This document shows, in pieces, positions 1 to 64,000 of a DNA stretch of 64,000 nt. A program made the position numbers and the translations under genes. The notes beneath the pieces are model-generated. The model was not told the DNA's origin, did no database searches, and saw nothing but the letters and a program-made list of their open reading frames with translations. Source of the DNA: Desulfomicrobium baculatum DSM 4028 (GTDB lineage Bacteria; Desulfobacterota; Desulfovibrionia; Desulfovibrionales; Desulfomicrobiaceae); contig NC_013173.1 in NCBI RefSeq assembly GCF_000023225.1, positions 3,722,501 to 3,786,500 on the forward strand, read 5' to 3'. The stretch's first letter is position 1. Every line of letters begins with the position of its first letter.

Positions 1-87
1 AATGCTCGAGGCTACGTGCCTTCCGTGATTCTAGATCAGGGACTTGCGGAATATGTTGAATGGTTCCGAGCAGAGGTGGGCGCATGA
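1..87 (+). CDS. 3' end of a probable NAD-dependent epimerase/dehydratase (partial)
   Basis: The frame open from base 1 reads 28 residues, containing LAEYVEWFRAEVG, and stops at TGA 85-87. That stop overlaps the ATG of the next glycosyltransferase (ATGA). The tail resembles the C-terminus of nucleotide-sugar epimerases/dehydratases, which often end in a 'GL-EYVEWFR' helix. The four-base overlap implies translational coupling and membership in the same polysaccharide operon. The family call rests on this short tail plus context, so it is tentative. That a gene ends here is well supported. Confidence 0.55.
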   Translation, partial: NARGYVPSVILDQGLAEYVEWFRAEVGA

Positions 88-1265
88 TCCGAGTTGCTTG
101 GCAAGTGCCAAACTCACCGGAATGGGTTGGTGGCCTGAATTATTTCATAAATTTGGCCAATGCTATTTTTGCTGTTCCTGATCGCGGCATTGAGCCAGTA
201 CTGCTCGGTGGAACAAAAGGGCTACCTGAGCCGCTGTGTTCGTGCACTGGGCTTGCGTATCCCGGAATTCCTGTGGGGCGCTGGAACCCGTGGCGCATCA
301 TGGATGGCCTACATCGACGATGGTTCGACAGTGGCGGGGCACTTGCAAGACATTTGAAACAGCACAACATTGGCCTTCTTTCGCACGGACAAATTCTTGG
401 ACGGCGTTCACCTGTGCCGGCCATGTGTTGGATACCAGATTTTCAGCATGTTCACCTGCCGTCGTTCTTTACCGAAAATGATATTGCCCAACGAAACAAA
501 ACGCATGCAGACATCGCCGCGCGGGCTCAAGCCGTGGTGTTGAGCAGTGAGGATGCTCGGCAGGATTTTCTTGCCAGGTATCCCATTGCTGCCGATAAAA
601 CTTATGTATTACGCTTTGTCGCGACAATGCCTGAATTTCAGAGCATGCCAGAACTTTCGGACGTGCTGGAGCGTTACGGCATCCATGAGCCTTACTTCCA
701 TATCCCCAATCAGCTTTGGGCGCACAAAAACCACAACGTTGTCGTTGAGGCCCTCAAGATATTGTTATCAAGAGGGCGTTGTCCGCTAGTTGTCAGCACA
801 GGGCAAACCAATGACTATCGAAATACTACCTTTTTCACAAAACTCAAAGAACAGGTTGACGCTTACGGGCTTGAAGACCGCTTTCGTTTTCTTGGGCTCA
901 CACCGTTCGCGGACATGTCCATGCTGATGCGCGGTGCTCTGGCCATGATCAACCCTTCATTGTTTGAAGGCTGGAGCACCACGGTTGAAGAAGCGAAAAG
1001 CTTTGGCAAGCGCCTGCTTTTGTCAAATATTGGGGTGCACCGGGAGCAAAACCCGGAACGAGGCTTGTTCTTTGATCCGCACAGCCCTGAAGAGCTTGCC
1101 GAAGCCATGATGAGCGTTGTCGATGGTTACAACTCTGAAGATGAACGTGTTCATGCTGAAAAGGCAAGAAACCAGCTTCAAGGGCGTATTGTTGCCTTTG
1201 GAAAGGTTTATCAAGATATCGTTTTGAAGGTGACCCAGGCCCAAATTGGCAAATTAATGAAATAG
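84..1265 (+). CDS. Glycosyltransferase, GT4-like (GT-B fold)
   Basis: Cytoplasmic sugar transferase, expected to add a sugar from a nucleotide donor to a lipid-linked polysaccharide intermediate. The 393-aa product has an N-terminal Rossmann half opening with a glycine pair (WVGGLNYF) and a C-terminal GT-B half. The latter carries 'NQLWAHKNH' near residue 215 and the donor-site signature FEGWSTTVEEA near residue 300 (E-x7-E type). An ATG at 60 is in frame, but the ATG at 84 is preferred: it has GAGGTGG just upstream and overlaps the preceding stop. Base composition is lower in GC than the housekeeping genes, as is usual for surface-polysaccharide loci. Donor and acceptor sugars cannot be read from sequence. 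Confidence 0.85.
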   Translation: MIRVAWQVPNSPEWVGGLNYFINLANAIFAVPDRGIEPVLLGGTKGLPEPLCSCTGLAYPGIPVGRWNPWRIMDGLHRRWFDSGGALARHLKQHNIGLLSHGQILGRRSPVPAMCWIPDFQHVHLPSFFTENDIAQRNKTHADIAARAQAVVLSSEDARQDFLARYPIAADKTYVLRFVATMPEFQSMPELSDVLERYGIHEPYFHIPNQLWAHKNHNVVVEALKILLSRGRCPLVVSTGQTNDYRNTTFFTKLKEQVDAYGLEDRFRFLGLTPFADMSMLMRGALAMINPSLFEGWSTTVEEAKSFGKRLLLSNIGVHREQNPERGLFFDPHSPEELAEAMMSVVDGYNSEDERVHAEKARNQLQGRIVAFGKVYQDIVLKVTQAQIGKLMK

Positions 1266-1383
1266 GACGTGGGATAATTGAGAATGATTTTCATCGGCGC
1301 ATCGTTTGAAGCTGATTCGATGTCTCAGTGTGTGAGGCCCAAGTATTGCTAAATTTGTGACTCTGGTATGGTATTCACGTCTT

Positions 1384-1412
1384 TGACCTGCCCGGCACTT
1401 TTCAGACCAGTC
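1384..1412 (+). repeat. Left terminal inverted repeat of the IS3-family element
   Basis: Starts TGACCTGCC immediately after the direct repeat TCTT. It pairs with the right end at 2566-2593, with nine identical outer bases followed by an imperfect match that needs one gap. Confidence 0.88.
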
Positions 1413-1452
1413 GAAACTTGAGATAGGTTCCCCCTCAACCACGAGGGAACTG

Positions 1453-1716
1453 ATGAAAAAGGGACGATTTTCCGAAGAGCAGATGGTGGGCATCCTGCGC
1501 GAAGCTGACCGCAGTCCGGTGGCCCAGGTGGCCAAGAAGCATGGAATCAGCGAGCAGACGATCTATACGTGGCGACAGCGGTTTGCCGGCATGTCCGCCG
1601 ATGACGTGAAGCGGCTGCGGTTGCTGGAACAAGAGAACACGCGACTGAAGAAGATCCTTGCGGAACGGGACCTCGAAATCGAGGTCATGAAGGAGATCGC
1701 CGCAAAAAAGTGGTAG
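1453..1716 (+). CDS. IS3-family transposase OrfA (helix-turn-helix subunit)
   Basis: 87 aa. The N-terminal part has the IS407-type start (KKGRFSEEQMVGIL) and a helix-turn-helix around residues 20-45 (HGISEQTIYTW) that binds the terminal repeats. A leucine zipper of the type EQENTRLKKILAERD follows. The gene ends in the heptamer A-AAA-AAG at 1704-1710, a classical -1 slippery site. A fraction of ribosomes should shift there to make the OrfAB transposase. OrfA alone usually acts as a regulator of transposition. Confidence 0.92.
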   Translation: MKKGRFSEEQMVGILREADRSPVAQVAKKHGISEQTIYTWRQRFAGMSADDVKRLRLLEQENTRLKKILAERDLEIEVMKEIAAKKW

Positions 1717-2567
1717 GCGCACCCGCCCGACGCCTCCAGGTGGCATACGCCAGGAGTCGCGGACTTTCACAACGCAGGGCGTGTGCGCTGTTATCCACTT
1801 CCCGGTCGTCGCTCCACCACTACGAGTCACGGCTGGAGGCCCGGGACAAGCCACTGATGGCGGCTATGACAGATCTGGCTGCGACGTATCCGCGCTTTGG
1901 ATATCGCCGGATCAACGTGTTCATGGAGCGTCTGGGGCATGTCATGGGCGCCGACAAGGCGTTCCGCCTGTGGTCCAAGGCCGGGTTGCAGGTGCCCAGG
2001 AAGCGGCCTCGGAAACGAGTGGCGGCGTCCCGCCCGAGACCGCAACTGCCGATGGGAGCAAACGAACTGTGGGCGTACGACTTTGTCTATGACGCCTGCG
2101 CCAATGGTCAGCAGATCAAATGCCTGACTGTGGTAGACGAATACACGCGGGAATGCCTGGCTATAGACGTTGCCGGCAGCATCAGATCGGGCCGGGTGAT
2201 CGAGGTGCTGTCCCGCCTGATCAGCGAACGTGGAGCCCCTCTGAGCCTGCGTTCTGACAACGGACCGGAGTTCGTGTCGAAGGCGCTGCTCAGATGGGCG
2301 GCTCAGGAGTCTCTGGATCTGGCGCTGATTGAGCCTGGGAAGCCATGGCAGAACGGTTTGAACGAGAGTTTTAACGGCAAATTTCGCGATGAGTGTCTGT
2401 CGATGGAATGGTTCCGGTGTCGGTCCGAGGCGCGGGTTGTGATCGAGGAATGGAGGCGGCACTACAACTCCATTCGTCCGCATTCAAGCCTGAACAACAT
2501 GACGCCAGAACATTTCTGTCGGCAGTATGGGAAAAACCTGAACCGTGGGGAAACTCTCAAGAATTGA
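1710..2567 (+). CDS. IS3-family transposase OrfB (DDE integrase domain)
   Basis: 285 aa counted from the overlap, normally made as the C-terminal part of OrfAB after a -1 frameshift at 1704-1710. An HTH_21-like region at about residues 40-100 precedes the rve integrase core. The catalytic triad is visible: Asp in ELWAYDFVYD, Asp in LRSDNGPEF and Glu in NGLNESFNGKFRD. The final codons run into the right inverted repeat, as usual for this group. No stop codons or frameshifts interrupt it, so the element is likely active. Confidence 0.93.
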   Translation: MVGAPARRLQVAYARSRGLSQRRACALLSTSRSSLHHYESRLEARDKPLMAAMTDLAATYPRFGYRRINVFMERLGHVMGADKAFRLWSKAGLQVPRKRPRKRVAASRPRPQLPMGANELWAYDFVYDACANGQQIKCLTVVDEYTRECLAIDVAGSIRSGRVIEVLSRLISERGAPLSLRSDNGPEFVSKALLRWAAQESLDLALIEPGKPWQNGLNESFNGKFRDECLSMEWFRCRSEARVVIEEWRRHYNSIRPHSSLNNMTPEHFCRQYGKNLNRGETLKN

Positions 2568-2593
2568 GTGGTCCGAAGTTTCCCGGCAGGTCA
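2566..2593 (-). repeat. Right terminal inverted repeat of the IS3-family element
   Basis: Read on the minus strand it begins TGACCTGCCGGGAAACTTCG and matches the left end at 1384. It is followed directly by TCTT (2594-2597), the second copy of the target duplication. Confidence 0.88.
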
Positions 2594-2672
2594 TCTTCCC
2601 GGGCAAATAGAGGTAGATTAATGCAAACGACGAGAATATCCCATTTCATGTTATCTTGGGAAAGACTAAGCA

Positions 2673-4067
2673 ATGCTGAGTAGATCAGGATCCCGTCAGT
2701 GGATGATTGGCCTTTTGTTGAAGGTTTCTGACGCCCTTCTGGGTGTGCTGATCTTCGCGCTCTGCCAGTATGCATACCATGGGTTTGTTTTCCACTCCTT
2801 GATCTACGAATTTTTCGCCGTCTTGATCGTTCTGCTCTCCCCTGTTTGCCTCGAATTATCAGGCGCGTATCGTACGTGGTCGTCCAAAGTTCCGCGTTTT
2901 GAAGGCCGGTCAGTTATTTTCGGATGCATTCTGGTTTATCTTTGCCTGATGTTTGTAGCGTATGCATTCAAAATCAGCGGCGCTTTTTCCCGAGTGATCG
3001 TCCTTTCCTGGTTTTTTTCCTGGCCCGTAGCCCTCGTGTTGCTGCGCAAGGTTTTGCGAATAGTCCTTAAGTATCGTAACAGGGATCGAATTCGTTCACA
3101 GACTGCGATTATTGTTGGGGCGGGTGATCTTGGCTTGTCTGTGGCCCGATATCTTGAGGAGAATGCGTGGCTGGGGGTCGGGGTCCGCGGTTTTTTTGAT
3201 GACAAGAAGGATGGCTCCCTCGAGAACAAGCCGGTGCTGGGCCGGACCGAAAACGTTGCCTCCTTTGTTCGCGAGCACAAGGCCGAGTATGTTTTTTTGG
3301 CCCTGCCCATGCGTGCCGAGGATAAGGTCAAGCGTCTCGTGACAGAGCTTACGGACTCCACGGCTACGGTCTATCTCGTGCCCGATATTTTCCAGTTCGA
3401 GATGATGCTTTCCGGAGCTCCGAGGTATTTTGGCGAAATTGCGGCCATTGCGCTTTGGGAGTCTCCGTTCATTGGCCTGAACGCGGCCCTCAAGCGGTTG
3501 TTTGATATCATTTTTGCGAGTTTAGCCCTAATAATTATCTCTCCGGGTTTACTGGCTTTTGCCCTGGCGATAAAGCTTTCTTCACCAGGTCCCGTCTTTT
3601 TTACGCAACAGCGCTATGGCCTCCGTGGCGAACCCTTCTGGATTCTGAAATTTCGAACAATGACTGTGTGCGAGGACGGAAATAATTTCGTGCAATGCAC
3701 CCAATGTGATCCAAGAGTGACTCGTTTGGGTGCGTTCATGCGCAAGTATTCGCTTGATGAACTTCCACAATTTTTTAACGTCTTGCAGGGCAAGATGTCG
3801 GTTGTGGGGCCAAGGCCGCATGCTGTGTCCATGAACGAGGAATACAGAAAGCTTGTGGCCGGATACATGTTGCGCCACAAAGTTAAACCAGGAGTTACCG
3901 GGCTTGCGCAAGTGAGCGGATTTCGTGGAGAGACCAATACCATGGAAAAAATGGAAGGTCGTGTCCGTAAAGACTTAGAGTATATTAAGTCGTGGACTTT
4001 GTTTTTGGACTTGAAGATTATTTTAAAGACGATCTGGGGTGGGTTTACGGGCTGGAATGCGTATTGA
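2673..4067 (+). CDS. Polyprenyl glycosylphosphotransferase (WbaP/WcaJ/EpsE type)
   Basis: Initiating enzyme that transfers a sugar-1-phosphate to undecaprenyl phosphate at the inner membrane, starting repeat-unit synthesis. In the 464-aa product about four hydrophobic segments lie in residues 1-115. A Rossmann-like CoA-binding domain follows (IIVGAGDLGLSVARYLEE, near 150). A C-terminal bacterial sugar transferase domain begins at KRLFDIIFAS (about 275). It contains SSPGPVFFTQQR, FWILKFRTM and, near the end, YSLDELPQFFNVL followed by SVVGPRP. These motifs hold the catalytic Asp-Glu and phosphate-binding residues of the family. Length is normal. The IS element sits 80 bp upstream and may separate the gene from the promoter serving the earlier genes. 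Confidence 0.93.
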   Translation: MLSRSGSRQWMIGLLLKVSDALLGVLIFALCQYAYHGFVFHSLIYEFFAVLIVLLSPVCLELSGAYRTWSSKVPRFEGRSVIFGCILVYLCLMFVAYAFKISGAFSRVIVLSWFFSWPVALVLLRKVLRIVLKYRNRDRIRSQTAIIVGAGDLGLSVARYLEENAWLGVGVRGFFDDKKDGSLENKPVLGRTENVASFVREHKAEYVFLALPMRAEDKVKRLVTELTDSTATVYLVPDIFQFEMMLSGAPRYFGEIAAIALWESPFIGLNAALKRLFDIIFASLALIIISPGLLAFALAIKLSSPGPVFFTQQRYGLRGEPFWILKFRTMTVCEDGNNFVQCTQCDPRVTRLGAFMRKYSLDELPQFFNVLQGKMSVVGPRPHAVSMNEEYRKLVAGYMLRHKVKPGVTGLAQVSGFRGETNTMEKMEGRVRKDLEYIKSWTLFLDLKIILKTIWGGFTGWNAY

Positions 4068-4217
4068 TTAAAATCGGTCAGATGGGTTTGGGGCCAATAA
4101 GAGGATTTGATGTTTTGACTGCGCTGTTCAAGACGCTTCTGATGCATTTTCTTAATGTCAGATGACGGTGAGTGGGATTATGTACGCCGATGCGGGATTT
4201 TTTTTACACAGGATATC

Positions 4218-5051
4218 ATGAAATTCTCAATAGTTACGCCTTCCCTCAACGACTTGCCTCGGTTGCGTCTTTGCGTGGGATCAGTACGTGGGCAGACTGG
4301 CGAGCGGGAACACATCGTGCAGGATGCCTGTAGTGTTGACGGTACGGCGCAGTGGCTGGCTGCGCAACCCGACATCAATTCGGTCTCGGAACATGATACC
4401 GGAATGTATGATGCGATCAACCGGGGGTGGCGGCGCTCCCAGGGTGACATTCTTTCCTGGCTCAACAGCGATGAGCAGTATCTGCCTGGCACCCTGGCCA
4501 CAGTCGCCAGTTTTTTTGAGGCGTATCCGAAAGTTGACTTTGTGTACGGTCATGCCCTGGTGGTCGATGGTGACGGTGCCCTTCTGGCGGCCCGCCGTGA
4601 AATCCGCCTGTCGCGAACCTATATAGCAAACAGTTTTTTGAACGCGTATTCGTGCACGCTTTTTTTTCGTCGCCGCTTGCTGGACGACGGAGTCTTGCTC
4701 CTGGATGAAGGCTTGCGTTATGCGGCGGACATGGATCTGGTATTGCGACTGTTGGCCGACGGTCGCCGTTATGCTCGGATTGACAAGTACCTGAGCATGT
4801 TCACCCTCGATGGAACAAATCTAAGTTGTCACCAGGGCATGCTGGACGAGACGGCCGAAGTGCAACGTAGGCATGGTGGTTTTAGATCTCCGCTATTGCG
4901 ACGCATTGTCACGCTCGGGCGTTACGCTGAAAGGTTCATCACAGGCTCTTATCGCCGCTCTACGATAACATATCGTCGTTGTATCGACGAGGTGCCGAAT
5001 TACGAATCCATCGTGGGCACGGCGGTGTCTGGGTCGTATCGGACTCGCTGA
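4218..5051 (+). CDS. Glycosyltransferase family 2
   Basis: 277-aa inverting glycosyltransferase with a GT-A fold, cytoplasmic face. It opens MKFSIVTPSLND, the typical GT2 beta-1 strand. The motif SEHDTGMYDAINRG near residue 60 and the DxD-like DILSWLNSDEQY near 85 resemble colanic-acid-type (WcaA-like) transferases. A GT2-like Asp pair appears in 'YAADMDLVLRL'. In-frame upstream codons exist from 4155, but the ATG at 4218 has AGGA seven bases before it and aligns with family starts. No membrane helix is evident. The 150-bp gap before it holds no recognisable gene. Confidence 0.88.
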   Translation: MKFSIVTPSLNDLPRLRLCVGSVRGQTGEREHIVQDACSVDGTAQWLAAQPDINSVSEHDTGMYDAINRGWRRSQGDILSWLNSDEQYLPGTLATVASFFEAYPKVDFVYGHALVVDGDGALLAARREIRLSRTYIANSFLNAYSCTLFFRRRLLDDGVLLLDEGLRYAADMDLVLRLLADGRRYARIDKYLSMFTLDGTNLSCHQGMLDETAEVQRRHGGFRSPLLRRIVTLGRYAERFITGSYRRSTITYRRCIDEVPNYESIVGTAVSGSYRTR

Positions 5052-5136
5052 TGTGTATCTGTTTTTCACAAATTTGCTTTGACTCTCTGCTACACGTAAA
5101 ATCTTGAACGCTAAATATATTTAGAAAAAAACTTTG

Positions 5137-5167
5137 GTTGATAATCAACTATAGACGTTGCCAATAT
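5137..5167 (+). promoter_or_regulatory. Possible promoter with a small palindrome
   Basis: In the AT-rich 166-bp gap before the next glycosyltransferase there is a perfect palindrome GTTGATAATCAAC (5137-5149). It overlaps a -35-like TTGATA (5138-5143), with CAATAT 18 bases further on. It could be a promoter with an operator, but the match is weak and purely visual. Confidence 0.25.
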
Positions 5168-5217
5168 GGATTATTGCAGCAGAATGTTGGTCGTAAACAA
5201 GCGCTGAATGGTAAAAA

Positions 5218-6396
5218 ATGCATCCTAAACGTGTATTGATCGTTCATAATCGTTATATTCACCGTGGCGGGGAGGACTCAGTTGTGGAATCTGAAGCCGC
5301 TATGCTGGCGTCCAACGACATTGCTGTTCGAATATATGAAGAATATAATCATGGATTGAGCGAACAGTCGTTGTTGCGGATGGTTCTGGATGCGTTCTGG
5401 TCTCGGCGTAGCGCCCAACGTCTTGAAGCAGAGATTTCCTTGTTCAAGCCTGATGTTGTTCACGTCCACAATTTTTTTCCCCGTATCTCCCCGGCTGTTT
5501 TTTGGGTAGCCCGTCGTTTGGGCGTTCCTACCATCATGACGTTGCATAATTTTCGGTACGCATGCGCCCAAGGCATGCTCTTGCGCGATGGTCAAATATG
5601 CGAGTTGTGTTTGGGGCGAAGTGGGCATTGGGGTGTGTTTCACAGGTGCTACCGCGGCTCCTTCCTCCAGTCTCTGGTTCTGGTCGCCAGTTTTGGGCTG
5701 CATAAAGTGTTGGGAACGTTTAAGGCCAAAGTCTGTCGTTATATTGCCCTCAATGAATTTTGTCGCGCCAAATTTGTTGCTGCCGGGCTTCCTGCGGAGT
5801 TAATGGCGGTCAAGCCGAATTTTGTAGATTTGCCAAAACCGGATCAGAGGCCACGTTGCGGAGGTCTGTTCGTCGGTCGACTGTCTCCGGAAAAGGGACT
5901 CGAAACGTTGCTGGCTGCTTTGGAGCAGCAACCCGGAGTCAAATTCACCATTGTTGGTGACGGTCCCATGGCTGGTAGGGTGAGTCGGACGAAAACAGTG
6001 GACACCCGAGGCTGGCTGTCTCCTCATGACGTTCAGCAAGCCATGTGTGAGGCGGCTTATTTGGTGGTCCCAAGTCTTTGGTACGAAACATTTGGCCTAG
6101 TTGTTGTCGAGGCTTTTGCCTGTGGTTTACCCGTCATTGCCAGCAGGCACGGCGCGCTGGCCGAAATTGTCGAAGACGGCGTGACAGGCCTTCTTTTCGA
6201 GCCAGGCAGCGCCAATGACCTCGCGAGGGCCTTGTATTGGGCTGAAACGCATCCTGATGAGATGCGGGCTATGGGCCAGAACGCTCTTGAGGTGTATCAA
6301 GATCGCTACTCACCGGATGTCAATTATAAAATGCTTATGAACATCTACCAGGAAGCAATCGATGCATGCCGCCAATCAAACCCTCAAGCCTCTTGA
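5218..6396 (+). CDS. Glycosyltransferase, GT4 family
   Basis: 392-aa retaining GT-B transferase. The N-terminal domain has the GT4 opener [14 protein letters not shown] (residues 11-24). The C-terminal domain starts near [17 protein letters not shown] (about 218) and holds the nucleotide-binding stretch [20 protein letters not shown] (two Glu at the E-x7-E spacing) followed by GLPVIAS. The translated end overlaps the next gene by 35 bp, so the two are probably made together. It likely extends the repeat unit begun by the glycosylphosphotransferase. Sugar specificity is unknown. Confidence 0.9.
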
Positions 6397-7153
6397 GAGG
6401 TCGGGCGCCAGCATCGTTGGCAGTTTCATTGATGCCGGACACTGGGAGCAATTTTTGTCCACGATCATTTCTTGGGCGCAGGCCGGCCAGAGCCGAGTGG
6501 TGTGCGTCTGCAATGTTCATTCGGTAGTCACTGCCAAAAGCGATCCTGCATTGCGGGCTGCCATTGACGAGGCCGACATGGCCACTCCAGACGGTATGCC
6601 TCTGGCATGGGTGTTGCGTCAAAGAGGATTCCCCGAACAGAAGCGTGTCAACGGTCCGGACTTGATGTGGCGCGTTCTGCCTCTCGCTGAGACGCAGGGA
6701 ATTCGCGTGTTCTTTTATGGAAGTACGGAGGGCACCCTGCAGCGACTGTGCAGCAGCGTGGGAGAAACGTTTCCCAATCTGTCGCTAGTCGGATCATATT
6801 CACCGCCGTTCAGAGTTCTGACCGAAGACGAGCAAAACGAAGAAGTCGAGCGCATCAACTCCTCCAGAGCACAGGTCGTTTTTGTGGGGCTTGGCTGTCC
6901 CAAGCAGGAAATCTGGATGCACCGCAACAAAGGACGAATTAACGCCGTGATGCTTGGAGTCGGTGCTGCTTTTGATTTCCACGCAGGGACGCTGAAAAGA
7001 GCTCCCCTATGGATTCAAAATAGCGGCTTGGAATGGCTTTTCAGGTTGCTTCAGGAGCCAAGACGGCTATTTTTTCGTTATGTTACGACAAATAGCGTAT
7101 TTGTTTGGACTATTTTGTGTGAAAAGTTTTTTCAAAGTTCGAAACGTATATGA
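6362..7153 (+). CDS. WecG/TagA/CpsF-family glycosyltransferase
   Basis: 263-aa member of the family that includes UDP-ManNAcA transferase WecG and TagA, which add a second sugar to undecaprenyl-PP-linked intermediates. Family landmarks: [19 protein letters not shown] (near 50), [13 protein letters not shown] (near 70), [24 protein letters not shown] (near 172) and [17 protein letters not shown]. It starts inside the previous gene, with a 35-bp overlap. It is the last gene of the rightward polysaccharide block: a convergent operon ends 54 bp after it. No terminator hairpin with a U-run was seen between them. Confidence 0.92.
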
Positions 7154-7206
7154 TGGTTTATGATTAAAGTTGAAATGAATTATGTTTTGCGCAAAATAAA
7201 AAGTTA

Positions 7207-8403
7207 TTATTTCATTTTTAATGAATTAATCAAAATTGCATTTGAATTGATAACCGCCATTCCGATTGGAAACAAGAAAAACAAAGCGCCATCTCTACTT
7301 AGAAAGCGGACATCAAATAATCCAAATGCGAGTATAAAAGTTGTGCAGTAGAGTATCAAAAGCTTATTTTCTTTCTTCGTGGTTGATAGAGATAATGCTA
7401 AAATTAGAAAAATAAAAATAAATCCTACTATTCCCCATCCATATATGATTGCAATATAAGAATTATGAGGATGTGCAAACGCTTTATCTAGGGCATATGG
7501 ATTATTTTTCTTAATTTCTAAATAGTGTTTGTCTAAATAGGATCTGCTGTACGTTTCGAACGTTCGTAGACCGTTTCCAAACAGTGGTGATTCTTTAAAT
7601 CCTGCAATGCCGATAGACCAGGTTGGCAACCTGTTTTGAAAGTTTGGCTCCTTGTGCGGGGCGAGCACCATGCCCGTGATTCTTTTTTGCGCATCTGGCG
7701 CCATAAAGGGCAGGGCCATTGCACCAACGGCGATGGCTACAACCATACCCCCCACCGCTAATTTCCACGACCTGAGCAGGGCAAACAGCCCAAGGGCCGC
7801 CGCAAGCCCCAGATAGGTTGATCGTCCTACCGTCAACAAGATAGCAATGCCCAAAATCGCCATCAGAGCGTACCCGATGCGACGAATGGTGGGCTGTGGA
7901 TGCGGGAAGGATATCAGAGAGAAGATGCCGAAAGACGCGAGCACTCCGACAACGTTGTGATGCGAATAGGACAAGGTGAGGCTGCCTACGTAGCCGGTGG
8001 TTTCGATCAGTGGATAGTCAAAAGCCAGGCTTGCGACCACTCTTGCAAGGAAATGGGCGGACAGGGCCAGGGGGAGCAAGAACAAGATGGAAGGCATCTT
8101 GTCCTTGAAGAAATAGCATCCAGCCGCTCCCGCGAAAAATGCCGCGCTGAACATGTCGGCGATGGGCAGATCCTTGAACAAATGACCCGGAGTGATGGCA
8201 ACGTATGCGAAAAATACGATCGGGATGAAAAATTTCCAGCTTACAGTGATGTTTCCGCGAACGTATTCCCGGACGAGCAGCACTGCGCCAAGCACCCCGC
8301 TTGAATAGAGAAAGGCATACGCGCCGATGTTTATGCCAAACGCCACAAACATGCCACATAGCGCAAAAAGAAATATTTTTTCAAGTTGCACTTTTTCAGA
8401 CAT
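7207..8403 (-). CDS. O-antigen ligase-like membrane protein (Wzy_C/WaaL)
   Basis: 398-aa polytopic inner-membrane protein with roughly ten or more hydrophobic segments. A large periplasmic loop contains the Wzy_C signature region, with LFGNGLRTFETY and FAHPHNSYI (about 265-315). Such proteins join O-antigen or oligosaccharide from undecaprenyl-PP onto lipid A-core, or polymerise repeat units. The start at 8403 (MSEKVQLEKIF) lies eight bases inside the end of msbA, so translation is coupled. Upstream in-frame codons fall within msbA and were rejected. The 3' third is notably AT-rich compared with the rest of the operon. Ligase versus polymerase cannot be decided from sequence. Confidence 0.82.
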   Translation of the reverse strand: MSEKVQLEKIFLFALCGMFVAFGINIGAYAFLYSSGVLGAVLLVREYVRGNITVSWKFFIPIVFFAYVAITPGHLFKDLPIADMFSAAFFAGAAGCYFFKDKMPSILFLLPLALSAHFLARVVASLAFDYPLIETTGYVGSLTLSYSHHNVVGVLASFGIFSLISFPHPQPTIRRIGYALMAILGIAILLTVGRSTYLGLAAALGLFALLRSWKLAVGGMVVAIAVGAMALPFMAPDAQKRITGMVLAPHKEPNFQNRLPTWSIGIAGFKESPLFGNGLRTFETYSRSYLDKHYLEIKKNNPYALDKAFAHPHNSYIAIIYGWGIVGFIFIFLILALSLSTTKKENKLLILYCTTFILAFGLFDVRFLSRDGALFFLFPIGMAVINSNAILINSLKMK

Positions 8404-10162
8404 TTGGACTGACCTCTGATGTCGTGAACTGCAGATTGTATAATTTCTGATATGTTGGACAGTTATCCAATAATTGGACGTGAGTGCCAACGTCAAGAAT
8501 CTGGCCCCCCTGCATAACCACAATCTTATCCGCCGACAGGATCGTCGACAGCCTGTGCGCGATGATCAGGCTTGTTCTGCCCTGCATGAGGTTTTCCAAG
8601 GCCTGCTGGACGATGCGTTCTGATTCCGTGTCCAGGGCTGAGGTGGCCTCGTCGAGGATCAGGAGCGACGGGTCCTTCATGATCGCCCTGGCGATGGTCA
8701 GGCGCTGTTTTTGTCCTCCGGACAGTTTCACCCCTTTTTCCCCAACCACCGTGTCGTAGCCTTGCGACAGCTCCAGGATGAAGTCATGGGCATAGGCCGC
8801 CTTGGCGGCCTGCTCCACGGCTTTCCGGTCGAGTTCTTGTTGTCCGTAGGCGATATTTTCAGCCACAGTCAGGTTAAAGAGAAAAGGATCCTGGGAAACG
8901 ATGCCGATGTTCGTGCGTAGGCTGGGCAAGGTGTAGTCGTGCAGGGGCTGGCCGTTCAGGCGGATTTCGCCTTTCTGGCAGTCGTGAAAGCGGGGGATGA
9001 GCTGCACGAGCGACGTCTTACCCGCCCCGCTCTGGCCCACGAATGCCACCCTTTCGCCCGCCTTGATTTCGAGATTTATATCCTTAAGGGCTGGTTCCTG
9101 GGTACCGGGGTAATTGAAGGACACGTTCTTGAAGGACAGGGAGGAGAAGGGCGGGGTGTAGACCTCCTTGCCGCCTGTCTCTTCGCTCAATTCTTCGGAA
9201 TCCAGAATTTCAAAGACCCTTTCCGCTCCGGCCATTGCCTGCTGTATGGTGTTGTTGGCCTGACTGATGGATTTGAAGGGGTCGTAGAGCATGACCAGGG
9301 CTGTGAGGAAAGAGAAGAATTCGCCGGGGGTGCGGTTACCGGCGATGACCTCGCGGCCGCCGTACCAGATGACTAGGCCCGCGCCCACGGCGCCGATCAG
9401 CTCCATGAGCGGCGAGGAAAGCTGGTTGTAGATGGCGCCCTTGATGCTGATTTTGACCAGATTATTGCTGGTCTGTCCGAATTTTTCCTTTTCGATGTCC
9501 TCGGCCGCGAAAGCCTTGACCACGCGCAGGCCGTTGAAGCTCTCCTGCAGGTGCGAGGAGATGTCCGCGATCTTGGATTGGTACTTGCGGCCGACCTTGC
9601 GCAGTTTTCGGCCGAAATACACTACTGGGTAAATGGCCAAAGGAAAGACCAGACAGGCCCAGAAGGCAAGCTTTGGGTCGCGGTAAATGGTCAGACCGAT
9701 GAGGCCGACCATGGTCAGGGAGTGCTGGATGATACGGATGAGTTCCGGCAGGCTCGCGCTGATCAGGTTCACGTCGCTTATGATGCGCGACATGAGCATG
9801 CCCACCCTGGTCTCCCCGAAGAAGTCCACGGGCAGGCAGATGATTTTGGCGAACAGTTCGTAGCGCAGACGCTCCAGCACTTTGAGCCCGCAATAGGACA
9901 TGAGGAACTTCTGGACAAAGAGACCAAGGCCCTTGGCCAGAAACACCCCGACCAGAAGCAGGGGTACGAACATGAGGGCGGATGCGTCTTTTTTGATGAA
10001 AATTTCATCCAGCGCCGGTTGCACCAGGTAGGCTGCGCCAGCTGTGCAGGCAGCGACAATGCCCAGACCGCTCATGGCGAGGGCGATATGCAGCTTGTAT
10101 GGCAAGAAGTAACCCAGGCTTCGCTTCAGGAGCCTGAATGTGCTGTTTTGAGGATCTGTCAT
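8396..10162 (-). CDS. msbA: Lipid A/LPS-core flippase, MsbA-type ABC exporter
   Basis: 588-aa half-transporter that moves lipid A-core across the inner membrane as a homodimer. Residues 1-310 form the six-helix type-1 exporter membrane domain. The nucleotide-binding domain follows, with Walker A GQSGAGKT (376-383), the signature LSGGQKQR, Walker B SLLILDEATSALD and the H-loop IIAHRLST. Length is that of MsbA. Its position between LPS-modifying kinases and an O-antigen ligase supports lipid A-core rather than drug export. It starts 26 bp after the upstream kinase-like gene. Confidence 0.9.
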   Translation of the reverse strand: MTDPQNSTFRLLKRSLGYFLPYKLHIALAMSGLGIVAACTAGAAYLVQPALDEIFIKKDASALMFVPLLLVGVFLAKGLGLFVQKFLMSYCGLKVLERLRYELFAKIICLPVDFFGETRVGMLMSRIISDVNLISASLPELIRIIQHSLTMVGLIGLTIYRDPKLAFWACLVFPLAIYPVVYFGRKLRKVGRKYQSKIADISSHLQESFNGLRVVKAFAAEDIEKEKFGQTSNNLVKISIKGAIYNQLSSPLMELIGAVGAGLVIWYGGREVIAGNRTPGEFFSFLTALVMLYDPFKSISQANNTIQQAMAGAERVFEILDSEELSEETGGKEVYTPPFSSLSFKNVSFNYPGTQEPALKDINLEIKAGERVAFVGQSGAGKTSLVQLIPRFHDCQKGEIRLNGQPLHDYTLPSLRTNIGIVSQDPFLFNLTVAENIAYGQQELDRKAVEQAAKAAYAHDFILELSQGYDTVVGEKGVKLSGGQKQRLTIARAIMKDPSLLILDEATSALDTESERIVQQALENLMQGRTSLIIAHRLSTILSADKIVVMQGGQILDVGTHVQLLDNCPTYQKLYNLQFTTSEVSPNV

Positions 10163-10188
10163 GAGAGTATCCGGAGGCGTTATCGCCG

Positions 10189-11037
10189 TTATGCGTTTCG
10201 GTCAGCGAAGATTTGGGGTTTACGGGCTTTCAGGTTGTTCATGATCGGGATGCGCCATTGCTTTTTTTCGCGGACTTCAAGGTAGGAGTCCAAGAAGACA
10301 TCCAGCTCTTCCGGCGTGCAGGTGTAGTGGTTGGAGTCCGCATAGTGCCGGAAGGCATGCATGGTGCGTCTTAAGTTCGGATAGCGCCACGGGTAGAAAT
10401 TGTCGAAGTCAAAGAAGTGGAAGCGGAATTCGTTACCAGGCAGCATCTCGACGACCATATTTTGGTCTGTGTCCTCGGTGTAAACGCCTAGGGAGTGAAC
10501 CTTGCCCAACTCCCGGCCAAGCTGGGTGAAGAATGTCAGGCGGACTTCCGGGGCAAGTTCCCGCACGGTCCGCAGGAAGTGCTTGTAGGCGATACACGAA
10601 ACTGGCAGCTTTTCTTGGAAAAAAACGGAATCGCTCAGCCAGCCGTTTTTGAAGGTGTTGAGCACACCGGCGGGTATTGGAACGCGTACAGCATTGTCGA
10701 AAAGATAGGCATGCGTTGCGCAATTTCGTTCGGCTTCTGAAAGTAAAAGGACGCCTAGGTTTTGGCTGAATTTACGACCATTGTAGATTTTGGGAATGAA
10801 GACCCGCTCGCCAAGAGTGAGTTCCAGTTGGGGACAGACACAGCGGTTCTGGTCCCTGAAGGGGCTGCCAAGATCGGCGGCTCTCCGGCGCCATTGTTCC
10901 AGAAGGGAAAAAGCCTGTTCGTTGTCAAGGAATGGAGTGCGCCAGAACACGCTCCGTGCTGTAACCGAGGGTATGCGAATGAGAGCCTTTCTTTGTTTCA
11001 GAAAGTAGCGGGTGATGTCGGAAAAAATGTTGAACAT
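10189..11037 (-). CDS. Kinase-fold protein, lipopolysaccharide kinase (WaaP/Kdo kinase)-like
   Basis: 282 aa. The C-terminal half shows a protein-kinase-like catalytic core: a helix ELGKVHSLGVYTEDTDQNMV (near 195-215) in the position of the HxD catalytic loop with conserved Asp and Asn, then FHFFDFDNFYPW, whose DFD corresponds to the metal-binding DFG. Such proteins phosphorylate heptose or Kdo of the LPS inner core. The canonical 'HGD' is changed to TED, so the family link is distant. It lies between a second kinase-like gene and msbA in an LPS operon, which supports a core-modifying role. No signal peptide; likely cytoplasmic and membrane-associated. Confidence 0.7.
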   Translation of the reverse strand: MFNIFSDITRYFLKQRKALIRIPSVTARSVFWRTPFLDNEQAFSLLEQWRRRAADLGSPFRDQNRCVCPQLELTLGERVFIPKIYNGRKFSQNLGVLLLSEAERNCATHAYLFDNAVRVPIPAGVLNTFKNGWLSDSVFFQEKLPVSCIAYKHFLRTVRELAPEVRLTFFTQLGRELGKVHSLGVYTEDTDQNMVVEMLPGNEFRFHFFDFDNFYPWRYPNLRRTMHAFRHYADSNHYTCTPEELDVFLDSYLEVREKKQWRIPIMNNLKARKPQIFADRNA

Positions 11038-11121
11038 ACCTGTTTCTCTATGCCGGGTTGGCGCGGTGTCGCGTTTGCGGCTTGGCCCTGGCGTCGTCCA
11101 TCTTTGTGAATACTGTCGCGG

Positions 11122-11766
11122 TCATGGTAGAAACATGTCCGTGATGCTTGGAGCTTTGGTGAAATCGGGCACGCCTACGTCCCGATAGACCCGCTGGAAC
11201 TTGCGCGTGACCTTGCGACGAATGAAAAATGGCAATTTGAGCCAGAACTGGCCACGGTGCCTTATGACGCTGTTCTGAAAATCAATGAGCACCGGGCAGT
11301 CCTGGTTGCGGACCAGGATGTTGCGGCAGGCGATGCCGAAGTGGTCGATGGCGCTGGGCAGCAGAACGTCCCGCCGGATGCGTTCGAGGGCCTGGAAAAA
11401 GGTCAAGCTCAAAGGGCGGGTGTTGGAGTCGAGGTTCTTAGCCACACCGCCCGTATCATCGGTGACCAGTTCCATGACCAGGGCGTCACGACCGCAACGT
11501 GTCTTTTCGATGCCGTAAAACGTCACGAAATGTTTGACCAAGTCGTCCGGTACATGGGCCATAAGCCGGTGGTGGTTGTCGAGTTCGTACCTCAGCATGT
11601 CCGGAATCCCGTATTTTTTCTGCGCGATCATGGCCGGGTCCGGGAACTCTCCTTTGTATTTGCGATGATGAGCCAGGACCTTGGCGCAGCGCGTGGGGTC
11701 TCCCTTGATGGCGTAAACTGTGCTCCAGCCGCCGATGGTGGAAATTTCCGAGTCGAGTGTTATCAT
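11122..11766 (-). CDS. YrbL-like kinase-fold protein
   Basis: 214 aa resembling the PhoP-regulated YrbL family. It opens with a short beta-rich lobe (GGWSTVYAI, CAKVLAHHRKYKGE) like a kinase nucleotide-binding loop and ends with GIACRNILV and VLIDFQNSV (about 145-165), equivalent to the catalytic and metal-binding loops. The catalytic-loop Asp is absent, as in E. coli YrbL, so activity is doubtful. Its ATG overlaps the stop of the upstream glycosyltransferase (ATGA at 11763-11766), giving tight coupling. Context suggests a role in LPS core assembly or modification. Confidence 0.72.
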   Translation of the reverse strand: MITLDSEISTIGGWSTVYAIKGDPTRCAKVLAHHRKYKGEFPDPAMIAQKKYGIPDMLRYELDNHHRLMAHVPDDLVKHFVTFYGIEKTRCGRDALVMELVTDDTGGVAKNLDSNTRPLSLTFFQALERIRRDVLLPSAIDHFGIACRNILVRNQDCPVLIDFQNSVIRHRGQFWLKLPFFIRRKVTRKFQRVYRDVGVPDFTKAPSITDMFLP

Positions 11767-12851
11767 ACGCCTGTGTTGTTTTGTGATGAAGCGTCTTGTT
11801 TGGGGGAGAGTATAAATTCTAAAAATTTTTTGGTCTGCAATTCAATTGAAAATGTTTCCGCTGCGTGGGTCCGGACTCGATTCTTCAATTCGAGGATTTC
11901 TTCCCCAGGCATGTGGAGTAGCGTGGTCAGTATGTTGGCGAATTCCGCTCCTCGGCTTTGAGGTGGAATAAGATGGGAGCTCAGGAATTCGGGCCATATT
12001 TCAGGGGCTCCGCCTGCGTTTCTGGCAATGGGTATCAGGCCATTGGCCATGGCTTCTTCTAGGGCGATGCCGAGGGGTTCGCACTGGCTCGGCAGGATGA
12101 AGATGTCCGCCGTACTTAGTTGCTTTGCGACATCGTCGACATATCCGGTAAAGACAACCCGGCCCATGAGCCCAAGTTTGTGGACGATCAATTTCAACTC
12201 CGCTGAAAGAGCTCCTTCCCCAACGATAGTCAAAGAAAAGTCCAATTTTTTGTCGGCAAGAATTTTACATGCTTCCAAAACGTCTATGTGCCTTTTGTCT
12301 TTATTGAGTTGGCTTGTGGTTATGATTTTAAGCGTTTTATTCGCTTGTATTACGTGCTTGGAAATTTTTGTTCCTGGGTGGATTGCTACAGTTTTAAATT
12401 TTTTTGCGTAAGGTACATTTTTCAAAAAACCTTTCTTTGTGTATTCGCTGCAACAAAAAAAAGATGGTTTTGTAACGTAATGCAGTATTTCGTTCTCTAT
12501 TTTATTTTGTATGTCTCCAGGACTACCGACGTGAACAATGAGCGGTATGCCCGCAATTTTCGCCGCGATTCCAGCCGACTTAATATCTTTTCCAACATTA
12601 GCAATCACGCGTTGGATTTTTCTTTTTTTGAAAAACAAATATAGATTATAGATAAGTATTGGGTTGTAATCAACGCCAAATTGTATTTGATATGATTCTA
12701 TTTTTTTTTGTGTGGCCCGATCAATAAATCTTTTGTCTTTTCCAAATATCACAGAGTTGATGTTTAGCTCCTTGAATGCAATTGCCGTATCAATGCACCA
12801 CGTCTTGACCCCTCCCCATTTTCGTGTGCTATTGACAAATGCGATATTCAT
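11763..12851 (-). CDS. Glycosyltransferase, GT4 family (LPS operon)
   Basis: 362-aa GT-B transferase. N-terminal opener MNIAFVNSTRKWGGVKTW; C-terminal half with IITTSQLNKDKRHIDVLEA (near 185), VFTGYVDDV (near 245) and the donor-binding stretch FILPSQCEPLGIALEEAMANG (two Glu, near 265-285). The first two thirds of the gene are clearly AT-rich, with many poly-A/T runs, unlike the flanking larB and msbA. This suggests that it was acquired separately. Probably adds a sugar to lipid A-core; specificity unknown. Confidence 0.88.
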   Translation of the reverse strand: MNIAFVNSTRKWGGVKTWCIDTAIAFKELNINSVIFGKDKRFIDRATQKKIESYQIQFGVDYNPILIYNLYLFFKKRKIQRVIANVGKDIKSAGIAAKIAGIPLIVHVGSPGDIQNKIENEILHYVTKPSFFCCSEYTKKGFLKNVPYAKKFKTVAIHPGTKISKHVIQANKTLKIITTSQLNKDKRHIDVLEACKILADKKLDFSLTIVGEGALSAELKLIVHKLGLMGRVVFTGYVDDVAKQLSTADIFILPSQCEPLGIALEEAMANGLIPIARNAGGAPEIWPEFLSSHLIPPQSRGAEFANILTTLLHMPGEEILELKNRVRTHAAETFSIELQTKKFLEFILSPKQDASSQNNTGV

Positions 12852-12872
12852 AGACGTCCTTTGTGCATGGCC

Positions 12873-13856
12873 CTAGCGGAAGATTTTCGAGGTGAGCGTG
12901 TGGGCGTGGAGGAAAAGTTTGTTTCTGAGCCATGTCGGGCTGTTGGCGTCCTTCACGGCGATGCGGCCGATACGTTGCCTAGGCGAGCCTGGGCCGACAA
13001 AGGTCCGTTCAAGAGTCAGCGCGCCTAGGTATCCGGCCTTGATGCTGGCCTCAAGGGTTGTTTCGTCGAATTGTCCCCAGGGTAGGCATATATATGGGCA
13101 GGGGCGATCCAGGATTGTCTCCAACTCTTTTTTGGCCCGGCTGAAATCTTTGAGGCACAATGCCAAACGTTCTTCCTTCTCCGCGATTAGCAAGGGAGCG
13201 CTGTTCCAGTCCAGCCCGAAGCCCGTGTGGGCGTAAGCGCTACCCACCGGGTATACCGGGGAGTCGGCTGCTGCGTTTGGGCCGCAAAGGGCTTTGTGGC
13301 TCCAGTGTTTTTCGTCGCCGAGGGTGCCGTTCGGTTCGTTGCTGGTGAAGCAGGCCTGGTGCGCGGCGGAGTGCGAGTACACTTCCATGTCTAGGTCATG
13401 CACCACGGCGCGGATTTCGCCCTCGTTCATGAATCCGTCGCAGTTTCCGGACAAGGCCTGCTGCATGATGTCGCCAAACGCAGGCACTCCTGCCGGTTGC
13501 ATGGTTTGATCCGCGCGCGGACGGGCTTTGCCTGGGCGCAGAAAGTTGGTGATGGCGAAAAAGACGCCCTTCATGTTTCGGCGCAGCAGTTCCGGCACGG
13601 CGTAGACCCAGTTGTCCAGGGTGCAGTCGTCGAAGGTGATGACGATGGCTGGAAAGGTGAGTTTTTCTTTTCCGGTGATGACATCGTATAGCCGGGCCAG
13701 GCTTATGGTTTCAAAGCCCAGCTTGCGGATCAGGTCCAGGTGGGAGCCGAATTTTTCCGGTGTCATGCCGCTGTCCGGGCGCACCTGATGGTAGCACAGT
13801 ACTGGAATGCTTGCGCCTAAAAGGGATTGCGTAAGGGAAAGAACCGTTTTGCTCAT
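12873..13856 (-). CDS. Polysaccharide deacetylase family protein (NodB fold)
   Basis: 327-aa carbohydrate esterase 4-type hydrolase that would remove acetyl groups from amino sugars, probably a surface-glycan intermediate. Motifs: YHQVRPDSG near residue 21, catalytic/metal motif VITFDDCTLDN (near 70, TFDD), metal-binding YSHSAAHQ (H-x3-H, near 165) and the later CPYICLPWGQFDE. The order matches CE4 motifs 1-3. No clear signal peptide is visible, although a short hydrophobic stretch lies at residues 5-20. The ATG at 13856 follows the larB stop by five bases. Apparent upstream coding in this frame belongs to larB in another frame. Confidence 0.82.
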   Translation of the reverse strand: MSKTVLSLTQSLLGASIPVLCYHQVRPDSGMTPEKFGSHLDLIRKLGFETISLARLYDVITGKEKLTFPAIVITFDDCTLDNWVYAVPELLRRNMKGVFFAITNFLRPGKARPRADQTMQPAGVPAFGDIMQQALSGNCDGFMNEGEIRAVVHDLDMEVYSHSAAHQACFTSNEPNGTLGDEKHWSHKALCGPNAAADSPVYPVGSAYAHTGFGLDWNSAPLLIAEKEERLALCLKDFSRAKKELETILDRPCPYICLPWGQFDETTLEASIKAGYLGALTLERTFVGPGSPRQRIGRIAVKDANSPTWLRNKLFLHAHTLTSKIFR

Positions 13857-13861
13857 GAGTT

Positions 13862-14611
13862 TTACGATCCGGCCAGGATTTTCTTCGCCAGGGCGGCCGC
13901 GCCGAAGCCGTTGTCGATGTTGACCACGCCTACGCCCGGCGCGCAGGAATTGAGCATGGCCAAGAGCGGGGTCAGGCCGGCGAAGTTGGCCCCATAGCCG
14001 GTCGAGGTCGGAACCGCAATGATCGGGGCTTTTACGAGTCCGCCCAGGACGCTGGGCAACGCGCCCTCCATCCCGGCCACGGCGATGACCACTTTGGCCT
14101 GCCGCAGGCTCGGCAGATGCGGCTGCAGGCGGTGCAGGCCCGCGACGCCCACATCGGTCACCAGATGCGCGCTCAATCCCAGAAATCTGGCTGTGCCCAG
14201 GGCTTCGCGGGCCACGGGCAGGTCCGAGGAGCCGGCCGTGACGATGATCACGTCCGAGTTCGGGGCTTTTGGATCGGCGGACAGCAGGTCCGCCCCCAGG
14301 CAAAAGAGGCCCGCTTCCTCCCACAGGCAACCATGCGGAAAAAAATCCAGCAGCGCCTGGCCGTGCGCTGCGCAAATCCTGGTGGCCAGGACCGGGTGGT
14401 GCCTGCCCAGTTCCTCAAGGGAAATGCGGATCTGTTCCAGGGTCTTGCCCTGGCCGAAGACCACTTCGCCGATAGTGGTGCGCGCCTGGCGCCAGGGATC
14501 AAGAGTCAGCTCTTCGTGTACGTGGCCCGTAAGAACTGCTTGGGCGTTCTCGCAGGAGATGTTTCCGGCGGCGACGTTTTGCAACAGGGTGTGCAGTTTT
14601 TTGGGATCCAT
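13862..14611 (-). CDS. larB: LarB, nickel-pincer cofactor biosynthesis carboxylase
   Basis: 249-aa protein of the LarB/PurE-like family. LarB carboxylates nicotinic acid adenine dinucleotide and hydrolyses it to pyridinium-3,5-biscarboxylic acid mononucleotide, the first step to the nickel-pincer nucleotide of lactate racemase. The C-terminal half carries AIRC-type motifs: VIIVTAGSSDLPVAREA, VTDVGVAGLHRL, VVIAVAGMEGALPSV, IIAVPTSTGYG and VNIDNGFGAA. Start is ATG at 14611, or 14617 two codons earlier; neither has a strong ribosome site. It heads an LPS operon with no larC or larE in view, an unusual setting. Confidence 0.87.
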   Translation of the reverse strand: MDPKKLHTLLQNVAAGNISCENAQAVLTGHVHEELTLDPWRQARTTIGEVVFGQGKTLEQIRISLEELGRHHPVLATRICAAHGQALLDFFPHGCLWEEAGLFCLGADLLSADPKAPNSDVIIVTAGSSDLPVAREALGTARFLGLSAHLVTDVGVAGLHRLQPHLPSLRQAKVVIAVAGMEGALPSVLGGLVKAPIIAVPTSTGYGANFAGLTPLLAMLNSCAPGVGVVNIDNGFGAAALAKKILAGS

Positions 14612-14756
14612 GGGCATAAAAGGGGCGGCTCGTGGTTGCTGTGAATAAAGGAGGCGCGAAATCCGACCCAGCCCTAGCAGATGGGCGCATAGCGGGCAAG
14701 CGCCCGTAGGCTCCCCATATTGCAAAGAGGCTGGGGAAAAGATAGCGTATGCGGAT

Positions 14757-16166
14757 ATGGCGTCCAAGCGAATCCTCTTTGTTTCACGATCCGAGCTCGT
14801 GTCCCCCCTGCATGCGCAGTTCAAGGCGCATGAATGCCAGGCCATGGTCGTGGATGATCGCGCTTCGGCCATGAAGGTCGTCGAGGCGCGTAAGGCCGAT
14901 CTCGTGTTCACCCTGCCAAGCCTGCCCGGATACAGGGCCCAGGATCTGCTCGACGCCGTGCAGCAGTCCGCGAATCCGGTGCCGGTCATCGTGTTCACGG
15001 AAAAAGGCAGCGCCGAGGAGGCGCGCTATTATATGGAAATGGGCGCTCAGGATTACTGGCTCTGCCCGCTGACCTGGGAAAAGATCCAGGCCGTGCTGCC
15101 CGAGGATGCTCCCGCCCCGGCTTCGCCTCGTTCCGTCGCCCAGAGCGCTCCGCGCGAGGTGTCCATCGTCGGCACCCATCCTTCCGTGACCCGGGTCTTG
15201 GCCCTGGCGCGGCAGGTGGCTCCGTCCAAGGCCACGGTGCTCATCTCCGGCGAGTCGGGTACGGGCAAGGAGATGTTCGCCCGCTTTATCCATGCCCACT
15301 CAGGCCGGGAAAACGCTCCCTTCGTGGCCGTCAACTGCGCGGCCCTGCCCGAGCATCTGCTCGAAAGCGAGTTGTTCGGGCACGAGAAGGGTTCGTTCAC
15401 CGGAGCCATTTCCCGCAAGCTCGGCAAGTTTGAGTTGGCCAGCGGCGGAACCCTGCTGCTGGACGAAATTTCTGAAATGGCGCTGGCCCTGCAAGCCAAG
15501 CTTTTGCGCGCCCTGCAGGAGGGCGAGATCGACCGCGTGGGCGGGGTCGAGACGGTCAAGGTGGATGTGCGCGTCCTGGCCACCACCAATCGCAATCTGG
15601 AGCAGAGCGTGGAGAAGGGCGAGTTTCGCCAGGATCTTTTCTATCGCCTGAACGTCATTCCTCTGCGTCTGCCATCGCTGGCCCAGCGTGGTGACGATGT
15701 GCTGCTGCTGGCCGATTTTTTTATACGCCGCCTTACCCGGGAATACGGGCTCGGCTCCCTGCAGCTCTCCACCGAGGCCCGGGACTGGCTCATGGCGCAT
15801 GACTGGCCGGGCAATGTGCGGGAACTGCAGAACTTGATGGAACGGGCCGTGCTCCTGGCCGGGGCTGGACCCATCCGATCCATGCATTTTTTACTGGATG
15901 GTCAGGAATGGTCGCCCGAAATTAACGAGGAGGGCGAAGCTGCCGCACCCGGCGTATTGTCGATGCCGTCTGCTACTTCGGCCGTGACCATCGACGCTGA
16001 TGGACGCATCCCGACCATTCAGGAAATGGAGATGCACCTGATCATCAAAAGCCTCGACAAGACCGCGGGGAACAGGACCAAGGCTTCGGAATTGCTGGGA
16101 ATTTCCGTGCGCACGCTGCGCAACAAACTGGGTGAATACAGAAAAATCGGCCTGGACATCCCGTAA
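14757..16166 (+). CDS. Sigma-54-dependent activator with degenerate receiver (FlrC/FleQ-like)
   Basis: 469-aa enhancer-binding protein. Residues 1-120 look like a receiver domain, but the phospho-acceptor position reads DLVFTLPSLPG, with Thr52 where Asp is expected; this suggests phosphorylation-independent control. The AAA+ domain has Walker A GESGTGK (165-171), the sigma-54 contact loop as GSFTGA (212-217, instead of GAFTGA), and arginine-finger region RQDLFYRLNVIPLRLPSL. A Fis-type helix-turn-helix closes the protein (GNRTKASELLGISVRTLRNKL). GSFTGA variants and degenerate receivers occur among flagellar master regulators, but no flagellar gene is in view. Divergent from larB. Confidence 0.9.
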   Translation: MASKRILFVSRSELVSPLHAQFKAHECQAMVVDDRASAMKVVEARKADLVFTLPSLPGYRAQDLLDAVQQSANPVPVIVFTEKGSAEEARYYMEMGAQDYWLCPLTWEKIQAVLPEDAPAPASPRSVAQSAPREVSIVGTHPSVTRVLALARQVAPSKATVLISGESGTGKEMFARFIHAHSGRENAPFVAVNCAALPEHLLESELFGHEKGSFTGAISRKLGKFELASGGTLLLDEISEMALALQAKLLRALQEGEIDRVGGVETVKVDVRVLATTNRNLEQSVEKGEFRQDLFYRLNVIPLRLPSLAQRGDDVLLLADFFIRRLTREYGLGSLQLSTEARDWLMAHDWPGNVRELQNLMERAVLLAGAGPIRSMHFLLDGQEWSPEINEEGEAAAPGVLSMPSATSAVTIDADGRIPTIQEMEMHLIIKSLDKTAGNRTKASELLGISVRTLRNKLGEYRKIGLDIP

Positions 16167-16194
16167 GGGAACCGGGCCTTCACGGGAGAAAGAT

Positions 16195-17388
16195 ATGATT
16201 CTTTGTTCGCAGATCGAGGGCTATCTGGCCAAGTCGTCGTGGATTCGCCGCATGTTCGAGACCGGCATCGAGCTCAAGAAAAAGTACGGCGCGGAGAATG
16301 TCTATGATTTCAGCCTGGGCAACCCGGACCTGGCCCCGCCTGCGGCCGTGGCCGAGGGCTTGCGCGAGCTGGCCGAGGAAGCGGGCAAGCCTTTCGCTTT
16401 CGGTTACATGCCCAACGCCGGCTATCCGCAGGTGCGCGAGCGTCTGGCCGAGGTGGTTTCGGTGGAGCAGGGAGTGGCCGTCGCGGCCGAAGACCTGGTC
16501 ATCACCTGCGGCGCGGCCGGGGGCATCAATGCCTTGTTCCGGGCCGTGCTCGAACCCGGCGACGAGGTGCTCTGTCCGGCTCCCTATTTCGTGGAGTACG
16601 GATTCTATGCCGAGAACCATCGCGGAGTTTTGAAAGCCGTTCCGTCCAAGCCCCTGACCTTCGAGCTGGATTTGAAAGCCCTGGCCTCGGCTATTTCCGA
16701 CCGCACCCGCTGCGTGCTCATCAACTCGCCCAACAATCCAACCGGCCGGATCTACTCTCTGGAGGAGCTCGCCAGTCTGGCCGACATCCTGCGACAGGCT
16801 TCGGCCCGTACCGGGCGGCCCATTCTGCTCATCTCCGACGAGCCCTACCGTTTTCTGGCCTATGACGGGGCTGAGGTGCCCGCGATTTTCCCAATCTACG
16901 AGCACAGCGTGGTGGTCAGCTCCTTTTCCAAGAATCTGGCTCTGGCCGGGGAGCGGGTCGGGTATGTGGCTGTAAATCCGGCCATGCCTGAAGGCGCGCA
17001 CCTGGTGGCGGGAGTTGTTCTGGCCAACCGCATCCTCGGTTTCGTCAATGCACCGGCCGTGGGTCAGAAGCTTTTGGCCAAGGCCCTGGGCCACGAGGTG
17101 GATGCCTCGGTCTACGCCCGGCGTCGCGATGCCATGGCCGAGGTGCTGCGCGAGGCGGGCATCGAATTTTCCATGCCGCAGGGCGCGTTCTATTTCTTTC
17201 CGCGCATTCCCAAGGGGGGGGATGATGCGGCCTTCGTCAATGAGCTCATGCAGGAGCAGATCCTGGCCGTGCCCGGTTCGGGTTTTGGTTACCCGGGCTA
17301 TTTCCGCCTGGCCTTCTGCGTGGACGAGTCCACCATCCGCGGCGCGGCTCCCGGCTTCGCGCGGGCCGTGGCCAAGGCTCTGGGCTGA
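16195..17388 (+). CDS. Pyridoxal-phosphate aminotransferase, class I/II
   Basis: 397-aa fold-type I aminotransferase, cytosolic. It has NSPNNPTGRIYS (near 180), SDEPYRFLAYDG (near 217, Asp and Tyr that contact PLP), the Schiff-base lysine in VVSSFSKNLALAGERVGY (near 245) and a C-terminal Arg in GYFRLAFC that would bind the substrate carboxylate. The opening LGNPDLAPP resembles aspartate-type and MalY/PatB-like enzymes. Start chosen at ATG 16195, which follows GGGAGAA. It begins 28 bp after the sigma-54 activator and may be cotranscribed. Substrate cannot be assigned. Confidence 0.88.
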   Translation: MILCSQIEGYLAKSSWIRRMFETGIELKKKYGAENVYDFSLGNPDLAPPAAVAEGLRELAEEAGKPFAFGYMPNAGYPQVRERLAEVVSVEQGVAVAAEDLVITCGAAGGINALFRAVLEPGDEVLCPAPYFVEYGFYAENHRGVLKAVPSKPLTFELDLKALASAISDRTRCVLINSPNNPTGRIYSLEELASLADILRQASARTGRPILLISDEPYRFLAYDGAEVPAIFPIYEHSVVVSSFSKNLALAGERVGYVAVNPAMPEGAHLVAGVVLANRILGFVNAPAVGQKLLAKALGHEVDASVYARRRDAMAEVLREAGIEFSMPQGAFYFFPRIPKGGDDAAFVNELMQEQILAVPGSGFGYPGYFRLAFCVDESTIRGAAPGFARAVAKALG

Positions 17389-17507
17389 TTTCGGAGCGGC
17401 GTGCGGGAGTACCGCGCGCCGCATCGTCATGCCGTGCTTCTGCTTGACGAGTGGGTCGAACTTGTCTATGCATCCCTTCTTCTTTTCCCTAGCATAGGTG
17501 CTCTTGC

Positions 17508-18986
17508 ATGTTCGATAGCCTGTCCGACCGACTTGAATCGGTCTTTAAAAAACTGCGCGGCCACGGCCGACTCGATGAAAGCAACATCCAGGATGGCTTG
17601 CGCGAAGTGCGCCTCGCCCTCCTGGAAGCCGACGTCAATTTCAAGGTCGTCAAGGATTTCGTCGAAAAGGTCAAAGCGCGCGCCCTGGGTCAGGATGTCC
17701 TCGGCAGCCTGACGCCCGGCCAGCAGGTCATCAAGATCGTCCACGAAGAGCTGATCGAGCTTCTGGGCGGCGAGAACTGCGCCCTGAACCTGTCGGGCAA
17801 GCCGCCCTACGTCATCATGATGTCCGGCCTGCAGGGTTCAGGCAAGACCACGTCGGCGGCCAAACTGGCCCTGTTCCTGCGCCGTCAGAAGTACGCTCCG
17901 TACCTGGTCCCCGCCGATGTCTATCGTCCGGCGGCCATCGATCAGCTGACGAAACTCGGCGCGGAGCTGGGCGTTCCGGTCTATCCTTCCACCGTGGACA
18001 TGAATCCGGTGGATATCTGCGTCGACGCCATGCGCGACGCCGAGCTCAAGGGCTGTTCCGTGATCCTCATCGACACGGCGGGCCGTCTGCACATAGATGA
18101 GTTGCTCATGCAGGAGCTGGTCGGCATCAAGGAAAAGTGCCGTCCGCAGGAAATTTTGTTCGTGGCCGATGCCATGACCGGCCAGGACGCGGTGACCGTG
18201 GCCGAGAAGTTCAACGAAGTGCTGGACATCACCGGCGTGGTCCTGACCAAGATGGACGGCGATGCCCGCGGCGGCGCGGCCCTGTCCATCAAGTCCATCA
18301 CCGGCAAGCCGCTCAAGTTTGTCGGCATGGGCGAGCGCCTGAGCGAACTGGAAGTATTTCATCCGGACCGCATTGCGTCCCGGATTCTTGGCATGGGCGA
18401 TGTCTTGACGCTGATCGAGAAGGCGCAGTCGACCATTGATTCCAAGGAAGCCGAGGCCCTGGAAAAGAAATTCAGGAAGGCCGAATTTGATCTTGAAGAT
18501 TTCCGTACGCAGATGCGCCGCATCAAGAAGCTTGGTTCCCTCGAAGGCATCATGAAGCTCATTCCGGGCATGGGGCAGATCCGCAAGCAATTGCAGGACG
18601 TGCAGATGCCTGAAAAGGAACTGGGCAAGGTCGAGGCCATGATCAGTTCCATGACCATGGCCGAGCGCCATGAACCCAAGATCATCAACCCCAGCCGCAA
18701 GCAGCGTATTGCCAAGGGCAGCGGGGTCACGGTGACCGAGGTCAACCAGCTTCTCAAGAATTTTGAGCAGATGCAGAAGATGATGAAGAAGATGGCGGGC
18801 GGCAAGATGCCGTCCATGCCGCAGGGTGGCCGCATGCCCGGAATGCCGGGCATGGGCGCGATGCCGGGCGGCATGCCCGGAATGCCCGGCGCGCTTCCTT
18901 CCGGAGGCGGCGGACGAACCGCCGCGGAAGCTGCCAAGCTCAAGGAAAAGCGCAAGAAGGCTAAAAAGCAGCGCAGAAAAAAATAG
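17508..18986 (+). CDS. ffh: Signal recognition particle protein Ffh
   Basis: 492-aa SRP54 GTPase that binds signal sequences and 4.5S RNA and delivers ribosomes to FtsY. N domain residues 1-90; G domain with GLQGSGKT (107-114), [19 protein letters not shown] and [13 protein letters not shown] domain from about 310 with the RNA-binding [12 protein letters not shown] helix. It ends in a Met/Gly/Pro-rich tail, with many MPGM units, and a Lys-rich terminus. The extended Met-rich tail is longer than in E. coli. Heads the classic ffh-rpsP-khpA-rimM-trmD-rplS order. Confidence 0.98.
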
Positions 18987-19060
18987 TCGGACGTCCCTTG
19001 TTTCGGTTACGACCGGGCATAGAGGTTCGCACACTACACTTACGTTCAGGGAGAACAACA

Positions 19061-19306
19061 ATGGCTTTGAAACTCAGACTGACCCGCATGGGCTCCAAGA
19101 AGAAACCGTTTTACCGCATCGTGGCCGTGGATTCCGCTTCCCGCCGTGACGGCCGGGCCCTTGATTATGTGGGCTATTACAACCCCATGACCGAACCCGC
19201 CGAGATCAAGTTCGATCAGGACAAGGTCAAAAGCTGGATCGAACTGGGTGCGCAGCCCACAGATACGGTTCGCTCCTTGCTAAAGAAGTCTGGATTCAGT
19301 AAATAG
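19061..19306 (+). CDS. rpsP: 30S ribosomal protein bS16
   Basis: 81 aa with the invariant start [20 protein letters not shown] and the DYVGYYNPM motif. Start ATG at 19061 follows AGGGAGAACAACA. Located 74 bp after ffh in the conserved translation operon. Confidence 0.98.
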
Positions 19307-19367
19307 TACCTCCAAGGCTCGTCGCCCGGTTCGCCGTGCGATCCACAGATCTTCAGCGGAGGTGCTC

Positions 19368-19601
19368 ATGCTCAAGGATTTGATCGAATTCATTGCCAAG
19401 TCTTTGGTAGACAATCCGGACAGTGTCTCGGTGACTGAAATCGAGGGAGAGCAGACCTCCGTCATTGAGCTTAAAGTGGCCAAGGAAGATCTGGGCAAGG
19501 TCATCGGCAAGCAGGGGCGCACGGCCAGGGCCATGCGAACCATCTTGGGCGCCGCTTCAACCAAAATCAGGAAGCGTTCAGTCCTGGAAATTCTGGAGTA
19601 A
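19368..19601 (+). CDS. khpA: KH-domain RNA-binding protein KhpA
   Basis: 77-aa single KH-domain protein. The RNA-binding loop is [17 protein letters not shown] (near 45-60), with the GxxG as GKQG. In other bacteria KhpA pairs with KhpB/Jag to bind mRNA and small RNAs and affects cell elongation. A GTG two codons earlier is in frame, but ATG 19368 is favoured because GGAGG lies five bases upstream. Conserved position between rpsP and rimM. Confidence 0.94.
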
Positions 19602-19602
19602 C

Positions 19603-20151
19603 GTGTCCGAAGAGAAGTTGGACCCGGTAAAGCTCGTGGAACTGGGTCGGGTTCAGAAACCACACGGCCTCAGGGGGGAGCTCTGCATCGAACCATATGC
19701 AGACTCCCCTTTCATCTTTGAGGGGTTGACCCGCGTCTATCTGCGGCTTCCGGGCAAAAAGCCCAAGCCTTGCGTGCTGGAAGGATGGCGCGCGCATCAG
19801 GGCCGCGCTCTGATCACCGTGGACCGCTCCCAGGGGCGGGATCAGGCCGAGGCCTGGCGCGGCGCCGACGTGCTGGCCCGGGAGCGCGACCTGCCGCCGC
19901 TGGATGAGGACGAGTTCCGCCCGGAAGACCTGCTCGGTCTGCCGGTCATGCACGTCAACGGTTCCCGCATCGGCGTCCTGGAGGATATCCGGGACGTGGC
20001 CGGGCAGGAGCTGTGGTTCATTCTGGACGATGCCGGCAACGAGATCATGCTTCCGGCCGTGGATGAGTTCATCCTTGATATCGACCTTGAGGCCGGCGTC
20101 ATCCTGGTCGATCCCCCGGACGGCCTGCTCGAATTGTATCAACAGCCATGA
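19603..20151 (+). CDS. rimM: Ribosome maturation factor RimM
   Basis: 182 aa, with GTG start at 19603 immediately after the khpA stop. The N-terminal RimM domain carries LGRVQKPHGLRGELCIEP; the C-terminal PRC-barrel domain carries LLGLPVMHVNGSRIGVLEDI. It binds S19 and helps 30S head maturation. The unusual start is supported by the near-contiguous upstream stop, GGAG upstream, and alignment of residue 14 with the family GR-KPHGLRGE motif. Confidence 0.95.
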   Translation: MSEEKLDPVKLVELGRVQKPHGLRGELCIEPYADSPFIFEGLTRVYLRLPGKKPKPCVLEGWRAHQGRALITVDRSQGRDQAEAWRGADVLARERDLPPLDEDEFRPEDLLGLPVMHVNGSRIGVLEDIRDVAGQELWFILDDAGNEIMLPAVDEFILDIDLEAGVILVDPPDGLLELYQQP

Positions 20152-20191
20152 CCATGAGCTCCGGCCGAACCGGGCTGGAGTGGAAGCAGGA

Positions 20192-21466
20192 ATGCGATTT
20201 TCCGTCGTCACCATTTTTCCCGAATTTTTCGATTCCCCCCTGTCTTGCGGACTTTTGTCCAAGGCCAGGGAAAAGGGACTCGTCGAATTTTCGTTCATCA
20301 ACCCGCGCGATCACTCCACGGACAAGCATCACAATGTCGATGACCGTCCCTACGGGGGCGGGCCGGGCATGGTCATGGCCGTGGACCCGATCCGTCGCGC
20401 TCTGGCCACGCTTTCACCCACGGCCCGGGTGCTCATGCTCAGTCCCAAGGGCCGGCCGCTGACCCAGGCGCTGGCCCGTGAATTGGCCGCGGAGGAAGAG
20501 ATCGCGCTGTTGTGCGGACGCTATGAGGGCATCGACGCGCGGCTTGAAGAGCTGTGCGATATCGAACCCGTCAGCGTGGGCGATTTTGTCCTGAACGGCG
20601 GCGAGACCGGAGCCCTGTGCCTGATCGAGGCCGTGAGCCGGCTGGTCCCTGATTTCATGGGCAAGGACGAAAGCGCGGACGAGGAGAGTTTCAGCTCGGG
20701 CCTGCTTGAATATCCCCATTACACCAGGCCCGAGGAGTACGAGGGGCTGAAGGTGCCACAGGTGCTGTCCTCGGGACATCATGGTCGCATCACGGCCTGG
20801 CGGCGGGAGAAGAGCCTGGAGACGACTCTCGCCTTGCGCCCGGACATCCTTGACCGGGCGGCGCTGACCGATGACGATATCGCGTATTTGAAAGGGCTGG
20901 AGAGGACAAGGCCGGGCCGGAATCTTTTCGTGGCGCTGGTCCATTACCCGGTTGAAAATAAATCGGGGCAGACCATCACTACGTCTTTGACAAACCTTGA
21001 CCTCCACGATATTGCACGCGTTTCGTGTACCTATGGGCTCGGCGGATATTTTGTCTGCACCCCGGTCGCGGATCAGCAGGACCTTGCCCGCACCCTTGTC
21101 GGCCATTGGCGCGAAGGTTACGGGCTCAAGGCAAATCCGGATCGGGGCACCGCCCTGGGCCGGGTCCGGGTGGTCGGCCTTTTGGACGAGGCCATCGCCC
21201 ACATCACGGATTGCACGGGCGTGCGTCCCAAGGTCGTGGCCACCAGCGCCAAGGCTGGAAACATGACCTGCGCCCAGGTTGCCCGGATGCTTACGGAGGA
21301 ACCCGTCCTCCTGGTGCTGGGCACCGGATACGGCTTGCATCGCGACGTTTTGGCAGGGGCCGACGGCATGTTGCGGGCCATACGTTTTATGGATAGGTAC
21401 AACCACCTTTCCGTCCGTTCCGCGGCTTCCATCATGGTGGACCGCCTGCTGGGCGATATCGGATAA
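20192..21466 (+). CDS. trmD: TrmD tRNA (guanine37-N1)-methyltransferase fused to a second SPOUT-type RNA methyltransferase domain
   Basis: 424 aa, nearly twice the usual TrmD length of about 240. Residues 1-240 are canonical TrmD: DDRPYGGGPGMVM (51-62), LCGRYEGIDARL (107-118), VSVGDFVLNGGE and SSGHHGRITAWRR. Residues 245-424 form a separate domain (VALVHYPVENKSG, TYGLGGYFVCTP, VVATSAKAGNMTC, LVLGTGYGLH, then a terminal YNHLSVRSAASIM). This resembles the SAM-dependent RNA methyltransferase family typified by Thermotoga TM1570, elsewhere often a separate gene after trmD. One protein may therefore carry two trefoil-knot active sites. The ATG at 20192 aligns with TrmD starts. Confidence 0.93.
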   Translation: MRFSVVTIFPEFFDSPLSCGLLSKAREKGLVEFSFINPRDHSTDKHHNVDDRPYGGGPGMVMAVDPIRRALATLSPTARVLMLSPKGRPLTQALARELAAEEEIALLCGRYEGIDARLEELCDIEPVSVGDFVLNGGETGALCLIEAVSRLVPDFMGKDESADEESFSSGLLEYPHYTRPEEYEGLKVPQVLSSGHHGRITAWRREKSLETTLALRPDILDRAALTDDDIAYLKGLERTRPGRNLFVALVHYPVENKSGQTITTSLTNLDLHDIARVSCTYGLGGYFVCTPVADQQDLARTLVGHWREGYGLKANPDRGTALGRVRVVGLLDEAIAHITDCTGVRPKVVATSAKAGNMTCAQVARMLTEEPVLLVLGTGYGLHRDVLAGADGMLRAIRFMDRYNHLSVRSAASIMVDRLLGDIG

Positions 21467-21514
21467 GACGCACACGTTGCGGCTCAAAGGCCGCTTCAGA
21501 TAAAGGAGAAAATC

Positions 21515-21862
21515 ATGAACATCATCCAGAAGATTGAAAACGAGCACCTGCGTGCCGACCATCCCCGCTTCCGCGCCGGCGACACGGTCAAGGTGCATAC
21601 CCGCATCATCGAAGGCGAGAAGGAACGCATCCAGGTTTTCCAGGGCGTGGTTCTGCGTTTGAAGAAGGGCACCACCGACAGCACGTTCATCGTGCGCAAG
21701 GTTTCCGACGGCGTCGGCGTGGAGCGCATCTTCCCCCTGCATGCCCCGACCATCGACCGCATTGAAGTTATTTCCGAAGGCGTGGTTCGTCAGAGCCGCA
21801 TCTACTACCTGCGTAGCCTCAGGGGCAAAGCTGCCCGTATCAAGACCAAGAACGCCTGGTAG
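21515..21862 (+). CDS. rplS: 50S ribosomal protein bL19
   Basis: 115 aa with the L19 signature [16 protein letters not shown] and [17 protein letters not shown]. Start ATG is preceded by AAAGGAG. Forms the 30S-50S interface. Standard neighbour of trmD. Confidence 0.98.
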
Positions 21863-21868
21863 GTCAAT

Positions 21869-22492
21869 TTGTTCAGCCCCAAAGGCTGCACTCAGTTTGC
21901 GGATGAGATTCAGGCCGGCGTCGACGAAGCCGGACGCGGCTGTCTTGCCGGTCCGGTGGTGGCGGGGGCAGTCATATTGCCTCCGGATTTCGACCTTCCG
22001 GGACTGACCGATTCCAAAAAGCTCTCCTCGCGACGGCGCGTGGTGCTTGCACAAGCCATCAAGGCCCAGGCAGTGTCCTGGGCCTTAGGTTTTTCCTGGC
22101 CCGGCGAAATCGACCGCATCAACATCCTGCAGGCCTCACTGGCCGCCATGGCCCGTGCCGTGGAAGCCCTGAGAGTCAGTCCGGGCCTGGTGCTGGTGGA
22201 CGGCAACCAGCGTTTCCCCTCTTCTCTGCCCCAAAAGACCGTGGTCGGCGGCGACGCCCTTCATCCCTGCATCTCCGCAGCCTCAATCCTGGCCAAGACC
22301 TTTCGGGACGATCTGTTGCTGTGCATGGATCAGCGCTATCCGGGTTACGGGCTGGCCGTGCACAAGGGCTACGGCACCAAGGCGCATCTTGATGCCTTGC
22401 GCCGCCTGGGGCCAAGCCCCGCGCACCGGGTCAGTTTTCGCGGCGTCGGACCGACGCCGCGGGAGGCGCAGCTGTGGCTGCCCGGCATCTGA
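21869..22492 (+). CDS. rnhB: Ribonuclease HII
   Basis: 207-aa RNase HII that cleaves RNA-DNA junctions and removes misincorporated ribonucleotides. Active-site residues are visible: [19 protein letters not shown] (Asp-Glu near 18-19), an Asp in VLVDGNQRF and an Asp in [16 protein letters not shown]. The likely start is TTG at 21869, six bases after the rplS stop. No strong ribosome site is seen, so coupling to rplS is likely. The 3' end overlaps yraN by 19 bp. Confidence 0.94.
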
Positions 22493-22878
22493 TCACCGGC
22501 CAGGCCGGAGAAGAGCTGGCTGCGGCCTTTTTAGTGGAAAAGGGGATGCGGATCGTTGAGCGCAATTTTCGCTGCGCGAGCGGCGAGATCGATTTGATTT
22601 GCGAGGACGCCGGAACGATCGTTTTTGTCGAGGTCAAAACCCGTTCCGGAGCCGTGCGCGGCGAGCCCGGCGAAGCCATCGGACCGGCCAAGAAGAAACG
22701 CCTGATCAAGGCCGGGGCGTTATACTTGAGCCGCCATCGCGCCTGGAGCAGGCCATGCCGGTTCGACCTGGTCGGCATTCTTTTTCTGCACGGGGAAACG
22801 GTCGTCGAACACTGGGAGGATATCATTGATGTACGGGACGGTCTGGATCGTGGCCACGCCCCTTGGCAACCTTGGTGA
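22474..22878 (+). CDS. YraN/UPF0102 family nuclease-like protein
   Basis: 134-aa restriction-endonuclease-fold protein, small and basic. The motif order is [29 protein letters not shown] and [10 protein letters not shown], i.e. the E-x-D-x-E-V-K arrangement of PD-(D/E)XK nucleases. GTG start at 22474 has GGGAGG eight bases upstream and lies within the end of rnhB. The end overlaps rsmI by about 50 bp. The rnhB-yraN-rsmI order is common in proteobacteria; the precise role is unclear (processing of recombination intermediates has been proposed). Confidence 0.9.
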
Positions 22879-23659
22879 TTTCTCTCCCCGGGCGCGGCAG
22901 ACGTTGGAAGAAGCCGATGTCATTCTGGCCGAGGATACCCGGCGGGCCGGACATCTGTTGCAGCTGGCCGGAGTTGCGGGCAAGCGTTTTTTAAGCCTGC
23001 ATGAACACAACGAGAGCTCCCGCATTGCCGAGGTGCTGGCGTTGCTGGAGCAGGGGCTCACGGTCGCGGTCGTATCCGATGCGGGCACTCCGCTTATCGC
23101 CGACCCCGGCTACCGCCTGGTCGCGGCCTGCCGTCAGCAGGGCATAAGTGTCGTTCCCGTGCCCGGTCCCTGCGCGCCCATCACGGCGCTCATGGCCAGT
23201 GGCCTTCCTCCATACCCTTTTGTTTTTCTCGGATTCTTGCCGCGCAAGGGCGGAGATGCCCGCACGCTGCTGCGGTCCTACGCGCAGATCGGTGCGACCC
23301 TGGTTTTTTTCGAGCGCAAGAACCGGGTGCTGCCGACTCTGGAGCTCGCTTTCGAGGTGCTGGGAGAGAGGGAATTTTGTCTGGCCCGGGAATTGACCAA
23401 GAAACATGAGCAGTTTATCAATGGCAGGCTTGGTCAACTCCGCGATTTCACGGAGGAGCTTCTGGGCGAGGTGACCGTGGTCATCGGTCCGCCCGAAGAG
23501 ATTGCCGCCACGTCCCGAACCGATGTCCTGGACCGGGTTCAGGGCATGATGCGGGCGGGCATGCACGCCAAGGACGCAGCGCGGACCGTGCGGGATCAAA
23601 CCAGCGGGTGGTCGGTCAAAGAGATCTACGAACTGATTGTGGAACAGAACGCGGAGTAA
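22829..23659 (+). CDS. rsmI: 16S rRNA (cytidine1402-2'-O)-methyltransferase RsmI
   Basis: 276-aa tetrapyrrole-methylase-fold enzyme that 2'-O-methylates C1402 of 16S rRNA. Motifs: [15 protein letters not shown] (near 8-22), ILAEDTRRAGHLL, VVSDAGTPLIADPGYRLV and PVPGPCAPITALMASGLP. The start is ATG 22829 (TTG just before it is also in frame), with GGGAGG upstream inside yraN. Overlapping frames imply coupling. Confidence 0.96.
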   Translation: MYGTVWIVATPLGNLGDFSPRARQTLEEADVILAEDTRRAGHLLQLAGVAGKRFLSLHEHNESSRIAEVLALLEQGLTVAVVSDAGTPLIADPGYRLVAACRQQGISVVPVPGPCAPITALMASGLPPYPFVFLGFLPRKGGDARTLLRSYAQIGATLVFFERKNRVLPTLELAFEVLGEREFCLARELTKKHEQFINGRLGQLRDFTEELLGEVTVVIGPPEEIAATSRTDVLDRVQGMMRAGMHAKDAARTVRDQTSGWSVKEIYELIVEQNAE

Positions 23660-23661
23660 GG

Positions 23662-24408
23662 GTGGATACGCGGATCCTGCTGCAGATTTTCCTGCGCACA
23701 TATATGGTTGGCGCCACATTCAACACCAAGGGGATGCAGAATGTCGGGCTGGCCTATATCATGGACCCGGGTCTGCGTGCGCTTTACGCCGCGGAGCCGC
23801 GAGCCTTGAAGCGTGCACGCGGCCGCTATCTGAAGCACTACAACACCCATCCTTTCTGGACGCCGCTGTTGGTCGGAATTTTTTTGTCCATGGAGAAAAA
23901 GATCGCGCTCGGCATGCTTCCGGCGGATATTCTCCCTAAACTGCGTTCGACCACCGTCTACACCTTGTCGGCCCTGGGCGATTCTTTTTTCGGGGGCAGT
24001 TTTCTGGTTTTGTGGTCCCTGGTAGGCGTCAATCTGGCGGTCGCGGGATGCACCGGAACGCTTGTGGTCTGGATCTGTCTATGCCTCTGCGGGCTGCAGA
24101 TTTTCAAGATGTACACCTTCGGGCGCGGCTATGCCCAGGGGCTTTCTTTTCTGCAGCGTCTCAAGTCCTGGAATCTGATTGATTGGGGGCAGCGGCTCAA
24201 GCTGATCAACAGCGTCCTGGTGGCCCTTTTTGTGCTGCAGGCAACTCCTGCCGGAGGGCTGTGGACGTTGGCCTGGGCCGCAGGTGCCGGACTCTTGGCC
24301 TTGGCTGGTTTCATGCGTGAGTGGGATCGCTCCATGCTTTTGGCGGCGCTGGTTCTGGGCGGCCTCGTGCTGCCCTGGGAAAAGATTTTTGCTTTTGTAT
24401 CCATGTAG
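23662..24408 (+). CDS. PTS mannose/fructose/sorbose-family component IID
   Basis: 248-aa membrane protein resembling EIID of the mannose-type phosphotransferase permeases. It shows FNTKGMQNVGLAYIMDPGLRALY near residue 20, a conserved IID feature, and hydrophobic segments in the C-terminal half. GTG start at 23662, just after the rsmI stop, with GGAG upstream. IIA, IIB and IIC genes are not in this window, so this is either a part of a dispersed transporter or regulatory. It is followed by HPr and Enzyme I, making a compact PTS module. Confidence 0.85.
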   Translation: MDTRILLQIFLRTYMVGATFNTKGMQNVGLAYIMDPGLRALYAAEPRALKRARGRYLKHYNTHPFWTPLLVGIFLSMEKKIALGMLPADILPKLRSTTVYTLSALGDSFFGGSFLVLWSLVGVNLAVAGCTGTLVVWICLCLCGLQIFKMYTFGRGYAQGLSFLQRLKSWNLIDWGQRLKLINSVLVALFVLQATPAGGLWTLAWAAGAGLLALAGFMREWDRSMLLAALVLGGLVLPWEKIFAFVSM

Positions 24409-24418
24409 GTGGCGTAAA

Positions 24419-24697
24419 ATGGGCGAAGTGCAGGAAAAGGTTATCCGGGTCGGGAACAGCCTCGGGCTTCATGCCCGGCCCGCAGGAAAGATTTCTCAGG
24501 AAGCCCAGCGCTATGCGGCCTCCATCACAGTCCATTCCTGTGATATGGAGGCCGATGCCAAATCCATCCTCGACCTGCTTTCCCTGGCCGCTCCGCAGGG
24601 AACCGAGCTGACCCTGCGTGCGCAGGGCCCCGATGCCGGCGATGCCATCACAGGCGTTTCAAAACTTTTTGAAGACATGTTCGGAGAGGATCGCTGA
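24419..24697 (+). CDS. ptsH: Phosphocarrier protein HPr
   Basis: 92 aa. The active-site His18 lies in SLGLHARPAGK and accepts phosphate from Enzyme I. Ser49 in DAKSILDLL matches the regulatory Ser46 of Gram-positive HPr, the target of HPr kinase/phosphorylase, so regulatory phosphorylation is possible. The final base of its stop codon is the first base of the ptsI start (TGATGG). Located 10 bp after the IID gene. Confidence 0.95.
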   Translation: MGEVQEKVIRVGNSLGLHARPAGKISQEAQRYAASITVHSCDMEADAKSILDLLSLAAPQGTELTLRAQGPDAGDAITGVSKLFEDMFGEDR

Positions 24698-26463
24698 TGG
24701 CTTCCCGCACGCTCTTCGGTATTCCCGTCTCGGCCGGCATCGCCATTGGCCGCGCGTATTACCTCAACAAAAGTCACTTCTCCGGCACGGTCCGCCAGAC
24801 CGTGCCCGATGCGGATGTGCCTTTTGAAAGGGAGCGTCTGACCCGCGCCTTTGATGCGGCCCTGCACGACCTGGAACGAATCCTCTCCCTGGTGCCGGAG
24901 GATTTGAAGGAACACTCGGCCATCATCGAGTCCCACCTGATGATGCTGCGCGATCACAAGTTCCGCAAACGGGCCCTGGACCACATCGCCCTTTCCCGGG
25001 TCAATGCCGAATGGTCCCTGGAGAGGGCCGTCGGGGATGTGCAGGAGATATTCGCCTCCATCGCCGACGAATACTTGCGGCAGCGCATGCAGGATGTCCG
25101 CCTGGTGGCCGAGAGGGTGCTCGGCAAGCTGGTCGGCGGGGAAAGCGGGCATCAGGCCATCAAGCACCGCGCCATTCTGCTGGCTCATGATTTGTCCCCG
25201 GCGGACACCATCGAGCTCGATGTGAACAAGATCATGGCTTTCGCCACGGCCCAGGGCGGCAAGACCTCCCACGCCGGCATCCTCGCCCGCTCCCTGCAAA
25301 TCCCGGCCGTGGTCGGGGTGGAGGGTCTGGGCGACGATCTGGCCGAGGGCGGGATCATCATCCTGGACGGGTTCCATGGGCGCATCATCATCGACCCCGA
25401 CGAGGACGAGCTGGCCCGCTACACGGACCTGCAGACCCAGTTCGAGACCTACCAGGCCACGATCATGCGCTCCTGCCATCTGCCCGCCGAGACCATCGAC
25501 GGATATCGGGTGCAGGTTTTGGCCAATATCGAGCTTTTTGAAGAGGTCGTGGCGGTCAACGACAACGGCGGGGAAGGCATTGGGCTCTTCCGTTCCGAGT
25601 ACAGCTATCTGAACCGGAACGGGATGCCCAGCGAGGAGGAGCTGACCGAGATTTACATGGACATGGCCTCCCTGGTCGCGCCCAAGAAGCTGGTCATCCG
25701 CACGCTGGACGTGGGCGCGGACAAGCTCATGCGCATGCAGTCTTCGGCCGAGGCCAACCCTGCCCTGGGGCTGCGGGCCATCCGCTATTGCCTGAAGCAC
25801 CGGGAAGTGTTCCGCACGCAGTTGCGCGCCATTTTGAAGGCCAGCGTGCTGGGCAACGTGTCCATCATGTTTCCCATGATTTCCGGCCTGCAGGAACTGG
25901 TGGAGGTCAAGAAGTTCTACCGCGAAGTCCAGGAAGAGATGCACAGCGAGGGGGTCTGCTTCCGCGAGGACATGCCCATGGGCATCATGATCGAGGTGCC
26001 CAGCGCCGTTATCACCGCTGATTTTCTGGCCCGCGAGGTGGACTTTTTCAGCATCGGCACTAATGACCTCATTCAGTATTCGCTTGGCATCGACCGCACC
26101 AACAAGGACGTGTCCTATCTGTACCAGCCCCTGCATCCGGCCATCGTGCGCTCCATCAAATGGGTGGTGGACTCGGCCCACCGGGCCGGCATCGAGGTCT
26201 GCCTGTGCGGCGAACTGGCGGCCGATCCGTTTTGCATCCCGGTGCTCATGGGCATGCAGGTCGACTCCATCAGCCTCGGGCCCCAGGCCATTCCGGGCAT
26301 CAAGCGCATTGTCCGCCAGGCCTCCATGGAGGAATGCAACGCCCTTTTGAAGCAGGTCATGGCCAGCCATTCGGTGGCCCGCAACAACAAGCTCGTCCGG
26401 GAAATGATCTTCCGCCGTTTCCCTGAGGAGCTCATGTTCTACTCCTCCCTGGTGGACGACTAG
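24697..26463 (+). CDS. ptsI: Phosphoenolpyruvate-protein phosphotransferase (PTS Enzyme I)
   Basis: 588-aa soluble enzyme that takes phosphate from PEP and passes it to HPr. The phosphohistidine His192 is in GGKTSHAGILARS. The PEP-binding TIM barrel holds GEGIGLFRSEYSYL, VIRTLDVGADKLMR, PALGLRAIRYCLKH, and the catalytic Cys in EVCLCGELAADP. Length is close to the usual 570-590 residues. Overlaps ptsH by one base. Confidence 0.97.
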   Translation: MASRTLFGIPVSAGIAIGRAYYLNKSHFSGTVRQTVPDADVPFERERLTRAFDAALHDLERILSLVPEDLKEHSAIIESHLMMLRDHKFRKRALDHIALSRVNAEWSLERAVGDVQEIFASIADEYLRQRMQDVRLVAERVLGKLVGGESGHQAIKHRAILLAHDLSPADTIELDVNKIMAFATAQGGKTSHAGILARSLQIPAVVGVEGLGDDLAEGGIIILDGFHGRIIIDPDEDELARYTDLQTQFETYQATIMRSCHLPAETIDGYRVQVLANIELFEEVVAVNDNGGEGIGLFRSEYSYLNRNGMPSEEELTEIYMDMASLVAPKKLVIRTLDVGADKLMRMQSSAEANPALGLRAIRYCLKHREVFRTQLRAILKASVLGNVSIMFPMISGLQELVEVKKFYREVQEEMHSEGVCFREDMPMGIMIEVPSAVITADFLAREVDFFSIGTNDLIQYSLGIDRTNKDVSYLYQPLHPAIVRSIKWVVDSAHRAGIEVCLCGELAADPFCIPVLMGMQVDSISLGPQAIPGIKRIVRQASMEECNALLKQVMASHSVARNNKLVREMIFRRFPEELMFYSSLVDD

Positions 26464-26486
26464 ATTTCAACTTCAAGGATTTTTTC

Positions 26487-26951
26487 ATGTGCGCCAAGCC
26501 CACAGGCATCAAGATCATCGCGGCCAACCGCAAGGCCCGTCACTTTTACGAACTGCTCGACTTCATCGAGGCCGGGATCATGCTGACCGGCTCCGAGGTC
26601 AAATCCCTGCGTGACGGAAAGGTCAACTTCATGGACGGCTACGTGCGCATCTCGGACGGCGAGGCCTTTCTTTCGGGCGTGCACATCTCCACCTACGCCA
26701 ACGCCGGATACGCGCAGCATGTCCCGGACCGGGAGAGAAAGCTGCTCATGCACCGTCATGAGATACATTCGCTCAAATCAAAGATGGAGCAGAAGGGGCT
26801 GACCCTGGTGCCGACCAAACTGTATTTCAAGGACGGCAAGATCAAGATCGAGCTGGCCCTGGCCAAGGGCAAGAAGGTCTACGACCGGCGCGAGGATTTG
26901 AAGCAGAAAGCTGTGAACCGCGACACCGAGCGGGAGATGAACCGGGCCTGA
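26487..26951 (+). CDS. smpB: SsrA-binding protein SmpB
   Basis: 154 aa; binds tmRNA and brings it to stalled ribosomes for trans-translation. Family features are NRKARHFYELLDFIEAGIML, GSEVKSLRDGKVNF, the LVPTKLYFKDGKIKIELALA strand and a basic tail with KKVYDRRED. No ssrA (tmRNA) gene was recognised nearby. Last gene of the long rightward run; its stop lies in one arm of a weak inverted repeat shared with the convergent neighbour. Confidence 0.97.
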   Translation: MCAKPTGIKIIAANRKARHFYELLDFIEAGIMLTGSEVKSLRDGKVNFMDGYVRISDGEAFLSGVHISTYANAGYAQHVPDRERKLLMHRHEIHSLKSKMEQKGLTLVPTKLYFKDGKIKIELALAKGKKVYDRREDLKQKAVNRDTEREMNRA

Positions 26952-26979
26952 CGGGCAGAGGGGCGTACCCGGTGCGGCA

Positions 26980-27561
26980 TCAGGCCGGAGGGGTGATGCC
27001 TGACAGGTATTCCTCCACAGTCACGCAGGCCATGCCCGCGTCGCGGATGTCGCGGATGTTGGCCAGATGAATTTCCTGCGTGCGCGAGGATGAGGCGTCG
27101 GTGAGTAAGGTCATGTGATAGCCCAGGCTCAAGCCGTCGAAAAGGGTGGCGCGCAGGCAGAACGGCAACTGCGTGCCGGTCACGGCCAGATGCGAGATCC
27201 CCTTGCGGCGCAGGATCAGATCCAGCTCCGTGAACATGAAGGCGCTGAAGCGTTGCTTGACGATGCGGTATTCGCCTTCGATGGGCTCCAGGCCCGGCGC
27301 GATGCGGGCTCCCGGGGTGCCGGGCACCACCATGGGGCGTGTTTTCAAGGCCTCCTGGCGTGAAATTTCAACGTCGGAGCCATCGCTGCGGTATTCCCGC
27401 ACGATGTGAAAGACCGGCCGTCCCAGGTCCCGAAACGAAGTCAGGACCTTGCGGATGACGGGAATGGTGGCGTGGGCTCCTGCTACCTCGCAGGCCCCGC
27501 CGGGCACGGCGAAGTCGTATTGCATGTCGATGATCAGAAGCGCGCGGTTATGTTCGTTCAT
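26980..27561 (-). CDS. Cysteine hydrolase, isochorismatase superfamily
   Basis: 193-aa amidase-like hydrolase. The catalytic triad typical of the family is present: Asp12 in LLIIDMQYDF, Lys102 in RIVKQRFSAF and Cys135 in VTGTQLPFCLRATL. Related enzymes include nicotinamidase, ureidoacrylate and N-carbamoylsarcosine amidases, so a C-N bond is the likely target; the substrate is not identifiable. The start at 27561 was chosen at MNEHNRALL; codons further upstream give a sequence with no family match. Divergent from secA, convergent with smpB. Confidence 0.86.
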   Translation of the reverse strand: MNEHNRALLIIDMQYDFAVPGGACEVAGAHATIPVIRKVLTSFRDLGRPVFHIVREYRSDGSDVEISRQEALKTRPMVVPGTPGARIAPGLEPIEGEYRIVKQRFSAFMFTELDLILRRKGISHLAVTGTQLPFCLRATLFDGLSLGYHMTLLTDASSSRTQEIHLANIRDIRDAGMACVTVEEYLSGITPPA

Positions 27562-27700
27562 GGCTGCCTTCTTGCGGTTGTCATTGTAAAAAATCTGCCC
27601 TAGTGCGTGAACTCGGGGCATTGGTCCGATTTCTAGCCGGAGCACCCGCCCCCGGCAAGAGACTCTTTTATCCCCCAAGACCAGCGAGTCGGGAGTATTC

Positions 27701-30217
<2,517 letters not shown>

Positions 30218-30221
30218 CCAG

Positions 30222-30254
30222 AAAACCCCGGTGCGAGCCGGGGTTTTCGTTTGT
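30222..30254 (+). terminator. Rho-independent terminator of secA
   Basis: A 10-bp perfect stem AAAACCCCGG / CCGGGGTTTT (30222-30231 and 30238-30247) with loop TGCGAG. The T-rich side of the stem and the bases that follow form the U-tract. It starts five bases after the secA stop. Confidence 0.9.
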
Positions 30255-30289
30255 GGGGGAAAGGAAGAATGCCCCCGGCGCACGAGGGA

Positions 30290-30385
30290 CCCGTAGGGGC
30301 GAAAAATCTTTCGCCCCTCTCTTCTTCGGCCATCCCGCAGCGTAACAAAAGGCAGCGGGGGCGAAAGATTTTTCGCCCCTACGGG
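30290..30385. repeat. Paired palindromic repeats (REP/MITE-like), inverted
   Basis: Two 28-bp sequences, 30290-30317 and 30358-30385, are perfect reverse complements separated by 40 bp. Each copy is itself an imperfect palindrome with arms GGGGCGAAA and TTTCGCCCC. The arrangement is typical of bacterial intergenic REP doublets, and it lies between the terminators of secA and of the convergent transporter operon. No coding potential is apparent. Confidence 0.85.
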
Positions 30386-30422
30386 GGGTCGGCATCGTCG
30401 TCGAACCTCGCATTTCCCGGCT

Positions 30423-30473
30423 GGATAAAAAAGAACGGCGCAGGCCGGGGAGCATACCCCGGCCTGCGCCGTT
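30423..30473 (-). terminator. Terminator of the glycine-betaine transporter operon
   Basis: A 17-bp perfect stem: AACGGCGCAGGCCGGGG at 30434-30450 and its complement at 30457-30473, with loop AGCATA. On the minus strand the stem is followed by CTTTTTTATCC, giving the U-run. It lies 23 bp after the end of the substrate-binding protein gene. Confidence 0.92.
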
Positions 30474-30496
30474 TAGCGTCGTGTTTCTGTCCGCCG

Positions 30497-31336
30497 TTAC
30501 TTGCCCATCCAGCCCTTCACGGTCTTGGGATATTCCTTCAGGAAACGCTGGGCGTTTTCTTCGGGGCTTCCGCCTTCCTGGTTCCAGGCCATGACCATCT
30601 GCAGCTGGGCCGGAGAATCCCACTTGAAGTTGGAGAAGAAGGCATGAACTTCAGGCATGTCCTTTTTGAGACCCTTGCGCACGATGGCCTCGATCTGTTC
30701 TTCGCCACCCAGGACACCCTTGGGGTCTTCCAGATATTTGAGTTCCCACTTGCCGAACATCCAGTGCGGGGACCAGGCGGTGACGACCACCCACTCCTTG
30801 TTCTTGATGGCATTGTCCAGGGCCGCCGTCATGGTCGCGCCGGAGCCTTCCATCAGTTCGAGCTTGTCCAGCTTGTAGTCGGCCATGGCCTGCTCGGACA
30901 GCTTCATGAGCCCGGCGCCCGGGTCGATGCCGATGATCTTGCCGCCAAATTTGTCGGCGTTGGCGTTCAGCTCCTCAATGGAGTCTATGGTCACGTAGGC
31001 CGGCACGGCCCAACCCAGCTTGGCCCCGCCGGAGACGACGGACACCTTTTCGACCTTGTCCTTGACCTTGGCATAATAGTCGGCGTGGGTCACGGGCAGC
31101 CATGCGGTGACCATGGCGTCAACGTCGCCGGTGCCCAGGGCCTGCCACATGGCTGCCGCGGCCACAGGCAGGGTCTCGACCTCATAGCCCATCTCTTCCA
31201 GGGCGGCCTGGGCCACCGCGGTGCTGGCCGTGGCGCAGTCCCATTCAACGTAGGCCAGGCGGACCTTGCCCTTGGCGGCCAGGGCCGGTTGGATCAAAAG
31301 CATCAGGCATGCGATGGTGAGTAGAATTTTTTTCAC
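30497..31336 (-). CDS. proX: Glycine betaine/proline ABC transporter, substrate-binding protein
   Basis: 279 aa with an N-terminal signal peptide (basic KK, hydrophobic ILLTIACLMLLIQPALA, cleavage near residue 20). The mature OpuAC-type domain contains VRLAYVEWDCATASTAVAQ, WLPVTHADYY and VVVTAWSPHWMF, whose aromatic residues are of the kind that cage quaternary ammonium groups. GTG start at 31336 is supported by AAAGGAG seven bases upstream. Last gene of a proV-proW-proX operon; periplasmic. The osmolyte could be betaine, choline or proline betaine. Confidence 0.9.
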   Translation of the reverse strand: MKKILLTIACLMLLIQPALAAKGKVRLAYVEWDCATASTAVAQAALEEMGYEVETLPVAAAAMWQALGTGDVDAMVTAWLPVTHADYYAKVKDKVEKVSVVSGGAKLGWAVPAYVTIDSIEELNANADKFGGKIIGIDPGAGLMKLSEQAMADYKLDKLELMEGSGATMTAALDNAIKNKEWVVVTAWSPHWMFGKWELKYLEDPKGVLGGEEQIEAIVRKGLKKDMPEVHAFFSNFKWDSPAQLQMVMAWNQEGGSPEENAQRFLKEYPKTVKGWMGK

Positions 31337-31352
31337 AGGTAACTCCTTTGTT

Positions 31353-32189
31353 TTAGTTTTCTTTTCGGGTGCCAAGCTTCTGCAGCACCCGGTCCAGGAT
31401 CATGGCCACAATGACGATGGCGATGCCCGCCTCGAATCCGCGTCCCATCTGCAGGCGCTGGATGGCTTTCCAAACTTCGCCGCCCAGACCCTTGGCGCCG
31501 ATCATGGACGCGATGACGACCATGGACAGGGCCAGCATGACTGTCTGGTTGATGCCGGCCATGATGGTCGGCGCGGCCAGGGGCAGATCCAGCTTGTACA
31601 GCCGCTGCATGCGAGTCGCGCCGAACGCGGTGGAGCATTCCACAAGTTCCGCGGGGATCTGGCGGATCCCCAGGCACGTGAAACGGATCGCCGGCGGCAT
31701 GGAAAAGATGACGGTGGAAAAAATGGCCGCAGTCTTGCCCAGGCCGAAAAAAGGGATGGCCGGGATCAGGTAGACAAAGGCGGGCATGGTCTGCATCACG
31801 TCGAGGATGGGCATGACCACTCTGTATGTGCCCTTGCTGATGGCTGCGCAGATGCCCAGCGGCACGCCGATGGCGATGGCGCAGAGCGTGGCGACCAGGA
31901 CCAGGGCGATGGTGCTGACCGTGGCGGTCCAGAGTCCCATGTTCCAGATCAGCGCCAGGCCAAGGGCGCTGCCCAGGGTGAGTTTGCGCTCCTTGGTCAG
32001 GAACCATACACCGGCGCCCACCAGCACGATGAACACCGGGATGGGGATGAGCAGCAGTCCGCTCTCCATGGCCCCAAGAAGCATCTCGACAATTTCGGCG
32101 CTGGCTTTGGTGATAAAGGACAGATGCTCGACCAGAAAGTCAATGCCCGTCTCGATGACCTCGCCTACCGGAAGTTTGTACTCGTTCAT
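31353..32189 (-). CDS. proW: Glycine betaine/proline ABC transporter permease
   Basis: 278-aa inner-membrane permease with about six helices after an N-terminal extension of roughly 45 residues. The binding-protein-dependent transport domain carries VMPILDVMQTMPAFVYLIPA and the EAA-like loop ECSTAFGATRMQRLYKLDLPLA, which docks with the ATPase. ATG overlaps the proV stop by four bases (ATGA at 32186-32189), with AGGAGG upstream. Confidence 0.92.
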   Translation of the reverse strand: MNEYKLPVGEVIETGIDFLVEHLSFITKASAEIVEMLLGAMESGLLLIPIPVFIVLVGAGVWFLTKERKLTLGSALGLALIWNMGLWTATVSTIALVLVATLCAIAIGVPLGICAAISKGTYRVVMPILDVMQTMPAFVYLIPAIPFFGLGKTAAIFSTVIFSMPPAIRFTCLGIRQIPAELVECSTAFGATRMQRLYKLDLPLAAPTIMAGINQTVMLALSMVVIASMIGAKGLGGEVWKAIQRLQMGRGFEAGIAIVIVAMILDRVLQKLGTRKEN

Positions 32190-33379
32190 GCGGCACCTCC
32201 TCTTTCAGCCAGGGCCGCGACCAGAGTGCCGCGCACAATGACTCCCTTGAACTTGTTTGCTTCGTCGACCACGGCCAGGGGATACGGCAACTCCGCCATG
32301 ATGGTGAAAAGATCCTGGGCCGGCGTTTCCGGATACACGGTCTTGATGTCCGTACAGATGGCCTCGGTCAGGCTCCCTTCGCCGCGCTGGGCCAGGATGG
32401 CGGCAGCATCGGCGGACACGATGCCCACCAGACGATGCGTGTGGTCGACCACGAAAAGATGGGCGATGTTGTGCTTGCGCATCTTGCGCAGGGCCGCGCG
32501 GGGACCGTCGGTGCGCAGATAGGCTACGGCCTCGCTGTGCTTCATGACGGACTCGGCGGTCAGGACCTTGGTGATGTCCACGTCCTCGACAAAGCGCGCC
32601 ACGTAATCGTCGGCGGGATGGGTCAGGATTTCCTCCGGCGAGCCGATCTGCACGATGGCGCCGTCCTTCATGAGAATGATGCGGTCGCCGAGCTTCAGGG
32701 CTTCGTCCAGATCATGGGAAATGAAGACGATGGTCTTTTGCATCCGTTCCTGCAGGTTGATGAGTTCGTCCTGCATGTCGCGGCGAATGAGGGGATCGAG
32801 CGCGCTGAAGGCCTCATCCATGAGCAGGATGTCCGGGGAAAGGGCCAGCGCCCGGGCAAGCCCGACACGCTGCTGCATGCCGCCGGACAACTGGCGCGGG
32901 TATGACGCGCCCCATCCGTCAAGGCCGACCAGGGAGAGGGCCTCGTCGGCGAGCTTCAGGCGCTGCTCCTTGTCCATGCCTTGAATCTCAAGGCCCAGGG
33001 CCGCATTTTCGAGCACTGTGCGGTGCGGAAAGAGGGCGAAATTCTGAAAGACCATGCCCATCTTGCGCTGTCGCAACTGGCGCAGTTCGTCTTCACCCAT
33101 GGTCAGGACGTCGCGCCCGTCGATGAGGATCTTGCCCGCGGTGGGCGTGATCAGCCGGTTCAGACAGCGCACCAGCGTTGATTTTCCGCTGCCGGACAAG
33201 CCCATGACAACCACGATCTCTCCTTCATGCACTTCGAAGGTGGCGTTGTTCACGCCCACGCCGTGCTTGATGGAGGACATGATGTCGTCCTTGCTTTTGC
33301 CCTGGGACAGCATCTCCAGAGCTTTTTTTGGGTTGGGGCCGAAAATTTTATACAGACCTTCAACATATATTTTTGCCAT
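32186..33379 (-). CDS. proV: Glycine betaine/proline ABC transporter ATP-binding protein with CBS domains
   Basis: 397 aa. Walker A GLSGSGKSTLVRCLNRL (near 60), Q-loop MVFQNFALFPHRTVLEN, signature LSGGMQQRVGLARAL, Walker B ILLMDEAFSALDPLIR and H-loop FISHDLDEAL. After about residue 270 it has two CBS motifs (LRKMRKHNIAHLFVVD and the following segment), which in OpuA sense ionic strength and gate transport. First gene of the operon, with AAGGAG before the ATG. A near-perfect palindrome lies about 110 bp upstream. Confidence 0.95.
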   Translation of the reverse strand: MAKIYVEGLYKIFGPNPKKALEMLSQGKSKDDIMSSIKHGVGVNNATFEVHEGEIVVVMGLSGSGKSTLVRCLNRLITPTAGKILIDGRDVLTMGEDELRQLRQRKMGMVFQNFALFPHRTVLENAALGLEIQGMDKEQRLKLADEALSLVGLDGWGASYPRQLSGGMQQRVGLARALALSPDILLMDEAFSALDPLIRRDMQDELINLQERMQKTIVFISHDLDEALKLGDRIILMKDGAIVQIGSPEEILTHPADDYVARFVEDVDITKVLTAESVMKHSEAVAYLRTDGPRAALRKMRKHNIAHLFVVDHTHRLVGIVSADAAAILAQRGEGSLTEAICTDIKTVYPETPAQDLFTIMAELPYPLAVVDEANKFKGVIVRGTLVAALAERGGAA

Positions 33380-33488
33380 TCAAACTCCTTGGCTAACATT
33401 GGCAAAGTGCGCGTTTTTGCGCGCCTTTTTGCAGCATTGGGTAGACTAGGGGAAAAATGCGGAAGATCAAGGGGAGGGAGCGGGGATG

Positions 33489-33514
33489 TATCGGGTATGC
33501 ATGGATACCCGATA
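33489..33514. promoter_or_regulatory. 26-bp near-perfect palindrome upstream of the proVWX operon
   Basis: Arms TATCGGGTAT (33489-33498) and ATACCCGATA (33505-33514) are exact reverse complements; the 6-bp centre GCATGG is symmetric except for its outer pair. It lies between proV and the upstream PAS-LuxR gene on the same strand. No U-run follows on the minus strand, so an operator is more likely than a terminator. Confidence 0.6.
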
Positions 33515-33516
33515 AC

Positions 33517-34644
33517 CTAAAATGGAGGGTGCTGTTGCACGAAGGCGGAAAGAGAGATCGGACCGCCTTTGAGCCCGAGCTTGCGGCGAATGTTCTTGCG
33601 GTGCGTCTGCAGGGTTTCAAAGGAGATGCCGAGTTCTTCGGCGATGGCCCGGCCTTGCCAGCTCTGCTGGATGAGACGGCAGATATCCATTTCGCGGGGA
33701 GTCAGCCTGGCAAAGAGATTTGCGGATTCCGGCGCGGTCACGCCCATGTCGGCGATCTTTTCTTCCAGGGCCGACCTGTAGGCTTGGCGTACGAGGGGGG
33801 AATCCTCAAGTGCGATACGCTCCACCGTTGGCAGCACTTCTTCGCGGACCTGTTGCACCAGCTCGTCTTTGAGTTCTTGGCGCTCTTCTTCCACGTTGCG
33901 CAGAACCTGTTTCAAGGCCGTGTTCATGTCCGCGACTGCCAGCCTGCTTTGGGCCAGGTCACGTTCCAGGGCGATGCGTCCGCGCAGGTCGCGCATCATG
34001 AATTGAAACAGGCGCACTTCCCCCACGCTCAGACATCGAACGCCAAGCTTGACCGGTGTTTCCTGGCCATCCGGTCTGAGGGCGGTGAGGGCTCCGCGCC
34101 AGGATGCGCCATTTTTCAGCGCTCTGGCCGAGGCCAGGATTCGCGCCTCGTCCACGGCGCGCAGGATGCTTCGGAAACTGGTTCCGGTCAGGGGCTCATC
34201 TCCTCTGCCATACAGGGAGTGGGCTTTGCGGTTGGCCGCAAGGATGCGGAATTGTCCATCCGTGAGCAGGATGGCATCGCGCGCGTCGTTGAACACGGCG
34301 TTGAAAACGGCGTAGTCCAACGTGGCGGCAGAGGGTTCGGGACTGTCCGCAGCGAGAATGCCAAGCTGTGAGGAGATCCCCACGGTGACCAGGACACCTC
34401 CCGCCGGCGCAAGAGTCCTCGGCAGCGGGATGATCCGCAGGCTCACGGGTTGGCCCGAAGGTCCGGTCAGGGTGTGGGTGGTTTCAGCGGAAAGGCGGGC
34501 CAATAGGAGCTCTCCGTCCGGGCAGTCTATGCCCAGGGCGTCGCACAGTGATGTGCCGGGAGACAGGTCCCATTCCTCGAACTCTCCCGCGTGCGCTTCG
34601 ACAATGCGCCCTTTGGCGTCGCAAAAGAAGAATACCGTCGGCAT
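33517..34644 (-). CDS. PAS-domain transcriptional regulator with LuxR-type HTH
   Basis: 375 aa. The N-terminal region (1-105) lacks clear motifs. A PAS domain spans about 115-225 (FNDARDAILLTDGQFRILAANRKAHSLYG). A helical linker follows (EEERQELKDELVQQVREEV), then a LuxR-type helix-turn-helix at 315-370 (LTPREMDICRLIQQSWQGRAIAEELGIS). No receiver domain, so a ligand or redox signal is probably sensed by PAS. It lies immediately upstream of proVWX with a palindrome between, which suggests that it controls osmolyte uptake; that link is inference. An ATG at 34644 follows GAGGGGA. Confidence 0.86.
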   Translation of the reverse strand: MPTVFFFCDAKGRIVEAHAGEFEEWDLSPGTSLCDALGIDCPDGELLLARLSAETTHTLTGPSGQPVSLRIIPLPRTLAPAGGVLVTVGISSQLGILAADSPEPSAATLDYAVFNAVFNDARDAILLTDGQFRILAANRKAHSLYGRGDEPLTGTSFRSILRAVDEARILASARALKNGASWRGALTALRPDGQETPVKLGVRCLSVGEVRLFQFMMRDLRGRIALERDLAQSRLAVADMNTALKQVLRNVEEERQELKDELVQQVREEVLPTVERIALEDSPLVRQAYRSALEEKIADMGVTAPESANLFARLTPREMDICRLIQQSWQGRAIAEELGISFETLQTHRKNIRRKLGLKGGPISLSAFVQQHPPF

Positions 34645-34740
34645 TGGTGAATCCCCTCGAGTTTTTTGCCGCGGTTCCGGCCAGGCGTGGGCCCGCCGGG
34701 ACGCAGCGAAATTTTTCGATCCGCCCCAGGCTAGAGGATG

Positions 34741-34795
34741 CCGGAAAAAAACACAACAGTCGTAAGCGGTTATTGCGTGTCGTGTTTTTTACCGG
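34741..34795. terminator. Bidirectional-type terminator hairpin after the response regulator operon
   Basis: Arms at 34741-34758 (CCGGAAAAAAACACAACA) and 34778-34795 pair at 16 of 18 positions. The A- and T-runs lie within the stem, giving a U-rich side on either strand. It sits about 70 bp beyond the stop of the leftward regulator gene, ahead of the PAS-LuxR gene. Confidence 0.55.
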
Positions 34796-34845
34796 TTTCT
34801 CTCGTTGCCCTGCTGCCGGTCGCACTCCGGGGATGTTTTCCGCAT

Positions 34846-34862
34846 CGGGTCAAAATGATCCG
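34846..34862. promoter_or_regulatory. TCA-N3-TGA palindrome, copy C
   Basis: CGGGTCA-AAA-TGATCCG: 7-bp arms with one G:T mismatch. Read on the other strand it contains TCATTTTGA, the same core as the sites at 38839 and 40515. It lies three bases after the regulator stop codon and about 200 bp upstream of the PAS-LuxR gene. No sigma-54-like promoter was found beside this copy. Confidence 0.4.
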
Positions 34863-34865
34863 GCG

Positions 34866-36242
34866 TTATTTGCTCAGGAAGTTGGCATTTTGCGTGCCCA
34901 CTTCGGTCAGCCTGTACTCTTCGAGCTTTCTGTACAGCGTCTTGCGTCCGATTCCCAGGACCTGGGCCGCGCGGGATTTGTTGCCCTGCACGGCATGCAT
35001 GACCATGCTGATGTGCGAGCGTTCCAGTTCTTCGAGGGTCGAGAACCCCTTTTCGCGCGGGTTTTGGCAACTCTTCTGGCAAAATGGCAAGGCCTGGACG
35101 TTTATGATGTTGTTCTCGGCCAGGATCATGCCCCGCTCAATGATGTTTTTGAGCTCGCGCACATTGCCGGGCCAGGGGTTGTCCATGAGCTGTTGCATGG
35201 CTCGCGGAGATATCTTGTACTCCTGTCCGTCCTTGGCCAGGGAGACGAGAAAGTATTCGACCAGGGCCGGGATGTCTTCGCGGCGTTCACGCAGCGGCGG
35301 CAGCTCTATATTGAAGACGTTGATGCGGTGGTAGAACGCGTCGTGAAACCGGCCTGCCGCAACCTCCTTCTCCAGGTCCTTGTTGGTGGCAAAGATGAAG
35401 CGCACGTCCACGCAACGCTCCTCCTTGTCGCCCACGCGGCGGAAATGCTGGGTTTCAAGTACGCGCAGGAGCGCGCCCTGCAGCTCCAGGGTCAGTTCGC
35501 CGACCTCGTCGAAGAAGAGCGTGGCCTTGTGCGCCAGAGACAAGAGCCCGTCATGACTGCGGTCCGCTCCGGTAAAGGCCCCTTTGCAGTAGCCGAACAG
35601 CTCGCTTCTGAGCAGTTCCTTGTCGAACGTGCCGCAGTTTTTGATGATGAGTGGCTGGTCCGCGCGCCTGCTTTTGGCGTGCAGGGCCGCAGCGGCCACG
35701 TTCTTGCCCGTGCCGCTTTCGCCGGTCAAAAGAACCGGCACATCGGTCGGCGCGGCTTTTTCGATCAGATAGCGGACATCCTGCACGGACTTGGAATGGC
35801 CAATGAACTTGGGCATGGATTTGTGTTCCGAATTATGGCGCAGCAGTTCGTTTTCCCGCTGCAGCCGGACCCTCTGGTAGGCCTTTTCGATGACTTGTTC
35901 CATGCGATCCAGGGAAAAGGGCTTGGTGATATAGTCGTAGGCCCCGTTTTTCATGGCCTGAACTGCGTTGTCCACGTCGGCGTAGCCGGTGATGAGGATG
36001 ATGGCCACGTTGGGCACCGTTTCAAGCAGCTTGGTCATGAGTTCAAGCCCATTGGCGTCAGGCAGGCGGATGTCCAGGATGATGATGTCGTAATAATGCT
36101 TGTGCAGGTGCTCAAAAGCCTCTTTCGCGCTGCCCACGGTGTGGATGGTGCGGCCAGGCGAGGCCAGTTCGCGGGAGAAGAGCTTGCGTATGTTTGACTC
36201 GTCATCCACGACGAGGATTTCAATGGAATTGAAGATGCTCAT
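34866..36242 (-). CDS. NtrC-family sigma-54 response regulator (alcohol dehydrogenase locus)
   Basis: 458 aa. Receiver domain 1-125 with phospho-acceptor Asp57 (IIILDIRLPD) and the conserved Thr/Lys (LITGYAD, ITKPFS). AAA+ domain with Walker A GESGTGK (174-180) and an intact GAFTGA loop (221-226) for sigma-54. Fis-type HTH at the C-terminus (GNKSRAAQVLGIGRKTLYRKL). Its ATG overlaps the kinase stop by four bases. Third gene of an adh-kinase-regulator operon. Sigma-54-like promoters and matching palindromes flank the adh genes, so it is probably their activator. Confidence 0.93.
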   Translation of the reverse strand: MSIFNSIEILVVDDESNIRKLFSRELASPGRTIHTVGSAKEAFEHLHKHYYDIIILDIRLPDANGLELMTKLLETVPNVAIILITGYADVDNAVQAMKNGAYDYITKPFSLDRMEQVIEKAYQRVRLQRENELLRHNSEHKSMPKFIGHSKSVQDVRYLIEKAAPTDVPVLLTGESGTGKNVAAAALHAKSRRADQPLIIKNCGTFDKELLRSELFGYCKGAFTGADRSHDGLLSLAHKATLFFDEVGELTLELQGALLRVLETQHFRRVGDKEERCVDVRFIFATNKDLEKEVAAGRFHDAFYHRINVFNIELPPLRERREDIPALVEYFLVSLAKDGQEYKISPRAMQQLMDNPWPGNVRELKNIIERGMILAENNIINVQALPFCQKSCQNPREKGFSTLEELERSHISMVMHAVQGNKSRAAQVLGIGRKTLYRKLEEYRLTEVGTQNANFLSK

Positions 36243-37465
36243 GTATCCAGATCCTTGTTGTTGGCTGAAAATCCTGTCGGGAGCATGACCCGAAAGGCGG
36301 AACCCTTGCCGGGTTCGCTGCAGACGTGGATTTCCCCGCCGTGCATTTTGATGATGTTGTAGCAGATGGACAGGCCGATGCCGATGCTGTGCCCTTTGGT
36401 CTTGGTGGTGAAGAACGGGATGAAGAGCTTGTCCAGGGTTTCCGGGGGGATGCCCTGGCCTGTGTCCTCGACGATCAGCGCCGCGCGGTCGGGTCTGTCC
36501 ATGCTGGTGCGGATGGTGATGCTTCCTTTTGACTCAATGGCGTCCATGGCGTTGAGGACGAGGTTCAGGAGGACCTGCTTGAGTTCTCCCTGAGCGCCAC
36601 GGATGGTCACCGGTTCCGGGCACAGATCCTGATGCAGGGTGATGCCTGGGTGCAATTTGATCTGGTGGTGCAGGATCTTCAAAGACCCAGCGACCAGAGA
36701 ATTTAAGTCTATCGTATTGAATTTGCATGTTTTTTGACTGCTGAACGAGAGCAGATTCCCGACAATGTCCCGGCACCGGTTGCATTCTTCGAGGATGGTG
36801 GTCGTATAGTCCGTGAAATCTTCCAGGATTCCCTGTTCCGTGTCCTTGTCCAGCAGGGTCCCGAGGTAGGGCAGACGGCGCTTCAGGGCTTCGGAAAAGC
36901 CGCTGATGGCCGCCAGGGGGTTGTTGATCTCATGGGCCACGCCTGCGGCCAAGAGGCCGATGGTGGCCATTTTTTCGGCCTGGTAATACTTGGCCTGATA
37001 CTCTTTTTCCATGGTCACGTCGCGCTTTGAGACAAGGACCGTGCGTACATGGCTCTTGTCGTCGAACATGGGCGAGGCCACGACTTCGAAGTGCAGGCTG
37101 CGGTCCGGCCTGTGGTCTATATATGATGCCCGGTCGGGCTTCCCGGTTTGCAGGGCCGTGCGCAAGGGGCAGACTTTGCAGGGCTCGGAGCCTCCCCGAA
37201 AGACCTGATAACAGAAGAGGCCTTCCGGATGCGGGATGTCGAAATAGTCGTGGAAGACTTTGTTGACGTAGACAATGCGGTAATCCGGCGAAACCACTGC
37301 CAAAAGATCCATGATTCCGTTCAGGATGTCCTGGATTTCCTGCTTTTTTCTTTCAAGCTCCGCGTTGTAGGTCTCCAGCTCGCCCATTTTTTCCTGCACT
37401 TCGCGGAAAAATCCGAGCTTGGTATATTCAGGCCCGACGATGTCGCTGAGCGTGGTCTTGCCCAT
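36239..37465 (-). CDS. PAS sensor histidine kinase
   Basis: 408-aa soluble kinase without membrane segments. An N-terminal coiled coil (about 20-48) leads to a PAS domain (50-150) with three clustered Cys (85, 96 and 99 in FCYQVF and PCKVCPLRTAL) that could bind a metal/cluster or respond to redox. The HisKA phospho-acceptor is His178 (GVAHEINNPLAA); the HATPase has N-box NLVLNAMDAI and G-boxes VEDTGQGIP and GHSIGIGLSI. The start overlaps the adh stop by one base (TGATG) and has AGGAGG eight bases before it. Cognate partner is the next gene. Confidence 0.92.
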   Translation of the reverse strand: MGKTTLSDIVGPEYTKLGFFREVQEKMGELETYNAELERKKQEIQDILNGIMDLLAVVSPDYRIVYVNKVFHDYFDIPHPEGLFCYQVFRGGSEPCKVCPLRTALQTGKPDRASYIDHRPDRSLHFEVVASPMFDDKSHVRTVLVSKRDVTMEKEYQAKYYQAEKMATIGLLAAGVAHEINNPLAAISGFSEALKRRLPYLGTLLDKDTEQGILEDFTDYTTTILEECNRCRDIVGNLLSFSSQKTCKFNTIDLNSLVAGSLKILHHQIKLHPGITLHQDLCPEPVTIRGAQGELKQVLLNLVLNAMDAIESKGSITIRTSMDRPDRAALIVEDTGQGIPPETLDKLFIPFFTTKTKGHSIGIGLSICYNIIKMHGGEIHVCSEPGKGSAFRVMLPTGFSANNKDLDT

Positions 37466-38607
37466 CACCAGACCTCCTGGCAGATGGCCAGTAATTGCTC
37501 GGCCGTGGCCGGGCGGGGATTGGTCAGCAGGCAGGCGTCCTTGGTGGCCATCTCGCAGATCTGGGGGAAAGCGGACTCGTCGTCCACAATTTCCCGGAAA
37601 TGAACCGGCGCGCCGAGTTCCAGAAAAATCTCTTTCAGACGTTTGATGCCCCCTTCGGCGGTTTGCAGGGAGGAGGACAGACGCTTGCCGAGGACAATTT
37701 CTCCGATGATGGCCATCTTTTCTTCGCAGGCGGGCAGGTTGTAGCTCATGACTGCCGGGAGCAGCACCGGGTGAACCATCCCATGCGTGGTATCGAAAAA
37801 TCCGCCCAGGGAATGGGCAATGGCGTGGCAGGCACCTAGGCTGGCGTTGCTGAAACTCATACCTGCGCACACGGCGGCCATGGACAGGTTTTCCATGGCC
37901 AGGGGGTCGCGGGTTTTGAGCGCGGGTTTGAGGTTGTGCAGAATGAGATGCATGGCTTTCAAGGCCTGGGTCTCGGTCAGCGTGTGTGCGATGAGCGAGA
38001 CGTAGGATTCCACCGCATGGGACAATGCGTCCACAGCGGACGTCACGACGAGGTCGTCGCTGGCCGTGGAGAGCATATCCGGATCGATGATCGATACGTT
38101 GGGAGTCAGGGAGCGGCTGATCAGCGACATCTTCACCTTGCGCGTGACATCGGTGATGATGGCGAATTGGGAAATATCCGAACCGCTCCCGGCCGTGGAC
38201 GGCAGGAAGATCATGGGCGGCAAGGGCCTGATGATCAGGTTTGCGCCTTCATAGTCCTGAATCGTGCCGCCGTTGCTGGCCACGGTGGCTACGCCCTTGG
38301 CCATGTCGAGCGGGCTGCCCCCGCCAAGACCAATGACCACGTCCGCTCCTTCCGCCTTGTAAAGGTCCGCGCCGAGATGCACTTCGTAGTCACGCGGGTT
38401 GGAACTTACATTTGAATAGTACACCCATTTCAAGGCCGAAGCCTCAAGAACCCCGATGAGCTTGCCGACCCAGCCGCTGCGTTCGAGGCCCGGATCACTG
38501 ACGACGAAGACCTTCTTGGCTCCGAGTTGCAGAGCGTACGATCCTGTATATTCCATGCTGCCGTGCCCGAAAATGATTTCTGGCAGAGAGAACTTTCTTA
38601 TATCCAT
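37465..38607 (-). CDS. Iron-containing alcohol dehydrogenase (first gene of the kinase/regulator operon)
   Basis: 380-aa group III dehydrogenase. NAD-binding GLGGGSPLDMAKG near residue 95; the metal-binding region holds DALSHAVESY and the His residues of ACHAIAHSLGGFFDTTHGMVH (about 250-270). Likely interconverts a primary alcohol and its aldehyde with NAD(H). ATG 38607 has AGGAG eight bases upstream. Unusually it is cotranscribed with its putative two-component regulators. It shares a roughly 500-bp divergent control region with a second alcohol dehydrogenase, from which it differs substantially in sequence. Substrate not determinable. Confidence 0.92.
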   Translation of the reverse strand: MDIRKFSLPEIIFGHGSMEYTGSYALQLGAKKVFVVSDPGLERSGWVGKLIGVLEASALKWVYYSNVSSNPRDYEVHLGADLYKAEGADVVIGLGGGSPLDMAKGVATVASNGGTIQDYEGANLIIRPLPPMIFLPSTAGSGSDISQFAIITDVTRKVKMSLISRSLTPNVSIIDPDMLSTASDDLVVTSAVDALSHAVESYVSLIAHTLTETQALKAMHLILHNLKPALKTRDPLAMENLSMAAVCAGMSFSNASLGACHAIAHSLGGFFDTTHGMVHPVLLPAVMSYNLPACEEKMAIIGEIVLGKRLSSSLQTAEGGIKRLKEIFLELGAPVHFREIVDDESAFPQICEMATKDACLLTNPRPATAEQLLAICQEVW

Positions 38608-38675
38608 ATCTTCTCCTCGCGACGGGGTTGTCTTCGTGATCCGGGGGTGGTCCAACTGCTCTTGCTGGTGCATCG

Positions 38676-38691
38676 TGCAAGAACACGACCG
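38676..38691 (-). promoter_or_regulatory. Candidate sigma-54 promoter for the leftward adh-kinase-regulator operon
   Basis: On the minus strand GG (38690-38689) is followed at the correct spacing by TTGCA, with GC at 38678-38677. The -12 element is perfect, while the bases just after the -24 GG are poor. The predicted start site is about 55 bp before the adh ATG. Confidence 0.4.
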
Positions 38692-38736
38692 CTTGCTCTT
38701 GGCTGCCAGACGAGTGGCCTGTTTTTAACGAAGACA

Positions 38737-38750
38737 TTCAATGTATTGAA
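38737..38750. promoter_or_regulatory. Small palindrome in the divergent adh control region
   Basis: TTCAAT-GT-ATTGAA, perfect 6-bp arms, in an AT-rich stretch about 130 bp upstream of the leftward adh. It could be a binding site for a second regulator or IHF-like bending; nothing further can be said. Confidence 0.3.
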
Positions 38751-38838
38751 AATAAAAAGAATATTGTTTGCGATTTTGAGCATGCTATCCAACATTGCGA
38801 AGACTGGCAAAGATGGTTTTTGGGGCCAAGAGGCATGA

Positions 38839-38855
38839 TGAGTCATTTTGACTCA
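38839..38855. promoter_or_regulatory. TCA-N3-TGA palindrome, copy A (candidate upstream activator site)
   Basis: TGAGTCA-TTT-TGACTCA, perfect 7-bp arms with a 3-bp spacer. Its centre lies about 157 bp from the -24 of the leftward candidate sigma-54 promoter and about 171 bp from that of the rightward one. That is a usual distance for an NtrC-type enhancer. The core TCATTTTGA recurs at 40515-40533 and, inverted, at 34846-34862. Confidence 0.6.
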
Positions 38856-39016
38856 ACTGTGCTGAAAAGACCAGGATCAAAGTGATACAAAACGGGGTGG
38901 GCTTTAAACGCATGAGCAGGGCGTTCTTTCTTTCCAGGGAGGGAGTGCAAGGTTATGCGATTTGATTTCGGCATGTTGCGTTAAATAATACGAATTTTTC
39001 ACGTTTTCCGACAGTC

Positions 39017-39031
39017 TGGCCTCATTCTTGC
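39017..39031 (+). promoter_or_regulatory. Sigma-54 promoter of the rightward adh
   Basis: TGGCCTCATTCTTGC matches the -24/-12 consensus (TGGCAC-N5-TTGC) with exact GG-to-GC spacing and all core bases. The predicted start is near 39043, about 60 bp before the adh ATG. Confidence 0.75.
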
Positions 39032-39102
39032 CTTAAGGGGAATCACGAGAGTTAATTGAGTGGATTCTATTTGAGTTAAACAATCTTTAGCGAGGTGCAA
39101 TC

Positions 39103-40284
39103 ATGGCTGTTCAAGAAATGGTGTATGGATTTTTCATTCCCAGCGTTACTCTGATCGGTATTGGTGCTTCCAAGCAGATTCCTGAGAAAATCAAGGCTCT
39201 GGGCGGCAGTAAGCCCCTGGTAGTTACCGACAAGGGCATCACCGGCTGCGGTCTGACCAAGCAGATCACCGACCTGCTGGATGCCGCTGGAATGAAGTAT
39301 GAAGTATACGACGAAACCATTCCGAATCCCACGGATAACAACGTCCACGCTGGTGTCGACGTGTACAAGAAGACCAAGTGCGATTCGTTGATCTCCCTGG
39401 GCGGCGGCAGCTCGCATGACTGCGGTAAGGGTATCGGCCTTGTTGTTGCCAACGGCGGCAAGATCCATGACTTCGAAGGCGTGGACAAGTCCACCAAGCC
39501 CATGCCTCCATATCTGGCCGTCAACACCACCGCCGGCACCGCTTCTGAAATGACCCGTTTCTGTATCATCACCGATACTTCCCGCAAGGTGAAGATGGCC
39601 ATCGTCGACTGGCGCGTCACCCCCGGCATCGCCATCGATGATCCGATGCTGATGGTCGGCATGCCCCCGGCGCTGACTGCCGCCACCGGCATGGACGCTC
39701 TGACCCACGCCGTGGAAGCCTATGTTTCCACCATCGCCACCCCCATGACCGACGCCTGCGCCCAGAAGGCCATCGAACTGATCGCCAAATACCTGCGCAA
39801 AGCCGTTGCCAATGGTAAAGACATCGAAGCCCGCGAAGGCATGTGTTTCGCGCAGTACCTGGCCGGCATGGCTTTCAACAACGCCAGCCTCGGTCACGTC
39901 CACGCCATGGCTCACCAGCTCGGCGGCTTCTACGACCTGCCGCACGGTGAATGCAACGCCATCCTGCTGCCCCACGTCGAACGCGCCAACATGAACGCCA
40001 GGCTCGAACGCTTTGTCGACATGGCCAAGTTCCTGGGCGAGAATGTTGAAGGCATGTCCATCCGCGCCGCTGCCGAAAAGGCCCTCGACGCCATCAAGCA
40101 GCTGTCCACCGACGTCGGTATTCCTTCCGGCCTGATCGAGTTGGGCAAGCGCTACGGCAAGAACGTCAAGAAGGAAGACATCGCCATCATGACCGGCAAT
40201 GCTCAGAAAGACGCTTGCGGTTTCACCAACCCTGTCTGCCTGAAAGACGCCGACGTTGCTCGCATTTACGAGGCTGCCCTGTAA
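39103..40284 (+). CDS. adh: Iron-containing alcohol dehydrogenase (DhaT/Adh2-like)
   Basis: 393-aa group III NAD-dependent dehydrogenase, close in layout to ethanol and 1,3-propanediol dehydrogenases of sulfate reducers. NAD-binding SLGGGSSHDCGKGIG near 97-111; catalytic-site region TTAGTASEMTRF; Fe ligands in DALTHAVEAY (Asp, His) and in HVHAMAHQLGGFYDLPHGECN (His residues). Start ATG with GAGG upstream. Strongly biased, highly regular codon use hints at high expression. Followed by a strong terminator, with a sigma-54 promoter upstream. Probably the main ethanol dehydrogenase, feeding aldehyde to the oxidoreductase downstream. Confidence 0.95.
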   Translation: MAVQEMVYGFFIPSVTLIGIGASKQIPEKIKALGGSKPLVVTDKGITGCGLTKQITDLLDAAGMKYEVYDETIPNPTDNNVHAGVDVYKKTKCDSLISLGGGSSHDCGKGIGLVVANGGKIHDFEGVDKSTKPMPPYLAVNTTAGTASEMTRFCIITDTSRKVKMAIVDWRVTPGIAIDDPMLMVGMPPALTAATGMDALTHAVEAYVSTIATPMTDACAQKAIELIAKYLRKAVANGKDIEAREGMCFAQYLAGMAFNNASLGHVHAMAHQLGGFYDLPHGECNAILLPHVERANMNARLERFVDMAKFLGENVEGMSIRAAAEKALDAIKQLSTDVGIPSGLIELGKRYGKNVKKEDIAIMTGNAQKDACGFTNPVCLKDADVARIYEAAL

Positions 40285-40293
40285 TGAACACGT

Positions 40294-40323
40294 GCGCGCC
40301 GGTTATCCGGCGCGCTTTTTTCC
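40294..40323 (+). terminator. Rho-independent terminator of adh
   Basis: Perfect 9-bp stem GCGCGCCGG / CCGGCGCGC (40294-40302, 40307-40315), loop TTAT, followed by a run of T from 40316. Ten bases after the adh stop. Confidence 0.93.
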
Positions 40324-40343
40324 GACAGAGAACGGAGGTGCGC

Positions 40344-40496
40344 ATGTGGTTTGACGATGCTTCGCTGCTTTTGCTGGAAGAGGCGGATTGGAAAGTCAGC
40401 CTTGAGCGCGATGAGGTCGGGGCCACTGTGCGCGATGAAGATTTTCTGGAAGCGGCCAGATTCGACGAAACGTGGTGTGCGAGCCCGTTGTTTTGA
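40344..40496 (+). CDS. Small acidic protein of unknown function (50 aa)
   Basis: 50 aa, starting MWFDDASLLLLEEADW. The ATG at 40344 has an excellent ribosome-binding site (CGGAGGTGCGC). The product is rich in Asp/Glu with three Trp and one Cys, without signal peptide or membrane helix. It lies just after the adh terminator and is followed by its own strong terminator at 40580-40622, so read-through or a local promoter would be needed for expression. I recognise no family. The ribosome site and position between adh and the aldehyde oxidoreductase argue that it is real. Confidence 0.6.
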   Translation: MWFDDASLLLLEEADWKVSLERDEVGATVRDEDFLEAARFDETWCASPLF

Positions 40497-40514
40497 AATG
40501 GGAACGCATGCACG

Positions 40515-40533
40515 CCGGGTCATTTTGATCCGG
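40515..40533. promoter_or_regulatory. TCA-N3-TGA palindrome, copy B (candidate upstream activator site)
   Basis: CCGGGTCA-TTT-TGATCCGG: 8-bp arms with one G:T mismatch, the same TCATTTTGA core as the site between the two adh genes. It lies about 170 bp upstream of the aldehyde oxidoreductase start and about 115 bp from a sigma-54-like motif at 40639. Confidence 0.55.
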
Positions 40534-40579
40534 AACCGAAGCGTGAGACTGCCGTAATTTATGATGCCAGTAACTGGGG

Positions 40580-40622
40580 CAGGGTTGGGGGTTGGCATTC
40601 CTCCCAGCCCTGTCTTTTTTTT
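40580..40622 (+). terminator. Rho-independent terminator before the aldehyde oxidoreductase
   Basis: 12-bp stem: CAGGGTTGGGGG (40580-40591) with CTCCCAGCCCTG (40601-40612), including two G-U pairs, loop of 9, then T8 at 40615-40622. It ends any transcript of the 50-aa gene, or acts as an attenuator for the oxidoreductase. Confidence 0.85.
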
Positions 40623-40638
40623 GGAGTTATGTCTTGGC

Positions 40639-40653
40639 GGGCATCATGGCTGC
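40639..40653 (+). promoter_or_regulatory. Candidate sigma-54 promoter of the aldehyde oxidoreductase
   Basis: GGGCATCATGGCTGC keeps GGCA at -24 and TGC at -12 with exact 12-base GG-to-GC spacing, but deviates from the consensus at flanking bases. The same bases form a hairpin (GCGGGCA / TGCCCGC). Predicted start near 40665, 32 bp before the ATG. Confidence 0.4.
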
Positions 40654-40696
40654 CCGCTAAACCCTTATTACTCGGATTAATGATCAAGGAGCATGC

Positions 40697-42418
40697 ATGA
40701 AAGTCCTACGCATCAATACCAGAACCAAGAGCTTCAAGTTTGAAGAACTCGGCGAGCTGGCCGGTCTTGGAGGCCGCGCCCTGACCTCCAGAGTGGTCAA
40801 CAAGGAAGTCCCGGCGAACTGTCACCCGCTTTCCGCCGAAAACAAGCTTATTTTCGCGGCCGGCGTGCTGGCTCCGACCAACGCCGCCAACTCCGGCCGT
40901 GTCTCCGTCGGCGCCAAGTCGCCCCTGACCGGCGGCATCAAGGAAAGCAACTCCGGCGGCCAGTTCGCGCACACCCTGCCCAAGCTGGACCTCCTGGCCG
41001 TCATCCTCGAGGACAAGCCCGAGGCCGGAAGCCCCATGCAGGAGATCTTCATCTCCGCAGACAAGGTCGTGTTCAAGGATTCCGCCGTGGTCGGCATGCG
41101 CAACTATGCGGCCCAGGAAAAGCTCCTGTCCGCCTACGGCGACAAGTCCGTGACCGCACTGATCGGACCCGCCGGCGAGCAGTGCCTGTGCGCCGCCACC
41201 ATCCAGTTCTCCGATCCGGAAGGCCTGCCCTCCCGCTCCGCCGGTCGCGGCGGCCTGGGCGCGGTCATGGGTTCCAAGGGCGTCAAGGCCATCATCCTTG
41301 ACGGCGAAGCCAACGCGAAGACCGTCTATGGCAACGAAGAACTGTTCAAGGAAGCCCGCAAGGAATGGGTCGACGTGCTGCGCACGCATCCCGTCACCAG
41401 CCAGGGCCTGCCCGGGTTCGGCACTGCGGTGCTGGTCAACGTCATCAACGAGGCCGGCGCGCTGCCGACCAAGAACTTCCGCATGGGCAAGTTCGACGGC
41501 GCGGAGAAGATCTCCGGCGAGACCCTGGCCGCCAATATCGAAAAGCGCGGCGGCAAGACCAAGCACGGCTGTCACACCGGCTGCGTGATCCAGTGCTCCC
41601 AGGTTTACCACGGCAAGGACGGCAAATACCTGACCACTGGCTTCGAGTACGAGACCATCTGGGGCTTCGGCGCGAACCTCCTCATCGACAACCTTGACGA
41701 CATCGCGCAGATGGACCGCACCTGCGACGAAATAGGCATGGACACCATCGAGATGGCCAACACCATGGCCATGGCCATGGAAGGCGGCGTCTTGGCCTGG
41801 GGCGACAGCAAGGGCGTCCTGGCCGAACTGGACAAGGTCGGCTCCAAGGATCCACTGGGCCGCATCTACGGCAACGGCACCTCCTACACGGCCAAGGCTT
41901 TCGGCGTGGACCGCATCCCCGTGGTCAAGAACCAGGCCCTGCCCGCCTATGACCCGCGCGCAGTCAAGGGCGTCGGCGTAACCTACGCCACCACCCCCAT
42001 GGGCGCGGACCACACCGCCGGCTACGGCGTGTGCCAGAACGTGCTCAAAGTCGGCGGCGACGTCGACGGCCACAAGAACGAAGGCAACATCGAACTGTCC
42101 AAGAACCTGCAGATCGCCACTGCGGCCGTCGATTCCCTGGGCCTGTGCCTGTTCGTGGCCTTCGCCATCCTGGACGACGCCCGCGGCGTGCCCTGCATGG
42201 CCAAGCTGATTACCGGCCTGACCGGCAAGGAAATGAGCGTTGACGAGATGATGGGCATCGGCGTGAACTGCCTCAAAGACGAGCTGGATTTCAACAAGCG
42301 CGCCGGCTTCACCGACGAAGACGACCAGCTGCCCCGCTTCTTCCGCGAAGAACTCCTTGCTCCCCATAACGTGGGCTGGGGCTACTCCACCGAGGAACTG
42401 CAGGCCGCCAAGGTCTAG
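40697..42418 (+). CDS. aor: Aldehyde:ferredoxin oxidoreductase (tungsten/molybdenum pterin enzyme)
   Basis: 573-aa cytoplasmic enzyme oxidising aldehydes to acids with ferredoxin as electron acceptor. The AOR N-domain holds GGRALTSRVV, NSGRVSVGAKSPLTGG and GRGGLGAVMGSKGVKAI. The iron-sulfur ligands are Cys292, 296 and 300 (KHGCHTGCVIQCSQ) with a fourth at Cys484 (DSLGLCLFVAF). Pterin-binding features include FEYETIWGFGAN. Length is slightly below archaeal AOR (about 605). Physically linked to two alcohol dehydrogenases, a small ORF and shared palindromes, so it probably removes the aldehyde formed from ethanol. Tungsten versus molybdenum cannot be told from sequence. Confidence 0.95.
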   Translation: MKVLRINTRTKSFKFEELGELAGLGGRALTSRVVNKEVPANCHPLSAENKLIFAAGVLAPTNAANSGRVSVGAKSPLTGGIKESNSGGQFAHTLPKLDLLAVILEDKPEAGSPMQEIFISADKVVFKDSAVVGMRNYAAQEKLLSAYGDKSVTALIGPAGEQCLCAATIQFSDPEGLPSRSAGRGGLGAVMGSKGVKAIILDGEANAKTVYGNEELFKEARKEWVDVLRTHPVTSQGLPGFGTAVLVNVINEAGALPTKNFRMGKFDGAEKISGETLAANIEKRGGKTKHGCHTGCVIQCSQVYHGKDGKYLTTGFEYETIWGFGANLLIDNLDDIAQMDRTCDEIGMDTIEMANTMAMAMEGGVLAWGDSKGVLAELDKVGSKDPLGRIYGNGTSYTAKAFGVDRIPVVKNQALPAYDPRAVKGVGVTYATTPMGADHTAGYGVCQNVLKVGGDVDGHKNEGNIELSKNLQIATAAVDSLGLCLFVAFAILDDARGVPCMAKLITGLTGKEMSVDEMMGIGVNCLKDELDFNKRAGFTDEDDQLPRFFREELLAPHNVGWGYSTEELQAAKV

Positions 42419-42429
42419 GATTTTTAACC

Positions 42430-42461
42430 CTTGTCCCGGAGGCGCTGGCCTCCGGGACAAG
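42430..42461 (+). terminator. Hairpin after the aldehyde oxidoreductase gene
   Basis: 13-bp perfect stem CTTGTCCCGGAGG / CCTCCGGGACAAG (42430-42442, 42449-42461), loop CGCTGG, 11 bases after the stop. No T-run follows, so it may stabilise the mRNA 3' end or act with the intrinsic terminator at 42677. Confidence 0.6.
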
Positions 42462-42676
42462 ACTTCGGGACTGAAGCATACTTGCAGCGATGGCTGGAAG
42501 ATGCACCGGAAAGCACTGCATCCACTGGGATCAGTGACACGGTTGTGAACACGCGGCGCACTCATCGTCTCGAAATACACGCGCCTCTAAATATGTCAAA
42601 ATAGGCATGTTTATTAATAGTTAAGTCACGACTCACCGAATGGCGTCACGACCAAACCGGGCAGCCTTGAAGACGG

Positions 42677-42722
42677 AAAACGCATGATCACCGCAATGAC
42701 GCGGCGGTCATGCGTTTTTTTT
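42677..42722 (+). terminator. Strong intrinsic terminator in a gene-free region
   Basis: An 11-bp outer stem AAAACGCATGA / TCATGCGTTTT with an inner CCGC / GCGG stem and T8 at 42715-42722. No gene lies between it and the aldehyde oxidoreductase hairpin about 215 bp upstream. It either ends the aor transcript or a short non-coding RNA encoded at roughly 42465-42720. Confidence 0.8.
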
Positions 42723-42762
42723 GTTTGTTCTTATTTGGCGGGGGGGGCGGTCCAGGGCGGCG

Positions 42763-42938
42763 GCTTGGCGGTTCGGGCCGCAGGCAGCCTCTCGAAACTC
42801 CATCGCGGGCCTCGTAGAGGTGAATCATTGCCTCTTCGAACACAGGCCTTCACTTCGTGCGGTGGGCAATGATTCACCAAACGATGCCAAAGCTCAGTCA
42901 GACAGTCGAGAGTCTGCCTGCGGCCCGAACCGCCAAGC
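42763..42938. repeat. Nested inverted repeats (intergenic repeat element)
   Basis: Outer arms 42763-42795 and 42906-42938 match over 33 bp with one mismatch (24 bp perfect). Inside, 42819-42832 (GGTGAATCATTGCC) and 42865-42878 are a perfect 14-bp inverted pair. The whole could fold into one long hairpin or cruciform. The surrounding 42.7-43.1 kb contains no plausible gene. The element resembles a MITE-like or REP-derived unit, but no target duplication was identified. Confidence 0.75.
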
Positions 42939-43001
42939 CTCGTGTGGATGCTTTAGCGGAGAAGAATGTTCGCAGAAAGTCGTCAGGCATCGCTGACAGT
43001 C

Positions 43002-43040
43002 ATTCCCGCGAACGTGTGCCCAGCATGGGTAGGCGGGAAT
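43002..43040. repeat. ATTCCCGC...GCGGGAAT palindromic repeat
   Basis: 8-bp arms ATTCCCGC (43002-43009) and GCGGGAAT (43033-43040), a motif widespread in proteobacterial intergenic palindromic repeats. The usual short loop is replaced by 23 bp that contain a further CCCA / TGGG hairpin. Adjacent bases (CTCGAGAGGCAGCCT, 43048-43062) resemble part of the nested repeat upstream. Confidence 0.55.
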
Positions 43041-43100
43041 CCAGGCACTCGAGAGGCAGCCTGAGGGTCGAATCGCAAACCTCGTGCGGAGGCTTGGGAG

Positions 43101-43838
43101 TCAGCGCGTGTTGGTTTGGACGTTGAAAGCGTCGATGGCGGCGTTCCAGCCCAGCTGGCCGAAAAGATCGAGGAGTTCCCGCGCAGGGGGGCAGGTCAAG
43201 GTCATAGGACTGGTGTCTTCGGGGTGGCGGAAGGTGAGTTCCACGCTGGCCAGCAGCAGGCGGTGCAGGCCGAAATGGTCGCGGAAGAAGCGGTTCTGCC
43301 GGCCGTCCCCGCGCAACACGTCGCCGATGAGCGGGTGGCGGATGTGGGCGAAGTGGCGGCGGATCTGGTGGGTGCGGCCGGTCCTGGGGCGAACCCGGAC
43401 CATGCTGTAGCGGGCGGTGGGGTTTGGGCCGACCGGGTGCGGGATTTCCGCCGTGGCCAGGCGCGTGAATTCGGTTCGGGCCTCCTGCAGGCTGCCGGAT
43501 TCGGATTTGAGCGCATCGTCGATGAGACCTTGGGGAGGAACGAATCCCCTCGTCACGGCAAGATAGGTTTTATGAACTTCCTGGCTCGCGAACTGGAGGG
43601 CCAGCGCGTGGGCGGCCTGCGGCGAGAGGGCCATGATCATGAGGCCGGAAGTGGGGCGGTCCAGGCGGTGCACCGGATAGAGGCGCTGGCCGAGCTGGTC
43701 GCGCAGGATCTGCAGCAGAAAGGGTTCGCGTCCGGCGTGGGCGTTGCGGTGCACAAGCAGTCCGGCGGGTTTGTGCACGGCGATGAGGTGTTCATCCCGG
43801 TGCAGCACCGGGATTTCAACAAGCTCAGTGTCCGGCAT
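43101..43838 (-). CDS. truC: RluA-family tRNA/rRNA pseudouridine synthase (TruC-like)
   Basis: 245 aa. The catalytic Asp is in LYPVHRLDRPTSGLMIMA (HRLD motif, near 58); other landmarks are HKPAGLLVHRN, VHKTYLAVTRG and the RTGRTHQIRRHFAHI loop. It lacks an S4 domain. Length and the HRLDRPTSG motif fit TruC, which modifies U65 of tRNA, better than RluD. The start overlaps the asparaginase stop by 14 bp, so it is the last gene of a leftward plsC-like/ansA/truC operon. Confidence 0.85.
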   Translation of the reverse strand: MPDTELVEIPVLHRDEHLIAVHKPAGLLVHRNAHAGREPFLLQILRDQLGQRLYPVHRLDRPTSGLMIMALSPQAAHALALQFASQEVHKTYLAVTRGFVPPQGLIDDALKSESGSLQEARTEFTRLATAEIPHPVGPNPTARYSMVRVRPRTGRTHQIRRHFAHIRHPLIGDVLRGDGRQNRFFRDHFGLHRLLLASVELTFRHPEDTSPMTLTCPPARELLDLFGQLGWNAAIDAFNVQTNTR

Positions 43839-44853
43839 TGTTTTCTGTCAGCTCGCCGCGCAGGTTCCGGGTCATGGTTTGCCGGATGTCTTCGGGAGGC
43901 AGATCCAGGCTGAAAAGATAGATCATCTTGGTCAGGGCCGCCTCGGCCGTCATGTCCACGCCCGAGACAACCCCGGCGCGGGCCAGGGCCGAGCCGGCCT
44001 GGTATCCACCCTGGTCCACTGTGCCGCGCAGGCACTGGGTGCAGTTGACGATGACCACGCCGCGTTTGCTCGCCTCGGCCAAGACGTCCATCAGCTCGGC
44101 GTCGTCGGAGGGGCCGTTGCCCATGCCGTAGGTCTCGAGCACCAGCCCCTGCAGCGGCGAGCGCAGCACGTTGGCCACCAGCTCGGCGGAGATGCCCGGA
44201 AAGAGCCGCAGCGCGCCGACCCTGGCCTCGGACAGGGGGTGCACGGTCAGGCCGTTTGCGGGCCGGGGCGGCAGGAGCAGTTCGGGATGAGGCCGAATGG
44301 TCACGCCGATGTGTCCCAGGTCCGGGTAGTTGGGTGAGTCGAAGGCCTGGAACCCGGCCGCGTCCACCTTGGTTGAACGGCAGCCGCGCAGCAGTCTGTT
44401 GCCGAAGCACAGGCAGACTTCCGAGACCGGGGTCTGGGCTATGACCATGAGCGCGGTGACGAGGTTGTCGCGGCCGTCGCTTCTGACCTTGCACAGGGGG
44501 ATCTGGGAGCCGGTCAGGACCACGGGCTTGGCCAGCCCCTCCAGCATGAAGGGCAGGGCCGAGGCCGTGTAGGCCATGGTGTCCGTGCCGTGGATGACGA
44601 TGAATCCGTCGAATTCGTGGTACTTTTCGGCGATGTCGCGGGCGATGGCCAGCCAGTTTTTCGGGCCCATGTTGGAGGAGTCAAGCAGCGGGGCGTATTC
44701 GCAGATGACGTACTTCGGCATCTCGGGGCTTGAGAAGTCGGGCATGGAAGCCATGACGCGGCCAAGGTATCCGGCTTCCGGCGCATAGCCCTGCGGGGTG
44801 GGCTTCATGCCGATGGTCCCGCCGGTGTAAAGGATGCAGACCTTTTTTTTCAC
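43825..44853 (-). CDS. ansA: Type I L-asparaginase
   Basis: 342-aa cytoplasmic asparaginase hydrolysing asparagine to aspartate and ammonia. First catalytic Thr in LYTGGTIGMKPT (near 10); second in VIHGTDTMAYTA (about 83-95, Thr-Asp), followed by VLTGSQIPL and SDGRDNLVTAL. No signal peptide, consistent with the type I form. GTG start at 44853 is chosen because GGAG lies six bases before it and it overlaps the upstream TGA (GTGA). A TTG nine codons earlier is in frame but lacks a ribosome site. Confidence 0.93.
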   Translation of the reverse strand: MKKKVCILYTGGTIGMKPTPQGYAPEAGYLGRVMASMPDFSSPEMPKYVICEYAPLLDSSNMGPKNWLAIARDIAEKYHEFDGFIVIHGTDTMAYTASALPFMLEGLAKPVVLTGSQIPLCKVRSDGRDNLVTALMVIAQTPVSEVCLCFGNRLLRGCRSTKVDAAGFQAFDSPNYPDLGHIGVTIRPHPELLLPPRPANGLTVHPLSEARVGALRLFPGISAELVANVLRSPLQGLVLETYGMGNGPSDDAELMDVLAEASKRGVVIVNCTQCLRGTVDQGGYQAGSALARAGVVSGVDMTAEAALTKMIYLFSLDLPPEDIRQTMTRNLRGELTENNAGH

Positions 44854-45629
44854 GTCGCGCTCCAGGCCGTGAGCTTCCAATGGATGAACTCCATGATCTC
44901 CTCGTGTTCATTCTTGCCCGCGCCCCGGATCATCATGGGGTCCCCGAAGCAGAAGCGGGCCGGAATCTCCGGCCGGATGCACCCATAATCCTTGCTCAGC
45001 TTGCCCAGGCCCCAGGCGTCGGTCTTGAGGGCCAAGGGCACGACCGGCACCCCCGCCTTCTTGGCCAGCTTGATGCCGATGGAGTTGAAGGCCTGGCGGT
45101 CAAGATTCAGGGTGCGCGTGGTCTGGGGGAAGACGATGACGGAAATGCCGCGCGCGAGGCGTTCCTGCCCCTGCTCCATGACGGTCTTGAAATCGTCCCG
45201 GGCATTGACGCGGTCGACGGCGATGGGTTCGACGGCGTTTACGATCCGCTGGAAGATCGGATAGGTCGTCAAGCTGCGCTTGATCACAAAGGCGATAGGC
45301 CGGTGGGTGGCCAGAATGCCCGGCATGCAGAATGTCTCCAGGGTGGACATGTGGTTGGCCACGACCACGCAGGGTCCGGGCAGGCTGGTGACGGCGGAGA
45401 CGTTCTCGATGTGAAAGCGCAGCCCGCTGGCTTCGGCCCTGCGTATGACGGTCAGGCTGTCCTCGGCCCATTTCTCCATGGAATAGCCGCCTCCCCGGGT
45501 TCGCCACGCCGCTTCGCAGACGATGGATAAAATTCGCGCGTAAAAGGCCGCGCTGGGAAAAAGCCGTGAGAACGGGTCGATCTGAATTTTTGGGGTATGA
45601 TACGGATCGCTGAGTGGTTTGATGTTCAT
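44850..45629 (-). CDS. Lysophospholipid acyltransferase family protein (PlsC-like, atypical motif)
   Basis: 259 aa. PlsC-type acyltransferases carry HX4D and FPEGTRS. Here the block I motif reads NHMSTLE (His93, then Glu98 in place of Asp), and block III reads VFPQTTRTL with Gln for Glu. The order and spacing, and the VPVVPLAL segment (block IV), still support the fold. A hydrophobic stretch lies near 85-90. Possible role: acylation of lysophosphatidic acid or another glycerolipid at the inner membrane. The motif changes make the substrate and activity uncertain. Overlaps ansA by four bases. Confidence 0.75.
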   Translation of the reverse strand: MNIKPLSDPYHTPKIQIDPFSRLFPSAAFYARILSIVCEAAWRTRGGGYSMEKWAEDSLTVIRRAEASGLRFHIENVSAVTSLPGPCVVVANHMSTLETFCMPGILATHRPIAFVIKRSLTTYPIFQRIVNAVEPIAVDRVNARDDFKTVMEQGQERLARGISVIVFPQTTRTLNLDRQAFNSIGIKLAKKAGVPVVPLALKTDAWGLGKLSKDYGCIRPEIPARFCFGDPMMIRGAGKNEHEEIMEFIHWKLTAWSAT

Positions 45630-45762
45630 GCAAAAGCTACCGGATGGGGTTTGAGGGGCCGCAGTGCGCCTGCCCCTTCGTGTTTCGTGCCCGCGGATGG
45701 TAGCTCAAGAGCTTCCCGGCTTCCAGATGTTTTTCAATGGTTTTCCTCCGACGGCCGGGGTT

Positions 45763-46179
45763 TTACAACGCCTGGGTCAGCTTGGTCAGGATGGATGCGA
45801 GCTGTTCCGTTTCCTCCGGGGTCAGGGCGGCCTCGATCTCCCGGGTCAGGTGCAGGTGGTGGGCATGATGCTCAAGGTAGAGCTCCCGCCCGGTCTCGGT
45901 CAGGGACACAAGGATGGAGCGGCGGTCCGTTTCGTGGGGGATGCGGGTCACCAGCCCCTGCTTTTCCAGGCGGTCTATGCCCACGGTCAGGGTCCCGGTG
46001 GTCACGCCCATCTTGGCCGCCAGCTCCTTCATGCGCAACGGGGACTGCTGACCCAGGATCTCCAGGGTGTGCATCTGCGGCAGGGTGATGGGCGTGTCCC
46101 GGACCACGGCCTGTTCCCACGAAGACAGTTTTTCGTAGAATTCGATGAGCAGATCACTGAGTTGTTCAAGATCATGCAT
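45763..46179 (-). CDS. MarR-family transcriptional regulator
   Basis: 138 aa winged-helix protein. Recognition helix region LRMKELAAKMGVTTGTLTVGIDRLEKQGLV (48-77) and the wing RIPHETDRRSILVSLTETG are typical of MarR. The start ATG 46179 (MHDLEQLSD) overlaps the end of the upstream efflux gene by eight bases, so the two are cotranscribed. It probably represses the operon through the paired palindromes at 47132-47176. Effector (metal or organic) unknown. Upstream in-frame codons fall in the efflux gene and were rejected. Confidence 0.9.
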   Translation of the reverse strand: MHDLEQLSDLLIEFYEKLSSWEQAVVRDTPITLPQMHTLEILGQQSPLRMKELAAKMGVTTGTLTVGIDRLEKQGLVTRIPHETDRRSILVSLTETGRELYLEHHAHHLHLTREIEAALTPEETEQLASILTKLTQAL

Positions 46180-47101
46180 GGTCGGCCCCAGGGCATTCTT
46201 GATCCGCGCTTTCCGCCGGACAAGGGCAGGAGTGGACTTCCACGGTGACGTGCTCCAGATGCGTAATTTCGGCGACGAGATCCTTGTAGTATTCGGGAGG
46301 GCGGGGGGTCCTGTCTTCGACCGTGACGTGCGCAGCCAGGCGGCGAGGCCCCACGTTCCAGACGTAGAGGTCGCGGACCCGGACCTCGCCGCCGTCTTCG
46401 ATGCGGCGCAGGATGTCCGCATGCAGTTCCTTGTCCGCGCGATGATCGAGGAGGACCCAGGCGGTCTCGCGCAGCAGGCCGAGCGCCCAGCGTCCGATGA
46501 CCAGGGCTCCGACAATGCCCATGACCGGATCGAGCCAGTTCAGGCCGTAGTATTTTCCGCCCAAAAGAGCGAAGATGGCCAGGATCGATGTCAGGGCGTC
46601 GGCCAGGACATGCATGTAGGCGGCCTTCAGGTTATGATCATGGCTGTGCGCATGGTCCTCATCGCGCAGCCACCATGCGCTGACGAGGTTGATGATCAGG
46701 CCCAGCACAGCCACCAGGGTTGCCGGGCCAAAGGAGATGGGTACGGGGGAGAGCAGCCGCGTGAAAGATTCCCCCGCCATATAGAGGGCCACGAGAATAA
46801 GCCCCACCGCGGAGGCGAATCCGGCCAGGGCATTGACCTTGCCCGCGCCAAAGACCAAGTCGGGGTTGTCGGCGTTCTTGCGGGCCCAGACATAGGCGAA
46901 CCAGGCCACGGCCATGGCACCGGCATGGCTGGCCATGTGCCAGCCGTCGGCCAGAAGCGCCATGGAGCCGAAAGCCCAGCCGGAAAAAATTTCTGCGGCC
47001 ATGGTGACCACGGTCAGCCAGAAGACAAAACGGGTCCCGCGCTCGCCGTGATTAGCCTCGTGGTGATGGTCATGGCCGCAGGAACAGGAATGGTTGTGCA
47101 T
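46172..47101 (-). CDS. Cation diffusion facilitator (DmeF-like metal efflux)
   Basis: 309-aa inner-membrane proton/metal antiporter. His-rich N-terminus (HNHSCSCGHDHHHEANHG), six hydrophobic segments, metal site A in GSMALLADGWHMASH (about 45-60) and in YMHVLADALTSI (near 160: His-Asp pairs), a His-rich loop DEDHAHSHDHN, and a Cys/His-rich tail. The N-terminal His/Cys cluster and long loop fit the DmeF (Co/Ni/Zn) subgroup. Operon leader with a MarR regulator; divergent from a phosphatidyltransferase gene. Confidence 0.92.
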   Translation of the reverse strand: MHNHSCSCGHDHHHEANHGERGTRFVFWLTVVTMAAEIFSGWAFGSMALLADGWHMASHAGAMAVAWFAYVWARKNADNPDLVFGAGKVNALAGFASAVGLILVALYMAGESFTRLLSPVPISFGPATLVAVLGLIINLVSAWWLRDEDHAHSHDHNLKAAYMHVLADALTSILAIFALLGGKYYGLNWLDPVMGIVGALVIGRWALGLLRETAWVLLDHRADKELHADILRRIEDGGEVRVRDLYVWNVGPRRLAAHVTVEDRTPRPPEYYKDLVAEITHLEHVTVEVHSCPCPAESADQECPGADHA

Positions 47102-47131
47102 AGGTGCTCGCTGTTGTTTGTTTGTCGAATT

Positions 47132-47146
47132 GTTTGATTGGCAAGC
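47132..47146. promoter_or_regulatory. Candidate MarR operator 1
   Basis: GTTTGA-TTG-GCAAGC, an imperfect inverted repeat that matches operator 2 at 11 of 15 positions. It lies 31 bp upstream of the efflux gene ATG, where it would overlap that promoter. Confidence 0.5.
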
Positions 47147-47161
47147 AAATAATGTGATATT

Positions 47162-47176
47162 GTTTGAGTGTCAAAC
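47162..47176. promoter_or_regulatory. Candidate MarR operator 2
   Basis: GTTTGA-GTG-TCAAAC, a perfect 6-bp-arm inverted repeat. Its centre is 30 bp from that of operator 1, about three helical turns, so two dimers could bind the same face of DNA between the divergent genes. Confidence 0.55.
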
Positions 47177-47217
47177 TTAAATTTGTTTTTTTCGCATCAG
47201 CATCGCGAGGACGCTTC

Positions 47218-47805
47218 ATGCTTGATACTCATGCCAGACGCCTTGTTCAGCCGATCTTTGACGCAATGGCGCAGGCCTTTGCCCGCAGGGGAATCGGTCC
47301 GCTCGCGGTGACGCTGTCGGCCGCGCTGCTGGGCGGCCTGGCCGCCGGCGCCTTGGCTTTGGACTGGACAATCCTGTTTCTGGTCTTGCTGTGGTTTTCG
47401 GGGCTTCTGGATGCGGTGGACGGAACCCTGGCTCGGCAGAGCGGATTGGCGAGCAGGGCCGGGGCCATGCTGGACATTGTCTGCGACCGGGCTGTGGAGG
47501 CGCTGGTCATCGTGGTCTTCGGGCTGCGTTTTCCGGAGGCCCGGCTTGAACTTCTGGTACTCTGCGCGGCCATCATCCTGTCCCTGACGGTTTTTCTGAC
47601 GGCGGCAGCAGCCCTGCCCTCGTCGGCCGGCAAGAGTTTTCACTATCAGGCAGGGCTGGCCGAGCGCAGCGAGGGTTTTCTGTTTTTCTCCTTCATGGCC
47701 TTGTGGCCGTCAGGAGTCGGGGGAGTGGCGCTGGTCTTTGCTTTGTTCGTATTTATTACGGCAGGCCAGCGATTGCGGGCGGCGCTTGGATTTTTCAGGG
47801 ATTGA
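47218..47805 (+). CDS. CDP-alcohol phosphatidyltransferase family protein
   Basis: 195-aa polytopic membrane enzyme. The family motif D-G-x2-A-R-x(n)-G-x3-D-x3-D is intact: LLDAVDGTLARQSG then AGAMLDIVCDRAVE (about 65-100). It transfers a phosphoalcohol from CDP-diacylglycerol or a CDP-alcohol onto an acceptor (e.g. PgsA or phosphatidylinositol-type products); acceptor unknown. Start ATG 47218 with GAGGA upstream. A GTG at 47164 is in frame but sits inside a candidate operator and has no ribosome site. Confidence 0.87.
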   Translation: MLDTHARRLVQPIFDAMAQAFARRGIGPLAVTLSAALLGGLAAGALALDWTILFLVLLWFSGLLDAVDGTLARQSGLASRAGAMLDIVCDRAVEALVIVVFGLRFPEARLELLVLCAAIILSLTVFLTAAAALPSSAGKSFHYQAGLAERSEGFLFFSFMALWPSGVGGVALVFALFVFITAGQRLRAALGFFRD

Positions 47806-47857
47806 CAATTGCCCCGGGCTTTGAAAGTCCCGGAAACAAACAATTCTGGAGGCAACA

Positions 47858-48121
47858 GTGCAGGACAAAGACGGTATCTTTTATTATCCTTATCCCGAGA
47901 ACAAGCGCATCCGCATGTATGTGCGCGAACAGGACGGGAACGTCGAATTTAGACTCAATAATGTTGATCATCCCGAGATATGGGAACGTCACGGCTGGCT
48001 GGACATGGACATCATCAAGCGGAGCGCCAAGATGTACGAAGAGCGTGGTTCAAAGGTCGATCCGACGAAGATTTACGATCTGGAAACCGCGCGTTATCTG
48101 CTGAAAGAATCCAAAAAATAG
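47858..48121 (+). CDS. Conserved-looking hypothetical protein (87 aa)
   Basis: 87 aa, charged and soluble, with a Tyr-rich start (DGIFYYPYPENKRIRMYV) and no membrane segment. GTG start at 47858, preceded by CTGGAGGCAACA. I do not recognise the family. Composition and codon usage match the neighbours, and it sits between the phosphatidyltransferase gene and a TrpF-like gene on the same strand with short gaps. No function is proposed. Confidence 0.75.
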   Translation: MQDKDGIFYYPYPENKRIRMYVREQDGNVEFRLNNVDHPEIWERHGWLDMDIIKRSAKMYEERGSKVDPTKIYDLETARYLLKESKK

Positions 48122-48149
48122 TGATTCCGGGCATGCACGGGGAGAGGGT

Positions 48150-48827
48150 ATGATTATCGACGGTCTGGTGCAGGTGGCGGGAATTCGCAGCCCTGGCGAG
48201 GCGCGCATGCTGCTGGACTGCGGCGTGGATCTGCTCGGTTTCCCCCTGCGGCTGCCCGTTCATGCGCCGGACACCTCCGAAGAAACGGCCCGCGCCATCA
48301 TTGAAGAGGTGGGCCCTGCGCTCTGCGTACTCATCACCTACGAGGAGGACCCGGATCGACTCGTTGATCTGTGTCGTTTTCTGAACGTGGGCACGGTGCA
48401 GATGCACGCAGACGTCTCCCCGGACACTTTGGCCCGGATCAAGTCCCGCGCCCCTTTGAACATCTTCAAAAGTTACGTCGTGGGCCGGGAGTCCATGGGG
48501 CCGGCGCAGTTCGCGCAGGCCTACTCACCGGTTTGCGACGCCTTCATCACCGACACCTTCGACTCCAACACCGGCGCCAGTGGGGCGACGGGTCAGGTCC
48601 ATGACTGGTCCGTGAGCGCGGAGCTGATTCAGCGCAGTCCGCGTCCGGTTATTCTGGCCGGTGGCCTGAATCCGGCCAATGTGCGGGCGGCTATCAAAAC
48701 CGTGCGTCCGGCCGCCGTGGACGTGCATACCGGCGTGGAAGCCCCTGACGGCTCCAAGGCTTCGGACCTGGTGCGCGCCTTCGTACGCGAAGCCCGCGCC
48801 GGATTTGCCGAGACGGCCGGATCCTGA
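48150..48827 (+). CDS. TrpF-like phosphoribosylanthranilate isomerase homologue lacking the catalytic Cys
   Basis: 225-aa TIM barrel similar to N-(5'-phosphoribosyl)anthranilate isomerase. Conserved: TVQMHAD, the second catalytic Asp in ITDTFDSN, phosphate-binding VILAGGLNPANVRAAI and AVDVHTGVEAPDGSKA. But the KICG motif holding the general-base Cys near residue 7-10 reads VQVAGI, with Ala at position 10, and the VSSGVE motif reads VHTGVE. It is therefore probably not a working TrpF but a paralogue with changed chemistry or function. No other trp gene is in view. Confidence 0.8.
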   Translation: MIIDGLVQVAGIRSPGEARMLLDCGVDLLGFPLRLPVHAPDTSEETARAIIEEVGPALCVLITYEEDPDRLVDLCRFLNVGTVQMHADVSPDTLARIKSRAPLNIFKSYVVGRESMGPAQFAQAYSPVCDAFITDTFDSNTGASGATGQVHDWSVSAELIQRSPRPVILAGGLNPANVRAAIKTVRPAAVDVHTGVEAPDGSKASDLVRAFVREARAGFAETAGS

Positions 48828-48873
48828 TCGTATTCAGCCAAAGATTTTTTAGGGGCAGGACTCTTTTTCGATT

Positions 48874-48914
48874 CACGCCCTGGTCCGGCGGCAGTTCCGC
48901 CGGGCCAGGGCGTG
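48874..48914. terminator. Hairpin between convergent genes
   Basis: An 18-bp stem starting CACGCCCTGG and ending CCAGGGCGTG with loop of five and one G-T mismatch. No T-run on either side, so intrinsic termination is uncertain. It separates the TrpF-like gene from the convergent oxidoreductase gene. Confidence 0.5.
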
Positions 48915-48927
48915 CGTGCGTGGGACC

Positions 48928-49995
48928 TTAAGGCAGGGGTTCGAAGGTGTAGGCCACGTTTGCCTCTGCGGAGGAATACAGCGGCAACTCCTTGCCCTGG
49001 CGCACATCCTCCACGAAGTTTGGGTTGAGCAGGATGGACTTGCCGGACAGGACAATGTCCGCCTCGGCAAGCGCCTCCTGCGCTGTCCTGCGGTCGTGGA
49101 TCTTGCCGCAGATCATGAGCGGTTTGGTGGTCCGGGAGCGTGTCAGGCCGCTCATGGTCTGCTCCGTGCCAAAAGCCTTGCCCTTGAAATCGTAGGTCGA
49201 GAGGGACAGGGCGTCGATGGGCTCGGAATCGATGAGGTCGATGAGCTCTTCCCACTCTCGGGCATCCTTGCACAGGGATACGTCCATGTCCGCGATGCCC
49301 CAGTTGGAAACGCGAAATGTGAGCAGCGTGTCTTTGGGCAGAACATCGCGCACGGCGCGGATGATCATTCGCGCGAAACGAAAACGGTTGGCCATTGTGC
49401 CGCCGTATTCATCGGTGCGATGGTTTGAATAGCTGGAGAGGAACTGGTTGATGAGGTAGCCGTGGGCGCCGTGGATCTCCACTCCGTCAAATCCGGCGGC
49501 CACTGCCCCCTTGGCTGTCTCCACGAACCCGCTGACGACATGGGCGATGTCGAAATGACTCATGGCGTCGGGCACGGGGTAGGGCTGGCCGGTGAGCGGA
49601 TTGGCCTGCTTGGGCGTGACGGGGCTGGGCGCGATGGAACGGCCGGCGGGGTTGATTTCCGGCCAGGCCATGCGTCCGCAGTGAAACATCTGCATGATGG
49701 AGACTGCTCCGCGCGCGCGGATGGCCTCGGTGACGGCTTTCCAAGCATCGATCTGGGGCTGGGTCAGCAATCTGGCCTGGCCAGGATACCCCTGGGCGCT
49801 CTCGTAGTCCGTGACGATGGCCTCGGTGAAAACCAGGGCCGCGCCGTTTTGGGCCCGCCGGACCAAAAGATCCAGGACGTCCTGGCGCGGAATGGCTTCC
49901 CTGCCTGCGGACATGCGGGTCATGGGCGCCACGCCAAGGCGGTTCCGCAATGTGTATGCGCCAAGCGTGAAAGGTGCGAAGATATCCGCAGTCAT
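48928..49995 (-). CDS. NADH:flavin oxidoreductase, Old Yellow Enzyme family
   Basis: 355-aa FMN-binding TIM barrel. N-terminal RNRLGVAPMTR (FMN site), EAIVTDYESAQGYPGQ, and the substrate-binding pair in EIHGAHGYLINQFLSSYSNHRTDEYGG (near 185-210), followed by RVSNWGIAD. It lacks the C-terminal FeS/NAD domain of the larger 2,4-dienoyl-CoA reductases, so it is a short OYE reducing activated C=C bonds with NAD(P)H. Substrate unknown. No obvious operon partner. Confidence 0.9.
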   Translation of the reverse strand: MTADIFAPFTLGAYTLRNRLGVAPMTRMSAGREAIPRQDVLDLLVRRAQNGAALVFTEAIVTDYESAQGYPGQARLLTQPQIDAWKAVTEAIRARGAVSIMQMFHCGRMAWPEINPAGRSIAPSPVTPKQANPLTGQPYPVPDAMSHFDIAHVVSGFVETAKGAVAAGFDGVEIHGAHGYLINQFLSSYSNHRTDEYGGTMANRFRFARMIIRAVRDVLPKDTLLTFRVSNWGIADMDVSLCKDAREWEELIDLIDSEPIDALSLSTYDFKGKAFGTEQTMSGLTRSRTTKPLMICGKIHDRRTAQEALAEADIVLSGKSILLNPNFVEDVRQGKELPLYSSAEANVAYTFEPLP

Positions 49996-50075
49996 GGTGA
50001 GCTCCTGGTAGTTAGAGGTGCTGATGACGAGGGCCTTGCCGGCTGATAATTTGGCCGGACAAGGACGGCAGGCTT

Positions 50076-51491
50076 CTACTTGAGGTCGAAGAGAATGCCG
50101 CCGGTCCCGTCCGGAACCGGTATCGGCGGTTCCGGCGCATGGTAGATCTTGCGAATTTTTTCGCCGAGCACGCGCAGGTCTTCCAGGGACCGCTTTGAAT
50201 CGCTGACCTTGTCCAGCAGACGCGCGAGAAGCTGTTCCTTGCGCTGGCCGTCCGCGGTGGATTTCAAGGCTTCGATATAATCCGACATCAGCCCGTACTG
50301 CATGGCCTGGGCCTGCGCGATGTTGTTCAGGCGGTCCGAGAGGCCGCCCATGGTTCGGCGGTAGGTTTCCAGCTCCGTGCGTTCGATCAGGGCGCGCATG
50401 TCGTGCAGGATGATCTGGTAACTTTCCAGGAGTCCCGAGTTGCGGTTTTTCCTGCAGCCTCCGGTCACGACGACATCCACGGTCTCTCCAGACAGGGTCT
50501 TGAGCCGGGTCGGGTGGTCGGTGATGCTGCCGTCCTGGATGATGGCGGTCATGATGGCCTTTCGTTCCTTTTCGGCCGTGAAATGGTCGACGACGTTGCC
50601 CTTCAGGGCATGCTCGCGGTTTTCATACCCGAAGAGTGAGATGGCGGCCTGGTTTATGTCCACGAAGCTTCCATCCGGCATGGCCACGAAGATGGGGTCG
50701 GTGGAGTACTGAAAGATACGCCGGTACTTCTGCTCGTTGACGCGCAGCTTTTCCTCGTCGTTCTTGCGATCCGTTATGTCCTTGATGAAATGGTAGACCT
50801 GCTGGATTCTGCCCAGGCCCTGTTCCTTGTAGATGACTTCGCCCTCGTCCCGCACCCAGCGGATATCGCCGTTGGCGTGGACGATGCGGTACTCGATGCG
50901 GTCGATCTCATTTTCGATGAGCCCTGCATAGAAGGCCTGAACCTTTGCGCTGTCCTCGGGGAAGACCAGGTCGATGGGGTGAAAGATGTTGCCGACAAAC
51001 TGGTCCGCCGGAAGTCCGTAGATTCCCTCTGTAGCGCTGTTGGCCGACTCTATGCGTGAATGTTCGCGGTCGAAGGCCATGATCACTTCCGGGATGGAAT
51101 CAAGAATGCGCTTGAGTTTTTGGCTGGTCTTCGTCTTCTGGGTGATGTCGGTCAGGGAGCAGAGCAGCGCAGGCAGGCCCAGGTAGCTGATTTTTTTGGC
51201 CTGCATTTCGACAAACGATTCGGCCCCGTTTGCATCCTGCAGGGTGAATTCGACCGTTTTTTGCGAGCAGCTCGGTTCGTCCGGAATTCCAAGCAGGTAC
51301 TTCTCGACCCGGTCGCGGTGCTTGGGGATGACGAAGTCGCAAAAAAATCTTTCTCGCAGAGTCTCTCGGCCGGCGTTGCAGATCGTGGCAAAACAGAGGT
51401 TGGCGTGGGCAATCCTGCCGTCGCGCAAAATCACCGCGCCCTGGCTCAGGGCGTCGAGCAGCTGGATGTGTTCAGGGTTCATAAGGTGCAT
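50076..51491 (-). CDS. Multi-PAS domain protein without recognisable output domain
   Basis: 471 aa. Three PAS-like regions: about 12-115 (ILRDGRIAHANLCFA), 128-255 (MAFDREHSRIESANSATEGIYG, with PAC motif VYHFIKDITDRK), and 265-375 (FVAMPDGSFVDINQAAISLFGYE). The rest, about 380-450, is helical (RRTMGGLSDRLNNIAQAQAMQYG) and resembles a dimerisation helix, with no HATPase, GGDEF, EAL, HTH or methyl-accepting part. It is cytosolic with no signal peptide. It may sense a ligand and act by protein contact. ATG 51491 follows AGGA. Confidence 0.85.
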   Translation of the reverse strand: MHLMNPEHIQLLDALSQGAVILRDGRIAHANLCFATICNAGRETLRERFFCDFVIPKHRDRVEKYLLGIPDEPSCSQKTVEFTLQDANGAESFVEMQAKKISYLGLPALLCSLTDITQKTKTSQKLKRILDSIPEVIMAFDREHSRIESANSATEGIYGLPADQFVGNIFHPIDLVFPEDSAKVQAFYAGLIENEIDRIEYRIVHANGDIRWVRDEGEVIYKEQGLGRIQQVYHFIKDITDRKNDEEKLRVNEQKYRRIFQYSTDPIFVAMPDGSFVDINQAAISLFGYENREHALKGNVVDHFTAEKERKAIMTAIIQDGSITDHPTRLKTLSGETVDVVVTGGCRKNRNSGLLESYQIILHDMRALIERTELETYRRTMGGLSDRLNNIAQAQAMQYGLMSDYIEALKSTADGQRKEQLLARLLDKVSDSKRSLEDLRVLGEKIRKIYHAPEPPIPVPDGTGGILFDLK

Positions 51492-51526
51492 ATGTTCATT
51501 CCTGGTCGGGGGCTCCCCCCGACCGA

Positions 51527-52165
51527 TTATTTCAAAGTGATGTCGATCATGTCCAGCCTGGTCAGACTGGCCCGGGCTCGCGTGCCGGGGGCGTTCAGCA
51601 GATGCCAGGCCGTGTACTGCTCGGCATAGAGGGTGCCTGCAGACATGCCGTCCACGGGCACGATGACGTTCATGCCGCGCATGGACGCGCCGGTGGCGGT
51701 ATGCAGGACCGCGCCTTCGGCAGTGGTGCCGACAATGATGACGTTCTCCACGTTCAGTTTTTTCAGGATCGCCGCAAGCTCGGTGTTGAAGAACTTGTCC
51801 ACGGAGGACTGGACAATGGGCTCCGCGGGCAAGGGTTTGGCCTCGGGGAGGATGGTGTCAGGCGTGCCCTTGCTGGTCAGGCTGTGCACCACGGGCATTC
51901 CCGCTGCCCTGGCTTTGGCCAGGAAGGCGCCGATGCGGGGCGCGGACTCCACGCAGCGTGGCCGCGCCTGCATGTTGCAGGTCCGTTCTTCGATGTCGAG
52001 CACAAGAAAGGCCGTATTCTCCGGACTGACCGTCACGGCTTTGAGCTCCACGGGCACCGGAGGCTGCACTGCGTTCCAGTCTTCGACAATGGTCCCGGCC
52101 AGGGCCGGTGCTGCGCATATGCAGACAAGCGCTGCCAAAACAAACAAAAGCATTGATTTTTTCAT
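51527..52165 (-). CDS. Exported isochorismatase-fold protein lacking the catalytic Cys
   Basis: 212 aa with a clear signal peptide (KKSMLLFVLAALVCICAAPALA, cut near residue 23). The fold core is present: Asp57 in LVLDIEERT, Lys124 in SSVDKFFN, and the usual GxxTxxCVxxTA reads GTTAEGAVLHTA, with Ala152 in place of Cys. Thus a cysteine-hydrolase mechanism is unlikely. Probably periplasmic, unusual for the family. ATG 52165 has AGGAGG seven bases upstream. It follows a thioesterase gene by 16 bp in the same direction, so both may be cotranscribed. Confidence 0.83.
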   Translation of the reverse strand: MKKSMLLFVLAALVCICAAPALAGTIVEDWNAVQPPVPVELKAVTVSPENTAFLVLDIEERTCNMQARPRCVESAPRIGAFLAKARAAGMPVVHSLTSKGTPDTILPEAKPLPAEPIVQSSVDKFFNTELAAILKKLNVENVIIVGTTAEGAVLHTATGASMRGMNVIVPVDGMSAGTLYAEQYTAWHLLNAPGTRARASLTRLDMIDITLK

Positions 52166-52181
52166 GGGAGCCTCCTGGCTG

Positions 52182-52634
52182 TCATGGATTGCCGATCGGG
52201 ATGCACACGTTGTCCGGAGCTTTTGCTCCTGCCTTTCGAATATTATACACGGCCCGGCCTTCGGCAATGACCACATCCGGATTATTCGCGGAAAAAATTT
52301 GCACGGTGGCGTTGCCGACCCTGTTGCCCAGCAGTTTGACCTCGCCGATGGCGATGAGATCCGCCGGGTCGGCCGGACGCAGGTAGTCCACGCGCATGTC
52401 GATGGTCGCCACCCGGTCCCGCACCGAGCAGGCCGCCCACACGGCCGAGCCGCCACAGGTGTCCACGAGCATGGAGATGAGGCCGCCATGCAGCGCCGGG
52501 CGGCGCGGGTCGCCAATGAATTCCGGGCGATAGGGCATGCGCAGCCGGGCATAGCCGGGGCGGATTTCTTCCACCAGGAGGCCCAGAAAACGGTCGTAAG
52601 GAATTTCCTGCTCGATGACGTGACGGATATCCAT
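52182..52634 (-). CDS. Hotdog-fold thioesterase, PaaI family
   Basis: 150-aa acyl-CoA thioesterase-like protein. The hotdog signature LHGGLISMLVDTCGGSAVWAA (about 50-70) includes HGG and the Asp that activates water in PaaI-type enzymes. Then VATIDMRVDYLRPADPADLIAIG. ATG 52634 is favoured by GAGG six bases before it; an ATG at 52673 is in frame but lacks a ribosome site. Substrate is not assignable. Confidence 0.88.
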   Translation of the reverse strand: MDIRHVIEQEIPYDRFLGLLVEEIRPGYARLRMPYRPEFIGDPRRPALHGGLISMLVDTCGGSAVWAACSVRDRVATIDMRVDYLRPADPADLIAIGEVKLLGNRVGNATVQIFSANNPDVVIAEGRAVYNIRKAGAKAPDNVCIPIGNP

Positions 52635-52820
52635 GAAGTACCTCGGGTTTGCGATGACGTAATGCATTTTCATGGGCAAGACCGTGGGGCTCGTCAAGGG
52701 GCGGCCTCAAGCACGGGAGGGCAGAGCGGACTTGTGTTCAGGTTCAGGCCACGGTAAAGCCGCCGTTCATCCTCGGGGCATTTCCCGGATTTTAACGCTT
52801 AACTCCTTAAGGACATTGAT

Positions 52821-53504
52821 GTGCCGTCCTTTGAAATCAAAGGTAAAGTCGCTCCTTGCACGCTGTTCAGGCCGCTGACGGTCGATCTGGCCAAGCTGAG
52901 CGGTGATGTTGAGGAGCGTCTGGGGCAGACTCCCGAATTTTTTCGCAACATGGCCGTCATTGTGGACCTGTCCGCACTGGGCGAGATGCGCAACGGGCTG
53001 GACCTGAGCGGGCTGGTGCGCATGCTGCGGGAGCAGGGCATGATGCCCGTGGGCATCCAGGGCGGAAACGAATTTCATGAGCGTCTGGCCCCCAATCTTC
53101 ACTTGGGCGTCTTTCCGGAGAGCAGGCCTGCTCCGAGCCGGGTTTCGAGTGGCGGACCGAATGCTCCGTTTTCCGACGCCGCGGCCATGATTGTGGACAA
53201 GCCCGTGCGATCCGGACAGCAGATTTATGCCAAGGGCCGCGATCTTGTGGTGCTGGCCCCCGTGGGGCAGGGCTCCGAGGTCATCGCCGACGGCAATATC
53301 CATATCTACGCGCCGCTGCGTGGGCGGGCCCTGGCCGGAGTCATGGGTTTCGAAGGGGCGCGGATCTTTTGCAAAGAATTGCGGGCGGAGCTGATCTCTG
53401 TTGCCGGACTGTACCGGGTCAGCGAGGATCTGCCCGAAAACCTGCATGGCGTTTCGGCTCAGATCCGGTTGAGCGGACGCCAGCTTTTGATTGAATCACT
53501 TTGA
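52821..53504 (+). CDS. minC: Septum site-determining protein MinC
   Basis: 227-aa FtsZ inhibitor. N-terminal domain about 1-105; C-terminal beta-helix domain from about 120 with VRSGQQIYAKGRDLVVLAPVG, SEVIADGNIHIYAPLRGRALAG and the MinD-binding surface near RIFCKELRAELISVAG. GTG start at 52821, with AAGGA upstream. First gene of minCDE. Confidence 0.95.
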   Translation: MPSFEIKGKVAPCTLFRPLTVDLAKLSGDVEERLGQTPEFFRNMAVIVDLSALGEMRNGLDLSGLVRMLREQGMMPVGIQGGNEFHERLAPNLHLGVFPESRPAPSRVSSGGPNAPFSDAAAMIVDKPVRSGQQIYAKGRDLVVLAPVGQGSEVIADGNIHIYAPLRGRALAGVMGFEGARIFCKELRAELISVAGLYRVSEDLPENLHGVSAQIRLSGRQLLIESL

Positions 53505-53521
53505 CAGGACCAGGAGGGACT

Positions 53522-54328
53522 GTGGGTAAAATTATTGTTGTTACTTCGGGCAAGGGCGGGGTCGGCAAGACCACTTCCAGCGCTTCCCTGGCCACGGGCC
53601 TGGCCCGCAGGGGCATGCAGGTCGCGGTGCTTGATTTCGACGTGGGCCTGCGCAACCTCGACCTGATCATGGGGTGCGAGCGTCGGGTGGTCTACGATTT
53701 CGTCAACGTCATCCAGGGCGATGCGACCCTGCATCAGGCCATGATCCGCGACAAGCGGGTCGAAAATCTTTTCATACTCCCCGCGTCCCAGACCAAGGAC
53801 AAGGACGCCCTGCGCATGGAAGGCGTGGAGAAGGTGCTGGACGAGCTTTCCGCCCGGTTCGACTTCGTCATTTGCGATTCCCCGGCCGGCATCGAGCACG
53901 GGGCGCTCATGGCCATGCATTTCGCTGACGAGGCCGTGGTTGTGACCAACCCGGAGGTGTCTTCGGTGCGTGATTCCGACCGGGTGCTCGGGCTGCTCCA
54001 GAGCAAAACCAGAAAGGCCAAGAACGGCGGGAACATCAGGGAGCATCTGCTCCTGACCCGCTATGATCCCGAACGGGTCGCGCGGGGCGAGATGCTGAGC
54101 GTGACGGATGTGGAGGAGATCCTGGCCATCCCGCTTCTGGGGGTGATCCCGGAGTCCAAGTCCGTGCTGGCCGCCTCCAATTCCGGGGAACCGGTCATTC
54201 TCGACAACGTCAGCGACGCGGGTCAGGCCTACGAGGATGCCGTTTCCAGGCTTCTGGGCGAGACCCTGCCCCACAGGTTCATCAATCCGGCCAAGAAGGG
54301 CTTTTTTTCCAGGATATTTGGAGGCTGA
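53522..54328 (+). CDS. minD: Septum site-determining ATPase MinD
   Basis: 268-aa deviant-Walker ATPase, with GKGGVGKTTSS at residues 10-20, switch regions LDFDVGLRNLDLIMG and CDSPAGIEHGAL. A C-terminal amphipathic membrane-targeting helix (KKGFFSRIFGG) is present. GTG start at 53522, preceded by GGAGG. It forms the pole-to-pole oscillator with MinE and recruits MinC. Confidence 0.98.
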   Translation: MGKIIVVTSGKGGVGKTTSSASLATGLARRGMQVAVLDFDVGLRNLDLIMGCERRVVYDFVNVIQGDATLHQAMIRDKRVENLFILPASQTKDKDALRMEGVEKVLDELSARFDFVICDSPAGIEHGALMAMHFADEAVVVTNPEVSSVRDSDRVLGLLQSKTRKAKNGGNIREHLLLTRYDPERVARGEMLSVTDVEEILAIPLLGVIPESKSVLAASNSGEPVILDNVSDAGQAYEDAVSRLLGETLPHRFINPAKKGFFSRIFGG

Positions 54329-54329
54329 C

Positions 54330-54584
54330 ATGGGAATCTTCAGTTATTTTCGTACCAAGAAAAACACTGCCGAGGTTGCCAAGAATCGCTTGCAGATCAT
54401 CGTGGCCCACGAGCGGGCGCAAAACGGCGGGTATGAGTTTCTGCCCCGGCTGCGTCAGGAGCTTCTGCTCGTGGTCCAGAAATACGTGCATGTGGAGCTC
54501 GACAACATCCGCGTGGACGTGAACCGGGACGGCGACTGCGAGGTGCTGGAATTCAACGTGACCCTGCCCGACAATAAACGCTAA
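54330..54584 (+). CDS. minE: Cell division topological specificity factor MinE
   Basis: 84 aa. The N-terminal helix MGIFSYFRTKKNTAEVAKNR acts in membrane and MinD binding. The anti-MinCD segment RLQIIVAHERAQ and the C-terminal dimerisation part with FNVTLP follow. ATG at 54330, right after the minD stop, with GGAGG upstream. A terminator follows. Confidence 0.97.
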   Translation: MGIFSYFRTKKNTAEVAKNRLQIIVAHERAQNGGYEFLPRLRQELLLVVQKYVHVELDNIRVDVNRDGDCEVLEFNVTLPDNKR

Positions 54585-54607
54585 ACAAAGCACGACGGTT
54601 GGTTGCT

Positions 54608-54641
54608 CCGGGGCCGCTTCATGCCGCCCCGGCTTTTTTTT
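54608..54641 (+). terminator. Rho-independent terminator of minCDE
   Basis: 7-bp GC stem CCGGGGC / GCCCCGG (54608-54614, 54626-54632) followed by C and T8 (54634-54641). It begins 24 bp after minE. Confidence 0.85.
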
Positions 54642-54662
54642 GTGGTCCGTGGTGAGTGGTCT

Positions 54663-54706
54663 TTCATGCCGCAGCGCGTTGACAGCGGCATGAAGGGCGT
54701 TTTAAC
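54663..54706 (+). promoter_or_regulatory. Promoter-like sequence within an inverted repeat
   Basis: A perfect 10-bp inverted repeat TTCATGCCGC / GCGGCATGAA (54663-54672, 54685-54694) encloses a consensus -35, TTGACA (54679-54684); TTTAAC lies 16 bases further as a 4/6 -10. It is placed 36 bp before the acetyltransferase gene. Could be a promoter with an overlapping operator. Confidence 0.4.
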
Positions 54707-54741
54707 CATCAAAAGTCACGTTATCCTCAACCCCCGGCATC

Positions 54742-55359
54742 ATGGCATCAGAACGCACCTCCCGCCCCGAAGTCACCGTTCGCGAGATGGAATTGGACGA
54801 CCTCGCCCCTGTCTATCACCTTGGCGAGCGGCTTTTCACCTGTGACCTGTATCCTTTTCTGTACCGCACCTGGGACGAATGGGAGGTGGTCGGCCACTAC
54901 AACACGGACCCGGAATTCAGCCTGGTGGCCGAGGTCGGCGACGCCCTGGCCGGATTCATCATCGGCACGCTCATCAGCAAGGCGTCCTGGACCTACGGCT
55001 ATATCGTCTGGCTGGGGGTGGACAGGGCCTTTCATTCCACCGGCGTGGCGCAAAAACTTTATGACAAGCTGGTGGAGCGCATGGTCGAGGCCGGGGCGCG
55101 CTATCTCATTGCCGACACCGACCCGAGCAACACGGCGGCGCTCAAGTTTTTCGGCAAGAAGGGTTTCAAGGAAGAGCGCGAGCATGTGGTTCTGTCTTTG
55201 AATTTGAGCCGCAACGAGCGCTACCGGGCCGTCCTGGAAAAGCACGGCAACGGGCATGGCGAAGCCGAGCTCAAAAAATCCAAACGCTCCAGCGCGTCAC
55301 TCAAAAAGGGAAAGGAAAAGCCCCTCTGCGGCGCCACCATCCTGGAGCCTGAATTCTAA
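54742..55359 (+). CDS. GNAT-family N-acetyltransferase
   Basis: 205 aa. The acetyl-CoA binding motif A is recognisable in VDRAFHSTGVAQKLYDKLVERM (near 95-115, a degenerate Q/RxxGxG/A), with motif D/B DTDPSNTAALKFFGKKGFKEER, typical of RimI-like GNATs. A Lys/Ser-rich tail of about 40 residues follows the domain. Substrate may be a protein amino group or small amine; unknown. An upstream in-frame ATG was not found. Confidence 0.87.
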   Translation: MASERTSRPEVTVREMELDDLAPVYHLGERLFTCDLYPFLYRTWDEWEVVGHYNTDPEFSLVAEVGDALAGFIIGTLISKASWTYGYIVWLGVDRAFHSTGVAQKLYDKLVERMVEAGARYLIADTDPSNTAALKFFGKKGFKEEREHVVLSLNLSRNERYRAVLEKHGNGHGEAELKKSKRSSASLKKGKEKPLCGATILEPEF

Positions 55360-55416
55360 AGAAAAGACCTCGCCTGTCCGTCTGTGCCAGTCCGTGCCAG
55401 CCCATTACGTTTCAAA

Positions 55417-56229
55417 CTAATACAATTTCTGGCAACGCGGACAATGCGTCGACGTCCTTCCCGCGATCTGCTCTGCCTTCAGCGCCCTGCCGCAGGCGGG
55501 GCAGGGCTGGCCCTTCTTGCCGTAGACCTCGAAACTGTCCTGGAAGATGCCGCTTTTGCCATAGGCGTTGCGGTAGTCGCTGATGGTGCTGCCGCCAGCG
55601 GCGATGGCTTCGAGCAGGATGCGCTGCAGCTCCGAGCAGAGCTGGACGCGTTTTGCAAGAGGTATGTTCGCGGCCAGGCTGGCCGGATGGATACGGGCCG
55701 CGAAGAGGGATTCGTCGGCGTAGATGTTGCCGATTCCGGCCAGGACTGTCTGATTGAGAAGCAGGCTCTTCACCCCTGCACGGCGCGCACCGAGGCGCAG
55801 TGCCAGGTCCTCGGCCGTGCTCTGCAGCGGTTCGGGGCCGAGGTTTTGATAAAAGCTCCAGGCCTCAATATCTTGCGGCCCATATATTCCGAAGAATCCG
55901 AAACGCCGCGTGTCTTCGAAGATCAAGCGGTCCCTGCCTTCAAGCTCGCAGACCAGATGCGTGTGTTTGGGCAGGTCCTGGCCCGGGCTTGCGACCCAGA
56001 CCCGCCCTGTCATTTTGAGGTGGAAGGCCAGGCATTCGCCCTGGTCCAGATGGACCAGGAGGAGCTTGGCCCGGCGCGAGACATAGGTGATGGTCCTGCC
56101 CGGCAGGGAGCCTGGGTTCCCGGCCCGCAGAACGCTTGGCGTAAAATGGAGGACTTCGCGGATGCGGCGTCCCTGAACCAGGGTGTGCAGGCCGCGGGCG
56201 ATGGTTTCGACTTCGGGCAGTTCGGGCAT
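55417..56229 (-). CDS. mutM: Formamidopyrimidine-DNA glycosylase (Fpg)
   Basis: 270 aa. Starts MPELPEVETIARGL: after Met removal, Pro1 is the Schiff-base nucleophile and Glu2 the general acid. Helix-two-turn-helix region around GIGNIYADESLFAARIHP; terminal zinc finger CPACGRALKAEQ ... THCPRCQK. Removes oxidised purines such as 8-oxoguanine and nicks abasic sites. ATG is one base inside the chaN stop (TGATG). Confidence 0.97.
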   Translation of the reverse strand: MPELPEVETIARGLHTLVQGRRIREVLHFTPSVLRAGNPGSLPGRTITYVSRRAKLLLVHLDQGECLAFHLKMTGRVWVASPGQDLPKHTHLVCELEGRDRLIFEDTRRFGFFGIYGPQDIEAWSFYQNLGPEPLQSTAEDLALRLGARRAGVKSLLLNQTVLAGIGNIYADESLFAARIHPASLAANIPLAKRVQLCSELQRILLEAIAAGGSTISDYRNAYGKSGIFQDSFEVYGKKGQPCPACGRALKAEQIAGRTSTHCPRCQKLY

Positions 56230-57464
56230 CAGTCTTGAGGGGAGGCCAGGGGGATGGACAGGTTTATGGTCTGGTCGGCCCGCTGGACGGTGAGTTCCAG
56301 CGGTTTGTTCTGACGGGAAGCGGCCATGGCCGCGAAGTGCAGGTCCATGGCTTCCTTGAGATCCCTGTCCCCGCCCTTGAGCAGTATGTCTCCCGCCATC
56401 AGACCGGCAATGTCGGCCTTGGAGCCGGGGTCCACGCTTTCCACGCGCATGGCCTTTTCCTCGAAAAGGATGTTCATGCCGAGGCGGCTTTTATGCTGTG
56501 CGGCGCAGTGGAAATAGACCTGATCCGCAGGCAGGGGGCGCTGGGCCGCGTCGGTTTGCGCCTTGAAATCCGCCTCGTCGCGGACGGGCATGACGGAGAG
56601 GCAGGCGGCTTTCGGGTCCAGGGTGCGCAGCCGGTATTCGATGCCCCAGCCGTGTTCCACGTGTCCGCTTCCGGCCAGGATCAGCATGGGCCGGGCCAGT
56701 CTTTCTTTCCAGGCCAGGGCCTGTTCGGCCATCATGGAATCCCACAGGGCTTGCACGAGATAGAACTTTTCAGCCATTTCATCCATGGAGGGAGGCTTGC
56801 CGGGCATGGTTCCGGGAGGCTTGGCGTCCGCGGCAGGAGTATCTTTGGGCGCGGCTGCGGGCGTACGCATGCTTTGGTGCAGTCCGACCTGCATTGCAAG
56901 GGCCGCCTTTTGGGCCGGACTGGCCGGAATGATCCGGCGCGGCAGGGCGTTCCTGTCGGCTTCGCCAAGGCCCATGTTGCCCTTGTCGCGGAATGTGACC
57001 AGCGTTTGCCTCGGGATGTTCAGGGCAATCACGGGCAGGTCGAATTTTTCAGCCAGCTCGAAAACAGGTTTGTACAGGGCGTAGGAGTAGCCCCAGAGTT
57101 TTTCCCAGCCCACTTCTTCGCCGAGGTCGCCGGCAGTGATGCGCCGCGCGTTGAATCCGTCCAGCACGGACTGGCTCGTCACCGGGAGCATCTCAAGGCC
57201 GATGGAGAAGCGCTGTCCGCTTTGTGCCATGGCTTCGATGAGGCGCGTCTGGACGGCGTGGTCGCAGGGGTTTGTGTGGCTCTCGCCCACAAGGATGAAA
57301 TCGGCGCGGCTGGCCTGCTTCACGACTTCGGCGTCGGACAGGGGCTCGGCCGCGGCCGAAAGAAAGGATCCCGGCGGCGGGGACACCCATGGGGATGTCA
57401 CCGTCGCCGGTTTTGCGCATCCGGCAAGTATTGCCAGCAGCAAAGGGAGGATGAGGCGGCTCAT
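56229..57464 (-). CDS. ChaN-family lipoprotein with C-terminal PDZ domain
   Basis: 411 aa. Signal peptide with lipobox: LLLAILAGC, Cys near residue 16, giving a lipoprotein. The ChaN/Cofac_haem_bdg domain (about 40-310) shows FILVGESHTNPCDHAVQTRLIEAM, GLEMLPVTSQSVLDGF, ALNIPRQTLV and MLILAGSGHVEHGWGI with His residues that may hold heme. A Pro/Ala-rich insertion lies around 215-235. A PDZ domain (VESVDPGSKADIAGLMAGDILL) is at the C-terminus. Related proteins are iron-regulated and bind heme. Overlaps mutM by one base, and overlaps the upstream ligase gene by one base. Confidence 0.87.
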   Translation of the reverse strand: MSRLILPLLLAILAGCAKPATVTSPWVSPPPGSFLSAAAEPLSDAEVVKQASRADFILVGESHTNPCDHAVQTRLIEAMAQSGQRFSIGLEMLPVTSQSVLDGFNARRITAGDLGEEVGWEKLWGYSYALYKPVFELAEKFDLPVIALNIPRQTLVTFRDKGNMGLGEADRNALPRRIIPASPAQKAALAMQVGLHQSMRTPAAAPKDTPAADAKPPGTMPGKPPSMDEMAEKFYLVQALWDSMMAEQALAWKERLARPMLILAGSGHVEHGWGIEYRLRTLDPKAACLSVMPVRDEADFKAQTDAAQRPLPADQVYFHCAAQHKSRLGMNILFEEKAMRVESVDPGSKADIAGLMAGDILLKGGDRDLKEAMDLHFAAMAASRQNKPLELTVQRADQTINLSIPLASPQD

Positions 57465-58729
57465 CAATCCCAATTGCGCTTGTCCTCGATGAACCGGATC
57501 TGCGGGGGCAGGGTGCCGGGGGTGAGGATTTTGAGCGCCGGACGGATCTTGATCTTTTCGCGGAACATGTGCAGCAGCTCCTCCTCGCGCTTGAAGCCCG
57601 AGGTTTCGATCAAAAGCGTCATCTCGTCGATGCCGCCGGGGTTGGTGACTTCGATCTGCCATCTCTTGATCTCTTCGAAGCCGGAGATGACCTGTTCGAC
57701 CTGGTGCGGGTACACGAACATGCCCTTGATGCGGGCCGTGGTGTCCACGCGGCCGACAATGGTGCCCAGGCGCGGGGAGGTGCGGCCGCAGGGGCAGGAC
57801 GCGCGGTCGATGTAGGACAGGTCGCCCGTGGCCAGGCGTATGAGCGGGTAGGTCTTGTTGAAGGCCGTGACCACGATTTCGCCCACCTCGCCGTCTTTCA
57901 GCGGGATGCCCGTGTCCGGATGGCAGATCTCCACATAGGCGCGGTTGGCGATGTGCAGGCCGTTCTTGTGGAAGCATTCGTAGCCGATGCAGCCCACATC
58001 CGCCGTGCCGTAGCCCTGGCGCATGATGAGGTCGAACTTCTTTTCGAGCGTGGAGCGCAGCTTCTCGGAGAATTTCTCGCCGGTGACAAAGGCCACTTCC
58101 AGGTACAGGTCCTTGCGCAGGTTGAGGCCCTTCTCCTCGCCCTTCTGGGCCAGGTGCATGAGGTAGCTCGGCGTGCCCACGTAGCCGGTCACGCGCAGCT
58201 TCTTCATGATGTCGAGCTGGCTGCCGGTGTTGCCGGGACCAGTGGGCACCACGGCGCAGCTGAGCTGGCGCAGGGGCTCCTCGAACATGAGGCCGGCCGG
58301 GGTCATGTGGTAGTTGAAGGTGTTCTGGACCAGGTCGCCGGAACGGAAGCCTGCGGCGTAAAAGCTCTCGGTCCAGCCCCAGTAGTCGTCCCCTCTGTCT
58401 TCGGGATCGAAGATGGGACCGGGCGACAGGAAGACGCGGCGCAGTTCGCCCAGATCCTTGGTCAAGAGGCCGCCCAGGCGCGGGCCCATGGACTGCAGGA
58501 AGATGAGCTCCTTTTTCTTGAGGATCGGAACGTGCTTGAGGTCGATGAGGTCGCGGAATTTTTCCACGGAAAACTGTGCGCGGTCAAAGCGCTTTTTTAC
58601 GTCCTCGGAATATCTATAGGCATAAGAGAGCAGCTCTTTGAGCTGGATCTGGTAATATTTCTGGCGTTCCGTAGCATCCAGAACTTCGCGGCGGCTGAAA
58701 ATGCCTTCGGTGCGATCCTTGCGGGTCAT
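57464..58729 (-). CDS. Phenylacetate-CoA ligase-like AMP-forming enzyme (PaaK family)
   Basis: 421-aa adenylate-forming acyl-CoA ligase. Features: an SPGPIF segment, RQGYGTADVGCIGYEC (near 245, acyl-adenylate site), TGDLSYIDRASCPCGRTSPRLGTIVGRVD (about 315-342) with a CxCG, and KGMFVYPHQVEQVI, as in PaaK C-terminal domains. Starts at ATG 58729 with AAGGAGG upstream; an in-frame ATG 16 codons earlier lacks a ribosome site. Genes of this type are frequent in Desulfovibrionales and probably activate an aromatic or other carboxylic acid; substrate unknown. First gene of the paaK-like/chaN/mutM operon. Confidence 0.88.
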   Translation of the reverse strand: MTRKDRTEGIFSRREVLDATERQKYYQIQLKELLSYAYRYSEDVKKRFDRAQFSVEKFRDLIDLKHVPILKKKELIFLQSMGPRLGGLLTKDLGELRRVFLSPGPIFDPEDRGDDYWGWTESFYAAGFRSGDLVQNTFNYHMTPAGLMFEEPLRQLSCAVVPTGPGNTGSQLDIMKKLRVTGYVGTPSYLMHLAQKGEEKGLNLRKDLYLEVAFVTGEKFSEKLRSTLEKKFDLIMRQGYGTADVGCIGYECFHKNGLHIANRAYVEICHPDTGIPLKDGEVGEIVVTAFNKTYPLIRLATGDLSYIDRASCPCGRTSPRLGTIVGRVDTTARIKGMFVYPHQVEQVISGFEEIKRWQIEVTNPGGIDEMTLLIETSGFKREEELLHMFREKIKIRPALKILTPGTLPPQIRFIEDKRNWD

Positions 58730-58805
58730 CAGCACTCCTCCTTGCGGGGCTATGTCCGGCCGTGGGGTCGGGGTCAAAAGGTGGAAAAAACAGTCTTATA
58801 CAGGA

Positions 58806-58844
58806 ATAAAAAAAGGATTTGCAAGTGGGTACCTGCAAATCCTT
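58806..58844 (-). terminator. Rho-independent terminator of the tRNA methyltransferase gene
   Basis: 11-bp stem AAGGATTTGCA / TGCAAATCCTT (58813-58823 and 58834-58844). On the minus strand it is followed by a run of T, complement of 58807-58814. Confidence 0.88.
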
Positions 58845-58870
58845 GAAATAGAAGATGAATTGATGTTTGC

Positions 58871-59710
58871 TCAGTCTTCGGTCAAAGGCTCCTGCGGCAT
58901 GTCTTCCTGCGACGGCCCTTGCGGTTCCTCGGTTTCAGGCTTGTCAAGCTGGGCAAACGTGCGGGCAAAGACCAGAAATCCGGTATGAGCGACCATGCGG
59001 TCTTCGGGCCGCAGGCGCTCGGGCACGGGCTTGTAGTGGCGCAGGAAGATTTCCACCACTTCGATCTGCCTGAAGGGCCCGTCCTGCAGCACCTTGAGCA
59101 GGTCCTGGACCTGGTTGGTGGTCGGCAGCAGAAAGCCTATGGGCGCGCCGGGCACAACCGCGCTTGGAATATGATGGATATAGTCGCAGGGTTCGCGCAC
59201 GTCCAAAAAGAGGGCGTCGGCGGCATGCGGGTTGAAGCCCTCGGCGATGTCGTGATGGAACTGCTCCACGCGGTGGGAAAGGCCGATGCGCTCCAGGTTC
59301 TGGCGGCAAAGGGTATAGAATTCCTCACGGCGTTCGTAGGTGTAGACCTTGCCTGTGTCGCCGACCAGCCAGGCCAGGGCCGTGGTCAGGCCGCCGGAGC
59401 CGCAACCGGCCTCGACGATGCGGCAACCGGGGCCGATGCCCAGTTTCATGACGATGTAGCCGATTTCCTTGGGATAAATGATCTGCGTGCGGCGTTTTAC
59501 CGACTTGACCAGATCATAAAGGGTGGGGCGCATGACGGTGAAGGGGTAGCCCTTGTGCGTCATGACCTGCTGTCCCCAGCCTGCGGCGCGGACTTCGTCG
59601 AGGTGCAGAAGTCCTTCATTTGTATGCATGACCTGCCCTTCCTGGGCAGTAACAAAATATCGCTTGTCGTTTGCGTTGAGCAGCATTACCAGCTGTCCCG
59701 GTTCGAGCAT
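58871..59710 (-). CDS. trmI: tRNA (adenine58-N1)-methyltransferase TrmI
   Basis: 279-aa class I SAM methyltransferase. It has the TrmI-type N-terminal beta domain, the RRTQIIYPKEIGYIVMKL segment, SAM-binding VEAGCGSGGLTTALAW (near 100), VYTYERREEFYTLCRQNLERIG and the catalytic region DALFLDVREP. The acidic C-terminal tail of about 25 residues is not conserved. ATG 59710, with AGGAGG directly upstream. Makes m1A58 in the T-loop of tRNA. Confidence 0.93.
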   Translation of the reverse strand: MLEPGQLVMLLNANDKRYFVTAQEGQVMHTNEGLLHLDEVRAAGWGQQVMTHKGYPFTVMRPTLYDLVKSVKRRTQIIYPKEIGYIVMKLGIGPGCRIVEAGCGSGGLTTALAWLVGDTGKVYTYERREEFYTLCRQNLERIGLSHRVEQFHHDIAEGFNPHAADALFLDVREPCDYIHHIPSAVVPGAPIGFLLPTTNQVQDLLKVLQDGPFRQIEVVEIFLRHYKPVPERLRPEDRMVAHTGFLVFARTFAQLDKPETEEPQGPSQEDMPQEPLTED

Positions 59711-59990
59711 GTGGCCTCCTGTAAAGTGCGTAGGCGGGAGTAGCCATGGCATAATGGGATGTCAAGCAATCCCCTTTGCCCTGAAGATGGTTTTTCTTGC
59801 TATAGCTCCTCTGGGCGGGTAGAGAACCTCCTTGATACTCGGCGTGCTGTGCGTCCGGCAGAGTCCGGTCACTGTGTAGTCTCTTTCGCCACACGCAACG
59901 TGTCTGCAAATTTTTTCCGGTTTTTTTGATACGCAAATTTTTTCATTTTTCCCCGGCTTTGCCGGAAACTTTTTTCATTTGAGGATACGT
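59711..59990 (+). promoter_or_regulatory. U-rich leader region of the ribonuclease G gene
   Basis: The 280-bp gap between the divergent trmI and rng genes has no gene. Its last 90 bp are T-rich, with an exact 12-bp direct repeat GCAAATTTTTTC (59906-59917, 59933-59944). A small hairpin ACACG-CAA-CGTGT lies before the repeat. A CCGGC-TTT-GCCGG stem followed by T6 lies just before the start codon. This looks like a structured leader, possibly an attenuator or the RNase's own feedback site. Confidence 0.4.
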
Positions 59991-61463
59991 ATGGGCGAGA
60001 AGCAGAAGCGCAAGATGTTCATCAGCGTGCTGCCTGGCGAACAGGTGGAAGTGGCCATCATGGAAGATGGCGTGGTGTGCGAATATTATGTTGAAATGCT
60101 CCACCAGAGCAAGACCAAGGGAAACATCTACAAGGCCAGGATCCACAACGTGGACCAGGCCCTGCAGGCCGCCTTCATCAATTACGGGGCGGAAAAGAAC
60201 GGATTTTTGCAGGTCGACGAGGTTCATCCTGAATATTACCAGGGCGATGTGCCCAGCCGGGGCAAGTACCCGCCCCTGCAGAAGGTTTTAAAGCCCGGCC
60301 AGGAAGTGCTGGTGCAGGTGGTCAAGGAGCCGACCGGCTCCAAGGGTGCATTCCTGACCACGTATCTGTCCATCCCCGGCCGCTATTTCGTACTCACCCC
60401 CGGCCGCGAACAGCTCGGCATTTCCCGCAAGATCGAAGATGAAAAGGAGCGCGACCGCTTGAAAGAGGTCGTCGAGGAGCTCAAGCTCGACGAAGGCCTG
60501 GGCGTCATCGTGCGCACGGTCAGCGAGTCCCAGAGCAAGAGCAGCCTGTCGCGGGATTTGCAGTTCCTGAAGCGCCTGTGGAAAGAGATCCGCAAAAAGG
60601 GAATCTCCTCTGAATCCCCGGCCCTTATCTATGAGGAAAAGGATCTGGCCTTTCGGGCCATCCGCGACTACCTCACTCCCGACATCGCCGAATGCTGGGT
60701 TGATGATGACGAGACCGCGAAGCAGATCACTGATTTCGCCGCCCTTATTTTTCCCCGCCGCAAGACATTCATCAAGGTGCACTCCGAAACCGAGCGGACT
60801 CTGTATGAGCGTTTTCGCATCGAGGCGCAGCTGCAGAAGATTTTCAGCCGTAGCGTCAATCTGCCCAGCGGCGGCCAACTGGTCATCGACCACACCGAGG
60901 CCCTGACGGCCATCGACATCAACTCCGGCAAGATCGGCGGCGAAAAGAATTTCAAGGAGATGGCTCTGCGCACCAATATCGAGGCCGCGCAGGAAATCCC
61001 CAATCAGCTCATGCTGCGCGACATCGGCGGCCAGATCGTGGTCGATTTCATCGAGATGAAGGACGGCAAGCACATCCGCGAAGTGGAGAAGGTGCTGCGC
61101 CAGGCCCTGAAAGTCGACCGTGCGCGCACGGATATCGGCCGCATCTCCAAGTTCGGCCTGCTTGAGATTGTTCGCCAGCGTCTGGGCACGTCGGCCCTGT
61201 CCGGAAGCCTGGAGCCGTGTCCGCACTGCTCCGGCGCGGGCACCCGCCGCAATCTGGAATGGCGCTCCATGCAGGCGTTGAAAGACATTTATCGTGAACT
61301 GCGCAAGGACAAGAGCTTTGAGCCGTTCACCTACAAGACGGACGCGGATCTCATGCAGTATCTTGTCAACCGCAAGCGGGAAAAGCTCATGGAATTTGAG
61401 CAGACATTCGGTCGCAAGATCTTCGTCATGCCTACGGAAACGCCCAACTGCGCATTTTGCTAG
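59991..61463 (+). CDS. rng: Ribonuclease E/G family endoribonuclease
   Basis: 490-aa RNase G-size enzyme. An S1-like domain with GNIYKARIHNVDQALQAAFINYG (near 40-60) is interrupted by an insertion; the catalytic part has AIDINSGKIGG (first metal Asp) and GGQIVVDFIEMKD (second); the zinc-link is CPHCSG. There is no long C-terminal degradosome scaffold as in E. coli RNase E. It processes rRNA and mRNA 5' ends. The ATG at 59991 follows GAGG; a TTG four codons earlier is in frame but unlikely. Confidence 0.94.
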   Translation: MGEKQKRKMFISVLPGEQVEVAIMEDGVVCEYYVEMLHQSKTKGNIYKARIHNVDQALQAAFINYGAEKNGFLQVDEVHPEYYQGDVPSRGKYPPLQKVLKPGQEVLVQVVKEPTGSKGAFLTTYLSIPGRYFVLTPGREQLGISRKIEDEKERDRLKEVVEELKLDEGLGVIVRTVSESQSKSSLSRDLQFLKRLWKEIRKKGISSESPALIYEEKDLAFRAIRDYLTPDIAECWVDDDETAKQITDFAALIFPRRKTFIKVHSETERTLYERFRIEAQLQKIFSRSVNLPSGGQLVIDHTEALTAIDINSGKIGGEKNFKEMALRTNIEAAQEIPNQLMLRDIGGQIVVDFIEMKDGKHIREVEKVLRQALKVDRARTDIGRISKFGLLEIVRQRLGTSALSGSLEPCPHCSGAGTRRNLEWRSMQALKDIYRELRKDKSFEPFTYKTDADLMQYLVNRKREKLMEFEQTFGRKIFVMPTETPNCAFC

Positions 61464-61471
61464 GTTCTTCC

Positions 61472-62020
61472 ATGAAGATTTTGGTTCACATCTGCTGTGG
61501 GCCGTGCGCCATCACACCCGTCCGGGCCTTGCTTGAGGCCGGGATGGGTGTGACGGGTTTATATTACAATCCCAATATTCATCCCCTGCAGGAATACCTG
61601 CGCCGCCGGGAAGGCGTGGCCCAGATGGCCGAGCGTCTCGGCATCCCGGTCATCTTCAAGGATGACGAGTACGACCCCAAGGCCTATTTCAGGGCAGTGA
61701 CCTACCGCGAGCCGAACCGCTGTCTGCCCTGCTATTCCCTGCGGCTGGAGCGGGCCCTGTCCATCGCCCGGCGCGGCGGCTTCGACGCCTTCACCTCCAC
61801 GCTCCTTTACAGCAAGTTCCAAAAGCACGAACAGATCAGGACCTTGGGTCACGATCTGGCCGAGGGGTCGGGAGTGGAGTTCCATTACCAGGATTTTCGT
61901 TCCGGGTGGTCCGAGGGCATTGCCCTGTCAAAGGAATGGGGGATGTACCGGCAGCAGTACTGCGGTTGCCTTTACAGCGAGTTCGAGCGCTACTCCTCGG
62001 AGCTGGACAGGCGCGCCTAG
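61472..62020 (+). CDS. queH: Epoxyqueuosine reductase QueH
   Basis: 182 aa. Metal-binding Cys in VHICCGPC (Cys8, 9, 12) and in CLPCYSLRLERAL and QYCGCLYSEFER, the QueH (DUF208) signature. It catalyses the last step of queuosine synthesis in tRNA, using a 4Fe-4S cluster and an adjacent iron, instead of the B12-dependent QueG. ATG 61472, eight bases after the rng stop. Confidence 0.93.
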   Translation: MKILVHICCGPCAITPVRALLEAGMGVTGLYYNPNIHPLQEYLRRREGVAQMAERLGIPVIFKDDEYDPKAYFRAVTYREPNRCLPCYSLRLERALSIARRGGFDAFTSTLLYSKFQKHEQIRTLGHDLAEGSGVEFHYQDFRSGWSEGIALSKEWGMYRQQYCGCLYSEFERYSSELDRRA

Positions 62021-62023
62021 CTC

Positions 62024-63178
62024 ATGCTGCTTTACGTTCACGTGCCTTTCTGCGTGCGCAAATGCGGCTACTGCGCCTTCCATTCCGGTCCGTTTTCCCG
62101 GGAAGCGGCGGCGCTTTATATGCAGCATGTTTTGCGGGAGCTGGCGGATTGGGGGAAAGTTCTGGGCCGGGTCCCGGTTGAGTCGGTTTATTTCGGAGGC
62201 GGGACTCCGTCGCTTTTGGAGCCCGGTCAGATTGGGGCCTTGCTGGAGGCCGCTGGCACCTGCTTTACGCTGAGCGCAGATGCCGAAATCACCCTGGAGG
62301 CCAACCCGGATTCCGTGCTTAGGCCCGGATTCCTGGACAGCGTGCGCGGCCTTGGAGTGAACCGGCTGAGTCTCGGTGTGCAGAGCCTCCAAGACGATCT
62401 GCTGGCCATGCTCGGGCGTCCTCACGACAGCAGGCAGGCGCGTCTTGCCGTGCAGGCCGCGAGGGCGGCGGGATTCTCGAATTTGAGCCTGGACCTGATC
62501 TGGGGGCTGCCCGGTCAGACTCATGAGCGCTGGATGAATGATCTGGCAGCGGCGGTGGAGTTGTCGCCCGAGCACCTCTCCTGTTATGGGCTGAGTCTGG
62601 AAGACGGTACGGCCCTGACGCGCAAGGTCGAGGAAGGGGCGCTGACCCTGCCGGACGAGGAGACCGGCGCCCTCATGTACATGGACGGATCGGAATTTCT
62701 GGAGTCGAGCGGATATGCTCATTACGAAATTTCGAATTATGCCCGCCCGGGTCGGGAGAGCCGTCACAACCGGGGCTATTGGGCGGGCCTGGAGTATCTG
62801 GGCCTCGGCCCGGCGGCGGTTTCCACCATCCAGGACCGCAGGTGGTCGAACCCCACGGCTCTGGGCGAGTATGCAGCGGTTGTGGCCGAGGGCAAAGAGC
62901 GAAACGAGACGGAGGTTTTGACGGCGCGTACGCGCCTGCAGGAAATGGTCATGCTGACCCTGCGCACGGGCGCCGGGCTTGACCTGGAAAAATTTAAGGC
63001 AACGACCGGAACGGAATTTCCATGGCGCCACCCGGCTGTCGAGCAATTGCGCTCCAGCGGGTTGGTTCGCCTCCGCGCCGGTCATCTTCAACTGACACGT
63101 AAGGGCATGCTGGTCAGCAATTCCGTCATCGAAATGGTGCTTGGAATTCTGGATCGCATGCACGCAGAAACTGTGTAG
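62024..63178 (+). CDS. hemW: Radical SAM heme chaperone HemW
   Basis: 384 aa. Radical SAM CxxxCxxC at Cys10, 14 and 17 (FCVRKCGYC), then VYFGGGTPSLL, EITLEANPD, GVNRLSLGVQSLQDDLL, SLDLIWGLPGQT and YEISNYARPGRESRHN. It lacks the features of oxygen-independent coproporphyrinogen oxidase HemN (shorter, no extended N-terminus), so HemW, which inserts heme into respiratory enzymes, is preferred. Starts four bases after queH. Confidence 0.92.
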   Translation: MLLYVHVPFCVRKCGYCAFHSGPFSREAAALYMQHVLRELADWGKVLGRVPVESVYFGGGTPSLLEPGQIGALLEAAGTCFTLSADAEITLEANPDSVLRPGFLDSVRGLGVNRLSLGVQSLQDDLLAMLGRPHDSRQARLAVQAARAAGFSNLSLDLIWGLPGQTHERWMNDLAAAVELSPEHLSCYGLSLEDGTALTRKVEEGALTLPDEETGALMYMDGSEFLESSGYAHYEISNYARPGRESRHNRGYWAGLEYLGLGPAAVSTIQDRRWSNPTALGEYAAVVAEGKERNETEVLTARTRLQEMVMLTLRTGAGLDLEKFKATTGTEFPWRHPAVEQLRSSGLVRLRAGHLQLTRKGMLVSNSVIEMVLGILDRMHAETV

Positions 63179-63185
63179 GACACTT

Positions 63186-64000
63186 ATGACAGACACCACT
63201 GATTTTGGTGACGCCCCGCGCGAGGGCTCCCAAACCGAGAATTTCGAAGGCAAGGCATTTTCCATGGCCGACCTGCCGCAAACCCTGCAGGCCGCGGCGA
63301 CCCGTTTGAACTGGGCCGAGCTCATGCCGGTGCAGGTGCAAACCATCCCGTACATGCTTGGCGGACAGGACGTCATGGTCCAGTCGCAGACCGGCAGCGG
63401 CAAGACCGGGGCTTTTTTGCTGCCCATTCTGGACCGCATTGAAACAGGGCTTGGCGCGCCGCAGGCCCTGGTCCTGGTTCCCACCCGCGAGCTGGCCGTG
63501 CAGGTCACCCGCGATGCCGAGGAACTGGGCCGGGAGGCCGGGATCAAACCGCTCTCCATCTACGGCGGCGTGGGCTACAAGGGCCAGATCCAGGGCCTTG
63601 AGGACGGGGCGCAGCTCATCATCGGCACGCCGGGGCGCATCCTGGACCACCTGCTCAAAGGGAATCTCAACCTGGACCGGCTGAAGATCCTGGTCTTCGA
63701 CGAGGCCGACCGCATGCTGTCCATGGGTTTTTATCCGGACATGAAGCAGCTGCAGCGCTATTTGCCGCGCGGGCTGCAGTCGGCCATGTTCTCGGCGACC
63801 TATCCCGGACATGTGAAGCGCCTGGCCCAGCAGTTTCTGAAAGATCCGGTCTTTGTATCCTTAAGCCAGTCCCAGGTTCACGTCAGCGACGTGCTGCATG
63901 TGGTCTACAAGGTGCCGGCCATGCAGAAGAGCCGCATCCTGGTCAAGATCATCGAGCAGGAGAACCCGGCCTCGGCCATCATCTTCTGCAACACCAAGGC
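63186..64000 (+). CDS. DEAD-box RNA helicase (5' part, cut by window edge)
   Basis: ATG 63186 with AGGA upstream; the frame is open to the end of the window, giving 271 residues. Helicase domain 1 is complete: Q motif with Phe upstream and MPVQVQTIPYML, Walker A SQTGSGKTGAFLL (near 65), PTRELAVQV, GGVGYKGQI, TPGRILDHLL, Walker B VFDEADRML and SATYPG. Domain 2 begins with ASAIIFCNTK. Its role is RNA remodelling, in ribosome or mRNA metabolism. The C-terminal part is outside this window. Confidence 0.95.
   Translation, partial: MTDTTDFGDAPREGSQTENFEGKAFSMADLPQTLQAAATRLNWAELMPVQVQTIPYMLGGQDVMVQSQTGSGKTGAFLLPILDRIETGLGAPQALVLVPTRELAVQVTRDAEELGREAGIKPLSIYGGVGYKGQIQGLEDGAQLIIGTPGRILDHLLKGNLNLDRLKILVFDEADRMLSMGFYPDMKQLQRYLPRGLQSAMFSATYPGHVKRLAQQFLKDPVFVSLSQSQVHVSDVLHVVYKVPAMQKSRILVKIIEQENPASAIIFCNTK

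Follow-up and report, generated by a model that had tools for sequence, protein, structure and literature searches.

Evidence for a conserved small acidic protein gene beside an iron-containing alcohol dehydrogenase gene in Desulfomicrobium

The locus

The 64,000-nucleotide stretch of the Desulfomicrobium baculatum DSM 4028 chromosome analyzed here (NC_013173.1, positions 3,722,501 to 3,786,500; hereafter the window) contains a very short open frame between genes for an iron-containing alcohol dehydrogenase (adh) and an aldehyde ferredoxin oxidoreductase (aor). A preliminary description made from the DNA letters had singled out this frame as a 50-residue acidic protein between adh and aor, and the coordinates and the Pfam matches of the two neighbors agree with that placement (Table 1). 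The locus raises three questions: whether so short a frame is a gene, which neighbor it accompanies, and what its product might do. Other genomes are identified by labels (G008 and so on) where they must be told apart.

Table 1. Features of the adh-aor locus, in window coordinates
Feature	Position	Strand	Remarks
Sigma-54 type promoter pattern TGGCCTCATTCTTGC	39017..39031	+	upstream of adh
adh, iron-containing alcohol dehydrogenase, 393 aa	39103..40284	+	Pfam Fe-ADH 2.6e-46, ADH_Fe_C 1.2e-67
GC-rich hairpin and T6, probable partial terminator	40294..40321	+	between adh and the small frame
Ribosome-binding site CGGAGG	40333..40338	+	read in the window sequence
Gene (very likely) for 50-aa acidic small protein	40344..40496	+	open frame, conserved, constrained
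Conserved segment, aor side	40543..40648	+	terminator about 40576-40622, dyad-like motif 40627-40646; RNA model R1
aor, aldehyde ferredoxin oxidoreductase, 573 aa	40697..42418	+	Pfam AFOR_N, AFOR_C

The small frame as a gene

The frame translates as MWFDDASLLLLEEADWKVSLERDEVGATVRDEDFLEAARFDETWCASPLF, a protein with a pI of 4.05 and a charge of about -10.5. The ribosome-binding site noted in the preliminary description is present, with a spacing to the ATG of five bases rather than the seven given there. In 11 of the 12 loci of the genus that carry the frame, GAGG occurs within the last 18 nt upstream of the ATG, and the remaining locus has AGGGGA. Codon usage is ordinary, as had been claimed: the frame scores 0.19 log-odds per codon, while 50-codon stretches of the 35 large open reading frames of the window average 0.22, and 1.4% of off-frame stretches score as high.

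All 12 loci have the same start and an open frame, and in the genus alignment most changes are synonymous. Pooled pN/pS over the first 42 codons of the 12 sequences is about 0.31 (0.31-0.32), the lowest of the six frames (0.48, 0.94, 0.98, 2.04, and 2.06 for the other five), and none of 200 column shuffles of the alignment (mean 0.91) reached a value as low. Given this ratio and a frame that is open in every locus, the reading frame is more than a chance occurrence. Stops or frameshifts in relatives, together with no sign of translation, had been named as what would overturn the proposal; as for the first, the frame is instead conserved, open, and under purifying selection. One could still suppose that the frame arose by chance, within a conserved 3' untranslated region or opposite a gene on the other strand, since antisense frame -0 has no stop in 8 of the 12 loci and scores 0.18 for codon usage in the window, against 0.19 in the sense direction. 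That antisense frame is interrupted by stops in the other 4 loci, however, and pN/pS, at 0.32 for the sense frame, is 0.98 and 0.48 for antisense frames -0 and -1. With the start and the ribosome-binding site also preserved in relatives, we consider a chance frame extremely improbable. Comparative sequence evidence thus makes positions 40344-40496 very likely a genuine protein-coding gene.

Fifteen residues are invariant among the 12 sequences (M1, W2, D4, D5, S7, L8, L11, E12, E13, D15, W16, K17, E24, D31, and E36), and the N-terminal half follows the pattern MW[FI]DDxSLLxLEExDWK in all 12. Outside this half the protein diverges rapidly, and past about residue 45 the tail is variable in both length and sequence and is not conserved.

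Distribution

A protein search found the small protein in 12 of 16 Desulfomicrobium genomes, including that of the window, at identities of 57 to 100%. Each match lies directly 3' of the same iron-containing alcohol dehydrogenase, which in G008 is cut short where the contig stops. The genome of the window has a single copy of the frame. In G007 the search gave a further match (E 0.549, 38% identity over 32 residues), which we ascribe to chance. A profile of the 12 sequences matched 12 of a sample of 247 genomes of the order at E ≤ 0.1, all of them within the genus. Among 395 sampled genomes of the phylum, three had matches at E ≤ 0.01, one being the genome of the window. The other two (E about 0.008) were discarded as chance matches, one having two internal stops and the other lying inside a 2089-residue frame. 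The preliminary description had suggested looking for the frame in other Desulfovibrionales; conservation within the genus is clear, but among the 247 order and 395 phylum genomes there was no convincing homologue outside it.

Less certain frames follow adh in four further genomes. In the sister genus, g3, the frames of G024 (MWDDDADIALITVDAGATLYAEEVLAGVAEDMAGDGAC) and G070 (MWDDDADLHLESTDLSAIIGADEMLRGVVDDVWDEE) are 36-38 residues long and acidic, begin MWDDDAD 10 nt past the adh stop, and have a purine-rich ribosome-binding site; a hairpin (seen by eye) and then aor follow. Of 500 shuffles, 5 scored as high against the profile as G024 and 5 as high as G070; in the pairwise comparison 5 and 1 did. 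Based on the position and the shared MWxDDA start, these frames are probable homologues of the Desulfomicrobium small protein. The third g3 genome, G073, is without this adh. The congeners G014 and G004 have acidic frames of 53 and 31 residues after adh, which share WILELEETVW and differ by a 63-nt in-frame gap. Shuffles reached their profile scores in 9 and 2 of 500 trials and their pairwise scores in 172 and 36 of 500, and as relatives of the small protein they are doubtful.

Family and structure searches

The absence of a recognizable family, also noted in the preliminary description, held in every collection searched. Pfam has no family for the small protein of the window at E ≤ 1 (a PycTM match of 1 of the 12 members, E 0.26, is at chance level), and no NCBIfam model reaches its cut-off. 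A profile search of the PDB gave a best E-value of 5.1, phage and plasmid records held no match at E ≤ 1, and 47 pattern matches in viral contigs included no relative of the protein. There are two weak likenesses to phage families. Residues 7-37 resemble NCBIfam LAPAL_fam (NF053583) at E 0.013, with 2 of the 12 members at E ≤ 1, and residues 13-37 resemble phrog_3243 at E 0.0039, with 7 of the 12 members at E ≤ 0.1. Membership in LAPAL_fam was rejected at 14.9 bits against a curated cut-off of 60. Both profiles span about 290 positions, whereas the match is a short acidic stretch, and neither the phage records nor the viral contigs held a relative. Among the literature matches listed, whose titles and abstract openings were considered, there was no work on the small frame.

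An AlphaFold2 model computed from three sequences has a mean pLDDT of 65 and a pTM of 0.29, with a helix at residues 5-28. The pLDDT is 84 and 78 over residues 1-20 and below 60 beyond them, and the prediction suggests an N-terminal helix. The small protein is very likely the product of an as yet unclassified gene of Desulfomicrobium, and probably also of g3.

Association with adh or with aor

Seventeen of the 22 genomes of the family contain adh, 16 of them at E ≤ 1e-180 and the other being G008, where it is truncated by the contig end. A short acidic frame follows adh in 16 of these 17 (12 clear, 2 probable, and 2 doubtful); in G018, adh is present with no such frame after it. None of the five family genomes without this adh has a match to the small-protein profile. 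An adh accessory should occur with adh and never without it, and this is the distribution found, all 12 clear frames being beside adh.

The next gene is aor in 11 of the 12 genus loci and in both g3 loci, and the small protein could therefore be a chaperone or electron-transfer accessory of the downstream oxidoreductase. G008 speaks against such a role. Here adh and the small frame (64% identity) are followed by a long frame in the opposite orientation, and the only aor sequence elsewhere is a C-terminal fragment at a contig edge, 48% identical. A hidden aor copy is unlikely, although the assembly, 93% complete in 450 contigs, leaves some room for one. An aor accessory should be lost along with the adjacent aor, but G008 keeps the frame. 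The frame is also single in the genome of the window despite a second aor there, and a strong terminator separates it from its own aor neighbor. We consider an accessory of the oxidoreductase quite unlikely. The small frame tracks adh rather than aor in the genomes compared, the strongest single case being G008, which retains adh and the frame with no adjacent aor.

There was no aor match in G014 at E ≤ 0.001, and in G004, a single contig, the search gave only a 25%-identical stretch at 3.8e-4. In both, the gene after the doubtful short frame, in the place that aor takes in Desulfomicrobium relatives, has a translation (MKTSARNMFVGQISSIRQGMVV...) that seems to resemble molybdenum-pterin-binding (Mop/TOBE) proteins.

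Outside the family, G017 has adh and then aor, with no similar frame visible by eye. In G025 and G021, of the same order, adh is followed by a hairpin and an iron-sulfur gene that we call HdrC-like from its translation; a sigma-54 pattern precedes adh and the small frame is absent. Neither adh nor its promoter therefore requires the frame. The protein might then have a lineage-specific function unrelated to alcohol oxidation and simply share the adh transcript, as clear matches in a single genus and the rapid divergence outside the N-terminal half would allow. Its place beside adh in 12 of the 12 genomes that clearly have it, and the lack of any match in the five family genomes without this adh, make such a function improbable. 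Since in one species the frame stays by adh where aor is gone, the small protein probably assists or regulates alcohol oxidation. The preliminary description had considered an accessory, chaperone, or regulatory role possible from its position in an alcohol oxidation locus, between adh and aor; an accessory or regulatory role would fit the comparisons, but G008 narrows the link to adh.

Promoter and expression

We take TGGY-N7-YTGC to be a sigma-54 type consensus. Within the 300 nt upstream of adh that were scanned, 19 of 20 loci (a raw count) have this pattern, at a distance of 78-143 nt from the ATG, and it spans several families of the order. G018 is the sole exception in this set, which leaves out both G026 loci as well as G008 with its truncated adh.

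Between adh and the small frame, the hairpin at 40294-40315 with its T6 tail has a folding energy of -21.2 kcal/mol (z -3.9; 1 of 200 shuffles as stable). A T-run of at least five follows the hairpin in 7 of the 12 genomes (G000, G012, G003, G001, G005, G007, and G008), so that read-through of a partial adh terminator is the likely route of expression of the small frame. In the other five (G006, G011, G013, G002, and G010) the hairpin has no T-run and so need not be a terminator everywhere, and in g3 the 10-nt gap between adh and the frame leaves no room for a hairpin. A simple scan between the adh stop and the small-frame ATG found no sigma-70-like site. The suggestion that expression depends on read-through of the adh terminator is hence plausible, but it may not carry over to the five loci without a T-run.

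On the minus strand beside adh (34866-38673) there are an NtrC-type response regulator, a PAS histidine kinase, and a second iron-containing alcohol dehydrogenase. The kinase frame as listed, from 37870, overlaps this dehydrogenase, and the true kinase start is therefore probably further downstream. The small protein could act on this kinase and on the sigma-54 response regulator, both encoded within 34866-37870 on the minus strand, as a feedback signal of adh expression. Both genes lie beside adh, the sigma-54 pattern before adh is conserved, and one paper describes response regulator DVU2394 as controlling the adh-hdr operon DVU2405-2397 of D. vulgaris Hildenborough (PMC3333781). Feedback of this kind is nevertheless unlikely for a 50-residue protein without any family match and with nothing in its predicted model beyond a helix of moderate confidence, and in G025 and G021 adh has its sigma-54 pattern although no such frame follows the gene.

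The segment between the small frame and aor

The small frame has its own terminator, as had been described, with a folding energy of -28.1 kcal/mol (z -3.8; 0 of 200 shuffles as stable) and a T8 tail. The stop codon of the frame is about 80 nt upstream of this terminator. RNA model R1, built from the conserved segment, has one forward site in 11 of the 22 family genomes and none elsewhere; it was built from the same 11 loci, so that its matches to them are by construction, and the scan scored 150 of several hundred to more than a thousand first-look candidates per genome. Three further R1 hits were set aside as weak opposite-strand matches at the same places. Rfam gave no match at gathering score in the whole window, and of four sub-threshold matches by E-value within 40270-40760 none lies in the segment, which thus corresponds to no known RNA. 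By eye, CTGCC in the segment may form an antiterminator with GGCAG at the base of the terminator, and a TTATGTC...GGCA dyad lies beyond the terminator.

These features bring to mind a leader peptide, whose translation would control transcription into aor through the hairpins. In favor of such a device, the non-coding segment is conserved, R1 placed it nowhere else in the family genomes, and it contains a strong terminator with CTGCC/GGCAG as a possible alternative pairing. Against it, conservation of the protein extends over more than 40 codons, the stop codon is distant from the terminator, and the longest run of codons for one amino acid, four Leu, is not conserved. In addition, the segment was not found in G008, which keeps the frame, and the two are therefore separable. 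We regard a leader peptide as very unlikely.

The second aor in the genome of the window has different upstream DNA. Two aor copies per genome were seen in three species (40697-42418 and G000:C1:3357631-3359349, in loci L059 and L073; also L060/L074 and L075/L061), with 98.5-99.0% identity within each species and 91.9-95.8% between species. The near-identical part begins 13 nt upstream of the ATG and ends at the stop, or in one case 4 nt past it. Judged from these sequences, the copies look like the products of ongoing gene conversion, which could also account for several draft contigs that break off within aor. Ahead of the second aor (L083, around 1501-1520), a dyad, TTATGTCACCCATGACATAT, was seen by eye before a sigma-70-like TTGACT...TAACAT; the adh-linked aor has a weaker dyad upstream than the stand-alone one. 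Such dyads are possibly a site for a common aor regulator. A search for the operator TTATGYCANNNNTGRCATAA with up to three mismatches gave 39 forward matches, whereas the reversed control gave 13; because the pattern is nearly palindromic, each site appears on both strands. The frames around seven of the best sites (Pfam, seven frames at five of these loci) had no common pathway, and the matches were set aside.

A possible modulator of the alcohol dehydrogenase

Some small proteins encoded in enzyme operons modulate the enzyme. The Desulfomicrobium protein resembles this general class in being short, acidic, co-located, and conserved with one enzyme, and differs in that the searches found no sequence relation to any known family. 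We tentatively favor a lineage-specific acidic microprotein, encoded by the second cistron of the adh transcript, that modulates the alcohol dehydrogenase or a protein acting on it; we hold this to be a real possibility, not quite a probability. Transcription would start at the sigma-54 promoter before adh, RNA polymerase would pass the leaky hairpin and read the small gene, and transcription would end at the strong terminator before aor. Partial termination after adh would yield less small protein than dehydrogenase. From the linkage, the acidity, and the conserved Trp residues we infer that the protein may bind the iron alcohol dehydrogenase, or else some protein that acts on this enzyme, and once bound it might tune the activity or assembly of the enzyme at a level below that of the enzyme itself.

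The matches in 12 of 16 genomes of the genus, the pN/pS of 0.31, the linkage to adh, the sigma-54 pattern, and the g3 frames are consistent with such a modulator. On the other side, the hairpin and T6 could terminate most adh transcripts, the C-terminus is not conserved, the g3 similarity is marginal and that of G014 and G004 weaker, and the same adh occurs outside the family without such a frame in the loci read. A bolder version, which we think improbable, would make this a new, fast-evolving family of acidic microproteins. In Desulfomicrobium and its sister genus they would dock on the iron alcohol dehydrogenase, at a sub-stoichiometric dosage set by the leaky hairpin, and gate either its activity or the hand-over of aldehyde to the oxidoreductase.

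The nearest known system is the DVU2405-2397 operon, in which an alcohol dehydrogenase gene is reported to be under the control of DVU2394, a response regulator with a nearby locus number; apart from D. vulgaris Hildenborough, the paper reports the DVU2394 motif solely from D. vulgaris Miyazaki (PMC3333781). The gene order of G025 and G021 (adh, hairpin, HdrC-like gene) resembles that operon, whereas in Desulfomicrobium the small frame takes the place of the hdr genes after adh, with aor further on.

With the small frame, a central energy pathway of sulfate reducers gains a small protein family that is well supported and unnamed, along with a likely partner for it. If the protein is a conserved small modulator of ethanol oxidation, it would be a missing component of that pathway.
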